The position numbers were made by a program, and so were the translations under genes. The notes under the pieces are model-generated. The model did no database searches, was not told the origin of the DNA, and was given only the letters and a program-made list of their open reading frames with translations. Shown piece by piece: positions 1 through 64,000 of a stretch of DNA of 64,000 nucleotides (positions within the stretch are counted from its first letter, which is position 1; every line of letters starts with the position of its first letter). Source of the DNA: Leishmania mexicana MHOM/GT/2001/U1103 (taxonomy: Eukaryota > Euglenozoa > Kinetoplastea > Trypanosomatida > Trypanosomatidae); the NCBI RefSeq assembly GCF_000234665.1, contig NC_018335.1, forward strand, positions 1 to 64,000, written 5' to 3'.

Positions 1-236
1 ACCCTAACCCTAACCCTAACCCTAACCCTAACCCTAACCCTAACCCTAACCCTAACCCTAACCCTAACCCTAACCCTAACCCTAACCCTAACCCTAACCC
101 TAACCCTAACCCTAACCCTAACCCTAACCCTAACCCTAACCCTAACCCTAACCCTAACCCTAACCCTAACCCTAACCCTAACCCTAACCCTAACCCTAAC
201 CCTAACCCTAACCCTAACCCTAACCCTAACCCTAAC
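1..236. repeat. Telomere: CCCTAA repeat tract
   Basis: Perfect tandem CCCTAA hexamers (TTAGGG on the G-strand) fill the first 236 bases. The orientation is right for a left chromosome end. In trypanosomatids this repeat carries base J in vivo, which cannot be seen here. The true telomere is probably longer and clipped by the assembly. Confidence 0.98.
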
Positions 237-303
237 CCGTACCCGTACCCTAACCCGTACCCGTACCCGTACCCGTACCCGTACCCGTACCCTCCCCCGT
301 ACC
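237..303. repeat. Telomere-proximal variant CCCGTA hexamers
   Basis: The hexamer switches from CCCTAA to CCCGTA, with one CCCTAA unit interspersed near 248-253 and a last imperfect unit (CCTCCCCCGTACC) near 290-303. On the G-strand this reads GGGTAC instead of GGGTTA. The period stays at six bases, so it is a telomere-derived variant array and not an unrelated satellite. Confidence 0.9.
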
Positions 304-2374
304 ATAACACACGCACACAACAACCTTTAATAGACCACACACACCAAGTCACAACAACACCCTAAGCACATTCATCACCATCACAATCCTGCACACACGT
401 CCGCACACAGAGCAGCAGCAGCGCCAACAGGTCTCAATACACACAAATACAGCAGCAGGCTAAACACACACAACACGCAGGGCATCCAACGCAGCTGTGC
501 AGTGGGCACACATCTTAATGCCCCACCACGTCACAGAGGCAAGGCGCGCAAAGACAGACAACGTACCCATCACCCTCACCTGTGATGGTGCGCTCTTCAA
601 AGTCGTCCGCTCCCAAAGAGGATAGCTGAACTGAAATACGTTGCACCTTCCGTTCACTGCGTGTCACCGTGCTGGCCGTGAGGATGTGTGCGTCCCTGCC
701 TGCGTCTCCGTGTGGCGCTACTGCTCCATCTGCTGCCACTAGTGTTGCCGCTGCTGTCTTCGGGTGTCGCGTCGTGCTCTGGGCACGTCGCCTACAAGAA
801 AATGATGGGACTACGTACATGCGCCTCTCGCTAGAGCGCCGTCGACCAGACCTTGGCGCACCTTGGGACACACGCGGGCACTCGTGGCACAGCAGGCGTT
901 AGGACCTCTCGTCCTTCACAATCGTCGGGAAGCCGCCCACCTTGGCGGCGAAGCGGCGGTCGGAGTTGTCGTCGTTGCGCCGGCTCACCTCACCACCAAG
1001 TAGCTTACCCATGGTGGCCTTGGCGCGCAGCTCGTGGCAGAGGCTCTCTCTGCGTCACCGTGATCCTTTCACGCGACTTCCGCTCGAGCACGTGATCTGC
1101 AGGGCACACCCTATCGATGCCAACGCAGTGCACACCCAGTGCCTCCTTGGTGTCGATATCCTCGCTGAAGAGACAGACTCTTGTGCTGCTTCTCGACCAG
1201 CACGCTGAGAGTCTTGAAGAAGTCCTCGCAGATCTTCCAATGGAATGCAAAGCGCAGCGCCTGGGTTGCCGCACACATAGTGGCGTTGATAAGAGCCTCG
1301 AGAGTAGACAGTGTGCAAAAACCATAAAGTCATCGTGTTACAGACGCGGGCAAGTAAAGACAAGTGTACCATCGCGGGAGCGCTGCTGCCCTCACAGCCG
1401 CCGCTGTTGCAGCACGAAAGGAAATCATCGTCGGCGACGAGTCTGGTGATATGGTCTCTCGTGGGCTGTTCCCCGCAGAAAGGAGGTGAGTAGAGTGCTT
1501 CGCACACGCAGGAGAAGCAATGCTGTCGGCAAAGCAGAGGCGCAGGCTGTGCACGTCTCAACCGCAGAGACAGCTGTTGCACTGCAACCCGCTGCCCGGC
1601 ACCTCACCTCCGTGCATTCTGCACAAACCTTGCAGGCATGCTTGCGTGGCGATCTAGTGGATGCCTTTGTGAGCCGGCTGGCCTGTTTCCCCCAAATCCA
1701 TCGCGGCGACCACCGTCGGAGAAGGTCGGCAAGCAAGTAGTAGGCCGATGGAGAAGGAGGCAGTCACCGTTCAACGATTTCGTGCAGAGACCCCTACATC
1801 CGTAGAATTCCATGGAATAGCTCATTTGTCCAACCTGACAGCCGGATGCCACGGTCAACGTCGCGGTCAGGAGCAACAATAGGTTGAACGCAACAGACAG
1901 AGGAGGAGACCGCCGGCGGCGACAAAAAAGAGCAACATGCGAGTGGATGAGGAAACCAGTGCAAACTAAAGGGTGAACTTGGAAGAGAGAGAAACACACG
2001 CGAAAGGGAAGGACGCAGTGGAGGGAGCAAGGAGAAGCACAAAGACGGTGCAAGGTGATGGAAACGAAGGAGGACTCGGTAAATCGCTCACCGGAAGAGG
2101 AATCCAGCACGAATGCATGATGACACGCCTGGGAAGACTCCGCAGCATCCCCACAGCACTACTTCTTCGCAATGTCGAGAGGTGCCGCTGCAAGGTAATG
2201 GGCAAAAGGGCTGCGAGCAGGCTCTGCCGATGATGCTGTTTTGTTTTCAGTCTTTGAGAGCTACAGTGGCCCAAAGTCGATTGCACTTTCTCAGCGAGGA
2301 GAGAGAACCAGAATTACACTGTGCTAGAGAAAAACAAGGGCCGTCGCTACTACGGAGCGGAACCGGCACAACGC
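304..2374. other. Subtelomeric region without a supported gene
   Basis: About 2 kb lies between the telomere repeats and the first gene. The first 130 bases are CA-rich and sit where Leishmania has its conserved telomere-associated sequence, but I cannot verify a match to that element. From about 1000 to 1740 the minus strand has open stretches in two shifted frames with cysteine-rich character, perhaps a decayed gene, but no family is recognisable. Because transcription runs towards the telomere, the right part probably includes the 3' UTR of the first gene and the end of the transcription unit. Confidence 0.5.
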
Positions 2375-2779
2375 CTAGTAGTTAAAGATTATGGACTCGA
2401 TGGGCTTACCAGAGCTTTTGCATGTCACCACATCCTCGCGGTACGTGTCCAAATCCCTCCTCTCCACGACGCGGTTGGCGCCCATGTCTTTGAAGTCAAA
2501 TTCGTTTGCGATGATTGCTGGTGGATAGTTCACCAGGTGGCATAGATGGGTCTGGTAGGAGTTGTTGCGGTTCAGCACGTAGACGCGGTACATGGAGAAG
2601 CTCAGCACAAACAGAAGGAGGAAGTCACCGACGACCATATACTGCCGCGTCTCATCGGCGATGCTCTCGCGCCGACTGAGGCGGTAGTACCAGGACTTCT
2701 TGAGAGGCAGCTTGGACGGCCACGGCCAACTTCCGTACGTCGGACTGCCGAGACGGCGCACTACGGTGGAGCGGAGCAT
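2375..2779 (-). CDS. Conserved hypothetical protein with one membrane span (134 aa)
   Basis: This is the most telomere-proximal gene. The open frame extends upstream, but the start at 2779 is chosen because the upstream 99 codons read as pyrimidine-rich 5' leader with a likely splice acceptor in it. The predicted protein begins MLRSTVVRR, an arginine- and serine-rich start typical of a mitochondrial presequence. One hydrophobic segment lies at about residues 46-65 (VVGDFLLLFVLSFSMYRVYV), followed by a hydrophilic C-terminal half. That layout, a short leader, one span and a soluble tail, is common among small subunits of mitochondrial membrane complexes in kinetoplastids, but this is inference. 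I do not recognise the family. It is coding-like and in line with the unidirectional gene cluster. Confidence 0.7.
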   Translation of the reverse strand: MLRSTVVRRLGSPTYGSWPWPSKLPLKKSWYYRLSRRESIADETRQYMVVGDFLLLFVLSFSMYRVYVLNRNNSYQTHLCHLVNYPPAIIANEFDFKDMGANRVVERRDLDTYREDVVTCKSSGKPIESIIFNY

Positions 2780-3701
2780 GGTTTCCGGCGTTGTCGACGG
2801 TGTTTTCGGACTGTTTATCTCCTCCTGCGGGCGCTGGTGAGTGCGCAATGAACAAAGAAGCGGAAGAGAGCGTTGGCACCTCGTGATCCGTGGGGGTGCA
2901 CGGCACGTGTAGTTTTCGCCGGGTTTCTCAAGGATCTTCTTGGTGGGCGAAGCGACATAGAAAGCGAGAGCGGCACGTCGTTTGGGAAAAAGGGAAGGAG
3001 AAGCGGCGACGTGACAACCGAATGCAGACGATAGATGAGCGAGGCATGCCGGCATCTCCTGAAAGAGGTCATGCAAAAAGGATGTGACTCACCCGCTAGC
3101 GTCGAGGGTCAGAAGCGGCAGCGGCACGCCACCGCCCTTCACGCAAACGAGCAGGTGAGGAGTAGCCGCTAAGAAGAGGCGCCTGGCGTACCGGACACCC
3201 ATGGGACCAGGCGTTCGCGGTAGCATTCAAGATCATAAAGGGGACATCAGTATCTATTACGGGGGAAACGAGCGATAAGGACAAATCGCAGCTACTGCTC
3301 GAGAGAAGGAAAAGGGTTCGCAAGAACGCAAGCGACAGCAGCATCCATGCAATAACAGCCTCACACTCTCTTTCTCTCTCTTTCTCCTGTGGTACGCTCA
3401 TGTGCCTGGGAGGTAGCATATCCGCCGCGAAGCGGCGGGAAAGCATGCACCCAGGGAATGACACCGGAGCACAGACGCAGAAACAAGGATGCACACACAC
3501 AAAAACAATTTCGGCAGGTGCACTCGCCGATGACATTACCGCAAAAAAAAAAAAACTGAGAGACTTGCAAATAGAAGTTCTCCATCAAAAGGAAGGTCAG
3601 TGGCGTCACGCAGACGATTCCCGTCTCTCTTCTCCCTCACCAACTCTTTCCAAACTAAGGCCACAAGACTCAATGAACTATGGTTACCGGGAGCGTAGGG
3701 G
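2780..3701. other. Intergenic: leader and 3' UTR
   Basis: This stretch holds the presumed leader of the 134-aa protein gene (2780-2900) and the 3' UTR of the BFR1-like gene. A run of 14 A at about 3542-3555 (poly-T on the transcribed strand) is the only clear landmark. No gene is seen. Confidence 0.5.
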
Positions 3702-5186
3702 CTAGGCAGCCTCCTCAGTCGCCTTCGTCCCCGGCGTCTCCGCATCCTCTGGAGCCTTTGGCGAGGGCGTGTCACCCCCGTCGTCCGGCGCCTCCTCGTC
3801 TTCGTCGTCGCCACTAGAGAGCACCAACTCGCCCGTCTGAATGTGTGACTCATACTGGCTTTTCAGCACCTCAATGTGGCGAATCTTGTCGTCGATGGAC
3901 GCAAGCGACAGTACCGGATCAACCTCTATCATCTGGAAAAGCCGTGTCTTGTCTTCCGGGTGCTGCAGAACGCGATCCTGCTGGGGGTTCGCCACGCTGC
4001 TCGGCTTCACGGTGGGGGTATTCTCATTTTTCTTTTGCTGATGCTTCTGTTGCTTCTTTGCAGCTTTGCCCAGGGGCTTGTTTTCTGACCACTTGCTCTC
4101 GCTCACGACCACACAACCTGCGGGTGCCATCTGCGAGGGGTCAAAGTGTGCCGCAGCCTCGCGCCTCTTGCGGTCCTCCTCGTCCAGCTGAACCATCATC
4201 TTCTTCTGCTTCAGGTACTGAATGAGCGTCGAGCAGGCGCTAATCTCGGCGGCGTACGGGTTCTGACGCTTCGCAGCTCGGACACGCTTCGCGGCGATCT
4301 TGTGTGCGTTGCGTCGTTCGTCATACTCCTTGCGGCGCTTCTCGCGCTGCTGCTCGAGCTGCTCAAAGTACTTCTTGCGGGCCTCCTTGTTCCACGCGTC
4401 CCATTCAGAAGACACCTTCTCGCGCTCCGCCCGCAGGCTCTCCATGGACTGCGTGATCTCCGACACACGGATGCGAAGCTCGTCGCACTGCTTGTACACA
4501 TCAGCCCGTTTAGCCCCGTCTGCCTGGGTTTCCTTGTCCTTTGCCCGCTTCTTTTGCAGTTTCTCCTCGTACTCCCGGTTCAGGATCCCGATTTGCTCGC
4601 AGATGGCGTGGTACTCCTGCTGAAGTATCACTTCCTGCTCCGTGATTTCCTTGATGGCGTCCGCCAAGGGCTGAAGCCGGAGCAGATGTGTCTTGGCGTC
4701 CTCCAGTTTATGGAGACGCTGCTGGTTGCGCCGCTCGGCTCCAAGGCCGCCGCCGCTGCTCTCCATCTTGCGCATCATGTAGTCGATCGCCTCTTCGATC
4801 TCTCGGACGTTCGTGAAGCCGCCAACCTCTGCCTGCACCTCCCGCAGCTTGTCGGAGATCTCCCCGCGGCGCTTCCGCAACTTCGCAATTTCAGCGTCCT
4901 GAGCGGCACGACGGTCCCGCTGAACCTTGCGGCGTGCATCGATCTCATTCAGCTCCTCGAAAAACGCATTTCGTTCCGCATTGCGGGCCTGCGTCACCGC
5001 ATCGTTTTGAACAGAGCTCTGCAACTTTTTGATTTCGTCAATAAGTATACGCCGCTGATCCGCCAGCGCCGCGAGTTTCGGTCCGTATTGAGCAAAGTTG
5101 GGCCGCGTAGGAGCGCCGGGCATGCTCTGCCACGGTACCTTCTTTGCCGCGGGCCGAGCGGTGGTGGTCTCCTCCTGTACTGACAT
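3702..5186 (-). CDS. BFR1-like coiled-coil (nuclear segregation protein family), 494 aa
   Basis: The protein resembles the yeast Bfr1 family, RNA- and polysome-associated coiled-coil proteins linked to translation, mRNP handling and ploidy control; in trypanosomatids such proteins are often named nuclear segregation protein. Visible features are a basic N-terminus, a nearly continuous heptad-rich region from about residue 35 to 300, and the family-like segment FTNVREIEEAIDYMMRKM at about 124-141. A second conserved-looking segment, NPYAAEISACSTLIQYL, lies at about 309-325, where Bfr1 proteins have a conserved N-P/F-E-x-E-I...C-x-x-L-I motif. A lysine/glutamine-rich stretch at 373-387 and an acidic tail at 458-480 follow. 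The longest open frame begins with GTG at 5204; the first ATG, at 5186, is used. A GT repeat sits just upstream in the leader. Confidence 0.85.
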   Translation of the reverse strand: MSVQEETTTARPAAKKVPWQSMPGAPTRPNFAQYGPKLAALADQRRILIDEIKKLQSSVQNDAVTQARNAERNAFFEELNEIDARRKVQRDRRAAQDAEIAKLRKRRGEISDKLREVQAEVGGFTNVREIEEAIDYMMRKMESSGGGLGAERRNQQRLHKLEDAKTHLLRLQPLADAIKEITEQEVILQQEYHAICEQIGILNREYEEKLQKKRAKDKETQADGAKRADVYKQCDELRIRVSEITQSMESLRAEREKVSSEWDAWNKEARKKYFEQLEQQREKRRKEYDERRNAHKIAAKRVRAAKRQNPYAAEISACSTLIQYLKQKKMMVQLDEEDRKRREAAAHFDPSQMAPAGCVVVSESKWSENKPLGKAAKKQQKHQQKKNENTPTVKPSSVANPQQDRVLQHPEDKTRLFQMIEVDPVLSLASIDDKIRHIEVLKSQYESHIQTGELVLSSGDDEDEEAPDDGGDTPSPKAPEDAETPGTKATEEAA

Positions 5187-8100
5187 GAATCCAAGAGAAG
5201 TCACGTGGGGATCAATCGACCGTGCCGCAAAAAAGCAATGCCGTCACTCTTTTTGTGTGTGTGTGTGTGTGTGTGTCTGTGTGTGATTCTCCTTCAAAGA
5301 TAAAAAGAAAGGACGGCGTGAGATTGACACAGTTGCTGAAACCATAGGGAAGCCCCGCACCAAGATGCAAGTCGCAGTAGATGAGCGGAGTTGGAAGGCA
5401 GAGGTCGATAAAGCATGTGTGTATGGAAGGGGTGTGAACAGGAAAAAAGTCATTCCACCCAAGCAGGCGGCGCGAAGCTTCCCAGCTAGATCCATGCCAA
5501 GGCCCCCGTCGGCAAGAAGAGATGTGGAGAAAGGAAACGTTCGAATGAAGCCACGAGCCTTTCAGGAAACACAACGTGCCACTCAGTACCCGTCAACGTC
5601 TCTGCTTGCTGCGGCGTGTGCTTTTCATCTCCCTCTGCGCACGCACCTTGCAGAGTGGTTTATAGCAAGTGGAAAAAAAGGCAATGTTTCCTCGGCTCTT
5701 GTGGTGGTGGGTTCTTTTTTTTTGCCGGAGGTCCGTAGAAGAAGCGTCATAATAGTAAAAGAACGCACAAAACGTTAATGTGGAAAACTTGTGATTTGAC
5801 ATTTCCACTCACCATCCGGGGTGCATGCGGGATCAAGCATGTGAGGAGGAGCAGGAAACCTTGGCGTGAAGGGTTGCAAGCCCCTTACCGAGAGATGAGA
5901 TGGCAAATATGAGAGGTTCTCACGTTCGATCACTACATCCTTTAAGGTTAACGAGTACTGGAAAGCAAGAGCATAAGACAGACGACATGAAGAGTTTGAA
6001 GCAGCGTACAGGATGTATATTCGAGTAATAAATAACGAAAAACGCAAAAGAACAGCACAAAAAAAATATATCCGAAGAATGGCAGAAGTGAAGAAGCATG
6101 AGTCAGCTGACGAACTAAGAAAAAAAAGAAAGGGAAAGCATGGCGACGCAGTCGAGTACCCCTGATCGCAACGGTGGACGTGAAGGGAAAGGTTAAGAGT
6201 CCTTACGTTCCACGGTAACGAGCAAAGGGAACAGAGACGATGAAGAGGAACCAGAAAAGGCGCGTGTAAACAACAAAAGAAAAATATCGTTCTCAGAAAC
6301 GGCGAAAAAAAAGAAAAAGATAAGAGAAGACAGTCCGGCATTCGCTGGCACTATCTCGCACCCCTCCCTGTCACACTGGGGAGTGTGTGTGGCGACTTTA
6401 TCGGTATTGTAGGGATCGAGACAAGAGCGTGCACGGTCTTCTGAAGTCAAACGTCTAGACGCGAAAAGGAGAAAAGACGGAAAAGCAGGTCATTAGCACA
6501 CTACGACAGGTGCAAATGTGTGGGAGCGGTTTCAGGGCAACAACTGATCTCTGTGTATGCTCCGGAAATTCGCGAGGGCAGTGCCCTCCATTTTCATTGT
6601 TTGGCACTCTTTTGGGAATCAATCAAGCTTGTCTCAAAACACGCACTCCTTTTTTTTCTATTTGCTTGTAAGTAAGCGTGTCGTGGAGATGAACATCCGC
6701 TGAGCATGCGTTCGTGCGTGATCAAAACCACAGCGTGTAAACGGAGAGTCATACGTTCGTCATTGGAAACCAACGTGAACGTGTACAACCATAAGGAAGA
6801 ACGCGCGCATACAGTAAAAAAAAAGATGGTAGAGGGAGGCAAATGTTTTCGTTAGCCAAAGAGCCGTGAGGAACGCAGAAAGAGAAAATACTGGCATACA
6901 CCAGGGAAAAAGCTCACAAAAAGAAAGAGTTGTTCCTGTCTCTCTCGTTAATTCTCTTAATAACACATGTCACCGGGGACGGCTTGCAGGGACGCCGTGA
7001 GGTGTGGATCGACGGAGCGAACAAGTCATCTACTTACTTGTCTAATGTAGAGAATTGTTTTTTTGTCGCGCATCCCTGTGCCATTGAGTCCGTGGGCGAT
7101 TTTGATAGTGAGCATGCCGCTAAAGCAGAGGTCACGTCCACTGAATGAACGCCAACGACAGGTGCAAAAGCTTTCCAGTTCGCATCCGTAAACCAAGAGA
7201 AAACAGAGAGAAGAAATTGAGGTCAAGACCAGCAGTGACAAAACTTACATCGGTAACAAGTCCTTGTCCCTTAGGCTGTTCGACGTACGTCGCAACTCAT
7301 CCCTGTCGCGCACACTTAGGGTCACACAGATAACGCATCGGCAGCCTGTTCGCTCCTAGCACCATGAATGACACTTCTGTCGGAGATGCATATACGCGAG
7401 AAGTGGGAGAAAGACAACGAAAATAAGAGAAAGCGGAGACACTAAAATAGACGAGGCAAAACGAAAAATAGAGAAAAAAACAGAAACGGAAGAAACGACG
7501 TACACAATTCTCGGAAACGGTGAGAAAGAGAGGGACGCACAAAAAGGATAACACACGCAGAGAAGACGACAAGAGAGATGTCTGCCTCCTCCTCTGCGCT
7601 TGTGTGTGCGTGCGCCTCGTGAAGAGGAAAAACTACGAAGAGGGAAGGTCAAATGTGACCAAATGAAACGGAGATCGGCAAAGAAAAGATAAGGTTGCAC
7701 GGTTTGTGCTCGCGTGGTTATTGTTTTTCCCGAGGCGCACCTTTGTCACGAGGGAATCTACCACTCAGAATAAAAAAAAGAACTCGAACAAAAGCGCAAA
7801 AGGCAGAGCGAAAAGAAAACGAAGAAGCTGAGAAGAACAAAAACCAAACCGAAAAGAGGTCAGAAAAGCACAAGACGAAGCGATAAACCTCTAAACATGA
7901 AAGACGAAAGCAATACAAACAAGGAACACTTCTAGGAAGCGACATGTGCCGAGATCAGCATCTTTTGTACACCATGGTGGTATCGCACCAGCGATTATTT
8001 CTTCCACGCGTTAGATCAACGATAAGAGGAGGGAAGAGAATGGAGAACATACGGAATGTGTTTTTTTGTTTGTATTCTGCTGAGCATTTTCGGAGGTGCC

Positions 8101-8877
8101 GACCCATGCGCGAATCAGTGCTTAATCTTGAGAGATGCACATGCAAGACAAAAAGTGGCACGCTGTGTTATAGCCCAGCCACAGTATCAAAAAAAAAACA
8201 CAAAGTGGTAGGGCTTTCCCTGTCTGCAGAACGCGTTCGTCTCGTGGAAACAGAGAAAAAAAGCACAGACACCCACACAGAAAGGGAGTCAGAAACACGT
8301 TCAGCTCCGACTCGGACAGAGAGAAAAAAGGGGGATGGGAGAAGTGGAGGCGCAAGAAGTGTTTGAAAAAGAAAGAAAAATAGCAATACATGGTGAAAAA
8401 GAAAAGAACATTCGCAACACGATTCCCATGGGGGGAGCCGTTGCAGCGAGTTGCTCTCTCGTGGATGCTTTTTTTTTCCCTTCACCTCCTAGTCCAACTT
8501 GTCAATTTGACACGGTTGGAGAGGTAGAACAAAAAGAGCGCTTGTGAAAGAAGATAATAATGTACCGAAAATGGCAAGAACACACGGAAGAAACTTTTTA
8601 GTTGATATTGGCGAGCGAAAGAAACACAAAAAACGCAGGAGAAAAACGACAGACGTGAAATGAGATAGCAATACACGGAAAGCAGACGAGCGACATAAAA
8701 TAAAATGGGTGAAGACCGGAGGGATAAAACAAGAAAGGAAGATGAGGTGGGGGACACAGTAAGCTATGGTGGGGCGGCACTGCTTTGCAGAAAATCGTAC
8801 AGCCTCGGGGGTAACACCTCACAGTCGCAGGCCTCTTTTTTCGTGCGTTCGTCCCGTAAGGCATTGCCCCACTCTCG
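5187..8877. other. Long intergenic region, mostly 3' UTR of CCCH gene 1
   Basis: A 3.7 kb stretch has no coding candidate on either strand. It is purine-rich on the plus strand, so pyrimidine-rich in the transcript, and relatively AT-rich compared with genes. Most of it should be the 3' UTR of CCCH protein 1, which ends at 8878; the right-hand few hundred bases near 5.2 kb form the BFR1-like leader. Such a long UTR would suit a tightly regulated mRNA. Confidence 0.5.
5254..5285. repeat. GT microsatellite in the BFR1-like leader
   Basis: An almost pure GT dinucleotide run with one CT interruption. It lies 68-99 bases upstream of the BFR1-like ATG and reads as CA on the transcript strand. A pyrimidine tract lies further upstream, so the repeat probably sits within the spliced 5' UTR. 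Confidence 0.85.
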
Positions 8878-9981
8878 CTAAGCTGCATCGCTGCCGAATG
8901 GCGCAAACTGTGTCTGCGTGATGAGACGAAAGACGTTGTCGCTGCCTTCACTCACAAGGAAGCACGGCGTTCCTTGCAAAGACGACATGTCGAGCGGGAA
9001 TGCGGCGAGGGTCGGGTTCGGCGACGACGCGGGCATCTCGGACGCAGGTGGAAGAGGCGAAAAGCAGTACGGCGGCGGGCCCGGTGACGAGACAATGAAA
9101 GGCGCACATTGCTGCGGCATAGGTGGTGGCGGTGGAAACTGCTGGGGAACACTAGGTGACGGCTGGCATGCCCTGGGTGTCTTCCCTGGCTGCGCAGTCT
9201 CCGTCGCTGGCACCAAGGAATCCTTCTTCCCCATTTCGGCCAGCGCCGCCTTCACGAAACGGTCCTTTGTAAGTGCCTTGGCCACGTGGCCATGGAGATC
9301 GGGGCAAGAGGCACCTCTGCAGCACCGTCCGGTAAGCGCGAAGTCCCAGCAGAGGTTGGAGGAGGAAATGAAGTTGTCCGTCAAAACGTTCGCCGCCTTG
9401 GCCCTGTTCTTGCGCTGCGGCTCCACGTCGCTGACGAGCCAGAGACGGTACTGCACCTCGTACTCAGTGCTACCGGCAGTCACCTCGATGTCTTCCGTGC
9501 GGAACTCAAGGTATTGCAGGGCAATCCGGCGCCGCGCCAGGAGTGACAGTACCTGCGCAAACTTCTCCGTCACGTTTGCCTTCATGGTGCGGCAGAAATA
9601 ATTGCGCTGCGGGTTCGTGTAGTACTTGCGCAGGTTGTCAAGCACTTCACGTTTCACGTGAATCTGGTGACAGGTTCGGGGGTCTTTTTCGCGAATTTTG
9701 CCGTAGCACTTGCCGAAGCTGTGCATGAAGCAAATGTCGAGCGAGGAGTTGTTGCGATCGCTAAGCCAGCCAGCAGTCGGCTCCACGTCATCCAAGGAGA
9801 TCTTGAACGTGTCCGAGTTTCCTTTTGGCGGACCGCGCTGCATGGCCAGTGTCTCAGAAGAGACCGGGACAATCTGAATGATCGTTGGAACTTCAGTAAT
9901 GAGGTCACGTGTGTAGTAGTTCTGTCCGAGCCCCGCACCGTTCCCGGAGACGCCGGACTTCGCAAACATATGATCCTGCAT
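8878..9981 (-). CDS. CCCH zinc-finger protein 1, probable RNA-binding (367 aa)
   Basis: The C-terminal half has a canonical C-x8-C-x5-C-x3-H finger at C211, C220, C226, H230 (CWDFALTGRC onwards). This type binds RNA and controls mRNA stability or translation, the main level of gene control in trypanosomatids. A second, atypical cluster lies at C84, C92, C104, H108 with spacing C-x7-C-x11-C-x3-H. Between them is a conserved block (LQYLEFRTEDIEV at about 157-169). The C-terminus is rich in proline (QQFPPPPPMPQQ), suggesting protein contacts. The same order recurs in the paralogue at 14568-15713, so the two are an old tandem duplicate. The open frame extends to a TTG at 10050; the first ATG is at 9981. 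Target RNAs cannot be told from sequence. Confidence 0.9.
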   Translation of the reverse strand: MQDHMFAKSGVSGNGAGLGQNYYTRDLITEVPTIIQIVPVSSETLAMQRGPPKGNSDTFKISLDDVEPTAGWLSDRNNSSLDICFMHSFGKCYGKIREKDPRTCHQIHVKREVLDNLRKYYTNPQRNYFCRTMKANVTEKFAQVLSLLARRRIALQYLEFRTEDIEVTAGSTEYEVQYRLWLVSDVEPQRKNRAKAANVLTDNFISSSNLCWDFALTGRCCRGASCPDLHGHVAKALTKDRFVKAALAEMGKKDSLVPATETAQPGKTPRACQPSPSVPQQFPPPPPMPQQCAPFIVSSPGPPPYCFSPLPPASEMPASSPNPTLAAFPLDMSSLQGTPCFLVSEGSDNVFRLITQTQFAPFGSDAA

Positions 9982-10399
9982 TGTGAATCGTAGCGAAACC
10001 GTGCAGCACGGCAATGGGGTGAAGCTTGATCGATGTGAAGAAGCACACAAAGGTAAAAGAGAAAAAGAGTCTGCGTGCTATAAAAGGGAAAACACACAGA
10101 ACGCAGAAGACCTCAGAGAGACAGATCAAGAAGCCTTGAGGCGGGCTTAAATAGTAATAATAATAACGTACCAACGAAGGGAGATAAAAAGCAGCACTGA
10201 TCGTTAAACGAAAAGGAATGTTTAGTCTTCTTTCTCACTCCTTTCCCTTCGTGTTCCCAGTTCGCTTCGTGATAAACGCGCCTCTCGTGCCAAGCAAATC
10301 GGAGTTTCGCGTGTCTCTGTGTGAATGTGAGCGTGCGCAGAGAAGTGAGAACGTGCTTCAATTCTGTGAATCGATATATGCCGTAATATTCTTCTGTCC
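9982..10399. other. Leader of CCCH gene 1
   Basis: A short spacer upstream of the CCCH protein 1 ATG. The transcript strand is pyrimidine-rich around 10050-10130, as expected for a trans-splicing signal. No gene is seen. Confidence 0.4.
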
Positions 10400-13140
10400 T
10401 CACGCGCGTGAGTTAAGAGAGAGAGGCTGAGGAAAGATCGAGGAAAAGAAGCGGAGAAGGTAATTCATTGGGTTGACAGGATCCATCCCATTTGATGCCC
10501 GGCCAAGGGTGACGTCACCAAACGTATTGGATGTGGCCAGGAAGGGCGGCAGCTGACCTCTGCGTTCCGCTCTCACGGGGTCACTGTTTATCGCTTTTTC
10601 GATGACATCTTCGGGCAGTGCAGGTTCCTCCCCCTTTGTCTTATCCATCACGTCGTGTCCCGTTGTCATGTCGCTCGTCGGACCGCCTCACCGTGTGGTG
10701 TACAGGGTCACGGCTCCGACCGTCGGCGGGAGTCGCGGCGGACTTGATGTACTTCGGAAGTGACCGCGTATGGGGGGACAGTCATCCATGCACGCGTTGC
10801 AGCATGCATCACATGGTCGCGTGCGTAGCCTTTACCGAGGGCAGAGAGTGCCGGCGTGCTGTCGATGGGAAGGTGTGGTGCTGCAGCTGCTTATTACTGC
10901 TGTTTCTTGTTCATGGCGTGGATGCCCGACAAGGCACAGTGAGCCGCGCAGAGTTCAGCCGAGTCGATGCTACTTGCGTCGGACACCCCCCCCCTTCCCT
11001 TCAACAGGGACGGGTGACAACCATCTTCTTTGTATGCGAATGCATGCATACCGCCCCTCCCCGCCTCCCGTCCCCCTGGTGTTGCCACCTATGTGAAAGG
11101 CGGTGCTCTGCGGCAGACACCAAGAGGCGTGCGGCGCGACGTGGTTTATCCGGCGCTGCTCGTTGTGCCACAAGCGGAGTTCGCTTTGTACGCTCTCAGA
11201 CAGACCCACCGGCAAGGGACCATAGTGGAGGTCTCGTAACAACTTTTGAACAGATCCGGCGCGTCATTGTGAGGAAAACAATTTTGTGAAGAGGCATGTG
11301 CACGACTCGGGAGGCACACCAAAGGTGACCCATGAGCCGCCCCCATCCTCTTGGTGATAAGCTGCTTGATCGAATCGGCGCTCAGCCGGGTGCACATCTG
11401 TTTTCCACCACAAACCGTTCCAAAGTTGTCGTCAAGCACCACCCCAGCCAACGCAGATGAGTTGCAGACCCTGGTCTCGTCGTCACTCAAGGTGACGCTA
11501 AGCTTTTCCCGCGGCCCTTCGGGGCGCCTGCAGAGCTGTCTCCACCCCCCGTGGATCACCCGTCCGTTGGATGTTTTCCATGCAGACCTTCACCAGTGTT
11601 TTGGAGACGGATCGCTTGGCCACACATAGGATGGCAAAGACGATGTTGCTGTCATCACCCGCATCACCTCTGGGCCAACGGCCAAGCTCATTGGGCGCCC
11701 TCTTCGCTGATGCGCGGAGCCGTTCCTGGTTCGCAGGCCCAAGAGCAACCGCAGATGCACGGGAAGAAGCACCTGGAAAAGATTACCTTGCCAGGTCCGT
11801 CACACGCACACAGTCGTCGAGGACAAAGTTCCCATGGCTATGCATCCAGGCCCACCGCCGCGTTGCAACGCTGCTCATCGGGGCAGCTGCTGACTTGTCG
11901 TGGCCAGAGAATGAAGATGCCACCGTCTGAGACATCCTTTCCTCTCCTCCACGACGGTGAACGCCCAACCAAAGAGAGGGTTCGGAGGTGCGCTCGGCAC
12001 CCTAATGACTGCTGCCAGTGAGGGGAGGGGCCTCGCCATCGGCTTCTGTCACTGGTGGCGGGGGTACGTCCCATGCGCGCTGCATTGGTTGTGGCCCCTC
12101 GCTTTTCATCTCGCCACACAGATCCGCAAAGTGCATCGATTTCACCTGTGCCGTGGGCAAGGGAGTTCCCCCTCCGCTCTTCCTTGGCTACTGGTTAGGC
12201 GTCAATGGGCTCGCGCCTCGGGTAAGGCTTGTAGGACGTGCGGGATCGCCCTTCCTCCTCTTCGGGCTTCGAAACCCGAGCACCTGCACGGGAGCAAGAT
12301 GGCGCGTATTCGAGGCGTGGGGAGCACCTGCGTCTTCTCATTCGGATGCTGCCCCCTGTTCGCGGTCATCCTTCGGGGATGCGAGCGCCATTGGAGCGCC
12401 CCTGTGCCATCTAGGCGTCGCATGTGAGTGGGGCAGCGTCGTAAGGCGGTGGCCATTGTGTTTGAGGCGGGAAGGTGATGGCTAGTACTGCCGTGGGGCG
12501 TGTGCGCGCAGTGCGCAGTTTGGCCATGTCAAGCTCACACACCTTCCATGACAGAGCGGAATTCCTGAACCGAGCCGACGTCGCTGACCAGCTTCTCGTA
12601 CGCCACCGAAGAGACGCGGATGAGCTTCCTCGCGTTCTCTTCAGGGTGCTCAAGCTCGCAAGTGGGGGGCTCGTGGTAGGCGACGTGAGATGGGGGGACT
12701 CCCAGATCGCCTCCATCCCGCTTCAAGGCAAGGTGGCGGCTCTCTTCGCTTGTCCCTTCATCCTCCTCCCAGGTCGAAAAGCCACGGAAGCGGCTCTGGC
12801 AGGGGCCTACTGTGTTCGTCCTCTTCGATCTGCGTCATGAACGCGTCGGGGGAGTTCGTCTTCATTTCGAAACAGTCATATGATGGCTGCGTTGGGGTGC
12901 GGCAACACGACCCATCGAAGTCTTCCCAACGGGGAATCCCTCAATGAGGGCTCTGCGATGCCGTCCCGATCGAAGGGTCATGCAGTCCTCGTCGAGCCCT
13001 GTCAATTTCAGAGAGGTGGCGTTTTGTATAGAGGAGAAGGAACTCCTGCGCAGGGGAGATGCGAGATGGTTCGCATCAAAATGCCACCAGGCCACATTTG
13101 GTATGTGTGATGAAACTCAACATGGCGTACAGGATGTGGT
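10400..13140 (-). pseudogene. Decayed protein-coding relic, unidentified
   Basis: Coding-like stretches on the minus strand run through this region but jump between frames and hit stops. In transcript order: about 13140-12790 in one frame (containing MKTNSPDAFMTQIEEDEHS) with two internal stops; then 12785-12538 in another frame (HPEENARKLIRVSSVAYEKL); then a poorly preserved middle; then about 11660-11510 (FAILCVAKRSVSKTLVKV), 11510-11340 (SALAGVVLDDNFGTVCGG), 11245-11140 (LLRDLHYGPLPVGLSES), and finally an 80-codon open end at 10669-10400. Successive pieces join within a few bases, which is what indels do to one ancestral gene. I do not recognise the family. The ancestral protein may have been 700-900 aa. 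It lies between two tandem CCCH paralogues. Confidence 0.5.
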
Positions 13141-13463
13141 GTGAATGGGATACGATCCGGTAAGTAGTACCATGCTCCGTTATCTTTTTCGTTCAGCAGG
13201 AATGAAACTGATGTCAGCGGCTAAGAGCCGGAGAGGAGGATTGCAAGAGAAGCAAGCTGTCCCACCACTCACCCCACCGCCGACTACAGGAACACTGCAG
13301 CATAACTGAATAGCTGAGAAAACCTCGCTACGGAGGAAAGTGAACGTTCGTTTGTCTGTTCAGTAACTCAAAACCGCGCGCGTGTGTCATTTTACACTAG
13401 TGGAAGTAGTGAGGGCGCGCCACCTCCTTGAGACTTTTCATTCATACAGGCTATACTGTAATA

Positions 13464-13942
13464 CCACATGAGTCCCGCTCCGGTCTACCCACGGCCTGTC
13501 ACCGTCCCACCGCGTCCCGCGACGAAGCGGCAGACACGCCGTGCAGCAATGCGCCCACTCAGCCGGCGGGGCACGGCCATCTGTCCTCAAACACCACCCA
13601 CCCACCCGCCGCCCCCCGCACCACCAGACAGCCAGGGCCGGGTGGGTTACTCTCGAGACGCGGTGACACCTTGCCGAATCATGTGGATGGCACAAGCGTG
13701 CTCACGGTCGCCGGTCGCCCCGACGCAACGCACATCCAGGACCCGACCGACGGCATCAGCAGCGATACGTCGCTCTGACCTCCAGCACGGCGCAGGCACC
13801 TGCGACCCTGTCACCACCAGAGGTGGTTCGGCACTTGGCAAGGGATAAGGGGGTCAGGCTGCTTGGCTTCGCCGCAGAGAGGGAGAAGGCGGGGATACTG
13901 GGCCCTGTGGTACCACGCATCGATGTGTCCTCCGTCATCAGG
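13464..13942 (+). repeat. SIDER-like retroposon copy 1
   Basis: One of four nearly identical elements in the window. This copy starts within the conserved ACGAGTCCCGCTCCGG region (here ATGAG) and lacks the first roughly 30 bases seen in copies 2 and 3. It ends with CGATGTGTCC and continues into an A-rich stretch (ten A near 13970). It lies about 630 bases past the stop codon of CCCH protein 2, so in that gene's presumed 3' UTR, in the antisense sense relative to the other strand labelling. Size, position in a 3' UTR and GC-rich degenerate look match Leishmania SIDER2 retroposons, but I assign the family from memory only. Open frames inside it are not genes. Confidence 0.7.
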
Positions 13943-14567
13943 GTCAAGAGAAAGAGAACAGACGAGCAAAAAAAAAAGGGAAACAAGGGAGCACTGTCCG
14001 GACCGCTTCAGTGTTGCTTGTATGATTTGCAAAGAGCAGGGGAAGGAAGATGCGCAACGCAGGCGTAATGGAGATGAAGACAAGAAGTCACCAGAAGGGA
14101 GGAAGCACATCCAAAGAAAAACGTGCCGAGAAGTGAACTTGGAGCAATGTACTTCACTGGAAGAAAAATAACAGAGGGAGAACAGGCATGGGCACCACGA
14201 AATAAACCAAAAAAAAGGTTGCAGAAGAGAGAGAGCGTCCTTTGGTGGACTCCATAGACAGTAAAGAGGGGAGAGAGAAACAAAGGTACACGCATGACCA
14301 CGTACGCGTTTCGTGAGAGAGGAAGAGGAGAAATGTCCAGCACATTGAAGAGTGACAAATGGGAGAAGAGAACCAAGTGCAAAAAGTCGAAAAGGCGAAT
14401 AAAAACGGTGAAAAGGGAACAGAGAATGAGAGTGGGTGCAGAGAATGAAAAAAAAGTGGAGGTGCTCCCTCTACAGTTGCACGTGTGCATATACACGTGC
14501 GCAGTAGGCAGAGGCGAAAAACACCAACAAAAAGATAAAGCGAGCGGAGAAGGAATTGAAAACAGTC
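13943..14567. other. 3' UTR of CCCH gene 2, proximal part
   Basis: Purine-rich on the plus strand, with several poly-A runs, between the repeat and the CCCH protein 2 stop codon. No gene is seen. Confidence 0.5.
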
Positions 14568-15713
14568 TTAGTCGGCTCCGCTGCCGCAGCTGCCGGTGTG
14601 ATTGTTGCTGCTGCAAACTCTCTCGTTGCTGCTGTTCAGCCATCCACTGTCGCTTTTGCTGTCGAAGGAGGTCTTTTCGTTGATGCTGCTGGTGGGCTGG
14701 GTTTTGGCCGCGGTCATCTCCGACGCCGGCCCATCTTGGCTAAGGAACGAAACGTGGTTGAGCTGATACGTGCTGTTCGCGTGCCCACCAGCTGAAGAAG
14801 AGCTGGACTCGCGTTGGTGCATCTGAAGTGGCAGGCGGCGTCCACCGCTTTCCCCCTCACCGCGCACCAGGGTAAAAGCAGGCGCCTTGGTGAACTCTCG
14901 AGCCGGGCCCGATGGCATTCCGCTCTGGAGATTGACGCCCTCCGCGAGCGGGGCGTAGGTGACATCCACGGGGCAGATGGTTGGCGGGTGGCCCGGCGGC
15001 AGCAGCTCTGGAACGCGAATCGACACCGTCGGGAGACCCTGGGTGACGTCGCTGACATCGCGCAGTGCGCGTGCCAGCATCGGATCACGTGCTTGTGCTT
15101 TCCTGAGATCGGCGTGAACGTAGGGGCAGTCAGTGCTGGAGTCGCATGACCCGGTCATGGAGAAGTGCAGGCACTGCAGAACGGTGATGGTACTGGCGTG
15201 TTCTGCGCTTGTGTCGTCGGAGAACAACCATCGCCGGTACGCTGCCTCGTACTGCAGAAGACCTGCTGAGGGAAAGACGTCGCTGACGCGGTACTCGAGG
15301 TACTGCACCTTGAACTCTTTGTGTGCCCGCATGCACAGCAGCCGGCGGAGCTCCGGGCTGAGCATCGCTTTCACCGTGCGCGTGAAAAAGCGCCGGGTGG
15401 GGTGGGTGTAATGCTTACGGAGCGCATTGAGGACGTTTGCCTTGATGTGGATCTGGAAGCATGTCGCTGGATTCGAGCTCGTGCGTCCGACACACTTGCC
15501 AAAGCTGTGCATAAAGCACACCGTCAGCAGCGGTTTTCCCTCACGGCTGATCCAGCCCTTCGTCGGCTCCACACAGTCCTCAGTGACCGCAAACATCGTC
15601 TCATCCTTGCTCGACACCTCGGCTGGCTGACCGCCACAGGGTACAATGACGATAGTGGTCGGGGGCTCGGTTGCTACATCGCGCGTGATGTAGGGTAATG
15701 TGGAAGACTCCAT
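14568..15713 (-). CDS. CCCH zinc-finger protein 2, probable RNA-binding (381 aa)
   Basis: This is a paralogue of CCCH protein 1. It shares the N-terminal Y-I/Y-TRD block, the atypical cluster at C66, C74, C85, H89 (CFMHSFGKC start identical), the VQYLEYRVSDVFPS block at about 136-149, and a canonical C-x8-C-x5-C-x3-H finger at C181, C190, C196, H200. The C-terminal third is serine-rich and low in complexity and replaces the proline-rich tail of its sister. The role is probably post-transcriptional control of mRNAs. The ATG at 15713 is the first in frame. The two genes are separated by a gene relic and a retroposon-like element, so insertion and decay have happened between the duplicates, or a third gene between them has died. 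Confidence 0.9.
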   Translation of the reverse strand: MESSTLPYITRDVATEPPTTIVIVPCGGQPAEVSSKDETMFAVTEDCVEPTKGWISREGKPLLTVCFMHSFGKCVGRTSSNPATCFQIHIKANVLNALRKHYTHPTRRFFTRTVKAMLSPELRRLLCMRAHKEFKVQYLEYRVSDVFPSAGLLQYEAAYRRWLFSDDTSAEHASTITVLQCLHFSMTGSCDSSTDCPYVHADLRKAQARDPMLARALRDVSDVTQGLPTVSIRVPELLPPGHPPTICPVDVTYAPLAEGVNLQSGMPSGPAREFTKAPAFTLVRGEGESGGRRLPLQMHQRESSSSSAGGHANSTYQLNHVSFLSQDGPASEMTAAKTQPTSSINEKTSFDSKSDSGWLNSSNERVCSSNNHTGSCGSGAD

Positions 15714-17979
15714 ATCTTCCTGCTTGGCTGTTCACCGTCGTCTTCTATAGGGGGCGCGAGATGGAGAAAATGACGCGTCCAGTGACAGCTGCTGACCCAG
15801 CAAGGCGTAAGGATGGTGAGGTGCAACAAGAAATGGAAAAGAGAAAGGGACAAATGGACAAAAGGAAAATAGCCAGTCAACACCGACACTCTAAAATTAA
15901 AAACAGACCACGTCCAACACTGAAAGCCGGGGTGGACTCTGAGAGAGGAACGCACCAACAAAAAAGCAAATCGACTAAGCGTCGAATTTCCACGGCACGG
16001 CAAAGTGGATGAAAAGCCGATGCAGTTAAAGGGGACCGAGACGAGAACGAAAAACAAAATAGGAAAGAAACACCCGCCGCATGCCTGATGCTGTTTTGTT
16101 TTCGACAGCACGCGCGCTGCCTGGAGTGGAAGAGAGAGAGAAGAGGACAATCGACAAATTCGGAGGTCCACCCTGGGCAGGCAGGGAAGCGATCCCTTCG
16201 AAAATGGAGAATGGGGCGGGGAGTTTGCCGATGACTTCTGTGAGAGGGACCGTACAGAGTCTCTTCCTCGGTCGGTGTGCTCATCCGTAGAGGAGTCGAA
16301 GGTGACAACAAACGAATCAATGGAGACAGCGAAAGTGATGTAGAAAGAGGGACATGATGCATTCTGACACCTGCTACCAACTCTTCCGAGCTGGCCAGCT
16401 TCCTATTTACCTGGAAGCGTATACGGATCTGGTGTCCTCTTTGTTCGCCCCTCGATGCCTCTAGAGTTGACAAAGCTAACGGTGAATTTTCTGCTGTTTT
16501 GATGTCATTATCCGGTAATAGAACACACGAATAGGAAGGCGTATGTACCCTTTGTGTGTGTGTGTGTGTGCCACCCGAGTATCTCTCGCCGTGGTGGGCA
16601 CTCAAAGCAGCAGGGAAGGGGGAATCGAACCCCTAAAGTGCCTCAATTCGTCGAGAGCTGGTGTGAGAAGAGCGGATAGGCAGAAGACGAAAAAGTAAAT
16701 GGATGGTGAATCGTGTCATGGGAATGGTGAAGAGTATGTTGACTCACTTAGCAGCGCAACACTTATCCGTCCTGCCTCTTTTCCTTCTACTCGAAGAGTC
16801 TCGAAAAAAGAAGGGGGAAAACGCAGTGAAGGGAGCAAAACAGTTGGAGCTCAAATGTGTGCTGCACTAATCGGGAGGGGATCAAAAAAGAGAACGCGGC
16901 GCCTTGACCTCCTACTCCTCTTAAAACGCCACATTACTGTGTGTGGCTGCGGGTGCGAGACTGCTGCTGTTTGTGGGACACGTGTGGCATGACGGAACCG
17001 CGGTCAAAACGCGCGAATCGAGCATACAATGAAATGTGTACCGGGAGGGAGAAAAGGTAAAGAGAAAGAGAAACATGCTAAACTCATAGAGTAGTGACGG
17101 GGGTAAGCTGCCGACCCTTTTGCAAGAAGCCATCAAATATCTTGTGCTTTGGCGCTCAGCTCTCCCTCTCTCACCCCGTGCTGAAGACGGGAGTGGATGC
17201 AATGATACCTCCGCGCATGTGAGAGCATCATTTCCACGGGGATTCTGCGCAGCTGATGAGCAACAATTTCATTCTCTGGGAAGATACAGGAAACGCGGGG
17301 AGGAGTCCGGAATGGTCGAGTAACCCCCGACTACGAGGTAGAGGTACCAGCCCTCGTGAGCGTAGATACCCGCTCCGCCATCACCAAGGCGCCTGGCTCA
17401 AACAGCACGCGGCATCACGTCATCATTTTTTCCACTCCTTCCCTCAGTGGCGGTGCGTGCATGTGTGGAATGCGGTAGCACAGATGAGCTTCATTTCTTT
17501 TCCTTGCACGCTGAGAGATGAATGACAAACAAAGTTATCCACAATGAAAGGACAGGCATGCGCGCAGCCGAGCGCACCCGTTCCACGCACACAGGCCCAC
17601 ACCCAAAAAAGCCCGTCGTTTCTAATCGTTTCACCCCGCCAAACAGCCCTGCACAAATAGAGCTAGAAACCAACGATACGCAACGCGAGTGCGGGCAAAG
17701 AGAAAAAATACTCAGGAAAAAAGTCACGAAACAGGGCGCACAGGGAGCGCTGGAGCCGCCGCAACAGCAGCCACTACTCAACGAAAATGAACCACAAAAG
17801 AGGGTGACCGGTCCTTCATCGCCTCGGGAAGCTCTCCTGATAATCTACACTTGTGGGAAATCCTTGTTGCTGTTGTTGCACTGGCAAACCACGACAGCTC
17901 CAAAAGGCGAAGGAAAAGAAGAGGGAATAACAGGAGAAAAAGTGAGTGACAGTAGCAGCAGGTCTGTTGCTGCACTGCT
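15714..17979. other. Intergenic: CCCH gene 2 leader and SEC13 3' UTR
   Basis: A 2.3 kb region without a coding candidate. It contains a GT run at 16553-16570 and an isolated perfect B-box motif at 16621-16631, reported separately. The right-hand part (17.0-17.98 kb) should be the SEC13 3' UTR. Confidence 0.5.
16621..16631 (-). promoter_or_regulatory. Isolated B-box-like motif (GGTTCGATTCC)
   Basis: The minus strand reads GGTTCGATTCC, a perfect match to the Pol III internal B-box, within GGGGTTCGATTCCCCC that can form a 4-bp stem and a 7-nt loop like a tRNA T-arm. No acceptor stem, anticodon arm or A-box is found at the right distance upstream, so this is not a tRNA gene. It may be a lone TFIIIC site, a decayed tRNA-derived piece, or chance. 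Confidence 0.35.
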
Positions 17980-19023
17980 CTACTGCTGGAAGTCCTTCAA
18001 AGGAAGCTTAATCCACGGTTCGGTGAAGTCGACACCTTCGCGAAGCACAAACACTTCGGACTTTGCATTTGTCACCACAAGCATCTCACCCGAAGGGGCC
18101 CATGAAAGCCTCCAGACAGGCTCTGCAAACTCGATGACACTCCGCTCCCATTCCGTAGCCTGCGAGACACCTTCGCTAATCTCCGCGCACAGCTGATCCC
18201 ACGGCTTCCGATACATCACAACTGTCTTATCCTGCCCGCACGACGCAAGGATGACGAAGCGGGATGCCGGGGATGAAGGACAGAATGCAACATCGCGAAC
18301 CCAGTCCGCGTGCGCTTCGATCACCTGATGCAGTTCAAACCCCAAGCCGCGCTCTGGGGAGCTCGCAGACACCCAAAGGCGCACGTGACCGTCGCATCCG
18401 CCAGATGCGACCACTACGTGGTCTGCCAGCTCCGACTTGAACGGCGCGAACGTTACGCTCGTCGCCCCCATTGCGTGCGCAATTTGGTTGCTATTGTTGC
18501 TTAGCTTCATGCTAGGCTGCCAGCAGCCGTCACGGTATGTGGTGATGGCAACGGTGCCGTCGCTGCTGGCGGTGGCGACGACCGGGCCGTACTCCTCCGG
18601 CGCCCACTGCACCGCGTTTACGCTGCCCTGGTGGATGTCGATGACATGCACAGGAGTCCACTTGGGTGCACCCTGGCGGATCTCTTTCCAGATTATCGCC
18701 TTCTGATCGTACGAGGCGGAGGCGAGAAGGTTGCCGAAGCGTGGGTGTGCCCAACTGACCATCCACACAGGGCCCTCATGACCGGTAAGAGTTGCCACGC
18801 GGTTCAACGGGGCACCCGCCCGGGCGACGTAAATGCCGATCGTTCTATCGGAGCTGGCAGTGGCGAGCTGCAGACCATAGTAGTCAAACTGCGTGTCGTG
18901 AACGACATCCGTGTGCTCTTGAACAGCTGGCATCTGTGGCACAGCGGGCGCAGCAGCACCGTTTGCCAGGTGTGGCACCATTCCTGGTGCACGAGGCTGC
19001 TGAGGAAACGTCTGGGCACGCAT
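17980..19023 (-). CDS. SEC13: SEC13, COPII coat and nuclear pore WD40 protein (347 aa)
   Basis: SEC13 is a six-bladed WD40 protein. With SEC31 it forms the outer cage of COPII vesicles leaving the ER, and it is also a member of the Y-complex of the nuclear pore. The hallmark segment GHEGPVWMVSWAHPRFGNLL (residues 81-100) followed by ASASYDQKAIIWKE is nearly the same as in animal and yeast SEC13. Other repeat ends are visible (LATASSDRTIGIY at 53-65, VVATASSDGTVAI, ILASCGQDKTVVMY). The core is of usual length but carries an N-terminal extension of about 33 residues rich in Pro, Ala and Gln. ATG at 19023. In T. brucei, SEC13 also lies close to a BFR1-like gene and NMT, as far as I recall, so this neighbourhood seems old. 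Confidence 0.96.
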   Translation of the reverse strand: MRAQTFPQQPRAPGMVPHLANGAAAPAVPQMPAVQEHTDVVHDTQFDYYGLQLATASSDRTIGIYVARAGAPLNRVATLTGHEGPVWMVSWAHPRFGNLLASASYDQKAIIWKEIRQGAPKWTPVHVIDIHQGSVNAVQWAPEEYGPVVATASSDGTVAITTYRDGCWQPSMKLSNNSNQIAHAMGATSVTFAPFKSELADHVVVASGGCDGHVRLWVSASSPERGLGFELHQVIEAHADWVRDVAFCPSSPASRFVILASCGQDKTVVMYRKPWDQLCAEISEGVSQATEWERSVIEFAEPVWRLSWAPSGEMLVVTNAKSEVFVLREGVDFTEPWIKLPLKDFQQ

Positions 19024-19691
19024 GTTTGACTGCGCTATACTCTTTCGTGTTCACAATGAGCAAGACAAAAAAGCGAGTGGCGGTATAAGCTAAACGGCGG
19101 GAGACGCCCGGGGCGAGCAGAAGAGACACGACTGAAGGGAGGAGTACAGATCCGGTGTACGGTCAGGAAGAAGCAGGAGAGACGGAGGGGGTGGCGGGGA
19201 AAAGGTCATTGCATAGTGTGGGAGAGCGGTAGTGGGAGAAGGCACCAGAACATCGACAGCATGCAGGGAAATCGCTGTCCTGGGGCGCGATAGAAAGGCT
19301 CAGTGAGCGCAGGACATGAACACGGAGATCTCTCCCTCTCCCCCGTAAGATGTTTTCGAATAGTGGCTGTCATGTTTTCTTCCGCATCGTCTTCCTTTTG
19401 GCCGTCACTCTCCTGAAGCAGTGGTCTGCTGAGAAGTGTTAGCGGCCCTTGGGGCGGCATCAACGCATCAACTCTCGCAGCCTGCATCGCACTCCGCAGC
19501 ACAACATTGCGGATGCTCTCACTGAAACTTTATCTTGTTCTCCTGCACTTTTGTAAAATGGCGCGCCTGTGTGGGGATGCAGATACCAAGAAAGATGTAG
19601 CAAATGGCGGGGGATGCGGGATCCATGGTGCTCTTGTCAGTCCCCACAGCAATACAGCCGTGCACCACGCACCATCTGAACGCTGCTTTGA
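19024..19691. other. Intergenic spacer
   Basis: Holds the SEC13 leader and the 3' UTR of the next gene. A frame at 19206-19502 starts with GTG and has no recognisable content, so it is not called. Confidence 0.5.
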
Positions 19692-20873
19692 CTACTGCGT
19701 CTGCGGGTCTAGCTCCGCGTCCCTCTCGGGGGGTGGCAACAATGCCACGAGGCAGCGCGACAGTACCGATACGGGCAGTGACGCGCCCACCACGTCATTG
19801 CCATTGCGCGCCTCCTCTACGATGTTACGCAACGATGCTAGCTCATACACGGTCATCTGCGTGTGCACCTGTCGCGTTTCCTCGCGGCGGAGCATCGCGC
19901 GACTCAAGGACACCGCCTTCCCCGCATATGTTTCACAGGCCTGAAGCAGCGCGACAAGCGATCTGAAGCTCGAGCCTCCTGGCGATGCCTCTGCCCGAGG
20001 CCGCTTGGCGGAGGAGGCGTCACCGATGGGAGTGGGTCGGCGACGCTCCACCACGGGAACATACCAATCCCGCTGTTTAAACGGCAAAGGGCAGTCCCGC
20101 AGCACTGCAGGGTGGCAAAGTACCAGCTCGTTGTCCTCGCGTATGGTGACACGCAGGTCCGGAATGCCCGGTAGCAGTCCTCCTGTCCCGCTGCGACGCA
20201 GTAGCCAGTAGGCATTCAGTTCCTCCAGGACCTCCTCGCCGACATCCTTTTCGCCTAGAAAAGGTCTCGCGTAAAGTAGAAGACGCTCCAGCGGGAGCTC
20301 GGGGTGCACGTGGGCAGCCAGCTCCAGTGCTGTGAAGGTGTCCTCTAGCACAGACGTGCTCAGGTTCGACAGAATTGGCATGTGGCTACCAGCACTTCCA
20401 GTTTTACCCCGCACGGCAGATACAGCGCCATCGTCTCCGCGAATAGCTAAAACTGGGCGCCGGGACAGCCATGCACGATCAAGCTTGTCTGCGATGTAGC
20501 GGACTGACACTGGCTCACGACGGTCAAAGCTCGATGTGTAGAGGCAGTCTGGACCTAGCACGAAGGCGTCCACGTCGACCAGTGACGACTCCCACTCATC
20601 ACGCTGGCGTATTTGAGGGCGCACGATGGATGGCGCCGCAATGGTGCTGGAGTCGTTCAGCGGCGAGCACGGCACTGTTGGTGCGGACGCTTGGCCTGCG
20701 CTCGTATTCGAAAACGGGGAGCGCGGTAGCAGCGGTGATGCCGCGAACTTCAACACCGATGCTGTAGCGGGCGAGAAGCTGTCAACGCTAACCTGGTGGA
20801 GCACCAGCTCCTGACTCGGGAGCAGCTTTGGATGGTTCATCATAAACAAACGCAGCTGTGACCGCCTCCACAT
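19692..20873 (-). CDS. Conserved hypothetical protein (393 aa)
   Basis: I do not recognise the family. The open frame runs far upstream, but residues 80-110 of that frame translate a pyrimidine tract and a good AG acceptor at 20898-20899, so translation should begin at the ATG at 20873 (MWRRSQLRLFMMNHPK); Met11 or Met12 are alternatives. The protein has a serine/proline-rich stretch at about 35-85, then a folded-looking region from about 95 to 290 with leucine-rich amphipathic segments (TALELAAHVHPELPLERLLL). A basic patch with a KRPR-type nuclear signal lies at about 306-309 (AKRPRAEAS). A final helical segment of about 60 residues follows. No membrane span is seen. A nuclear or cytosolic role is possible. 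Confidence 0.75.
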   Translation of the reverse strand: MWRRSQLRLFMMNHPKLLPSQELVLHQVSVDSFSPATASVLKFAASPLLPRSPFSNTSAGQASAPTVPCSPLNDSSTIAAPSIVRPQIRQRDEWESSLVDVDAFVLGPDCLYTSSFDRREPVSVRYIADKLDRAWLSRRPVLAIRGDDGAVSAVRGKTGSAGSHMPILSNLSTSVLEDTFTALELAAHVHPELPLERLLLYARPFLGEKDVGEEVLEELNAYWLLRRSGTGGLLPGIPDLRVTIREDNELVLCHPAVLRDCPLPFKQRDWYVPVVERRRPTPIGDASSAKRPRAEASPGGSSFRSLVALLQACETYAGKAVSLSRAMLRREETRQVHTQMTVYELASLRNIVEEARNGNDVVGASLPVSVLSRCLVALLPPPERDAELDPQTQ

Positions 20874-21634
20874 AAAGCGACAGGGAGGGGGGTGCTGCTG
20901 CACATGCGAAGCAGCCAGGGTAAGCGGAGAAAAAGAAAAGGAGAGGATTGGTGACGACGAGAATTCGAAGCAGATGAGTCGAAAGATTATTGTCGCCCGG
21001 ATGCGTATGCCGCAGGAGAGTCTTGCTTGCACGTAGATAAGCATTTGGCAAAGCACAGAGGCCCTCTGCGACATGCACGAAACTTTCTTTGCCTTCTTCA
21101 TGATTTCACTCTTTTTTTTTGGAGGGGCAACGGAATGCCGTAAGCGAGGCGAGGGGGTGGCGGGGGAGCAGGCCTCTGGGTCCTGCCAGGGTTGCATCTT
21201 GAGAGCCATCAGCAACCACCAAGAAAACAGAGTCTGGAGTCAGTACCTGCACGAGCACACTGAATGCATGGCAACGAAGGAAATAAAACATAATGGATAC
21301 ACACACGCACTAAAGGATTGCGATCCTAGAATCCCGGACATCAGCCCTGCCCGGGGAGGAACAGGAGGAAAGCGACACACACGCACACACAAAAACACTG
21401 AGAACCCCCAAGGCCCCCTTGTAGGACGCAAAAAGCGGCTTATACAAAAAGGAACGCGAAAATAAAACTCGTTCCCACCACCCACTCACTCACTCGCTGC
21501 GGCACGTCATCAAACAAGTCAGTGTGTGGTCAATAGCAAACCAGAGTGCTCCTCTCTCTCTCATCATCAGCGTCATCACCATTACGTGCGACGACAGAGA
21601 AGACACACATACATACTCGTCACCACCCCGCCGG
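20874..21634. other. Intergenic spacer
   Basis: Contains the splice acceptor of the 393-aa protein gene and the 3' UTR of the Qa-SNARE gene. No further gene is seen. Confidence 0.5.
20898..20957 (-). promoter_or_regulatory. Predicted trans-splice acceptor and polypyrimidine tract
   Basis: On the minus strand a C/T tract (about 20957-20925, including CTCCTTTTCTTTTTCTCCGC) is followed by GCATGTGCAG, with AG at 20898-20899. This would give a 5' UTR of about 24 nt and is the reason for placing the start of the 393-aa protein at 20873. Confidence 0.55.
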
Positions 21635-22558
21635 TTAGCGCACCACGAGGATACCAAAGAGCATGAGGAAGAAGAAGAGTATTGCAAACACCTTCAGAAT
21701 GAGCCCGCGGTTGGAGCTCAGGTTCGTCAAATATCGCATCAGCTCATTGCTTCCGGCATTGACGTGACGCACAGCGTTGTCCACATCTGTGTCAATGCGG
21801 AGCACAACCTCCTCCTGCTCCTGAACAAGGCGTGTGAAATCGTTGAAGAGTTCACCAACTTCCTGCACAGCTGCCTCGATTTCCAGCACGGCGTCCGCTC
21901 GCTGCTGGTAGTACTGCGTGTTGGCAGTTCCGGAGAGCAGCAGTTGCTGCTGCTGATGTTGCTCCTGATCCTGAAAAAGCGCACTCTCAAATGTTTGCGG
22001 TCGATCCGCTGTGGTGAACATGTGACGCCGGTTCGCTTTATCCTTTAGGCTTTTGGATTGATGCTGGAGAGTGGTGCGGAACTGCTGGCCGGTGCGAGCC
22101 AGCCGGCTGCGCAGTGTCTCAACAACAGTGTCACTGTGCTTCTCAGACGTACGGAGGTGGTCGGAAGAGCTGCCAAACATACCGCGAGCGTCGCCCTTGG
22201 CTTGAATGCTCCCTTTTTGCGACTCAACGGCTCGCCGCTTCAGCTCCTCCAGCGTTCCTGCATCGTTGTGGAGGCGTTGCAGCGAGCTCTTCACCATCTG
22301 CGTCAACTCACTCACCTCAGCTGTCTGGTCGTCAAAGACGCTCTGGCGGTTTGCCAGCTGTGTCAAACGCATAATGTACTCAGAGACGGTGGCAATGTTG
22401 TTGGAGAACTCTTTCGCAAAGCGGTTGAACGTTTGCACGTCGCTGCTGCTGTGCAAACCAGTGGGCACTGCCGCACCAGTGCTCGGCGGCGGTCGGCTCC
22501 GCCTCTGCCGCGAAAAGAGGTCATAGAGTTCGTTTGACCGATTGCGTTCGACAACCAT
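21635..22558 (-). CDS. Qa-SNARE, syntaxin-5 (SED5)-like (307 aa)
   Basis: A tail-anchored SNARE for fusion in the ER-Golgi route. Evidence in order: a short N-terminal motif RNRSNELYDLF (5-15), like the DRT-type peptide of syntaxin 5/Sed5 that binds the SM protein Sly1; a helical Habc-like region (about 41-115); a poly-Gln linker (198-206); a SNARE motif at about 218-280 with the expected zero-layer glutamine at Q248 (FTRLVQEQEEVVLRID); and a C-terminal membrane anchor (about 285-304) with only three residues beyond it. The length is typical of syntaxin 5. ATG at 22558. SEC13 is two genes downstream, but co-location does not imply co-regulation here. Assignment to syntaxin 5 rather than another Qa subtype rests mainly on the N-terminal motif. 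Confidence 0.88.
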   Translation of the reverse strand: MVVERNRSNELYDLFSRQRRSRPPPSTGAAVPTGLHSSSDVQTFNRFAKEFSNNIATVSEYIMRLTQLANRQSVFDDQTAEVSELTQMVKSSLQRLHNDAGTLEELKRRAVESQKGSIQAKGDARGMFGSSSDHLRTSEKHSDTVVETLRSRLARTGQQFRTTLQHQSKSLKDKANRRHMFTTADRPQTFESALFQDQEQHQQQQLLLSGTANTQYYQQRADAVLEIEAAVQEVGELFNDFTRLVQEQEEVVLRIDTDVDNAVRHVNAGSNELMRYLTNLSSNRGLILKVFAILFFFLMLFGILVVR

Positions 22559-23475
22559 GATTGCGGCGCAGCTACAGCTGCCCCATCAATGACAGCCCCC
22601 CACAAATACTCGTTGCTGGGGGAGGGAAAGAAGGAGTGGTGCTGATCGAAGCACTTTTCCTTTTCTTTTTGCGGCGTGGTGAGCGGCTCAGCACTGCGAA
22701 GGTGTACACGTTTATGCTAGTGAGCACACTTTCGGCCGATGTGGTCGTGGGAAGGCGAATCTGTGGGTGTAGGAACGACTCTCACAAAAGTCCATAAGTC
22801 AGCACAGAGTGCAAGCGTCAGCAGCAGGTGGCAAAGGAACGAGAGGAAGGGAAACGAAATGCAAAAAAAGATGAGGGGAACAAGGCGACAAACAAAGGAG
22901 CGTATGGGACTATGCACGGAGAGATAAGAACGACATCACCGCGCTGAATGTGCGCAACAGAGTCAGCTAAGTCACGTGTCCCGCCACATGGTGCTTCCTT
23001 CTCGCCCTCTGACACTCTCCATCTCCCCAGACGTGACCAGTTTCGGGATGCTCAGTCCGCATTGGGGCTCAAAGTCAACGGGGACCGAAAAACAGCAGCT
23101 GGAAAGGCAGGGCGACGCCTGGTCAACCTTGATTTCTTCCACCACCCAGTCTCCCCCGGCTGCACTCCTATTTCGCACGAAGAGGAAAGGCGGTGGGTTA
23201 ATGAAAAGGCGGTACAGCAATGGCTGCATGTGCGCTGGTGGAGTCTGATCGATGAGTTTTCTAAAGGGGAATGGTCGATGTACTCGTTGCTGAATGCGTC
23301 AACCTCTTTTTGACGTGTTTAACCACAACGAAAACTGGCTCATTACACTCTCTACGCAAACTTTCGTCTCTCTCCGCTGCTGAGCCGTTCTTCCCCATCG
23401 CTCGCACCTACAAGGAGGTGGTGGGGTATGAACGTGAAGGAGGGTGAAAGACGGAAAGGTGGGGCAGTGCGTAGA
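22559..23475. other. Intergenic spacer
   Basis: Holds the Qa-SNARE leader and the NMT 3' UTR. No coding candidate or repeat is seen. Confidence 0.5.
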
Positions 23476-24741
23476 CTACAGCATCACCAAGGCAACCTGA
23501 GATGGCTTGATCTTTGGATACGCCCAGTTGTAGAAGTAATACCGAAGATAACCGTCGCCGGCGCCAAACTTAAGCTGCTCAACAAACGACCGGTTGTCGA
23601 GGATCTCTACCATATTGCACACGTCGAAGCCGCGCGAGTGCGCCACGATCAAAAGGTCGAGAATGAGTTGATGCAAAGGCATACTCGTTGCGGCATAGTA
23701 GTGGACGTACGCTGCGTTGAGAATGTTGTAATTGCTGTTCCCAATCACCGTCGACGGAATTCGATAGAAGGAAAAGAAGTCCGTCACCTTCTTATCGTTT
23801 TCCACCACGTAGGTAAAGACCACGCCGTTGCGGGGAAGGAGATAGTGGCTGATTTCGGCGTCGCTAAAGACGGGACCTACATCGAAGTTGTCCAGGTAGT
23901 TCATGAGAATCCGCCGAATCTGCGGAACGTCAGACGGCTTCATTTCACGAAGACCAGAGTTCTTTGGTGCGCTCGGCAGCTGGTAGTTGCGCTTCAGCAT
24001 TGCCATTGGGTTCTGGAATTTTTGGTACTGCGCTGGAATGCCGCTGAAGCGGATCTCCACAAGTTTCTCGGGATTCAGGCTGCGGTGGAAGTACTGCCCT
24101 GATGCATACGGAGTGGGTAACAGCACCCCAGCCGTGTATACCGCCTGCCACACGTTGGTGCGGTTCACGCGGCGTGTCACCTCTTTGATCAAAATCGGGG
24201 CAAGCCGCTTCTCCCGGAGTTGCTTGTGGACACAGAGAAAGTTGATTTCGCAAATGTGGCGCGGTTCATCATACTTGGCCGCCGCCTCCTCTTGACCCTT
24301 TTCCTTTGCTTTCACCTTCATGTATTTGGGAGTGCCCATGCGCAACGTCACGGGAACGCCGGCAATAAAAGCCAGCAGCTTCTTATCCGACTTCCGGCGA
24401 ACTGCGACGTGCCAGTCCGGGATGTAGCTCGGCGGGCACAGTGCCCACTGAAGAAACTCCTCGGAGTAGTTGAAGCGAAACATGCTGTCGTCATCTTCGA
24501 CGTAGTTATCGCGGAGAAGCTCATAAATTGCGTGAATGTCGTCGGCCGCCTCCATGTTTGGCGTCCACCACTCAAATGTGCTGGCGATCGGGTACGGTTC
24601 CTCAGGAATATCGGCCACCGTCTTTGGCTCGTCCATCGGACCGGCGAACACGATTTTCTCCGTCTCATCTTCCGTCTGCGGTACGGGCTGTGTGCTCCAG
24701 AACGCATGCGCAGCGTCAGAGTTCGATGAATTGCGAGACAT
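23476..24741 (-). CDS. NMT: Glycylpeptide N-tetradecanoyltransferase (421 aa)
   Basis: NMT transfers myristate from myristoyl-CoA to the N-terminal glycine of many proteins; it is essential in kinetoplastids and a studied drug target. Both family signatures are present: EINFLCVHK at residues 165-173 and KFGAGDG at 391-397. The protein ends in a hydrophobic residue (VALVML) whose free carboxylate acts as the catalytic base in this family. The length is identical to the Leishmania enzyme and by eye only scattered substitutions separate it from the L. major protein I remember. ATG at 24741. It is the eighth gene from the telomere. A direct pair of SIDER-like elements (copies 1 and 2) flanks the block from CCCH gene 2 to NMT. 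Confidence 0.99.
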   Translation of the reverse strand: MSRNSSNSDAAHAFWSTQPVPQTEDETEKIVFAGPMDEPKTVADIPEEPYPIASTFEWWTPNMEAADDIHAIYELLRDNYVEDDDSMFRFNYSEEFLQWALCPPSYIPDWHVAVRRKSDKKLLAFIAGVPVTLRMGTPKYMKVKAKEKGQEEAAAKYDEPRHICEINFLCVHKQLREKRLAPILIKEVTRRVNRTNVWQAVYTAGVLLPTPYASGQYFHRSLNPEKLVEIRFSGIPAQYQKFQNPMAMLKRNYQLPSAPKNSGLREMKPSDVPQIRRILMNYLDNFDVGPVFSDAEISHYLLPRNGVVFTYVVENDKKVTDFFSFYRIPSTVIGNSNYNILNAAYVHYYAATSMPLHQLILDLLIVAHSRGFDVCNMVEILDNRSFVEQLKFGAGDGYLRYYFYNWAYPKIKPSQVALVML

Positions 24742-25530
24742 CGCCGTATTCGTGTGCGTGTGCGTACAGCCGTGCAGTCGTCCCTACTTCAGGAAAAGTG
24801 AAGCAAAACCCAAAAGAAGGTTTAGGTGCAGCTACGTAGCACACACGCACATACAGAGGCGCAAGCTAGCGAAAAAGACAGAGCTGAGGCGCAGGGGAGA
24901 CGAGCGAGAAAGATCGTGTTACGGTGGGGAATGAGAGGAAAGCAACAGGAGGAGAGAGGGCAGGAGAAAAGCTAGTCGCTAAGGACGAAAGTTGTCGGTG
25001 GACGAGGATCAGGACCATGGTTAGCTTTCCAAGACGACGGAAGAGGTGAAAAAGAAAGCATTCACAGCCCCTCAGCAAAAGAACGCGCGTGCACACAGCT
25101 GCAAGGTAATACGCATACTTCGTGCAAAGCCAGTGGCAAAAGAGAAGATGCGAACAGAAGGAAACGTTGAGAAGAGGGGCCCCTTCAGCCAGACCTCTGC
25201 TGCATCTGTACCCGTCACACGATCTTCTCCCATACCATCCGAGCGACACACTCCCAAAAAAAAAAAGCAGCGACACCTCGTTCTACAATTCGGCCGTGAA
25301 CAGCAAGGCTCTCCCTTCCACTTTTCGTGGCGCTCTTCAAAGAAACAACAAAAACGGCAGCTGCAGAAGAAAGGAGCGAGCGCGTCGAGGGAGGCATGAG
25401 CCAGTGAACGCGAGGCAACCACGACCACACAAGAGTGCGTACGCGCCTGGGAACTCCAAACGTTACTCATTTCTCTTGTTCTCTTTCTTCTGACAGTTGC
25501 ACAAGAGCCCACAAGGCCGAAAGGTTTTGC
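24742..25530. other. NMT leader region
   Basis: Spacer upstream of NMT up to the retroposon-like element. It is pyrimidine-rich on the transcript strand. No gene is seen. Confidence 0.45.
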
Positions 25531-26018
25531 TGTTCAGCCCGTCCGTTTCTCTGCCATGCCACACGAGTCCCGCTCCGGTCTACCCACGACCTGTCACCGT
25601 CCCACCGCGTCCCGCGACGAAGCGGCAGACACGCCGTGCAGCAATGCGCCCACTCAGCCGGCGGGGCACGGCCATCTGTCCTCAAACACCACCCACCCAC
25701 CCGCCGCCTCCCGCACCACCAGACAGCCAGGGCCGGGTGGGTTACTCTCGAGACGCGGTGACACCTTGCCGAATCATGTGGATGGCACAAGCGTGCTCAC
25801 GGTCGCCGGTCGCCCCGACGCAACGCACATCCAGGACCCGACCGACGGCATCAGCAGCGATACGTCGCTCTGACCTCCAGCACGGCGCAGGCACCTGCGA
25901 CCCTGTCACCACCAGAGGTGGTTCTGGCACTTGGCAAGGGATAAGGGGGTCAGGCTGCTTGGCTTCGCCGCAGAGTAGGGTGGTGGACCCTGTGGCACCA
26001 CGCATCGATGTGTCCTCC
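25531..26018 (+). repeat. SIDER-like retroposon copy 2
   Basis: Nearly identical to the other three copies through about 430 bases. It shares an extended left end with copy 3 (TGTTCAGCCCGTCCGTTTC). It has a small deletion and change near 25977-25993, where the other copies read GAGGGAGAAGGCGGGGATACT. It lies about 870 bases past the stop codon of the 304-aa protein, in its presumed 3' UTR. Confidence 0.75.
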
Positions 26019-26888
26019 TCCCTTCCCTCGTTATCCGAGAGGGGGGGCGAGGTGCTGAGAAAGGTGAAGTTTTTTTTAACAGCGCACATCCGCCTGCGTC
26101 GAATTCCATAGAGGCACAGCAAAGAGGCACACATGTCAAGACGTCATGGAAAAATGTACACGAAGGTTTGAGTGAATTGGGCGATACAGATGGAGCGAGG
26201 TGTACCAATGTGGCAGATAACGAGAAAGGACAGGATAGACGAGGTTGACAAAGAGCAGAACCTGCGGTGACAACAAGTTGTACTTCGTCAATGTCTCTCT
26301 AGGACACCAATGTCGAATTGGAGGGGCGACGTGCAACCCTTTTTTGCGGTGTCGTAGACGACTGTCCAAGTGGCTTCGTATTGTGAGAATTTTCCACCGG
26401 ATCACAACATGGATGCTCTTTCCTTCCCTCTCGACCTGCAGGGAGGCGTGTGGTCAATCGAGTGCGAATGAGTGTTGGCGAGGGTTGTCAAGACGGTTCC
26501 TCTTGGTGTTCCCCACTTGTGTTTGGGCCCCCTTCTTGCTGACATCAACGGCGGTGTTTTGAAGCATAAAGCTTCTCTGGACAATATTTACTTTGTTTCG
26601 ACGGTGTTCCCTCTCTCTGCATGGGCACAACTCCGTATATGTGCTTCTGAGAGATCGAGTCCCTGGAAGGGGGGAAGCTCCCCGCTTTGTCGCGTTGTTT
26701 CGTCTCCACACACGCTTCGTCGGAGAAAGGGTGCGTTCTGCGGGTGCAACGCCCATACCCTTTTCCATTGTCGATCCGTCACATCACCCCACCGGTGCAG
26801 CCCATCTCTGACTTAATCCAAAGACAACACTCACACAGAGACGTAGCAGCGAATCCATGACGGTGAAAGAACGCTATCAAGAGAACCG
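26019..26888. other. 3' UTR of the 304-aa protein gene, proximal part
   Basis: Open stretches occur on the plus strand at 26472-26816, but they match no family and run against the transcription unit. I see no supportable gene. Confidence 0.4.
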
Positions 26889-27803
26889 TTAGTTGATAAA
26901 GTCCGGCATATCCGGCATGTCCATCAGGTCTTGAAATGCGCGCGCGCACACCAGGCCGCCAAGCCAGAACTTGCAGAACCGGCGACGGCGTGCCTCGGGC
27001 TCCGACACCCACCACACCTCCCACCCTTCCGGGATACTTCGAACGGTGCTGTGGTTCTCCACCAGGACTACTACAGCCTTGGCAGTCGCCACTGCTGCCT
27101 TGAGGCGCTGAGGAAGATCGCCGGTCGCGGCATTTTCTTGTATGGGACGGTAAAAACGACGCGACTGAGGACCAAAGAAGTCTTGGTTGATGCTCTGCAG
27201 CTCACGACTGAGCGCACGCTCACTCTTCTCCGTGTCCCCGGCACCAAAGCTCCCGTGCGAAGAGCGAGTGGCAGATAGCTCCATCAGATCGAACCGCCTG
27301 TCCAAGTTACTCGCGGCGCGCACCGTAACGGCAGTGGCTGCTGCCGCAACCACAGAAACATTGCTGGTGGCAGCAGAAGACGAAAACAATGTCGGATGCA
27401 CAGGAGACGCGGCCGCGGAACCCCCAGCCAGCTGCTCGGATGTTGGGAGAGGGGGAACAACAATGCGCTGAAGACGGTTCTTGTCCCACTTTGGCATGTG
27501 CTCCGTCGAAAAGAGGCCGCGGCGGAAGGAGAGCTGCGTCCGCCGATAGCGGAAGATGTGTGCGTGGCGGAACCGCACAAACGACGGGTACGCCCCCCAA
27601 AATGCAAACGTGAGAAACATCACGCCGGAGGAGTACAGGTAGGTGTTGTATACGTAGGAAGCCTGTTTCAGGAGGGGGTCCACGAGTGATTGAAACGGAT
27701 TCTGGTTCTCCTTCATGATCCGCTCCATCAGCTTCCTGTCGCGCTCCTCCTCCTCACGGTCATGCCTCGTCCGCACGCCGATGGTGTCGGAGCTGCCTCC
27801 CAT
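26889..27803 (-). CDS. Conserved hypothetical membrane protein (304 aa)
   Basis: Not recognised. A charged N-terminal helix (RHDREEEERDRKLMERIMKE, about residues 13-32) is followed by one clear hydrophobic segment at about 56-77 (LYSSGVMFLTFAFWGAYPSF). A basic stretch (FRYRRTQLSFRRG, about 83-95) comes next, then an Ala/Ser/Val-rich low-complexity region (about 125-165), and a C-terminal domain (about 195-304) containing AAVATAKAVVVLVENHS. The protein ends in repeated MDMPDMPD. A single-span organelle membrane protein is possible, with the basic stretch on one face. ATG at 27803. The 3' UTR carries a SIDER-like element, and a decayed sigma-adaptin gene lies upstream. Confidence 0.75.
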   Translation of the reverse strand: MGGSSDTIGVRTRHDREEEERDRKLMERIMKENQNPFQSLVDPLLKQASYVYNTYLYSSGVMFLTFAFWGAYPSFVRFRHAHIFRYRRTQLSFRRGLFSTEHMPKWDKNRLQRIVVPPLPTSEQLAGGSAAASPVHPTLFSSSAATSNVSVVAAAATAVTVRAASNLDRRFDLMELSATRSSHGSFGAGDTEKSERALSRELQSINQDFFGPQSRRFYRPIQENAATGDLPQRLKAAVATAKAVVVLVENHSTVRSIPEGWEVWWVSEPEARRRRFCKFWLGGLVCARAFQDLMDMPDMPDFIN

Positions 27804-28753
27804 TTTCAGCTTGAATGAATCGTGTACGCGGAGAAAGCAGACGAGTGGAGACTGTTGTGCAGGTGCATCGCCTGGGCGTGGCGGATGTCACGAGACACAA
27901 CTTCCTCTGCGACCGGCGTGGCAGTGAGTCAGTCTAGACCGACGAACAATGATTAACAACAAGCCTGCAACGGTTGTGTCGAGATGAGCCCCATTCACGC
28001 ACCCCTCCTTGCTCGCCGCAGCGGCTGATGCGTAGCTGAGAGGGAAAGAGAGACGGCAAAGCCGCGTGGAAACAGGCGGATGTGTGGCCGTCTAGCAGAA
28101 CACCGCGACAGGGTCCGCAAGGGGATGGTTTCAAAAAAAAAAAAAGATGCGCCGATGAACGAGGCCGAGAAGACAACGTATTCTACGTGTGCTGCTGCTG
28201 CTGCTGAGTGTACTTAAAGGCAGAAAAAAGGAGGTGGGAGGACAATTCAATGGTACAAGATCCTCGCTGAGAAGAACTGTTGCGCGGCACGAAGCCGCGC
28301 GTAAAGCGACGTGTGCCACCTGCCTCGCCTTTCCTGCCAAGAAGTGGTCGGCACAGAGCTGAATAAATTGACTCATCGCAAACCCGCTCGTGTTTGCTAA
28401 TAGGAATCACAGCAGCAGATACGGCAGAAGCTGGTGGTGCGACAGGCAGCTCTACGGTACCGAAACGTATTCTTTTGTATTTTGCAATTTTTGTGGCTTT
28501 CTGCCTCCTGCAGGGCAGAAGTTACCTGGCTAGGGACACTCACAGCGCCTGTGCGCCGCATCCATATCGCTGTCAAAGGGAAACAAGAGGAGGAGCAACA
28601 GTACATATCTACTGCGCCATGGAGAGGCACAGGGTGACACGTATACCTGCATGTGTGCCAGCACACCAAGTACTCACATAGAAATAGAATAACGAAGCAG
28701 CAGTTGTCTAAGCCTGCTCTGTCAAAACAGCAGGACGATATTTTCGGGATCCA
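27804..28753. other. Intergenic: leader of the 304-aa gene
   Basis: No gene is seen. A run of 13 A (28133-28145) and a short GCT repeat (about 28192-28205) are the only simple repeats. Confidence 0.45.
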
Positions 28754-29209
28754 TCAAAAAAAATTCGGCTCCAGCCCATTGTGCTCGTTCATCTCAGTCA
28801 CACCATTAGTGAGCATTTCCTCGACAACGAAGTACGCCTTCTCGGAGTGGCACATGACGACCAGCTCGCATGCGCATTCAAAAGTACATGTCAAAGCAAT
28901 CCATGACCGCTTGAATGAATCCCGTGATGGCCAGGTCGTTCTCTTGATGGGCTTTGCAGACGACAACAGCGTTTTGGCGAAGAACGCTATCAACGCCAAC
29001 GATAGCGTAAAGCAAGGCGTATCGACCGTAGATTGCGCCTGTGGTTAAGGTGATCCAGAAAGTTGCAGCCGCCCTCACGTCGGTACAGGCATGTGCGAAC
29101 CTGCTTCACTTTCCAGAGCAGTGCGGGTGCCTAGAAGAATAAGGTGGAGTTAGGGGGAAAGTCACATCCTCCCTTGCATGTTCATCCAAATCACAAACTC
29201 GACTGTCAT
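28754..29209 (-). pseudogene. Decayed adaptor-complex sigma subunit (AP-4 sigma-like)
   Basis: Sigma subunits are about 140-160 aa small chains of clathrin-type adaptor complexes. The relic starts at an ATG at 29209 with MTVEFVIWMNMQGR, matching the usual M-I-x-F-x-L-x-x-N-x-Q-G start, and then meets a stop. It resumes in another frame with CLYRREGGCNFLDHLNHRR (about 29090-29035), shifts to IYGRYALLYAIVGVDS (from about 29033) through ENDLAITGFIQAVMDCFDMYF to a stop at about 28878. It shifts again to CELVVMCHSEKAYFVVEEML (about 28867-28808) and NGVTEMNEHNGLEP. An 8-T run at the end hides a final shift into FFLMDPEN. The order and spacing of blocks are those of a sigma chain. NG...LxPxxxxxD at the end resembles AP-4 sigma more than AP-1, AP-2 or AP-3. 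At least three frameshifts make it non-functional. Confidence 0.75.
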
Positions 29210-29316
29210 TCAGTCGCTTGTGTTGTGGTGGACCTGGGCTTCTTCTCCGCAATTCCCTTTTCTGGCATGATGGGATGCCGTCATTAAAATAGCATGTCAC
29301 CAGCGCGAGAAAAATG

Positions 29317-29335
29317 CACACACACACACACACAC
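29317..29335. repeat. CA microsatellite
   Basis: A pure CA dinucleotide run just upstream of the sigma-adaptin relic. Confidence 0.8.
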
Positions 29336-30058
29336 GATCGTCCTCTCCGAGAAAACAGAGAGAGGGAGAAGAGAAAAGTGAGACGAGAGCTCACGGCGGT
29401 GTCAGAGGCGCGTGGAGGCAGTCACATTGGCACGAGAGTGGGCGGTGCAAGGGTCGAATTAAAGGAAAACACCGGGGCAAGCGAGCTGACGTTAGAGTAG
29501 CTGGCAGGTGCTTTCAGAGCAGCACATATTCTCATGGTAACGGTGGTGTCGCGAGGTCCGCGGTGACAGCGCTTGGGTTAAGAAAAGGCCCTTGAAAGTT
29601 CTCCATCGTTAGGGCGACCGTGGAGGAGACATAGGAGCAGAAGTAGCCGGTGGAGAGCAGAGCAAAAGATGAGAGAAACACAAGAGAAAGAAGAGGGGGT
29701 GTCCGCGGGAGAGAAACGACCTGTAGTAATCATGACGGAAAGGCAGTCACACAATGCCCCTTGTCGCTGTTTCCGCCTCACCGCACCCATGCTTCGTCTT
29801 GCACATTTAGCAGAGAGTCGAGTGCAGAGGCAAACAGAAGAAAGCAGAAACGAAGGTCGAGATGTGAAGGACCCACAGCACAAAGAGCCCAACTGTTCAC
29901 TTGAGTGGATTAAAGGAGGGCGCGCAAGACTATGCTTCACCGTGACACTCAACGGCGACGGTGCTACGCTTGACCATTGTCCTCCACCGCTTACATTGTA
30001 TTACTCTTGCAGTCCTTGTTGAAGCTCTTTGCTGCTGTCCCCCATCTCCACCCCGTTT

Positions 30059-30220
30059 GTGTGTGTGTGTGTGTGTGTCTCTGTGCGTGTGTGTTTTTGT
30101 TTTTTTTCTGGCCAGGATAGAGAGAGAGAGAGAGCGATACTCTTCTATGTTTGTTGGACTTTTTTTCCTTCAGGAAAGATGAAAAGACGCAGTGTGTGTG
30201 TGTGTGTGTGTGTGTGTGGT
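30059..30220. repeat. Microsatellite cluster: GT, AG and GT runs
   Basis: Three simple repeats in 160 bases: a GT run (30059-30094, interrupted), an AG run (about 30119-30134) and a second pure GT run (about 30192-30218), separated by T-rich sequence. The cluster lies 560 bases past the phosphatase stop codon, so in its presumed 3' UTR. Confidence 0.85.
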
Positions 30221-30778
30221 AAGACACGAAGTCCGTAGAGGTGCAAGAACGAATCACGGAGGAGGAGGAAAAAAAGGGTACCGTAAAAAGAAAAACGAGA
30301 AGCCTGTGAGAGCAACAAACTGAAAAGACCGCGGCACACTAAAACAACCCCCCCCCCTCCACCAAAGAGAAGCACACTCACCCACAAAAAAAAATTTGCG
30401 ACCCCGCTTCGCACGGCCCTGTGGAATGTACACCTTTTGTAAGCTCCACCTCGCACACGGCTGTCAAGATGAACGCCCTTACCCGCGTGGTGCGAGGTGT
30501 GTGCATGGGTGCGTTTGTGTGCGAGAACACCTCTACAAAGAAGGCATCCCCATTCACTCCTTGGTGCGATTGACGTGTGGAGTCGAGCGTTGCACTGAGA
30601 GAAAGAGAAATATGACGAGCTACGACAGAGAGATAAGAATACGAACACTCGCGTTCACACACCCACACAAGGAAAAGACAGAAACAACCACCCTTGTATA
30701 TACATAGAGCCGCCCGCATCGCCACGAGGCCGGACATGTGAGGGAAAGCGTAGAGAGGAGTGGGCAGTGCGGCTACCG

Positions 30779-31474
30779 TCATATCTCTGATTTGGCGGTG
30801 CTGCTCCGCGTGTACGTCCGTATAAGTGCATAAAAACGTGCTATGGGTACACGAACGTCGTCGCACCGCGTAAAATGCTCGCCGCATAGCATTCTGCCAA
30901 ACATTTCCAAGCCCCTGTCCGCCTGCATTCGCCCATAGTTCTCCTCATCGGTACGACCTGTTTGTGGCGCAAATCGGGGAATGGCGAGCGCGTTCTGATG
31001 CGGATACACATTATCAGGCGCCGAGTCGTCCAGGATTAAGGCTGTGCGCTCCTCAAATTGAAAACCGTCCAGCATGCTGAGGTTCTTTATTAAGCGCCCG
31101 TAGCCGTCGCCTACGCATGCGTCGCGGGTGTACCACCGAGACTCGTCAATAAGATTAGCAGGCAGCAGCCACCTAAGCAGCGTCCGCGCGTATAGGTCCT
31201 CGCCGGCGGTGAAGATACGCATATCGTAGTGTTCTGCGCACTGATAAAGGAACTCATTCAACCCAGGTCGCCTAAACGCATAGTAGGTCACACTGGGGTC
31301 GTCCTCCAGCGTGAACTGGAAGAAGTCTTCACTGGTATCGATAAAAAACGTCGGTTTCTCAAAGTAACAGTGAACAAGAGTCTCGTCCATGTCTAAGAAA
31401 AGCGTCCGCCGGTGGTTACTAACGCCCACGTACTCCTCTGGCTTCGTGAAGAACCGAGGTGGACCGTCGGCCAT
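30779..31474 (-). CDS. FCP1/SCP-type (NIF-like) HAD phosphatase (231 aa)
   Basis: A small phosphatase of the FCP1/SCP/TIM50 branch of the HAD superfamily, which remove phosphate from phosphoserine proteins such as the Pol II tail or SMAD-like targets. The catalytic motif DxDx(T/V) is intact at D28-M-D30-E-T32 (LFLDMDETLVHC), with D28 as nucleophile. Family motifs follow in order: FRRPGLNEFL (about 68-77), MRIFTAGEDLYA (about 95-106), and LILDDSAPDNVYPHQNAL (about 146-163). No BRCT domain or membrane span is present, so it is closer to SCP than to FCP1 or TIM50. The kinetoplastid Pol II tail lacks heptads, so the substrate is open. ATG at 31474. Confidence 0.9.
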   Translation of the reverse strand: MADGPPRFFTKPEEYVGVSNHRRTLFLDMDETLVHCYFEKPTFFIDTSEDFFQFTLEDDPSVTYYAFRRPGLNEFLYQCAEHYDMRIFTAGEDLYARTLLRWLLPANLIDESRWYTRDACVGDGYGRLIKNLSMLDGFQFEERTALILDDSAPDNVYPHQNALAIPRFAPQTGRTDEENYGRMQADRGLEMFGRMLCGEHFTRCDDVRVPIARFYALIRTYTRSSTAKSEI

Positions 31475-32399
31475 CCTGCATCCTCACAATGAAGAAAACG
31501 GTGATTTACAACGACAGCGCAATAGAGTCTCAAATCGCCAGCACTCCACAAGACGTACACAGGCGCACAATAAGCCTCTTCCGCCCCCACAACGCAAAAG
31601 AAAATAATAATAATAATCAAAACACAGACACAGACAGGGACGAAGAAGGATAGAGGAGCCTGGAAAAGAGAAACCCAAAGAATACGAAGCTGTGATCGAG
31701 CCTGAAGACAACAATGGGGGAATGTGCGGTGTGACGAGTGCCTCCTATGCAAGGGTGGCAGCGCGCCGCTTCTTCCGTAAAGCGCCACTCCGAAACGCAC
31801 CCGAACTACCCCACGAGAGGAGAACAAGGAAGGAGAGAACCTTTGGCAGTCGCACGCTTTGCCCCTCCCCCACTTCGCCTTCCTTGGCGCGTTCAGCTCC
31901 GTGCACGCCGCAGCTGCCCTGTGCGGAGCAAGGTAAGTCAGCAGAAGAATCGATCCTTGCTTTTCCTTTGCTACTTTTCTGGTTCACTGATACTAGATGC
32001 TGTCCTTCTCTCACTTTATTTCTGTTTTTTTTTCGCTGGTTTTGGTCTGCTGGTTGGTTTGGTCGCAGTCACAGACGTTCCACACACAAGCCCCCCCCCA
32101 CACACACATACACAGAGAGAGCAAGGATCAAGTCAGTGGCGTTTTTACTTGATCTGCTCTCTTCTTCTGCTACGTCTCTCCTGTTCTCCTGCTTGCTGGT
32201 TTGTTTTCGTATGTTGTCGTTGTGGTAGCGTTGGTTGAAGTCGCGCGAGGGAGGAGAAAGGGAGCGGTGTGTTGACAGGTGGCAAAGGAAAGGTGTGTGA
32301 GGTAAACAGTGGCAGAGAGAAGTGACAGGAAGAAGTGCAGAGCGTCTGCGTGGGTGCAGCAGTGCATGTACGAGAATCAGCACCGTTACCAATAAAATA
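31475..32399. other. Intergenic: phosphatase leader
   Basis: Pyrimidine-rich tracts appear on both strands, with a C-run and CA repeat near 32090-32120. No gene is seen. Confidence 0.4.
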
Positions 32400-32760
32400 G
32401 AGACGACGCACTGAAGACAGGTCCGGAAAGCCCTGAAAGAGAGCTGCAACGTGTTTGTCGAGGTGTGGAGCACCAAGAGGGTCTTGGAGCACGACCTTCT
32501 TCAGCTCGAGTCCTGGAGACACCGATGCTTCACTGGAGCATACGAAAAAGTCGCCAAGACCCTCATCTTAGGCGCCATCATAACAGAAGCAGTGCACCGG
32601 CTGGATGGCGTGGCCAGCGAGGCGTGTGTCGTTGACGAGTTGCGGCAATGGGGTGAAAGAAGAACAAGTGATCAGAACACCGATGAAAGCCCCAGTGACA
32701 CCGCGCCGACTTCCTTCATGAAAGCCGATCTCCCCTGTCTGGAGCCGCTTCTGTAAGTGT
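32400..32760 (-). pseudogene. Possible gene relic, unidentified
   Basis: Two coding-like minus-strand stretches in different frames abut here: one with LPQLVNDTRLAGHAIQPVHC (ending at a stop near 32568) and one with LELKKVVLQDPLGAPHLDKH (about 32510-32440). They could be one short gene broken by a frameshift, or UTR sequence that happens to be open. No family is recognised. Confidence 0.25.
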
Positions 32761-33205
32761 GTGTGTGGGTATCTCGAAAAGCGAATCGCAAACACTTAGG
32801 AGTAGGATAGGTCAGAGATGGTGATTAACTGATGTGGTTCCGCTATTACGGGGAGTACGTGTGTGCCTGTGTTGAGGAATAAGAAGGAGCCGCAGAACCC
32901 GGGGTTGTCGGCGCAGTCCGCCAACCAGCTCATCGGGGATGCAAGAGAGGTCGAACGGAAGAGATGACAGACTGTAGTAAGGGCAAAGGCGATACCGCCT
33001 CTTCTGTTCTGCAGCAGCTCGCCTTCTCTCCGCGTTCTCCCTCTTCCCTTCCACCCCTCCTTGGTGCCCTCTGTGTCCCCGCACAACGACCACCTTGCCG
33101 TAAAGAGAGAACATCCACAAAAAGCGGGTAAGACACGGAGTAGACGCTCTTGAGAGCAACGTAGGGTGCAATCGTGTGTACGCAGATGTAGGATGGTGTC
33201 GCTTG
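32761..33205. other. 3' UTR of the carrier gene
   Basis: No gene is seen; the presumed 3' UTR of the mitochondrial carrier gene. Confidence 0.4.
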
Positions 33206-34141
33206 CTACAGTGTGTGCAGGCTTTGAAAACCGGACTTGACAAACTCGTACGTACCAAAAAATATGCTCCCGCCGAGTGAAATCCATAGCACGCGTGTCG
33301 AGGCCCCGCGGAAGAAGCGCTGTGCGTAGCCGAACCTGTCACCGGACCGGGCTGGCTCACGAATCAACTCATCCAGTACATACCTGATGCTCACTTTCTC
33401 CTGCCCCGGCCCGCAGCGGAACAACATGATCCGCGTCTTGAGAACATCCAATGGGGTTGTGAGAAAGGCGGCGCACCCCCCACTGAACGCACCGCAAAAG
33501 GGAAGACTGAGGGAGGCGTAGGGGTGGTCCGTGGACGCGCGCATTTCGGCCTTCAGAGATTCGTACAGGGACATCTGAATTACAGAGAAAGGCAACTCGC
33601 GCATCAGCATGATGGGCATGCCTCGAAAAAGATGGTGCACGCCGGAGAGACGAATTGGCGGCGACGGCACAGCTGCGACCGAGTCTCGTGGAACAACCAC
33701 CGGCGTTGCTGTGTTGTTGGTGACGTTACGCAACACGGAGGTGATGGTTGCGTGATGTCCGGCCTGCATCTGCTGCTTCACCATCTCTACCGGTACACGA
33801 ATACAGCAAGCTAAGCACTCCCCGCACACGGCCGCCGCGGCCTGGCATGCCATTACACTTGGCGTTATGGCTATCGAAGTGGGCTCGATCCCGCTTGCAG
33901 CGCCCAGCGGCGCTGCAAGTGACAGAAACGATCGCTTCGCTGTGTCGTAGCCGAAGAAAAACGCAGCCCCGCCAGGCACAGAGCCCACCGCCATAGCACT
34001 CAAGCCTTTGTAAACATTATTAAAGCCGCCGGTAGCCAGAAAGCCTTCCTTGGACTGAAGGCGCGTCTTTACCGTGTCGATGGGGTAGAGACTAAGGTCG
34101 ACGAACAGCCCAGCACACGCGCCAGCCACAAGCGACTCCAT
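33206..34141 (-). CDS. Mitochondrial carrier, S-adenosylmethionine carrier-like (311 aa)
   Basis: A six-span mitochondrial carrier (SLC25) protein of the inner membrane. Three repeats each carry the Px[DE]xx[KR] signature: P20-IDTVK (YPIDTVKTRLQ), P117-VEMVK and P230-LDVLK. The first repeat, with TRLQSKEGFLATGGFNNVYK and AVGSVPGGAAFFFGYD, closely matches yeast Sam5 and human SLC25A26, which import SAM for methylation in the matrix in exchange for SAH. A Thr/Pro-rich insert of about 30 residues lies in the second repeat (about 140-165). The open frame extends to a TTG at 34252; the ATG at 34141 (MESLVAGACAGLF) is used, giving a start right before the first span, as in other SAM carriers. Substrate is inferred from similarity only. 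Confidence 0.88.
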   Translation of the reverse strand: MESLVAGACAGLFVDLSLYPIDTVKTRLQSKEGFLATGGFNNVYKGLSAMAVGSVPGGAAFFFGYDTAKRSFLSLAAPLGAASGIEPTSIAITPSVMACQAAAAVCGECLACCIRVPVEMVKQQMQAGHHATITSVLRNVTNNTATPVVVPRDSVAAVPSPPIRLSGVHHLFRGMPIMLMRELPFSVIQMSLYESLKAEMRASTDHPYASLSLPFCGAFSGGCAAFLTTPLDVLKTRIMLFRCGPGQEKVSIRYVLDELIREPARSGDRFGYAQRFFRGASTRVLWISLGGSIFFGTYEFVKSGFQSLHTL

Positions 34142-34512
34142 TCGATCTACAAACCTCAACAATTTAAAAACATCAATCAAGTGAAAACCTGCGTGGTGCG
34201 CCCTCGCAGTTCCTCCGTGCGAGTGCGCGAATGGTGGCCCGTCGAGGAACAACAGACGGAGAAGATAATGCAGTCACACACACAACGACCACCACGTCCC
34301 GCATACCTTTTGTGCGGCACATCAACACGAGATAGGCAAGTCAATATGAGAGAAAAGACGAGGAGAAAGTAGCGATCTAAGACATCGGTTACGACAGCCG
34401 TGTATGCATTGGCTGCAACCTGAAAGCGCGAGAGGGACATTCACATCTCGCCATTTTGCTCACGTTCCGGGAACGATGTCACCCCAGCCCACCCCCAAAT
34501 TTTGAGTGGCAA
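34142..34512. other. Carrier gene leader
   Basis: Spacer between the carrier ATG and the inverted repeat copy. No gene is seen. Confidence 0.4.
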
Positions 34513-35001
34513 CTCGATGCGTGGTACCACAGGGCCCAGTATCCCCGCCTTCTCCCTCTCTGCGGCGAAGCCAAGCAGCCTGACCCCCTTATCCCTTGCC
34601 AAGTGCCGAACCACCTCTGGTGGTGACAGGGTCGCAGGTGCCTGCGCCGTGCTGGAGGTCAGAGCGACGTATCGCTGCTGATGCCGTCGGTCGGGTCCTG
34701 GATGTGCGTTGCGTCGGGGCGACCGGCGACCGTGAGCACGCTTGTGCCATCCACATGATTCGGCAAGGTGTCACCGCGTCTCGAGAGTAACCCACCCGGC
34801 CCTGGCTGTCTGGTGGTGCGGGGGGCGGCGGGTGGGTGGGTGGTGTTTGAGGACAGATGGCCGTGCCCCGCCGGCTGAGTGGGCGCATTGCTGCACGGCG
34901 TGTCTGCCGCTTCGTCGCGGGACGCGGTGGGACGGTGACAGGTCGTGGGTAGACCGGAGCGGGACTCGTGTGGCATGGCAGAGAAACGGACGGGCTGAAC
35001 A
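34513..35001 (-). repeat. SIDER-like retroposon copy 3 (inverted)
   Basis: This copy is in the opposite orientation to copies 1, 2 and 4. Its element-left end is at 35001 (TGTTCAGCCCGTCC on the minus strand) and shares the extended left end with copy 2. Its right end stops at CGCATCGAG near 34513, slightly earlier than in the other copies. It lies about 1.1 kb past the kinase stop codon. No clear target-site duplication was found. Confidence 0.75.
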
Positions 35002-36113
35002 GAAAAATATACAAAGCAAAATGCTCGACGTTGGCGTGCAAATCCAAGGAGAAATGGCAGAAAAAAGCGAACAGTGCACGTGCTTGCGGTGATGGGTGTA
35101 CTGCACGTACTCCAGCTTCCCCAGTGCAGGAAGGATAAGCGGTCGAGTGAGCCGGCGGTCAGCCATGCGATGTACGGCAACTCGCCAGCGCTGGGCAGTG
35201 TTTTTGCCCCTTTTCCGCTACGTTTTCTTTTACCTTCTTGTCCCTAGCGGTCTTGTCGAAAATATTCTCTTCTCCATGGCATCACAAATCCCCAAAACCT
35301 CCACTTCGCCTACATTTTTCCGTGTCTCAGCACCAGCAGCACATGAACGGCACACGCAAGGAAAAGGAAAGAATGGGACAAAGTGCGTCGAGTGAAAGAT
35401 GGCGTGGTGACGGAAAGGCACGGAGGTACAGCAGAACCAACGAGTCAACGCCGTCCCGCTTCCTCTTCTCTAGTGGTGGGTGGTTGTAGCGTCCCTCACG
35501 CATAGCAGCCAGAGAGGGAGGAAGACGCAGCAGTTCTGGCTCACAGACACACAATCATATCCAAAGCCTGATACGGCACAAGAAGAGAATCACAGCAATT
35601 CTCTTCGCTTGGGGGATGGAAGTAGGGGGGCATTCATGGGGACTACTAGAGTCCATACTTGGCAATGAACAGCGATCAGGAAACCGTAAAACATAAAAGT
35701 AAGTTGAGAAAGAGGAGGAGATCAGATGCATCTGCGCGAGTCTCTCGGTGCGTGTGCGGCTGCTTGTGTGTTTGATGTCTAGCTGATGAGGTGCGAGAAG
35801 GGAGAAAAAACGTGCAGCCATGTCGCCATGCCATTCCTCATACCACGTACACCCAGCCGCTGAGGACAGACAAAATGAAGCAGGTGCGCACTCAATCGCC
35901 GCTGGAGCCCTCACAACTCCACTATAGCCGCCACGGAACGTTCACGGCGGAACGAGGGCCCTCCCAATCGTTTATCCCTGCACCCGAGATCAAGCACACA
36001 CGAGCCGAACAGACGCACAAAAGACCTAGGCTCAGGTTGATCGCCATACGACGGACCGTGATCTTACCCGGGGAGTCCATATGCTCGCGGAAAAGTACCG
36101 CGGGAGGCGGCTT
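35002..36113. other. 3' UTR of the kinase gene
   Basis: No gene or repeat is seen between the inverted element and the kinase stop codon. Confidence 0.45.
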
Positions 36114-39100
36114 CTACTTGCTCACGCGTTCACTCCAGCCCGCCGCCATGGGCGAGGACGTGTGAGAATCCACGTCAGAGCCCTCCTCCCCAGAGTAAGA
36201 CGAATAGCCGGCAAGCGTCTCGCGCGGGGCGGCCACAAGTCGCTGCGCGCTGCTGGTGGAGGCCCGTAAAAGCGGACGTGGTGCGGCCTTCGAAGAAGAC
36301 GAGAATAATGGTGAGTTGTAAAAGTGGCTGCCACCAGCAGAGAGCGACCCGCGCGCTTCCATCCCGCACGACGGGGTCAGCGGCGAGGCATGAGTGCCTG
36401 ACGTCTGGCCAGGCATGTCCGATGACGCGTGTTCAGCCACCTCTTTAATCTTGTTTGCGATTTGGTTGCGCACGTCATCCGTGAAGGCGACCACAAAGTT
36501 CGGCTGGTTATCCACCACCTTGCACTGCACATCAGCCACATCGACATTCAGCTCCACGTTCACGGCGCATCCTGGGGCGGTGTTGACAGAGAAGGACATG
36601 TGCAGCTTTCCATCAGCGTGCGCCCTCAGTTTCTCTGGCAACCCACGGAAACTCTCGCTGCGCTGCGTGGAAGTAGGCGAGTTCGACCGCGGAGTGTGAG
36701 GTGATACGGTGTCGAGGTTGCTGCCGGCCTTGGATGCGGACGTCGGCGACACGTGCGACGTATGCACCGAGCCGGTGTGGCTGGGCGGCTGACTTACAAA
36801 TGTTGTGGACGGGCCGGGTCGGTACAGCAGCGGCGGCGCGGGAATGCCCTGCGGGGATGACGGAACTGAGGGGCCCCCGCGCGACGGCGACTCTCTGCGA
36901 GAGAAGACGCCACTGATGCCGAGAAGCGGGGAGAAAGCGCCGTCGGCCACGCCCATGGCATTCGGCCCCGCAGCAACGCGCGGGCTGACGGTACCTCTGC
37001 TAAACGAGCTGTTACGCGCTGGGGATACAATACGCCCAGTGTGGAAGGAGCCGTAGACGCTGTCGCCGAAGGTGGGCCTGCCGTGCACCGAATCCTCCAT
37101 CTCGTCACCGGGAAGGTGAACCACATCAAGGTTGCCTTCCTCATTGATGCGCAAGTACTGCTGCGGCGGCGGTGCCCCATCCAAGTCCAGTCCGGGAGGC
37201 AAGACAAAGTTGCCTGCAGACGCCCCAAGTGGCACTTGGCTGTAGTGGAAGTTTTCGTGCACCATGGAATGCTCTGGCGTATATACAGGGGACAGAAATT
37301 CAGCCACGTTCGCGCTGACACCGCCGCCACGATGGCTAAGGGCGGGTGAGTGGATCGAGAAGGTGCGCGTGAGCGAGGGACTCGTGTCGCCGGTCCCCGA
37401 GCCCACTTCCCCTGTCACAGTCTCCTGTACGGTACGAGGAGGGATCTCCAGGGAGCACACGAGCAGGGAGCAGAGTTCCAGCGCCGTCGCCGCCGCCACG
37501 GTCTCCAACTCCTGCTGACACGCCATCTCCTCCTCCGCGGGGTTGAGAGTTGGGGTGGTGGAAACGGACTTCTGCAAGCCGTCGCTGCCGTTGAAGCTCA
37601 TGTCGTCGCGGTCCGCCGCCGAGTCTCGCGGACTGGAGAACGTGGACGACTTCCCGGGCGAACCAAAAGAGCGAAACACGGCGGAGCTTTCCTGGTGGAG
37701 AGAGAGGACAGCGCTGGGTGGGTTTGGTACCGGCGCGAGCCGCGACCCTGTGATCCACGGATGCTTCAGCAAATCGTCGGCTTCTGGTCGATTTGCCACG
37801 TTGCGTGTGAAGCACAGTTCCATGAAGCTGAGGAACTCCGCGGAGAACTCGCTCTTGGCTTCTGGCGAGGGCAGCACCAAGGGAGACTCCGACGTTGTCG
37901 TGAGGTAGAACATGAGAGGGAGATTGTCCTTGACGCCGGAGTGGTACCAAGGCAGCAGCCCGGTGCTCAGCTCGAAAAGCGCGCACGCCATTGACCATAT
38001 ATCCGCCTTGTGATTAGCCTCACCCTTGATGAATTCAGGGGCCATGTACACTGGTGTCCCAATAATGCAGCTGGATGCTTTGTTCAGCTCCGACACGCGT
38101 TTGCTGCAGCCGAAGTCGCACAGTTTCACCTCGCCGCGGTGGCTGACGAGGATGTTGGCGGGTTTGATGTCTCGGTGAAAAATTCCCTCCTTGTGGATAA
38201 AGCGAATGGCGCGCAGGACGCTCCGCGCCACGATGCGCAGCACCGCTTCCGTCAGTGGTCCAAACTTCTGCAGCAGGTGGAGAGTGGAGTCACCCGCAAG
38301 CAGCTCCATCGCAATGCGGCAGACTTTCTGCGACTTGCTGTGCTCGAAGAGGGAATAGCTGACAATGTTGGGGTGATGAAGGGACTTGAGTAGGGCGAAT
38401 TCCGCCTCGATCGCGTTGAGCGCCTTCACGTCGTCCACGCCGGAGATGTCGATCTCTTTGATGGCGACAAGCTCTCCACGTACGGTGTCCACGCCCGCGA
38501 AGACCTTCGCGAAGCCGCCGGCGCCGATAAGGGGACCCTTGCGAATGTCCAGCGGGTGAGCAGCATCGCCTTGAATGATCGTCTTGCCGCGCACCGCAAT
38601 GTGCGTGCGTAGGGCATTCATCGCCAAAGGCAGTTCATTCTGACCTGGTGAGACAGTGCACACCACCGAGCCCATTGCGCACGACGCGACGACACGATGC
38701 ACAGCGTGCCAGTCTGCCACTCCGCGAGGCGAGATACCCGCCCCGAGGAAGCGAGGAGAGCCTAATAAGGGACTCGCTGATGACAAAGGCGCGGACGGGT
38801 TGAACGCGGCGTACGGCGAGGCTGCGGTCAGCACTCCGCTGGCATTCACGTCGGGGGGCCACAAGGAGTAGCGTCCACCTTGCCCGCTAAAGGTGCCAAA
38901 GAAGCTGCTCTGTGGTTGGTGGATGAAGGAGCTCCCGAGGAGTAGCCTTTCGGCCTCCGGTCCAGTGCTGCTGCCGCGGCCCTGCCGACCATGCAAGAAA
39001 GTACTACGATACAGCTGTCCGATGCTGCCGTCACGCTGCCGTGAACCGGAGGCGCTGGCGAGGAAGCGACAGGAGTTGAAAAGGCGGAAGGAACGGCCCC

Positions 39101-39482
39101 ATTCCTGTGGGCTGCTGCTGTCCATGGGGGAGACCGAAACACTGGTGTTGCTCATGGTGCGGCTCGGCGAGTCACGCAGGTTCGCGCTGTATGTGCCGCT
39201 GTCATCGGGGCCGGGCCGGTAGCTCTCCGTTTGGTTCACCTTCAGCGTGTGAGTGCTGCACGAGCTGGCCGCTGAGTGCCCGCTACTTGCATAGTGTCGC
39301 CCCGTTGCCAGCGACCACTGCGGCCGAGTGAAGCGACCGGTCATGGTGTTGGACTCGGGTGGCGGCCCAGCGGTGGACGTACTACTTCCCATGTACTCAT
39401 CCTCGTCATCGGCAGGGCTGATGGGCGAGGTGCTCGACCGCGGTGACGATGTCCGTGAAAACGCTCCGTCATCCCTGCGCAT
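36114..39482 (-). CDS. Large serine/threonine protein kinase, STE11/MEKK-like (1122 aa)
   Basis: A kinase domain at about residues 313-580 sits between long low-complexity arms. Catalytic elements are intact: glycine loop GAGGFAKV (320-327), VAIK with Lys342, HRDIKPANIL with Asp438, DFG at 456-458, GTPVYMAPEF in the activation segment, and a C-lobe ending RPEADDLLKHPW. This matches the MAPKKK (STE11) group, common in trypanosomatids, which act at the top of MAP kinase cascades. The N-terminal arm (1-310) is Ser/Pro-rich and the C-terminal arm (580-1122) has many SP and TP sites. A conserved-looking beta-rich stretch near the C-terminus (about 985-1035, containing HMSFSVNTAPGCAVNVELNV) may be a regulatory domain. 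The first ATG is at 39482; the longer frame starts with TTG. The target is unknown. Confidence 0.92.
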   Translation of the reverse strand: MRRDDGAFSRTSSPRSSTSPISPADDEDEYMGSSTSTAGPPPESNTMTGRFTRPQWSLATGRHYASSGHSAASSCSTHTLKVNQTESYRPGPDDSGTYSANLRDSPSRTMSNTSVSVSPMDSSSPQEWGRSFRLFNSCRFLASASGSRQRDGSIGQLYRSTFLHGRQGRGSSTGPEAERLLLGSSFIHQPQSSFFGTFSGQGGRYSLWPPDVNASGVLTAASPYAAFNPSAPLSSASPLLGSPRFLGAGISPRGVADWHAVHRVVASCAMGSVVCTVSPGQNELPLAMNALRTHIAVRGKTIIQGDAAHPLDIRKGPLIGAGGFAKVFAGVDTVRGELVAIKEIDISGVDDVKALNAIEAEFALLKSLHHPNIVSYSLFEHSKSQKVCRIAMELLAGDSTLHLLQKFGPLTEAVLRIVARSVLRAIRFIHKEGIFHRDIKPANILVSHRGEVKLCDFGCSKRVSELNKASSCIIGTPVYMAPEFIKGEANHKADIWSMACALFELSTGLLPWYHSGVKDNLPLMFYLTTTSESPLVLPSPEAKSEFSAEFLSFMELCFTRNVANRPEADDLLKHPWITGSRLAPVPNPPSAVLSLHQESSAVFRSFGSPGKSSTFSSPRDSAADRDDMSFNGSDGLQKSVSTTPTLNPAEEEMACQQELETVAAATALELCSLLVCSLEIPPRTVQETVTGEVGSGTGDTSPSLTRTFSIHSPALSHRGGGVSANVAEFLSPVYTPEHSMVHENFHYSQVPLGASAGNFVLPPGLDLDGAPPPQQYLRINEEGNLDVVHLPGDEMEDSVHGRPTFGDSVYGSFHTGRIVSPARNSSFSRGTVSPRVAAGPNAMGVADGAFSPLLGISGVFSRRESPSRGGPSVPSSPQGIPAPPLLYRPGPSTTFVSQPPSHTGSVHTSHVSPTSASKAGSNLDTVSPHTPRSNSPTSTQRSESFRGLPEKLRAHADGKLHMSFSVNTAPGCAVNVELNVDVADVQCKVVDNQPNFVVAFTDDVRNQIANKIKEVAEHASSDMPGQTSGTHASPLTPSCGMEARGSLSAGGSHFYNSPLFSSSSKAAPRPLLRASTSSAQRLVAAPRETLAGYSSYSGEEGSDVDSHTSSPMAAGWSERVSK

Positions 39483-41160
39483 TGTTCCTTCTGTGTGTTG
39501 TCCGTCCGACCTAAGTCTCAAGTAGAAGTCACTACTGGTCGCGCACAATGTGTGCCGTCACCACATACAACAGTCGATCGAAAGGGCGTTGCACGCACGC
39601 AGACACAAGCACACACTCATAAAAGAAACGAAGACAATAAGAAGCTCACCAGATGGTTAGAGATGGCGAGAGAGAAGACCCCTGAGGGATTGAGAGAGTG
39701 CGGTAATGGCCTGGGGAGGGGAGGGGCAAGGAGGGAACGCGGCGCCCACAAGCCCGTCTCTGCTACTGGGATAGATTGTTTGTTTTTCTCTTTCGTTTTG
39801 CGAGTGTAAGTACGGTGGTGCTTCTTGACGAGTTGCACCCACTTTTTCGTCTGTAGACGCCGCCCCTACCGATTCACCGCGACACGATAGCGGAGAATAG
39901 ACGGAAAGACCCTGCCTCTGCTGCCTGCGTCAAGGCACGGGGACAGCGGAGGAGGAAGCAAGCGCCACAGCAACCGAGTAACCAATTTTGGGGGAGTCAA
40001 CGCGGCAGCCTTCACCATCCCCAGCGCAAGCAAAAATTAATACACAACGAGGAGAGAGGAGAAGCAAACACACACAAAAGAGGGGGGCTAATGCCAGAGA
40101 GTTTGTTGGCCGTCTGCGGCGCAGCTATATGGAAAGACGGCGAGGCTGAGAAGAGGTGTTGCGACAATGAGGTTGTGCGGTGGTGGTACCGGAGGGTGTA
40201 GCAGGAGAACGTTCGGAAGCGAAAAGAACACGGAACTATTACACTGCACGTCACGATATGCAAAACGCAAAAATCAGGGACAGACTAAAAATTGGAGAAA
40301 GATACGGGAAGAAATGAGGGAGCAACGCGTCATCCCAAAGAGCGAGGAGGGCAACCACAGCAACACACAAGCAAACGTAAACCTGCGCAAGTCAACGCAC
40401 AGTCGGTGATAGAGAGAGGCCCGAGACAGTTGCAGCAGTCCCGAACGTACAGAAGACACACACACACACACCCGCACTCACACGAGGAGGGGAGTGAGGG
40501 CGCGGGTGAATGAGGAGGAAAACGGGAGACGACAACTGGGAGAGGCAGCCGATGCTTGGGGGAGGACAACAACGACGAGAACAAAGGACAGAAAGAGATG
40601 TGCGGTGCTCAATCGAGGAGGCACAGCAATACTAGCAGCCCCTTACGGCAGCACAGTACAATAAAAGCGCCAAAAAACAGGGTAGTATTTCGCGGTCGTG
40701 GATCGGTGAACGTTGGCAGTATGGAGAAGGTCGGGAGGAGGGAAGGCCACGTGCGCCAAGGAGCAGATAGAGAAAGAATCGAAAAGAAGGCGGAAGGGGT
40801 GCGATAGAAAGGATGAGTGGTTGAAGACAAGAGTAATACACCTGACAGAAGGAAGATGCCCGACGGCGAGCGTCTGCGTGGCAGGAGTTAGCATAGCTTC
40901 ATTACACCATGTCTGGTGTTCCTCGCACCGAAGGGAGAAAGCAAAGAGTCGCCGGTACCCCATTTTCATTCATCTGTGCGTGTTTATGCAGGACACTTGG
41001 TACCTAAAAAACATGCCGCCATACCTCTGCGTGCATACGTGCTGGTGGCCGTCTGACTGCTTTAGAGTCTGTTGGCATGTGAGTCACTTTCAGCGGTGGC
41101 AAATTTCTCAACAAGCAACATCACAAACGAGGGGAAGGCTTTGCTTTCATACCGCCAAAA
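39483..41160. other. Kinase leader and intergenic spacer
   Basis: Purine-rich on the plus strand, with a CA run near 40455-40472. No gene is seen. Confidence 0.45.
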
Positions 41161-41648
41161 CTGCCATGCCACACGAGTCCCGCTCCGGTCTACCCACGGC
41201 CTGTCACCGTCCCACCGCGTCCCGCGACGAAGCGGCAGACACGCCGTGCAGCAATGCGCCCACTCAGCCGGCGGGGCACGGCCATCTGTCCTCAAACACC
41301 ACCCACCCACCCGCCGCCCCCCGCACCACCAGACAGCCAGGGCCGGGTGGGTTACTCTCGAGACGCGGTGACACCTTGCCGAATCATGTGGATGGCACAA
41401 GCGTGCTCACGGTCGCCGGTCGCCCCGACGCAACGCACATCCAGGACCCGGCCGACGGCATCAGCAGCGATACGTCGCTCTGACCTCCAGCACGGCGCAG
41501 GCACCTGCGACCCTGTCACCACCAGAGGTGGTTCTGGCACTTGGCAAGGGATAAGGGGGTCAGGCTGCTTGGCTTCGCCGCAGAGAGGGAGAAGGCGGGG
41601 ATACTGGGCCCTGTGGTGCCACGCATCGAGGTGTCCTTCTTCATCAAG
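41161..41648 (+). repeat. SIDER-like retroposon copy 4
   Basis: Same orientation as copies 1 and 2. By eye it differs from copy 1 at only a few positions over about 450 bases. Its left end begins at CTGCCATGCCACACGAGTCC, inside the extended left end of copies 2 and 3. It ends in GTGTCCTTCTTCATCAAGG followed by an A-rich stretch. It starts about 230 bases past the stop codon of the SKP1-like gene. Confidence 0.75.
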
Positions 41649-41880
41649 GACTGCAATGTAAGAAACGAAACAAGAAAGTAAAAGAAGAAAAAGATCGAGG
41701 TCACGGGGACACCACCTCTCATTCGTTGGCGACTGGGGAGGAGGAAGGCAGAGAGGTACGACAGCTACCGAGGTATTCAGCAGTGCACCGTGCCGTCACT
41801 TCGCATTCAATGCGGTTGCACGCGCGCATCACACTCTCAATCTGTTGTAACGCACTAGAGGGAGAGGGAAGCGACGTGCT
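41649..41880. other. Start of the 3' UTR of the SKP1-like gene
   Basis: A short spacer with no recognised signal. Confidence 0.4.
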
Positions 41881-42600
41881 CTAGGCAAGTCCATCTTCGG
41901 GGCGTAGAAAGGGAAGCTGCATGTACAGCGGCTCAAGCTCCTCTTCCGTCAAGACGTGGTCGAGGCCACAAAGCTGCAGCAGCTCCTTCTCCGATCCGGC
42001 ACTGAGGGCAAGAGAGGCAAGCAGGGCGCACGTCAAGTCACGAAGCGGCTCGATGAGAAGAAAGTCGGCTAACATCGCCACTTCTAAGACGCGGTCCATT
42101 GCCTGGGGGCCTCTCTTTGCTAGCGTATGGCACAGCGTCGCCGACGTCTTCTTTTCGTCCGCTACGCCTGGAAGGAAGCAGTCCTCAAGCAGGTAGGTCA
42201 TCTCCCATTCGCACACCAGCTCCTCCAGCGGAGCACGCAACGGCTTGCTGAGGAGAGTCGGTACGCGTGTTTGTATGAGGTCAAGGTAGCGGAACACACA
42301 CTCACAACCCTCTCGCGTTGCGTGCGGCAGTATTACAGGTGGAATGAGCCCCTGCACTGGGTCTACCTTGCGCTTCAAGTCCACATCGACAGAGTCTAAA
42401 AGGGAGTCGAGCAGGCGACAGAGCCGCGCGCCGCGGTTATGCAATGCAAAATCATGGCGGTTCACTGTCTTGTCTGGCCCACTGCACTGTGCCACCACAC
42501 GAATGTACTCTCCTGTTGGCAGGCGCTCCCGCTCTCCGCCTTGGAGGTAGACAAACAGCGGCGCCTTGCCGGAGAGATCGCGCGTCGTGGCCGTCGGCAT
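41881..42600 (-). CDS. SKP1/BTB-POZ-like protein (239 aa)
   Basis: The layout recalls SKP1, the adaptor that joins F-box proteins to cullin in SCF ubiquitin ligases. An N-terminal BTB/POZ-like part (about 11-120) contains PPVILPHATREGCECVFRYL, comparable to the I-P-L-P-N-V...L-x-x-V-x-x-Y-C segment of SKP1. A helical part (about 170-239) contains VLEVAMLADFLLIEPLRDLT, like the L-x-x-A-A-N-Y-L-x-I-x-x-L-L-D helix in SKP1. It is longer than true SKP1 (about 160 aa) and divergent, so a diverged SKP1-like or elongin C-like protein is safer than SKP1 itself. The longest frame starts with GTG at 42648; the ATG at 42600 (MPTATTRD) is used. Confidence 0.75.
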   Translation of the reverse strand: MPTATTRDLSGKAPLFVYLQGGERERLPTGEYIRVVAQCSGPDKTVNRHDFALHNRGARLCRLLDSLLDSVDVDLKRKVDPVQGLIPPVILPHATREGCECVFRYLDLIQTRVPTLLSKPLRAPLEELVCEWEMTYLLEDCFLPGVADEKKTSATLCHTLAKRGPQAMDRVLEVAMLADFLLIEPLRDLTCALLASLALSAGSEKELLQLCGLDHVLTEEELEPLYMQLPFLRPEDGLA

Positions 42601-44004
42601 TTGCCTCGAAAAATCACGGGAAACCAGAAAAAAAACTCGACAATACACAACGGTTTGAATGAAGGCAACCCAGAGAAACGCAACTCCAATGTGCTCGCAC
42701 CGTGTTTTTGTGTGTGTGCGTGTCGGATGGCGGAGGCGGCGGCACGGCAGCCTGAATCCTCATACAGCGCCTACGAGAGCCCTTTCGTGTCCGGCACCAG
42801 TAATGTGCGGTGGTGTTGCTGATTTAGAATTCCGTATCCTTCGCTCTATTACACTTGAGTTGAGGGGACCCTCAACTGCGACTGACACGTAGACAGCGCG
42901 GAGAACCAGACAAAGGTAGACAGAGCCGTGTTGTACATCGCCGAGACAAGCCGGCACAGCGTGATCAAAAAGGGACGAGGAAGTGCGAAGAGAGGAAGGA
43001 GACCCAGGTGGCTATCCAGAAGGAGAATTATCGCAGAGTTACGCCGCGGAAAGACGACGACGCACACTTCATCGAAAAGCACGATGCTGTTTCCTCTCAC
43101 CTGCCAGGGAAGAGGCTTCTGTCCCACGAAAGATATGGCAACCCACGATGGCAGAGTCTCTCTCTCTCTCGGTCCGAAGGTCGAGATCGGCACGAGGCGA
43201 TGTCGCATTCATTCCTGCCCCTCCGACACAGAACCTCTCCCCATCGCTCCCTTACCTCGAGCACAGGAAAGATGGTCCGAGAAACGAGGAACTGGGCGAA
43301 TGAGGAAGGTGTGTGGGCGTGTCTGTCTGCTGATACAGGACGCAGCGGTGCACGCCCCTTCTTCTCTCGATGTGCGATGGATGTTTGTGGGGAAGCAAGA
43401 CAGAAGACACGCCAATGCATCGTTCTAAAAAAAAAAGAAATGAAAGTCAGAAAAGAACCGCGACAGGGACAGGAATCTCAGTCTCGCCACACGCACACAG
43501 TTGCTTACATGTGCACCTGCAAGGCTTTATACCTGCAAGTAAGACAGTCGGCTATACCGTCCCAATACTTGAAAACCACACCTTGAGCGTACAACCCGGC
43601 GCATTTACCTCACCCTTCCTCCCTCGTCGTACAGGACTGTACGTGACTGATATCAGAAGAGCATCCAGTGCGACACGGCAGTGGCAACGCTCAACAGGAA
43701 ACCACTTCAACAAAAGACTCCCAACGGTGTGATCTGGGTTTCGTACACAAGCATGCCTACATCCGCCCTCCTCTATATCGTCTTGCAACAGTAGCGGAGT
43801 GCCTGTGAGCATCCTTCGCACATCGTGTGTTTGAACAAAGAGCGGCACACACATCACGTTTCAACAACCACAAACAGAACTGTACAGGTGTGCAATCTAT
43901 GAGAAAAGGTCGAAGCAAACGAGCTCAAGGAAAGCAAAGTCTCCGCGATGCAGTCCCTCCCCCCTTCCGCCCGAGTCACACACACACACAGGCACAGACC
44001 ACCA
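42601..44004. other. Intergenic spacer
   Basis: A 1.4 kb stretch with the SKP1-like leader and the 3' UTR of the armadillo gene. A short CA run sits near 43979-43990. No gene is seen. Confidence 0.5.
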
Positions 44005-47000
44005 TCACTTCTTCGCGGCCTTCGAGAGAACTTGCAGCAACGCCGCAGCGGCACGCCGAACAGAATCAGACGATGCGCGCTCTGACAGCGACGTCACGAG
44101 TGCAACCCCGTTATTCTGCACAAAGTAGCTAGCAGCGGCAGGTATGAAGCAGATGTTCTTTGCCGTCAGGGCCGCCTCCTTTGCGCACTCCTCCGATCCG
44201 TGCTCGATCATATACAGCAGCGCAGATCCGAAGGCAGACTTCTTGTCGGTTAGCGCCTCGTAGCACGCGCGTACGTTTTCGTCGCTGTTGACGGTGCAGT
44301 TTCGAATCGTGAGAAGGGCATTGAGGGCGGCGTATGTGTGTGACGACACATCCGATTTCCCAGCTCGGCTGCCCGTGTTGCCTTGCGGATACTCAGAGAC
44401 GAGGCTGATGAGGGCGGAGAGGCCGCCATATGTGCGGACGGCATCGCGGTTCTCGTTGTTGTTCACGGTGAGCGACGAGAGGGCGCCGGCTGCCTGCTCG
44501 AGGACTACGGAGGGCTGCTGCGGGGACAGAAGTAGCATGCACATGAGCTCCAGCCCTCCTTGGAGACGTGGCGTCTCCTTGTCATCGCGGGAAAGGTGCC
44601 ACAGTGCCGAGGCCACGGTCTCCTTGAGCTGCGTCGACGGCTCCTGGAAGCGGCTGTTCTTGTGGGTGACGGTGTTCGCTTGAAACACCGTCGCGGACGC
44701 GTAGCAGTCCATTATAACAGCCACAAGGCACCGCGTACACCCCGCCTGTATCATAGTCGGCCTGTTCTCCGTGACGGTGCTGCAGTTGCGCAGCACGCCT
44801 ACTAGTTTCTCCTTCACGTTCATGGGAACCAACAAGGACGGCGTCCCAAACTGCAGCTTCCCGATGGCTGACGGACTGTACGCTGCCTGGAACGCCTCGA
44901 CACTCAGCCTACTCGTGTCAGCCGGCATGCGCAGCGGCGAAAACAGACTCGCGTTCTTCCCGGCTGCCTTGCTGCCCCCAGCTATGCTAGGCGACGACAT
45001 CTCGAGAATGCTCGTGAAGGCCTCAATACCGCCGGCGTACCGAACTGAATGCTTGATCTCCGGCGACGTTGTCAGAATCCACAGCGTGGATACTAGCTTG
45101 TCGACCGTCGAAGGAGAGGGCGGCGACGGTGTCTTGTCGGCACTGTTCCTCTTGTTTGAGCTAAGATAGGCCTCCCTCACCTTCGCCACAAGCAGCTCGA
45201 CACCGCCGCACTCGCGGATGGCGGGCTTGTTCTGGTCGTTGATGGCGCAGTTGCGCAACGTGCCAGCGACATTGTCGATGATTTTCTCGCTGAGGGGCAT
45301 AGTGGACTTGACAGCGATGGCCCGCGACGGCTCGATCGGCTTGCGGTGATTGAGAAGAGAGAGAAGCACGGGTATGCAGCCAGCCTTGCGGAGTATGGGG
45401 CGGGCTTCTGCCGTCGCGGAGCAGTTCCACAGCGTACCAGATGCGTTCTCGACCACCGAAACGCTGTTCGACGAGGACATTACCTCCACCAACACTGGCA
45501 CGCCGCCGTACTCGATGATCTGCGTCTTGCTCTCCGTCTCAACGCTAAGGTTCCAGAGCGCGCCCGCCGCATTCTCTCGGACGAATTCGTATGTGTTGTT
45601 GTCCATGACGGCTGAGCTTGGGTTTCGAAGCAACTCTAGAAGAGCCGGGATAGCGCCCAGCTCACGGAGATGCTTGCGGTTGTCGGCGTTCGATGCGCAG
45701 TTCCACACCGCACCGGCCATCTTGGTCTTGATCGAGTCGGACGGGTGGCGCAGCGTTGCAGTGATTTTCTCTAGTCCGCCAATCTCGCGTATTTCCTTTT
45801 TGGAGGCGTCCTCTCGCGTGATGTAGCCAATCACCATCGAAACATTTTCTAATATAGGGAGACAGTCTGTGTACAGAAGGTCCAGCACTGCTCGCAGCCC
45901 ACCCAGCTCACGCGCCTGCGAGCGAATAGACGCGTCTACACTGCCTCCGTGCTCCACTTTCTCGTCCTTGGTGAGGAGCCCCCACAGGAAGATCAGCGCC
46001 CGCTCCAACACTGCCTCGGAAGTGCTTACAATGACAATGTTCACCAGCGGTTCCAGTCCGTTCGCGGCCAGAAACTCTTTCCGCGCAAAGGCGCTGAGGG
46101 TGTTGACGGCAACAGCGTTGATGAGAGCGTGCGTCTCACACACGAGCGGTGCCAGGAACTCCAGCACCTCGCACTTCACGTCATCGTTCACGCTGTTTAG
46201 CAGGTTCGTGAGGATGGGCACGGCTCGGCCATCCCGGACGAGAGTATCTAATACTTTGAAGAGATTGTCGTTGTTGCCAGACGGGCGAGGAGCGGGGGAA
46301 GACTGCAGAGCATAACCAAGCAAACGCAGCTCCGCGAGCTGCACCGGGGGCCGCGGCTCGCTGAGGTGACTCAGCACCGCCATCATCACGGCCAGGATGT
46401 CAGGGTAGCTCTGCGCCGTCATCCAGTTGCTATTCTTTTCGAGGTGCTGCTGCGTGTAGCCCTCGATCGCGTTCAGCAGCACGTTCTCCTTGACGTCTGG
46501 CAGGCGGAGCAGTGCGAGAAGGCCGTCCGACGTGAGCGCTGCGAGGCCGGTGCGAGGCGAGACCGTTGGCGCGCCGTTCTTTGGCGATCCACTGCCGTCA
46601 TTCTCGACGGCTTGCACTGGTCTACGCGGGCGAGAGGTGGGGGAGTTCTTCATGGGTGCTGGCTCCGGTGCTGCTTTGTTGGGGTGCTCCTCTCCCCTGT
46701 CCTCAGCACCTCGCTTCATCATATCTGGCAAGCCTGGTGATGCACAGGGCACCGCCATGCCGTGGGCGTCTACGAGGCTCGGTACCTCGCCTGCCAAGTA
46801 AAGGTTGAGGGCAAGTTTGCATAGCTTCTTCTGCTGCGACACCTCCTGCAGGCGGCGCTCCTGTGAGCGCATTTGTGCTTCAACGCGAGTCATCTCCGCA
46901 CGCAGCTTGTCATACGTGACAGATATCATCTCCTTCGATGCGTTCAGCTTCTCCTCCTCCTTCACCAGCTCTGCGGAGCGCTGCGCGAGAACGTTGCCAA

Positions 47001-47133
47001 GGTCCTCGGTCTGCCCAGTGTCCACCAACGAGCGAATGTCGCGAGCAAAGCTTGCCAGTGGACATATACCTGCCTCTTCTGAGCTGCTGAGAACCTCCAG
47101 CAGCGAGGCTATTTCACACCCCACCGTGTTCAT
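44005..47133 (-). CDS. Armadillo-repeat protein (1042 aa)
   Basis: An N-terminal coiled-coil (about 55-125, with VTYDKLRAEMTRVEAQMRSQ) and a low-complexity linker (about 140-205) precede a long array of armadillo repeats from about 215 to the end. Repeat hallmarks are frequent: AGAVWNCASNADNRKHLREL, AAGALWNLSVETESKTQI, ASGTLWNCSATAEARPI, VAGTLRNCAINDQNKPA, LVGVLRNCSTVTENRP and ASALWHLS. Armadillo arrays form a superhelix for protein binding; this type with WN/RN-C signatures recalls beta-catenin-like and ciliary ARM proteins (ARMC4, SPAG6), and a flagellar role is a fair guess but no more. The frame extends to a GTG at 47208; the ATG at 47133 (MNTVGCEIASLL) is used. No membrane span or nuclear signal is evident. 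Confidence 0.92.
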   Translation of the reverse strand: MNTVGCEIASLLEVLSSSEEAGICPLASFARDIRSLVDTGQTEDLGNVLAQRSAELVKEEEKLNASKEMISVTYDKLRAEMTRVEAQMRSQERRLQEVSQQKKLCKLALNLYLAGEVPSLVDAHGMAVPCASPGLPDMMKRGAEDRGEEHPNKAAPEPAPMKNSPTSRPRRPVQAVENDGSGSPKNGAPTVSPRTGLAALTSDGLLALLRLPDVKENVLLNAIEGYTQQHLEKNSNWMTAQSYPDILAVMMAVLSHLSEPRPPVQLAELRLLGYALQSSPAPRPSGNNDNLFKVLDTLVRDGRAVPILTNLLNSVNDDVKCEVLEFLAPLVCETHALINAVAVNTLSAFARKEFLAANGLEPLVNIVIVSTSEAVLERALIFLWGLLTKDEKVEHGGSVDASIRSQARELGGLRAVLDLLYTDCLPILENVSMVIGYITREDASKKEIREIGGLEKITATLRHPSDSIKTKMAGAVWNCASNADNRKHLRELGAIPALLELLRNPSSAVMDNNTYEFVRENAAGALWNLSVETESKTQIIEYGGVPVLVEVMSSSNSVSVVENASGTLWNCSATAEARPILRKAGCIPVLLSLLNHRKPIEPSRAIAVKSTMPLSEKIIDNVAGTLRNCAINDQNKPAIRECGGVELLVAKVREAYLSSNKRNSADKTPSPPSPSTVDKLVSTLWILTTSPEIKHSVRYAGGIEAFTSILEMSSPSIAGGSKAAGKNASLFSPLRMPADTSRLSVEAFQAAYSPSAIGKLQFGTPSLLVPMNVKEKLVGVLRNCSTVTENRPTMIQAGCTRCLVAVIMDCYASATVFQANTVTHKNSRFQEPSTQLKETVASALWHLSRDDKETPRLQGGLELMCMLLLSPQQPSVVLEQAAGALSSLTVNNNENRDAVRTYGGLSALISLVSEYPQGNTGSRAGKSDVSSHTYAALNALLTIRNCTVNSDENVRACYEALTDKKSAFGSALLYMIEHGSEECAKEAALTAKNICFIPAAASYFVQNNGVALVTSLSERASSDSVRRAAAALLQVLSKAAKK

Positions 47134-48435
47134 TCGGGTGGAACTACGCAGAGAGCGCGCGTTGCACGACCAAAGAAATGAATACCACCGGAAGCCTGAA
47201 CTGTGCACGGTCTCCTGACCCTAACCCCTCCCCCTCGGCGGAGCCACTTGGGCACCAACACAGGCAAAAAACGACGCAGCAGTGGCACCAGCACCGCGAG
47301 TTGAGGCCGGAAACGTTGGCGATGCAGTGGCTCGAATTTGCCAATGATGAATGAAGGGAGGGAGGCTCACGAAAGAAAGAAGAGATGAAGCAAGCACCCA
47401 GCATAAAGCAAGATGAGCTTGAGCACGCGGCTGAGCTGGTGATGCGTGCGTGCCTGTGTGGGTACGTCCAGCCCCGTAACAGAGACAGTGGCGGCAAGGG
47501 CAGAAGCCGAAGAACAGGAAGAACAGATAAAACCAGCGATGTGTCCGTTCAATACTTCGGTCAAGCAGAGAGAGAGGAGGAGGAGGGAGAAACAAGCAGT
47601 GAGATGTGGTGTGTGTGTGTCAGGGGAAGGGGAGGGAAGCTTGTCATCGATACACGGCGCCGGTAGTGTGCGCATCGGACAGTTCTCCCGCTGTCCTCCA
47701 TCGGACGTCCTCCTCCTCCCGGTGCTCTACAAGGACAAAGAGAGGTGTTTGAACAGAGACAGTGCCGTACGCCAGGACGTGTGAATGTGAGCAAAACTCG
47801 GAGTTTGCACATGCCGTCGCCAACAGGAGTCTCTGCCTGTACGAACAGGACAGGCAAGCGAGAAGTCAGCGAAGAGGCGACGCTGAAGGTTCCACGTTGG
47901 AGTGTGCGTGGGCCTGCAGGTCTGCTTGTGCGATGGCTTACTCGGCGTCCGCCACGCCATTATGGAGAAGAGAAAAAAAAGGAACAGGAACATCAGCAAT
48001 GAGCGTGAGCGGTTACAAGCACACGTCAGCCTCTGCGTTTATGCACTTACACGATTAGCGCCTACCTGGACATACGAAAAACACGCACGCGCACACAGGA
48101 AGGGGTAGAAGACAGAAGGAAGAACAAGACAATGGCGGAAGCACAATCGTGCCGTCACGGCGGCGAGTCACATCATAACCACAAATCGCCCCGCAGATGG
48201 AAGACAGCGGAGAATGTGAAAACCGCGACAATGATGTCGCCGCTCTTCGACTTCCAAACTCCGCTTCGTCGCGACTCGCTCCTCCGGCGCCCTGCCCCAC
48301 ACATCCGTTCTGTTGCTCGATGGGCGCACATGCTGATGCACGTGTGCGTCTGCCTGTATGTTTCCGTATGAAGACAAGGGAAAGAATAGCGAGGGGCAAG
48401 TGAGCGGGGCAAGCCGAGGTGCAGCAGAGACGCAA
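47134..48435. other. Intergenic spacer
   Basis: Holds the leader of the armadillo gene and the UTP14 3' UTR. No gene is seen; the plus strand ORFs there have no family resemblance. Confidence 0.5.
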
Positions 48436-51435
48436 CTACGTGGTGCGGGCAGGGATCGTCTCAGTCTTTCTGCGCTTTGTCTTCGCCTTCGGCTTGCGAA
48501 GAGAGAGGTCGAGAGGGAGGAGCGACTGTCCCTGACGCACCTCCACCCGTGGCTGCACGCCCTCTTTGAATGAGAGTGCGGACGTCCACTCGGGCCCCAT
48601 CTGTTGGCGCATAGAGCGGGCGAACTCTTGCGGGTTGGAAAAGGGGCGGGGCACCATGTGAAGGGTCATGCGATTCGGCACCAGCTCGACGCCGTCGTGG
48701 TTGATTATGACATGCTCCAGCGCGGCATCGGCGCGGCTCTTCAGCAGAAAAGATTTCTCGATTTGCCGCTGCGTCGTCTGATGCAGGACAGCCTCCTGGT
48801 GCCGCTTGTTGAGCTCCGGGTCCTCGCCGCCCCACTCGCCCCAGCCAGGAAGGCTCTGATTCTTGTCCTCTGGCCGCATGATCGTCTCTACCTGCGATTC
48901 TTTTTCCTTGACAAAGTCCTCGTCCACGTCGTCTTGGGCAAAGGCGCGCGAGATGAGATACTCCTGGTTCAGTCGCAGATCCTCCTCAGGGGCACTCGCC
49001 GAGTCCACGAGTGTGCTGGCCGACGGCATCGACTCCCCCGCTGCCGCGTCGTCACCGGGACGCGCACGCTTCTTGGGCAAGATGGTGAATCGGGTCGATG
49101 TCGCCTTCTTCGCTAGCAAGCCCCGTTCCAGCGGAGCGTCCTTGCGGGCGCCAGCAAACTCGGATGATGGCTGAGCCGACCGCGTCGACTTCTTTGTCTT
49201 CTCCTTTCCCGAGCCGTGTGCCTCTAGACGTCCGTTGGGGTCACTTGCTGCCAGGGGCGAGGACTTTCCGCCGTCCTCGACCGACGAAGCGGAGACGACA
49301 GAGCCGAGCTCTACGTCTTCCGACTCGTCTCCGGAGGACTCCGCGCCGTGGTTGTCGGCCTCGATGCAAATGCCGCTCTGCCTCCGCAGCTGAATCTGCT
49401 CCACAGAACCGGACTTCTTGCCCTTCCTGAATGTAATGCGGCCGGCCGCGGTGGACGGCAGTGCTGTGCTGCTCGATGTCTTCCTCGTGAGCCCTGTTCC
49501 ATCCTCCGCCTCTCCCTCCTGCGCCTCGCTGCCGGCGCGCTCCTCCCGTTGGTGCGCTTCAATATCGCGCCGCAGAGCCTCGAGCTGATCCTCGTAGTCC
49601 TTCTCCTCCCGCTCGCGCGCGTTCTTCATGAACTTCATCTCCCGCAGCTCCGCGCGTGCCTTGGATATGGGGCTTGCCGTTGTCCCCGCGGCAGCGTTCT
49701 CGTCGTTTTCCACTGCGTCGACGCTGCTCCAGAGGATGCTCTTGACGTCTTGCCGGCTAAGAGGTGCCCCGCCAGGCGCGCCGATCTTTTCGATGAGCGC
49801 GTCCACAGTCCGCTCCTCCTCGCTGGAGGCCTCACTCTCGTTGTCGCCGGCTACGTATCGTTCGTAGTTTTCCTCACCGGCGTCCTGCTCCATCTTCTGC
49901 ATGAGCCGCTGGTGCATCGCGTGCTGGTCATCGATGGCGTCCTTCGTATTCTCGTCGAACTGCGCAAACCGCTTCGCGTGCTTCACCCATGCGCTTGTGT
50001 TCTTGTGCTTCTGCGTGACACGCTCCTCTACGCGGGACTTGAGCAGGCGCTCCGCGAGTCGCTGGCGAGCCAGCTCCGGATGTAGCAGCTCAAACGCCTT
50101 CTGCCGGCGCTCCTTCTCGCGCTCCTTCTCCTTTCGAAGAATACGCCGGTACGTCTTACTCTTGATCCGATTAAGACGCTTGCGGCGGCTGTTCTCGTAC
50201 GCCAGCATCGCCTTCAGCTTTGCAACGTACCCAGTGGTTGGGGCCTCACCGTTTTCCAGACCCTGGTGCTGCGCCCCATCGACAACGACGTCGTCAAACT
50301 TTACGTAGTTACCGATGGAGTTCGATGTGTCGGCCTCGTCGCCGACCTGGCGACGCGAAAGGCCCGCCTTGGACAGCAGCGCATCCATCTTGCTGCCGAG
50401 GCGATACGCGGAGGAGCTGGACTGGGCCGGCGTGACGGCCCGGTCGGAACGGAACTGGGCATCGGCGGCGGCAACGATGCCGCCGACAGACGAAGCGATT
50501 GGGATGCTGTCTGGGAGGTGCATGGGAAACTGGATGTGCTTCGCGGAGTCCAGCTCCTTCAGTACCGGCGTGTAGCGCTCCATTGCCTCATCCACAATGG
50601 CGCGCACCTCCTTGCGTGTGAGACGGTCCTTCGTCAGGTCGTCTGCGTCCACTGCAACGAGGTTGTGCTTGCTCTGGTGCGAGCGCTTGATGCGGTCCCT
50701 CACCGCCTCCATGTCGTGTCCCGCGGACGCCTCCCTCTGTCGCATTATGTGCTGCATCGCGCCCGTGTACGAGGTCGCCCCGCCGCTTTCCGAGGTGTCT
50801 GCTAGGCCGAACACGGACTCCGGCTCGTCTGTCAGCTGCGAGGTTCGACGCTTCCTGACTACCTTCGTGCCTGACTCCGTCATTCGTGTTGCCTTCTTCC
50901 GCTTTGCCTGCTTCCTTTTCTTATCTGCCTTCAGGCTCATGTCAAGCATGTCGCTGAGGTCAATGTAGTCCTCATCGTCACCGCTGCTTTGAGCGTCTTT
51001 GCGGTCGGTGTCGAGGTCATCATCAGCCTCCGCTGCCCCGCGGCGATTGTCTTTCCTCCTTGCGCCCTTGCATGGAGACCTGCATCTCTCAGACTTACCT
51101 ACCACGGCGAGGCCATCCTCCAGGAGTTCGTCGTCGCCGTCATCGTTGCGTGCGGCGGAGTCGCGCGACGGGCGTGCCGACGACTTTTTCTTGGACAGCT
51201 TCGGCTTTGTGGAGACTTTCTCGGCAAAAAAGTCGCCGTACAAGCGCTCGTCCTCGCTGTTGAAGGCGAGGTCGTCGTCGATGTCTTCGTCCAGCTCGGG
51301 TGGAATCAGTGGGTTGTTCAGCATTAGTTTCCCGGGGTGCTGTCTCTCCCCATCATCGCCGCGGCCACGCGCGAGCTTGCCGCCCTTGCGGCAGCCCTTC
51401 TTGTCCCCTTTCGTCGCCTCGCTGCGGCGCACCAT
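48436..51435 (-). CDS. UTP14: UTP14, small-subunit processome protein (999 aa)
   Basis: UTP14 is a nucleolar component of the SSU processome that activates the DEAH helicase Dhr1 during 18S rRNA maturation. Family hallmarks are visible: IKSKTYRRILRKEKEREKE (about 421-439), matching the I-K-S-K-x-Y-H-K/R-x-x-R-K motif; GWGEWGG at about 862-868, matching G-W-G-S-W-G-G; and the C-terminal PRPFSNPQEFARSMRQQMGP, as in V-P-x-P-F-x-S-x-x-x-x-E-x-S-x-x-x-P-x-G-P-E-W. The N-terminus is acidic and lysine-rich with several basic nuclear signals. Length is within the usual range. The start is moved from a GTG at 51534 to the ATG at 51435 (MVRRSEATKG). It is a housekeeping gene with no sign of breakage. 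Confidence 0.94.
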   Translation of the reverse strand: MVRRSEATKGDKKGCRKGGKLARGRGDDGERQHPGKLMLNNPLIPPELDEDIDDDLAFNSEDERLYGDFFAEKVSTKPKLSKKKSSARPSRDSAARNDDGDDELLEDGLAVVGKSERCRSPCKGARRKDNRRGAAEADDDLDTDRKDAQSSGDDEDYIDLSDMLDMSLKADKKRKQAKRKKATRMTESGTKVVRKRRTSQLTDEPESVFGLADTSESGGATSYTGAMQHIMRQREASAGHDMEAVRDRIKRSHQSKHNLVAVDADDLTKDRLTRKEVRAIVDEAMERYTPVLKELDSAKHIQFPMHLPDSIPIASSVGGIVAAADAQFRSDRAVTPAQSSSSAYRLGSKMDALLSKAGLSRRQVGDEADTSNSIGNYVKFDDVVVDGAQHQGLENGEAPTTGYVAKLKAMLAYENSRRKRLNRIKSKTYRRILRKEKEREKERRQKAFELLHPELARQRLAERLLKSRVEERVTQKHKNTSAWVKHAKRFAQFDENTKDAIDDQHAMHQRLMQKMEQDAGEENYERYVAGDNESEASSEEERTVDALIEKIGAPGGAPLSRQDVKSILWSSVDAVENDENAAAGTTASPISKARAELREMKFMKNAREREEKDYEDQLEALRRDIEAHQREERAGSEAQEGEAEDGTGLTRKTSSSTALPSTAAGRITFRKGKKSGSVEQIQLRRQSGICIEADNHGAESSGDESEDVELGSVVSASSVEDGGKSSPLAASDPNGRLEAHGSGKEKTKKSTRSAQPSSEFAGARKDAPLERGLLAKKATSTRFTILPKKRARPGDDAAAGESMPSASTLVDSASAPEEDLRLNQEYLISRAFAQDDVDEDFVKEKESQVETIMRPEDKNQSLPGWGEWGGEDPELNKRHQEAVLHQTTQRQIEKSFLLKSRADAALEHVIINHDGVELVPNRMTLHMVPRPFSNPQEFARSMRQQMGPEWTSALSFKEGVQPRVEVRQGQSLLPLDLSLRKPKAKTKRRKTETIPARTT

Positions 51436-52492
51436 CGCAACGGACAAGGATGCAGGAATGCAGGGGGAGGAGAGTGGGGCGGGGGCGGGGGTGATCACAA
51501 GTAGAGGGTTTGTAGGAGACTCAATCGATGACACCGTGGATCCTCCCTGTTTCCTTCACCGGTATCCGCGAAGGAGTGGGGGAGGGGGGTGGTTGACGTC
51601 GTGGGCAAGTGAAAGAGCGGGGTTGCTTCACTTGCGCGTACTATCCAGAGTGGTGCTGCTACTGACTCCGTTCACCATCGGAAAACGATAGGAGAGTAGG
51701 ATCACATGGATGACGAGAGAAGAAAGGAGAGCAATGCAGAGAGTCAAACGGGGTACGAAAGGTCATGCAACTGGTGAAACAGCATCCTACACACGTACAT
51801 CTACGCGGGTGCAGGCGGAAGAAAGTCCATAACGGTTAACGTGGTGCTGCGAGCACCTGCTTTGCACACTGGTAGGCTTTAGGAAGCTGCGCATATCCCT
51901 TACAAGTTGCACTAGACCTCTTCACGCTTACTAATTCCTGGTTGCATTCTCGGCTGGTGTGCATTCGCACGAGGAAATGAAATCGAGGAGGAGGTGACGG
52001 GTGGACGGTGAAAGGGAAGGCGGGGAGAAGAGAGAGCGCTGCATCTTCGTTCATCATGCACCGCCCCCCCCCCTTCTCCGCCTCGTAAGGATCACATTCG
52101 TCGGTCACCTCATCCCAGCGATGGAGGGGTCAAAGAACCTGCTTACATGCATGGAGTAAAGAAGGGATCACCCGAATAGAGTACATCATCAGTCAGCTCG
52201 AGACCGAGAAGAAGCTTCAACAAACAAAAAAGCAAACAGAGAGCTCGCCGCCTCCTGCACAGAGAAGGAAACACCGTCACACGTGTGGGAGCAGAAGACG
52301 TGGTCTTCACTGGAGTGAAAAACGGACACCGCGTCAGCGTCTGCTGCGAAGGCATTGCGTAAGTGAAGCCACCGCGCCGTCATAGACGTGCATTCCACTC
52401 TGTTTTTTGGTGTGTCTATAAGTCTGGGCTGCACGCTACTGTGCTGTACATCGCTGCCGCGCTTCGGTCGCTATCCTCATCGCAATGAGCTT
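51436..52492. other. Intergenic spacer
   Basis: Contains the UTP14 leader and the 3' UTR of the 630-aa gene. A run of ten C lies near 52064-52073. No gene is seen. Confidence 0.5.
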
Positions 52493-54385
52493 CTATCCGA
52501 CAGGCGCACGTGTGTGTTGGTGCCCGCTGCGCGCAGTCTCAGAGACGGCTGCCTTAACAGGTCGCGCTACTCGTGTAGTATCGCGGAACGGCTGCTGGGT
52601 GCGGGCAACGCCACCGTTGCCTTTGCGCGCAGTCGGCCGCTTGTCGTCAAAGGAGGAGAGCGCCATGCGGTCCGCCGGAACGGCGAACGGGCCCCCGCTG
52701 GCTACCACGGTGTTGCTCGCTGCTGCCTTGTTGGAGCGGCGCAGTGGGGGAGAGGCGGACGCCGAATCGTTAGTCGCCATCACAGTTACCCCAGCCGAGG
52801 GGTTAACCTTTACCTGGTCTTGCAGCGGTATCTCCTCGGATGCATCCACCGTCGTGTAGAGGGACGATATCCACGCCTCGCGAGCAAGCGTCGCCTCCTT
52901 CACCTCTGCCGTGGCTGCTGCTGAGGCTTGCTGCCTCGTCCCTCGGCCCTGTCGCGGTGGCTGCTTGGCGCTGTCCTTCGCAACAGTCTCCGCAGGTGCA
53001 GCCGACTCATTATCCTGCATCTCAGCGTCGGCGCTGCCGCTTGACGGTGGCTCCACGCGGCATACCACACCATCCTTTCGACGGTCGCGGCACGTCGGTA
53101 TCACGCGCGCCCGCTCTGTGCTCCATAGTCGATCCTGCTCCACCGCCAGCACGACGCCGCCGCTGCGAAGCGATGCCTTGACAACGTGCCTCCTCTCCAC
53201 TTCGCTCCCTCCAAACTGGGCAGTGGAGTCGCCTATGCCCACCACTCGCACTCCTGAGCGCTCCGCGTGTGGGAGGCTCTCTGCATTGTCGCCGAACAGC
53301 GAGAGCGGTGCCTGCCGCATCGCCGTCGTCAGCGCGTCGGACGAAGGAGCCTGCACGCCAGCTGCTGATACGAGCTTCTCGTGAGCGCCAGCGCCGCCCG
53401 CTGGCAACGCTGCGTCAAGCGACGCCCTTGGGAGGCGCTTATCCGCCATCCGCATCCCCCGCTTGAATCTCTTGAACGGACGGGAAGGAGGCAGCGACGG
53501 GGAGAGTGACAGCGCTGCGGCACTCTCCGCAGTGCTTTTGTCGGTATGCCTCGTGTCGTGCTTCGTGTTGCGGGGCCGCAGGAGGCCGTTGCGGTGGAAC
53601 GACGGAGGCACGTCAGGCGCGCTGGATGGCACAGGTACCTCCTCCACTGCCATCACATAGCGGCAGTACGCATCCATCGGCACTGAGGCAGGAGGCACCG
53701 GGCACGACAGGTGAGTAGGTTTACTAACGCTGTGATGGTAAGCAGATAGCGGCGGTGGGGTGATCAATGACTGCGGTGTGAGAGTGCACAAAGGCGTGCG
53801 GGTGAAGACTCCGGCGAGCGACAAGGCGCTGCGCAGGAAGAGAGGTGTCGGCACCGCGGCGGTGGCGACCGTGGCGCCGCTGTCGTTAGGAGGTGCTGTA
53901 GTGGCAGCCAAGAGAGAACCTCGCCGCTGGGTCATGGTAACACCTTCTCCGTGGTCCTGTAGAAGAAACGAGGTCGCGACCACATCACGCATGTCATCCC
54001 ACACCGCACACGCCGTGTATGCACCTACAAGGCGATCAAGCGAGCGAGAAGCAAAGAGGTTGGCCGCCGCCTCGACCACCTCGCGAGCTACAGCGGCGCA
54101 AAACACCTCCCCTTCCGCCTTGAGCTCGCCTACAGCACTAACAACTGCGGCCGGAGGCGCGCACGCCTTCACCGACGGTGTGTCCGCTGCCGGTGACGCC
54201 GTCAGTGATGCTGGGGCAAGAGAGACGTAGTAGGCGCGCACAAGAACATCGGTTGTGCGAAGCGTGTCAAGACTTGCCACCGGCACCGGCGACTCGGAGA
54301 AGAACGGGGCGGACGCTGGAGCGCTGTTCGACGCGGCGCCGCCTCGGGACACCGATCCTCGAGACCTACGTCCATCGGCACTCAT
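52493..54385 (-). CDS. Conserved hypothetical protein (630 aa)
   Basis: Not recognised. The protein is rich in Ala, Ser and Pro with only a few compact parts: about 38-150 (VLVRAYYVSLAPASLTA, then VFCAAVAREVVEAAANLFAS and YTACAVWDDMRDVVATSFL), a patch at about 239-251 (MDAYCRYVMAVEE), and a segment at about 380-455 (ESLPHAERSGVRVVGIGDST, then VVLAVEQDRLWSTERARVIP). Short basic clusters (KRFKRG at about 307) may be nuclear signals. No membrane span or signal peptide is seen. The disordered look and basic pieces are common among trypanosomatid nuclear proteins, but no function can be assigned. ATG at 54385. The frame is intact over 630 codons in GC-rich sequence with shadow frames on the other strand, so the reading rests mainly on direction and length. 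Confidence 0.7.
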   Translation of the reverse strand: MSADGRRSRGSVSRGGAASNSAPASAPFFSESPVPVASLDTLRTTDVLVRAYYVSLAPASLTASPAADTPSVKACAPPAAVVSAVGELKAEGEVFCAAVAREVVEAAANLFASRSLDRLVGAYTACAVWDDMRDVVATSFLLQDHGEGVTMTQRRGSLLAATTAPPNDSGATVATAAVPTPLFLRSALSLAGVFTRTPLCTLTPQSLITPPPLSAYHHSVSKPTHLSCPVPPASVPMDAYCRYVMAVEEVPVPSSAPDVPPSFHRNGLLRPRNTKHDTRHTDKSTAESAAALSLSPSLPPSRPFKRFKRGMRMADKRLPRASLDAALPAGGAGAHEKLVSAAGVQAPSSDALTTAMRQAPLSLFGDNAESLPHAERSGVRVVGIGDSTAQFGGSEVERRHVVKASLRSGGVVLAVEQDRLWSTERARVIPTCRDRRKDGVVCRVEPPSSGSADAEMQDNESAAPAETVAKDSAKQPPRQGRGTRQQASAAATAEVKEATLAREAWISSLYTTVDASEEIPLQDQVKVNPSAGVTVMATNDSASASPPLRRSNKAAASNTVVASGGPFAVPADRMALSSFDDKRPTARKGNGGVARTQQPFRDTTRVARPVKAAVSETARSGHQHTRAPVG

Positions 54386-55133
54386 ATGATCAACCTAGGC
54401 AGAAGTAGAACAAAAAAAAAGATGTGCGCCGTATGGGCTCTCGTGCGTAGTTGTGTGATGCGGGACGTGGGTGGGTGAGGGCGTTGATGTAAAGCTCGAC
54501 TGACCCCGTACTTGCGTGTATGTGTGGGGAGAGGGAGGGGGGCGTTCGAGGCGACTAAAGAGCGAATAGCGAAAATTATAGGTGAGCGAAGCACAAGCCA
54601 AAAGAAACAGAAGAAGCGAACGCGCTCTTCCGCCGGTGAGCGCTGACTGCGACAGCCGGTCCCGCCGCCACATCAAAGCGCGCAGAGGATAGTGTGTGAG
54701 AGGGGGATAAAAAGAGGGTGGAAAAACGGGCCAGTCGAGAACGCGAATGGGACGCGGAGGATCGGAAGTGCAAAAAAGAAAGTTAACAGGAGGGCATCGG
54801 AATGCAGCCGTCGCGTTTTGTGCCGCCCGTGAATGCGGAAGAGGGTAAGGACAACCAACGCGGGAGCCACCAAGGGTGCCAGAGCGTATGTACACACAAG
54901 AGCACTCACTTGTCCGTGTGTGTGTGTGTGTGGGTGGCAGGGGTGCCTGCAGGATGTCACAGTGGCGAAACGTGACGAGTGTGGCACCTCTACGCAGGCG
55001 CCGGTGCGTTCTGTTCTTCATATTATCGTTCTCCTTAGAGCAAGACTCATGTCAAAGAGCAATGAGCCACATGACAACGGCGTGCACGATACGGCGGCGA
55101 CGCCCACACGCACTGTGCAGCCACGCGGAGACT
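54386..55133. other. Intergenic spacer
   Basis: Leader of the 630-aa gene and 3' UTR of the 91-aa gene. A GT run is present at 54916-54932. No gene is seen. Confidence 0.5.
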
Positions 55134-55409
55134 TTACGAGGATGGCGTCTTGCTAGCAGAGCCTTTGCCAGTGAACTCAAGTCCACACATGTTCGCTGCC
55201 TTCCGGGCCCTCTCCACCTCTGTCTGCTTCACCGCGTACGTCTGTTGCAGCTTTCTGTACTCCGCCAAGCGATCTCGCATGAACGCGTACTCGGGACCAC
55301 TAAGGGCGTGCTCGGGGTCTGCCTGAAGCCTCTGCATCTTCTCGCTGAAAGAGAATTTCTTACCGGCCGCTGCGGAGGCACAGCGGGCAAATCGGGTCGT
55401 GCTAAGCAT
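55134..55409 (-). CDS. Small hypothetical protein, probably mitochondrial (91 aa)
   Basis: A short but well-formed frame. The ATG at 55409 is preferred over a GTG one codon upstream. The N-terminus MLSTTRFARCASAAAGKKF looks like a mitochondrial presequence, with Arg, Ser and Ala and no acids. The rest is helical and charged (KMQRLQADPEHALSGPEYAF, then RDRLAEYRKLQQTYAVKQTE). It may be a small subunit of a mitochondrial complex or of the mitoribosome, but nothing fixes this. It sits at ordinary intergenic spacing on both sides. Confidence 0.7.
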   Translation of the reverse strand: MLSTTRFARCASAAAGKKFSFSEKMQRLQADPEHALSGPEYAFMRDRLAEYRKLQQTYAVKQTEVERARKAANMCGLEFTGKGSASKTPSS

Positions 55410-56119
55410 CACGCCAAGCGACTGTGCTCAGTTTGCGGGGGAGATGATTGGTGAATCGTGAAGAAGGGGCGGTGTACGCAAAATACGCGGTGACGAAGGC
55501 AGCGTGGGCACCAAATAGACACCGTGTGAGGAGGAAGAGAACCTCCTGGCGTGCAGGGACCTGCCTTGCCAATCCCCCCAGTGGATGTGTGGTCGAGGAG
55601 GCGGATCAGCGTACCCCAAGAGAGAAGGGAATGGAGAGGAGCTAAACGAGTGTTTAAAGTCAAGACCCTCTGCGGTGACGCACGAAGAAGGTTTATCACT
55701 CGATCGTTGTCGCGTCCATCGTAGCACAGAGAGGAAACATAACCGGTGCAGCACACAGCAGGCTAGACAACGGGATTTTTTCTTTTGGGGGAGGGGGAGA
55801 GTTCGCCTTGTCAAGGAAGCGTCTCAGCTGCGCAGTGCAACACAAGCTGGAACGTGGTAGGGCGGCGGCGGAACAACAACAAGACGCGATGCTCTGATCA
55901 TCTGCGAAGGTGTACTGGGCGGCCTGTGCTGCTGCGCAGAGGAGACGCGTCTCGTCATCCACGGTACTGTAAGGCATAAGAAAACAGGACACCACTCAGT
56001 CGTCGGACATGACGGGCGCGCGGTGGCCTCTTTCACCGCACCGCAACAAGTGCGCAACACACAGGCGGAGAAACACGCACACAAACTTAACTCGCCTTCA
56101 CATAAAAGAGAATGACACG
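55410..56119. other. Intergenic spacer
   Basis: Leader of the 91-aa gene and 3' UTR of U2A'. No gene is seen. Confidence 0.5.
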
Positions 56120-57046
56120 CTAATGGCGCTTACGCTTACGCGCAGACGCCATCCTTTCAGATATCTCCGTCATCTCCTCCTCCAACTGTGCAATTTCCTC
56201 CGCCGTGACATCGTCGGATAGGAGACGTTCCTCCAGCTGGTCTAGACGTGCTTGAAGAGCGGCATCGTCGTCCTCGTTCACATCGGCAGCGGCAGGGGTC
56301 GCGCTCGTTGCCCCGTTGGCAGGCTCATCATCGAGAGTGACAACGTTGCTTGCTACCGCGGTGGCCGCCGCTGTGCGTCCCTCGCGGCCGCGTTTGCGCG
56401 TCTTCTTTCCGTCCACGGTGGATGACGACTGCGACCGTGTCACTGCACACAGTGTAAGGGGAGTTTCCCACGACTGCACCAGCTTCTTGAACTCGTCCTT
56501 CGCCTTCTGTGCACGCTCCCTATCAGCCTGTGTAACGCGCTGGTAGTTGATGAGCTTCAACCTAGGGCACAAGAAGACGAGAAAGGCCCGCAGCTTCTCG
56601 CTATCGAAATTGTTGCTGTTGGTTTCCCACACAGGGTTGTCCTCGAGCGACACCACCTCCAGCTTCTTCCACTGCTTCAGAAAGTAGAGATCGCGCACGC
56701 AGGCGAGGCGGTTGCGATCGGCCAAGAAGTGCACGACGTTGGGCAAGGCAGAAACGCACGACGCCACACTCACTCGCTGAATCTCGTTTCGGTGGGCAAC
56801 GAGGGTGGTAACGCGGCTCATCCTCACATCCTTGTCGCTGCTGCCGGCTGCACTCTTCATGGGAAAGTACTCTAGCGCCGTCAAGGCGTTGGAGGAGAGG
56901 TTTACGACATCAAAGTTGTTCTCGAGCAACACTAGTACGTGCTCATCGAGCGAGGAAATCCGCAGCCCGCGAAGGTCGATTTCACGCTGTAGCATCGTAT
57001 TCGTGAACTGCGGTGCGAGACGCACCAAGTCCATCGTGAGTCGCAT
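56120..57046 (-). CDS. U2 snRNP A' protein, U2A'-like leucine-rich repeat protein (308 aa)
   Basis: U2A' binds the U2 snRNA stem-loop together with U2B'' in the U2 snRNP, needed for both cis- and trans-splicing. The N-terminal start, with DLVRLAPQFTNTMLQREIDL, matches the R-L-T-x-x-L-I...A-x-x-x-T-N-x-x-x-x-R-E-L-D-L-R-G pattern of U2A'. Leucine-rich repeats occupy about 20-140 (VVNLSSNALTALEYFP; VEVVSLEDNPV), followed by the LRR cap with PRLKLINYQRVTQADRERAQ, as in U2A' (V-L-D-F-x-K-V-x-x-x-E-R). The C-terminal 140 residues are a basic then acidic coiled tail (about 265-300) ending in RKRKRH. This tail is longer than in animals. ATG at 57046. Confidence 0.9.
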   Translation of the reverse strand: MRLTMDLVRLAPQFTNTMLQREIDLRGLRISSLDEHVLVLLENNFDVVNLSSNALTALEYFPMKSAAGSSDKDVRMSRVTTLVAHRNEIQRVSVASCVSALPNVVHFLADRNRLACVRDLYFLKQWKKLEVVSLEDNPVWETNSNNFDSEKLRAFLVFLCPRLKLINYQRVTQADRERAQKAKDEFKKLVQSWETPLTLCAVTRSQSSSTVDGKKTRKRGREGRTAAATAVASNVVTLDDEPANGATSATPAAADVNEDDDAALQARLDQLEERLLSDDVTAEEIAQLEEEMTEISERMASARKRKRH

Positions 57047-57798
57047 TCTCGTCTATCAGGGAGGGGAGGGGGGGGGGGCAGAAGGTCTTCCAAGACGGAT
57101 GGAGCGCACGGGACTGGGGAAGAAAAAGACCGACCAAACGGAGGTGTGCGCGGGCCGGCACAAGGCGTGGGGTGAGAAAGGGAGGAAATTGTGACGTGCG
57201 CGTGTACGTGCAAGGACACCGTGGAGATCGGAGGAAGAGAAGACGAGTTTCATGGGAGGAGGGGGCAAACTGTCATTGTTGAATCCTTCCCGCTGAGCAG
57301 CACACATGGTGCGGGCGGCGATGGAAAAACACACAGCGCAGGGCAAACCAGAGTGTGTGGTGCGCGACTACGCTGAATGGGGCGGTGATCGGGTAAAGAA
57401 TATGTCTCGCATCAACGAAGCTCTCGCAGCAGGGTGCAGCGGGTGCGTGCCTCTCCGAAAACCGGGGCATCGGTCATGTTTCTTTTCTCTGTCTCTTCCC
57501 TCGGCGGCGGCGTCTGTGGAGAACAACGTCATTGGCTGCAATGCGCCCCCCCCCCACCACCACCACAACCACAACCTCACCGCAGGGGTTCACGAGAGGG
57601 GCAGGGGAAAGACGGATAGGCACGAAAGGGCTCTGCCGCCTCCACGAGGCAGAGCAGTGTGCTTGGTTTGTAGCAGTCTCACTCGAGACACGTACGCATG
57701 CCGTTTGCACGCGGCAGCATGCGGCAGAAGTCCAAGGTGGCAGGCGGTCACCATCCTCGTGCCCCCTTTCGTTACGAGACGGATGACTTGGCGCTCAC
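57047..57798. other. Intergenic spacer
   Basis: Holds the U2A' leader and the 3' UTR of the 116-aa gene. A G-run near 57059-57078 on the plus strand is a C-run in the transcript. No gene is seen. Confidence 0.5.
57114..57130 (-). promoter_or_regulatory. Predicted trans-splice acceptor of U2A'
   Basis: The minus strand reads TCTTTTTCTTCCCCAG with the AG at 57114-57115, giving a 5' UTR of about 67 nt for U2A'. It is the best pyrimidine tract plus AG in this spacer. A C-run between it and the ATG is not followed by a better AG. Confidence 0.55.
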
Positions 57799-58149
57799 TC
57801 ACTCCTCCGCGCTCTTCTTGGTGTTGATGCGACGGTAGCCCTTCAGCTCACCGTGGGCACCGTAGATGGGCTCTAAAGTGTACTCGCGCATGTCCTGCTT
57901 GTGCGGAGTCAGCCCCTGTGTGAACTGCTCCGCTGGAATGAGAGAGGGGATAAAGTAGGCGACGCCAAATGTGATGAGAAGCAGCGGGCCGGTGAAGACG
58001 AACTCGCGGACACCCATCGGTATCTTTGTGCTGTAAAAGCGAGAGAACTTTACCAGGTACGGATTCTTCTTGGGCGGCTCCGTGTAGTTGGCGACACTCC
58101 GCCGCGGCTTGGCAGTGGGCGCCGGTGCCGTGTCTTCAGAAGCTGACAT
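57799..58149 (-). CDS. Conserved hypothetical protein with one membrane span (116 aa)
   Basis: The frame extends to a TTG at 58257, but the first ATG is at 58149 (MSASEDTAPAPTAKPRR). A basic proline-containing N-terminal part (about 14-43) is followed by one hydrophobic segment at about 48-68 (FVFTGPLLLITFGVAYFIPS) and a hydrophilic C-terminal tail ending in NTKKSAEE. The protein is small, one-span and basic, like accessory subunits of respiratory complexes or of a translocase. A mitochondrial inner-membrane role is my inference. No family is recognised. Confidence 0.72.
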   Translation of the reverse strand: MSASEDTAPAPTAKPRRSVANYTEPPKKNPYLVKFSRFYSTKIPMGVREFVFTGPLLLITFGVAYFIPSLIPAEQFTQGLTPHKQDMREYTLEPIYGAHGELKGYRRINTKKSAEE

Positions 58150-59038
58150 AGGGGCGACGCAATGTGTGAAGAGGGATGCAAAAAGGGGGTAAGAGCCGAA
58201 GAGTGGGCCTCTCCGCACAGTCAGACGTCTCACGGGTGTGCCGATACTGCCCCTCAAACAGCTCCGGCAGCGCAGCAGACGAGAGCTCTGTAGCGTATCT
58301 ACGACACGGAAACACGAAAGCGGTGAATTAAAAGACGAAACGAGCAGACAAGGAGAACGTTAGGAAGCGACGGGCGAAAAGTGAAGCAGCCGGGCCGATG
58401 GCGGTGGCGCGGCAATCCGTATCGAAGGTGCATTGGAGATCGAGGCGGTAGAGCAGATAGCGTAGGCTTTATGCGCTCGCCTAGTATCACACCTGTTCAT
58501 CTCTCGGCGAAGCACTGCTCCCCCCCCCACCTTCCCATGCAATGCATGCAGAGAGAGAGAGACACCTTTAGGTGGATGAGGCTGTCTGTGCTCAAACGTA
58601 ACACAACTGGCAGCATACGCAAGACCCGATGCTCTGCCGCAGCTCCAGAGCCTGCCGCGTCCGGTGGCCGCTTACATCCGTGTCCTCTTCTCACGCTTCG
58701 TGCTTACTGTGCGCCGATGTGCAGCTGTTCTTATGTCCCGGCGTCTTGCGCGTATGTGAACAGTACTGATGAACACCAAAGACTCCTCATCACGGCAGCC
58801 TTACTCGGTACACATTACGCTGCCTTTAAGAGGCGAGTCGAAAAGAAACAGACAAGCCGACCATACAAGGGACAGGCTGCGTGGAGCAGGCGCGCACACA
58901 CACACGTCCAGGTGGTTTGTCATCTGCCTACCTTCCCCCAACCCGCGTGCGCAAGCGCAGTGTGTCGCACGACGGCCTTCCAGGAGGCACAGACACGTAC
59001 ACGCCAGTCACCCCCCCCCACCCACACGCACACACACT
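58150..59038. other. Intergenic spacer
   Basis: Leader of the 116-aa gene and 3' UTR of the Hsp70-like gene. A C-run (58510-58519) and CA-rich bits (near 59020-59036) are present. No gene is seen. Confidence 0.5.
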
Positions 59039-61351
59039 TCATTGGAGGACAAACCCATACGAGCTGCAAAGAACACCGGGGGTGAGCACCAGTGATGAAA
59101 TGTCAGCACCACCGACACTGGGCACGCGCACCAGCTGCACGCTCACCTGCACTTCCCTTTCCGACATCTCGTTCCACTTTGCCTGCGCCGTGAACGTGAT
59201 GCAGAGGGAGCCAACTGCTTCACCGCGCGCCAGGGCAGCGGCAGCATGGAGAACAAGGCCAGCGCTGTTCACTGGGCGCACCTCCACAAGGTCGCCCGCC
59301 GAGTCTGTCGATGATGGGCCGTGCGCATCCGTGAAGAGGTAAAGCACTGTTCGCGCCTCAGGAGATGTCGGAGACCACGGAATAGCGACGCGGCAGGGCA
59401 GCGCCGCCGAGTGTGCCAGCAACACACGCAACGAGGCGCAAGGCAGCTGCTGGGTCGCCGCGCAGGTCAGCGCTGTGGTGTCGCCGACGTACAAGTACAC
59501 GTTTCCAGCGAGAAACACGCCGCAGTGGGGGTCGCTCATAAGCTCCTCCGGCTTTTCATCCTCGCCGTCACTGCTTTCGCCATCGTCATCTTTCGTTAGG
59601 GCATCCCAGACGCTGGTGGCCGCCTCGGCGGCTTGCGCGGCGACGGCGGCCTGCAGCTTGCCAGCGCTCTTGCGTGACTGTCTGGATGTGGCGAGCCGCT
59701 GCATCATGTAGCATCCGGCCACGCGACAGCTATGGTGGCACCCGCCGACAGAGAGCAGCTCATCGGCGCACACGCCGCTCCCCATGAGGCTCGAGTCCAA
59801 GACGCGCACCGCAGCTGCGAAAAGCGACCGCTGCTCCGGTGACTGAATGGAGGCGGCGAGCAGCCTTGTCAAGGAGGGCATCTGGCACATGCCGCCCGCG
59901 AGCAGGACCATATCCACAAACCCCTCAGTCCACGTGTCCTTGTACTTCTCCGCAAAGGTGCGCACGGCCGTGTTGAACATGTCCAACAGTCCCCACTCGC
60001 TTCGAATGGCGTTGTCCATCTTGTTTTTTGTCAGCGTCTGCGTGTCAATCAGGTCCATTCCTTCGTAGAAGGCCTCCACCTCCACCGAAACGGAGGTGGC
60101 TTGCGGGTTTGTGTTGAGCGAGACCTTCTTCTCCGCCATCAGCAGGACAAGACGGTGCATCGCCCGGGACGGGATCGCCTCATGAAGAAGTCCGGTGGCC
60201 GGGTGCTCGGTCGACCCGATGGTGGGTAGCGCGTGGTTGAGGCGCAGCAGAGCATTGAAGTTGCGCGATGGACTCGCGAAGAGGCGCCGCTGCTGAGTCA
60301 TGTACTGCGCTGCCACCCTTTCGGCCAGTGCCACGTCCAGCGCGTCGCCGCCGCTGCCGGTGCCTACGGCGAAGTAGCCATCACCCACGGCAGCGCTCCC
60401 CTTTGTGAAGCAGCGGTAGGGGACGTTGTGGTGCGGCGGAGGGCAGACAAGAACGCCACCGCGGGAGCACAACAAGGATAGGCACAAACCATGTGCTCCC
60501 CAGTCCACCACGAGCACATTGTGCGGTGCGGTGGAGAGCACGCGCGGCACACGGCGCTCCTGCGTGGCGGCATCGTACGCAATCCCCGCCGCCTCATCGC
60601 TGAAGACGACACTCGTGTTCAGCACGACGGGGCCTAGATGCGACGACTGCACCGCCTCCTTCAGCCACTCCACAGCTCTGCCGCAGTGCGCGACATGGGC
60701 TTTGTCGGTCGCACCTGGAAATGCGTAGCGTGGCACCACCAGCGTCAGAAAGAGCTTTGTCGAGCTCGACATGGCTTTATCACCGCCGGTGGCTGTTGTC
60801 AGTCCACACGCGCCGTCTATGGAGTGCTCCTTGACGTAGTTTAGGAAACGAATAAAAAGCTCCTCAGCGGAGATGAAGCTCTCCGCCAGCTCGCCGCCTG
60901 ACTCTGACGTGTACTCGAACCCGAGCTGCCGCGTGCCAGAGGAAGCCTGGGTGAGCCGGCAGTGACCGTTGTACTTCTGATTCGCGGCGGCCTCAACGAC
61001 CCGCAGCAGATCCGACGTGGCATCCTCCGGCTCCACTGCGTACTCTGCCTCTGTCCCCAGCACATGCTGCGCATCCGCTATCGAGGCGGCAGCGGCGGCG
61101 TAGGTGAACAGGTAAGGCACCACTTTCTGAGGCTGGCGCGAGTACTGGTGGAGCGCGTTGTCACCAAAGAGCAACTCCTGCTCTGTCAACGCCGCCACGA
61201 CAGGGGTATTGCGATGGCCACTGGAGTTGGAAATAACCTTGATGGGAGCTGCGTCGGACACCGCAGCCGTGCCGGTGGTGCTGCTCACTGGTGCGACGGC
61301 GACGTAGCTACTCGACGCGCCGAGTGAAACGCTGACGGCATACATTGACAT
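59039..61351 (-). CDS. Divergent Hsp70-like protein (770 aa)
   Basis: Hsp70 ATPase-domain landmarks occur in order but in altered form: VSVSLGASSSYVAVA at about 6-20 (usually D-L-G-T-T-x-S), RNTPVVAALTEQELLFGDNA (about 50-69), FSDEAAGIAYD (usually N-E-P-T-A-A-x-x-A-Y), VLVVDWGAHGLCLSLL at about 277-292 (usually D-L-G-G-G-T-F-D), GGDALDVALAERV (usually G-G-x-D-F-D) and LLAGGMCQMPSLTRLL at about 479-494. The core acids and glycines that bind ATP are partly lost, so it may bind nucleotide without turnover, as in Ssz1 or Hsp110-type partners. The C-terminal half (about 560-770) is beta-like, with an acidic insert (DDDGESSDGEDEKPEE). No ER signal or mitochondrial leader is seen. The ATG at 61351 replaces a start far upstream. 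A chaperone partner or nucleotide exchange role is inferred. Confidence 0.85.
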   Translation of the reverse strand: MSMYAVSVSLGASSSYVAVAPVSSTTGTAAVSDAAPIKVISNSSGHRNTPVVAALTEQELLFGDNALHQYSRQPQKVVPYLFTYAAAAASIADAQHVLGTEAEYAVEPEDATSDLLRVVEAAANQKYNGHCRLTQASSGTRQLGFEYTSESGGELAESFISAEELFIRFLNYVKEHSIDGACGLTTATGGDKAMSSSTKLFLTLVVPRYAFPGATDKAHVAHCGRAVEWLKEAVQSSHLGPVVLNTSVVFSDEAAGIAYDAATQERRVPRVLSTAPHNVLVVDWGAHGLCLSLLCSRGGVLVCPPPHHNVPYRCFTKGSAAVGDGYFAVGTGSGGDALDVALAERVAAQYMTQQRRLFASPSRNFNALLRLNHALPTIGSTEHPATGLLHEAIPSRAMHRLVLLMAEKKVSLNTNPQATSVSVEVEAFYEGMDLIDTQTLTKNKMDNAIRSEWGLLDMFNTAVRTFAEKYKDTWTEGFVDMVLLAGGMCQMPSLTRLLAASIQSPEQRSLFAAAVRVLDSSLMGSGVCADELLSVGGCHHSCRVAGCYMMQRLATSRQSRKSAGKLQAAVAAQAAEAATSVWDALTKDDDGESSDGEDEKPEELMSDPHCGVFLAGNVYLYVGDTTALTCAATQQLPCASLRVLLAHSAALPCRVAIPWSPTSPEARTVLYLFTDAHGPSSTDSAGDLVEVRPVNSAGLVLHAAAALARGEAVGSLCITFTAQAKWNEMSEREVQVSVQLVRVPSVGGADISSLVLTPGVLCSSYGFVLQ

Positions 61352-62240
61352 AGCGTCCGCGCCGTGCAGCGAAGCAAGGAGTTCGGAGGCGAGAAGGGCT
61401 GTCCGAGGTAGTGAGGACCTGTGCCTAGGTGCGACTGATGATGCGTGTTGTATGTGCGCGTGTGTCAGTGCTACCGTCGCATGCCACACCGTCGTCAACG
61501 CGTGTGAGAGCAAAGACACCGAGGGCGGCGGGCCGGAAAGGGACGAAGGAGGGAGGCAGAGAGAGTGCGAGAGAAGGGAAGGGGGTTGTACTGCGCGGTG
61601 GGGAAAAAGCGAAAGCCAAGCAACACGGAGATCATGCAGGCGCACGTGCTTACCCCAGCGTGCGCGCACGAGTAGACGTGCAGAGAAGGAGAACGATCTT
61701 CCTTCTCCCTGAAAAAGCGAAATGTGGAGGTTTAGCGACGAGGGGTGCAAGATGGCGGCAGCGACATGCCGTCTCCCGGATCGGTGTCACCACTCTTGTC
61801 CACGGTATGAAACGAAAACAAGCTCCAAAAACAACGTCCATGTCTATGCGCCAGCGTGCGTCTGTTGAAGCTGCCACAAACACGCAGTGGTGCACAGCAA
61901 CGGAGTGAGGCGTTTCCTCTCCTTTATTTTCTTTGGGAAGTGGGGTGGCGGCGAGGGGAGTTGAGGGGTGAGAAGCGGGAGGCCACGAAACGAGTCGTCA
62001 CCGACGTCTGCCCGAGTAGGAAACGCGGTCCACCACCACCACCACCCTCCACTCGTCCACACACACACACATAGCACTCACAGCGACACAGACGCGGCAC
62101 ACCTGCTGCTCAACGTGAGACCGCCGGTCATCGGTGGTATGTGCAGTGCAACAAGAAGCGCAGGCGAAGTCGAGAAGAACGAGCATGAGAAGAGAAGCCC
62201 TTAAGCAGGAAGGGGGAAAGAATGCAGTGCCGTCGCTGAC
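61352..62240. other. Intergenic spacer
   Basis: Leader of the Hsp70-like gene and 3' UTR of the coiled-coil gene. Short CAC repeats lie near 62030-62070. No gene is seen. Confidence 0.5.
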
Positions 62241-63587
62241 CTACTGAGAGTCAAGGCTCTCCAGCTCCTTGGTAATGTTCTCGAGGAACGCCGTGATTTC
62301 GTCCACTTCGTTCGCTGAGGTGCAAGCTGCTCGATCAGCAGCAGGTAGCGGCACCTGTGAACAGACTGTAGGTGAGTGCACCACGGCCGGCCCATCGCGG
62401 ACAGTGTGTGGTGGTAAACGAACAGCCGGCGACGTATGGGTTTCCTCCTGGTCATGATGGTGCTCCTGCACGGTAAGGGGTTTGCTTGACCTAATCAGCT
62501 CTAGAGTGCGCCGCACGTCATCCAGCCCAAGCTCCTTCATGGTGGCCGCCACCTCGTCGCTCCCCGCCGGAGACGGAGGCTCAAGGTGGAGATTCTCCTT
62601 GTACTGCTGCAGTGCCCGTTGCGTCTGCTGGTGCTGCGCAAGCTGCTGGCGGAGGAGGTGACGTGGTGTGGGAAGCCTATGAGAGGAGCCGCGTTCGGTG
62701 CAGCGTGTTGGAGAGGCAGACGTCGTGGCTGACCCGCCCCTGTAGCCCCTGTCGATGGCAGCGATGAGATCGTAGAGCTGCTCCTCTTGTTTTTTGAGTC
62801 GCCGCTCCAGCGTCCCTACCACCCTCGCATGCTGCTCCGTCAGCGACTGCGTCTGCTCCTCAACACGCAACCGCTGGCGCTTTTCCGCCACCAGTACGCG
62901 CCGCAGCTGCTCCACTTCGCTAACGGCAGCACCATTGCCGGTTTCGTCCCACGACGCCTTTTCCCAAGCATCCAACGTCTTTGAATCCTCTTGCAGGTCA
63001 CTACCACTTATGTCGTGCAGGACGTTCGCCCGACCTGCAGCACCGTTGGCGCGCTGCGTCACAAGCGCCCCACGCAGCTGCCGGACCTCCTCCGCCAAGG
63101 AGGCATTTAACGCCTCCAGCGACTGAATGCGATCGACAAAGTGCGCCTCAACCCTGCGCACAATGCGTTCGATTTCCTGTGTCTTGAGACTGGCCTCCTG
63201 TTGCCGGTCCGCTGCACTAGGGGCGCCGGTGGGCGATAACATTTGCCCCTGCTCCAGTAGAGCGGCAATGCTGTGGCTAAGGTCGACTAACTCATTGAGC
63301 ATGTGATGCACCGAGGTGCTTGGCATGCTGCTCTGCATAATGCTTCTCTGCACCCCCTGAAGCCGTCGCTCCAGTGTTGAGGTGGAGAGTGCGTGCGCTT
63401 CCGTCTGGCGCGGACGCGAACCTGCCTGGGATGTGTACCGCTCTTTCTGCGAAGCACTACACCCGCACTGCTTCGCTGTCGCCCACCGCCCGGGCGAAGT
63501 AGAGGAAGACACGGTGTGCAGCTGCACGTAGCCGCCTTGACGCATCCCGGGCTGCCCCGTTGGCGTCGCGAAGCGCTTGCCTCGCAT
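62241..63587 (-). CDS. Hypothetical coiled-coil protein (448 aa)
   Basis: Not recognised by family. The start is moved from a GTG at 63719 to the ATG at 63587 (MRGKRFATPTGQP). The N-terminal 80 residues are basic and low in complexity. Coiled-coil segments lie at about 130-185 (RRVEAHFVDRIQSLEALNAS and onward) and about 225-300 (VEQLRRVLVAEKRQRLRVEE, then TLERRLKKQEEQLYDLIAAI). A Gln-rich stretch (about 310-335) follows, and a short C-terminal helix ends in TAFLENITKELESL. Such layouts are common in basal-body, flagellar and cytoskeletal proteins of trypanosomatids, but nothing here proves it. The gene is complete within the window. Confidence 0.75.
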   Translation of the reverse strand: MRGKRFATPTGQPGMRQGGYVQLHTVSSSTSPGRWATAKQCGCSASQKERYTSQAGSRPRQTEAHALSTSTLERRLQGVQRSIMQSSMPSTSVHHMLNELVDLSHSIAALLEQGQMLSPTGAPSAADRQQEASLKTQEIERIVRRVEAHFVDRIQSLEALNASLAEEVRQLRGALVTQRANGAAGRANVLHDISGSDLQEDSKTLDAWEKASWDETGNGAAVSEVEQLRRVLVAEKRQRLRVEEQTQSLTEQHARVVGTLERRLKKQEEQLYDLIAAIDRGYRGGSATTSASPTRCTERGSSHRLPTPRHLLRQQLAQHQQTQRALQQYKENLHLEPPSPAGSDEVAATMKELGLDDVRRTLELIRSSKPLTVQEHHHDQEETHTSPAVRLPPHTVRDGPAVVHSPTVCSQVPLPAADRAACTSANEVDEITAFLENITKELESLDSQ

Positions 63588-64000
63588 GGCTAACACCAGT
63601 CCGCAGCTTCTCGTGATACTGCCCTTACGTAGCGGCAGATGATCACGTGTCGATCCGTACGCAAGTGTGTACGTCTGTGCAGCGGCGCCCCAATTGTGTT
63701 TGTGTTCTGCCTTTGGCACACGTCAGGAAGCACCGCGCACAGCGCAGCGGAGAGGAGAGGGGCTCTTTGCTGCTCACAGACACTACAGCGCCGCCTCGAT
63801 GGCTGTGACGTGCACGTAGGCGCCACCGTGGAGTGCGGTCAGATGGGCTCTCTCTACTATTCAGCGCAGTGTTGGTCGCCTCAGGAGTGCTGAAAGATAA
63901 ACAGTAGAGCAGAAACGAAGTGAGATGAAACACTAAGAAGATCTGCAGCATCGATGTGTTCGCACGGCGCCCACACACGCTTCCTCGTCACGTTACTTGG
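63588..64000. other. Right edge: leader of the coiled-coil gene
   Basis: The last 413 bases hold the leader of the coiled-coil gene and perhaps the 3' UTR of the next gene. No gene start or stop can be supported before the window ends. Confidence 0.4.

What the first reader, a model, noticed from the sequence alone, without database searches (positions are those of the whole stretch)
28754..29209. Broken sigma-adaptin gene, most like AP-4 sigma
A full-length ghost of a sigma chain runs through five blocks in shifting frames on the coding strand of the cluster. The C-terminal block (NG...LxPxxxxxD) fits AP-4 sigma. AP-4 is patchily lost in eukaryotes. If the other AP-4 subunits are also missing or broken in this genome, this is a fossil of the loss of a trafficking complex.
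Basis: partly seen in the sequence, partly recalled or inferred. Interest (0 to 1): 0.75.

Follow-up and report, generated by a model that had tools for sequence, protein, structure and literature searches.

The report
Fossil of a lost trafficking-complex gene
A Leishmania chromosome still carries the broken remains of the small-subunit gene of AP-4, a protein complex that sorts cargo inside cells and that this parasite lineage has lost, and a second broken AP-4 gene lies on another chromosome.

Summary
Minus strand 29209-28766 aligns nearly end to end with AP-4 sigma in four blocks of shifting frame with two in-frame stops; identity to Willaertia AP-4 sigma is 69 of 134 residues. The frameshift-aware score is 240-268, against at most 46 in 200 shuffles per query and at most 111 for the genome's own three AP sigmas. 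Human AP-4 sigma is the best solved-structure match. The genome searches found three intact AP sigma, three AP mu and six AP large-chain genes and no intact AP-4 gene. New here: a second relic, a broken mu chain on contig C30, nearest to AP-4 mu. L. donovani has the same remnant, annotated as part of a chimeric gene model. No epsilon or beta-4 remnant was detected. The absence of AP-4 from Leishmania is published; my searches showed no report of its remains. The finding is a unitary pseudogene: ordinary in kind, but direct evidence that the Leishmania ancestor had AP-4 and lost it by gene decay.

The parts
29102..29209 (-). Relic block 1 (first frame): N-terminal part of AP-4 sigma, begins with ATG, holds two in-frame stops
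29038..29100 (-). Relic block 2 (second frame): VRTCLYRREGGCNFLDHLNHR, matches the R-CL-R---CSF-EH stretch of AP-4 sigma
28884..29036 (-). Relic block 3 (third frame): YxRYAxLxxIVGVD ... ENDLAITGFI; has 13 extra codons relative to the AP-4 sigmas it was aligned with (a lineage insertion or part of the decay, not decided)
28766..28882 (-). Relic block 4 (first frame again): CEL-VM---EKA-FVVEEM--NG ... LEP, C-terminal part
28742..28765 (-). Possible fifth block: short tail with -MD after a run of T, in another frame (weak, not in the scored alignment)
   Evidence: read by eye
26889..27803 (-). Downstream flanking ORF on the same strand, 304 aa, no Pfam match
30779..31474 (-). Upstream flanking ORF on the same strand, 231 aa, NIF-type phosphatase domain

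Best explanation
The feature is a unitary pseudogene of the AP-4 sigma chain (AP4S) in a Leishmania genome, probably L. mexicana. The Leishmania ancestor had a working AP-4 complex. After AP-4 became dispensable its genes lost constraint. The sigma gene collected frameshifts and stops where it stood between two neighbours of its cluster of same-strand genes. The mu gene decayed in the same way on another chromosome. The beta and epsilon genes have gone or are beyond recognition. The relic makes no protein. Any transcript would be an untranslated part of the polycistron or of a neighbour's UTR. Shown here: homology, family, disablement, no intact copy found in this assembly, and a second relic nearest to AP-4 mu. 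Inferred: the order and cause of the loss, and that the relic has no function.
For: Frameshift-aware alignment to AP-4 sigma scores 240-268; shuffles reach at most 46 and the rest of the window at most 49. The joined pieces match human AP-4 sigma at 70 bits, against 48 for AP-1, 41 for AP-3 and 35 for AP-2. The relic is 47% identical to P0105 (63 of 134); the genome's three intact sigmas are 40-43% identical to it (another aligner). In a 17-row tree the relic falls among AP-4 sigmas, apart from sigma-1/2/3 (94/89), next to Willaertia and P0105. In the whole-genome search with P0105, the relic's two fragments come right after the three intact sigmas (E 0.017 and 0.043); the sixth and last row is a place in a 714-aa frame that I read as delta-COP. 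A second relic on C30, 1386197-1384874, has 6 shifts and 3 stops and is best matched by plant AP-4 mu (229, against 173, 114 and 79 for own mu-1, mu-2, mu-3; shuffle maxima 44 for mu-4 and 58 for mu-1 in 60 each). L. donovani has the same mu remnant. Papers report AP-4 absent in Leishmania (PMC3650584, PMC4977521) and present in Leptomonas pyrrhocoris (PMC4810370).
Against: No reads were available, so assembly error in this stretch is not formally excluded. No intact sigma-4 of a trypanosomatid could be fetched (one search found none), so the gene was judged against distant relatives only. At columns invariant in 11 AP-4 sigmas the relic keeps 34 of 52, about as many as five sigmas of other families (27-36 of 53-55). 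At 16 sigma-4-diagnostic columns it matches sigma-4 in 8, another family in 2 and neither in 6. Beta-4 and epsilon remnants were not found. The mu relic's AP-4 label rests on smaller margins.
Confidence: 0.94

Rival explanations
1. A decayed duplicate of one of the living sigma genes (AP-1, AP-2 or AP-3), not AP-4.
For: All sigma chains share the fold and several motifs. The relic matches sigma-4 at only 8 of 16 diagnostic columns.
Against: The genome's own sigma-1, sigma-2 and sigma-3 score 79, 102 and 111, against 207-268 for nine non-human AP-4 sigmas and 152 for the human one. The tree and the solved-structure ranking agree.
Confidence: 0.03
2. A living gene made to look broken by sequencing or assembly errors.
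For: Reads were not available. A run of eight T lies near the C-terminus.
Against: Three frameshifts and two stops fall within about 440 bases, while the flanking ORFs are open. Residues invariant across the AP-4 sigmas compared are also substituted, 18 of 52. A mu partner is broken too and has a counterpart in L. donovani that is annotated only in pieces. Published surveys find no AP-4 in Leishmania.
Confidence: 0.02
3. The remnant is kept because its RNA or DNA now does something else, for example as part of a UTR of a neighbouring gene.
For: It is still recognisable and lies within a cluster of same-strand genes.
Against: Nothing tested shows constraint. The mu remnant is less alike between this genome and L. 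donovani (197 of 268 identical) than the gene beside it (191 of 207), as expected without constraint. The sigma remnant itself could not be compared across species.
Confidence: 0.04

Closest known systems
AP-4 complex subunit sigma (AP4S1; small adaptins, Pfam PF01217)
   Same: Collinear homology over nearly the full length; best match among the sigma families
   Different: Disabled by frameshifts and stops; no open frame covers it
AP-4 loss in Leishmania, Phytomonas and T. congolense (Manna 2013, PMC3650584)
   Same: Same complex, same lineage; the absence was already known
   Different: That survey reports absence (parts 1-3 of 5 read). Here physical remains are located. It places one loss at the base of Leishmania plus Phytomonas; retention in Leptomonas pyrrhocoris (PMC4810370, passages) makes a separate, later loss in Leishmania more likely
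Unitary pseudogenes in general
   Same: A single-copy gene decayed with no working copy found
   Different: Here two partner subunits of one complex appear to have decayed on different chromosomes

Membership tests
AP-4 sigma chain (as a decayed member) | Collinear homology to PF01217 small adaptins over the whole domain | tested here: met
   joined pieces 51 bits, E 1.8e-13, over the cut-off of 22.5, profile positions 3-126 of 142; alignment from residue 1 to 135 of 144
AP-4 sigma chain (as a decayed member) | Closer to sigma-4 than to sigma-1, sigma-2 or sigma-3 | tested here: met
AP-4 sigma chain (as a decayed member) | Sigma-4-diagnostic residues kept | tested here: inconclusive
   8 of 16 diagnostic columns match sigma-4, 2 match others, 6 match neither
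Unitary pseudogene | Reading frame disabled | tested here: met
   three frameshifts and two stops; 5, 9 and 4 stops in the three minus frames
Unitary pseudogene | No intact copy elsewhere in the genome | tested here: met
   PF01217: 6 matches, which I read as three AP sigmas, a zeta-COP, and the N-domains of a mu chain and of a delta-COP; P0105 search. The assembly has 545 contigs and may be incomplete
Unitary pseudogene | Intact orthologue at the same site in a sister genus | not testable with these tools
   no trypanosomatid genomes held; PMC4810370 (passages) says L. pyrrhocoris keeps AP-4
Loss of the whole AP-4 complex | No intact mu-4, beta-4 or epsilon | tested here: met
   mu: 4 PF00928 matches, three of them nearest to AP-3, AP-2 and AP-1 mu, one read as delta-COP. 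Large chains: 9 PF01602 matches; three nearest to AP-1/2 or AP-3 beta, one to AP-2 alpha, one is gamma-COP and one an armadillo protein; three were not searched against solved chains and are read as AP-1 gamma (it has the PF02883 ear), AP-3 delta and beta-COP
Loss of the whole AP-4 complex | Remnants of all four subunits | tested here: not met
   sigma and mu remnants seen; none of beta-4 or epsilon
Loss of the whole AP-4 complex | Tepsin, the AP-4 partner, absent | tested here: inconclusive
   one ENTH protein only, not identified further; PMC4977521 (passages) reports Tepsin absent in Leishmania

The most novel reading that the evidence does not exclude
Leishmania lost AP-4 recently and on its own, after parting from Leptomonas and Crithidia and separately from Phytomonas. 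The loss came before the L. mexicana-L. donovani split, and at least two of the four subunit genes stayed in place as fossils. The order and date of loss of a whole trafficking complex could then be read from the lesions shared and not shared across Leishmania species.
Probability: 0.6. Interest if true: 0.6.

Novelty: new member of a known kind. Interest (0 to 1): 0.5.

Why it matters
The absence of AP-4 in Leishmania, as far as the papers seen here tell, rests on failing to find it. A located sigma relic plus a mu relic turn absence into direct evidence of ancestral presence and decay. They set a testable time window for the loss (after Leptomonas, before the L. mexicana-L. donovani split) and, with the published retention in Leptomonas, argue against a single loss shared with Phytomonas. 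They also suggest that a public L. donovani protein named as an adaptor medium subunit is a gene-model artefact that could mislead surveys.

Tried and rejected
Protein search with the joined sigma relic: no candidate shares three words, so no trypanosomatid sigma-4 was obtained. Search for the AP-4 epsilon ear domain PF14807: nothing, but nothing rang in the controls either, so it shows little. Beta-4 and epsilon remnants with recalled plant queries, long and as conserved parts: only places inside open frames of the intact large chains. PF01602 at E up to 10 adds three weak hits inside open frames of 726 aa or more, not followed. A decayed duplicate of sigma-1/2/3 was considered and rejected. 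I considered that the L. donovani protein P0121 (475 aa) might be an intact mu-4 and rejected it: its first 200-odd residues are the neighbouring gene (191 of 207 identical; that gene is an open 248-aa ORF in this genome), and the rest is pieces of the mu remnant with several stretches left out. Plasmid collection: no match, as expected. One search was an empty script; one search failed on a file name.

The mu assignment is less clear-cut than the sigma one. Solved-structure scores are close (AP-4 mu 66 bits, AP-1 mu 59). Human mu-4 and mu-1, both partial, score 187 and 164 against the relic, and human mu-1 too reaches the C-terminal end. The 8-row tree sets it apart from mu-1/2/3 with support 98/96 and beside human mu-4 with 83/84; plant mu-4 does not join them.

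Rows left out: of the 120 AP-4 sigma hits listed (2058 in all) I fetched 16, chosen by eye for spread, and used 9 and 10.

Full report
What and where. The window is the first 64,000 bases of contig C31 (1.52 Mb) of a 32.03-Mb assembly in 545 contigs. It begins with telomere-type repeats (41 CCCTAA in the first 3 kb). The organism is a Leishmania: the N-myristoyltransferase at 23476-24741 matches solved chains over its full length at E 1e-289 (their Leishmania origin is recalled, the output names no species), and a gene beside the second relic is 191 of 207 identical to part of a protein labelled Leishmania donovani. Contig sizes, such as one of 3.34 Mb, suggest L. mexicana (recalled karyotype, not a tool result).

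Observation. Minus-strand frames over 28640-29300 show adaptin-like pieces in changing frames. I wrote a frameshift-aware local alignment (BLOSUM62, penalties for shifts, stops and gaps). Against P0105 (source id RCo027115, probably the euglenid Rhabdomonas costata by recall) it aligns 29209-28766 with 63 of 134 identical, three shifts and two stops, score 240. Against Willaertia P0083 it gives 69 of 134 and 268. In 200 dinucleotide shuffles per query the maxima were 42 and 46. With P0105 over both strands of the whole window the next best score is 49. The harshest penalties tried leave three AP-4 sigmas at 185-236 and own sigmas at 71-103. The four blocks are listed under parts.

Which sigma. 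The same region scores 79, 102 and 111 with the genome's own sigma-1, sigma-2 and sigma-3, 105 with a human sigma-1, 36 with the protein read as zeta-COP, 152 with human sigma-4 and 207-268 with nine other AP-4 sigmas. The joined pieces hit human AP-4 sigma first among solved chains (70 bits; AP-1 48, AP-3 41, AP-2 35). This query was assembled by me from three frames, so its absolute E-value is flattering; the ranking is what counts. In a 17-row tree the relic lies with the AP-4 sigmas (94/89), next to Willaertia and P0105. The relic row was aligned to Willaertia, which may favour that neighbour. Against this: the relic keeps 34 of 52 sigma-4-invariant columns, while five sigmas of other families keep 27-36 of 53-55, and it matches 8 of 16 diagnostic columns. 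That is what a decayed gene would show, but it is not proof by itself.

Rest of the complex. PF01217 finds six places, which I read as three AP sigmas, a zeta-COP, and N-domains of a mu chain and of a delta-COP. PF00928 finds four: three are nearest to AP-3, AP-2 and AP-1 mu and the fourth I read as delta-COP. PF01602 finds nine. Against solved chains, two rank AP-1/2 beta first (442 and 277 bits, AP-4 beta 218 and 136), one AP-3 beta (328, AP-4 beta 90) and one AP-2 alpha (391, AP-4 epsilon 134). By Pfam one is gamma-COP and one an armadillo protein. The other three I read as AP-1 gamma (it has the PF02883 ear), AP-3 delta and beta-COP from sequence and size; these three were not run against solved chains. 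No intact AP-4 subunit was seen. A whole-genome search with P0105 lists the three intact sigmas, then the two fragments of this relic (E 0.017, 0.043), then the place read as delta-COP.

A second relic. The frameshift-aware alignment covers 1386197-1384874 with 109 of 425 identical, six shifts and three stops. It scores 229 with plant mu-4, 173 with own mu-1, 114 with mu-2 and 79 with mu-3; the shuffle maximum is 44 in 60 for mu-4 and 58 in 60 for mu-1. Of these four only mu-4 aligns to the C-terminal end; partial human mu-1 does so too, with 164, against 187 for partial human mu-4. In an 8-row tree the branch that sets mu-1/2/3 apart from the relics and the two mu-4s has 98/96. Solved chains rank AP-4 mu first by a small margin, 66 against 59 bits.

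L. donovani. A protein search with the mu remnant returned one protein at E up to 0.001 among 564 candidates: P0121, L. donovani, 475 aa. Its first part is the neighbouring gene (191 of 207 identical; an open 248-aa ORF at C30:1387040-1387786). Its last 270 residues are stretches of the same mu remnant (197 of 268 identical) with several stretches skipped. I read it as an automatic gene model that runs from a live gene into a pseudogene. The remnant is thus shared by two Leishmania genomes and is less alike between them than the gene beside it. No L. donovani DNA was seen, so its own lesions are inferred from the skipped stretches.

Beta-4 and epsilon. Plant queries find only places in open frames of the intact large chains. 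A remnant as well kept as that of mu-4 should have been seen, so these genes are probably deleted or far more decayed. This is an inference, because each of these searches scored only five or six candidates.

Literature. Manna 2013 (PMC3650584; parts 1-3 of 5 read) reports AP-4 absent from Leishmania and Phytomonas and puts one loss at their base. The Leptomonas pyrrhocoris genome paper of 2016 (PMC4810370; passages) states that this species keeps AP-1 to AP-4. The T. cruzi clathrin interactome (PMC4977521; passages) recovers all four AP-4 subunits and Tepsin and says that Leishmania and Phytomonas lack both. The Phytomonas genome paper (PMC3916237; passages) reports AP-4 loss there. Searches for a report of AP-4 remains in Leishmania showed none in the listings; one search listed 20 of 32 papers. 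Of all these I opened passages of PMC3060929, PMC6141808, PMC4081786, PMC6262978 and PMC5936940 besides those above; in the last two the hit was the word adapting. Subscription papers and database annotations were not searched.

Conclusion. Together with the mu remnant it is a fossil of the loss of AP-4 in Leishmania. Mechanism: relaxed constraint after AP-4 became dispensable, then decay in place. Shown: homology, family, disablement, no intact copy found in this assembly, and a second relic with a counterpart in L. donovani. Inferred: timing (after Leptomonas, before the L. mexicana-L. donovani split), independence from Phytomonas, and lack of function.

Noticed in passing
C30:1384874-1386197, minus strand (L041, outside the window): Broken mu-adaptin, nearest to AP-4 mu, with six shifts and three stops; a second AP-4 relic in the same genome.
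   Followed up: yes
P0121 (L. donovani protein, 475 aa): Public protein named adaptor medium subunit appears to be a chimeric gene model: a live neighbouring gene run into pieces of the mu-4 pseudogene.
   Followed up: partly
1-3000: Contig begins with CCCTAA telomere-type repeats (41 in the first 3 kb), so the window is a chromosome end.
   Followed up: no
29036-28884: 13 extra codons in frame inside the third block, absent from the AP-4 sigmas it was aligned with; could be an old lineage insertion in the living gene.
   Followed up: no
21635-22558: SNARE-domain protein, the third ORF of 200 aa or more downstream of the relic on the same strand.
   Followed up: no
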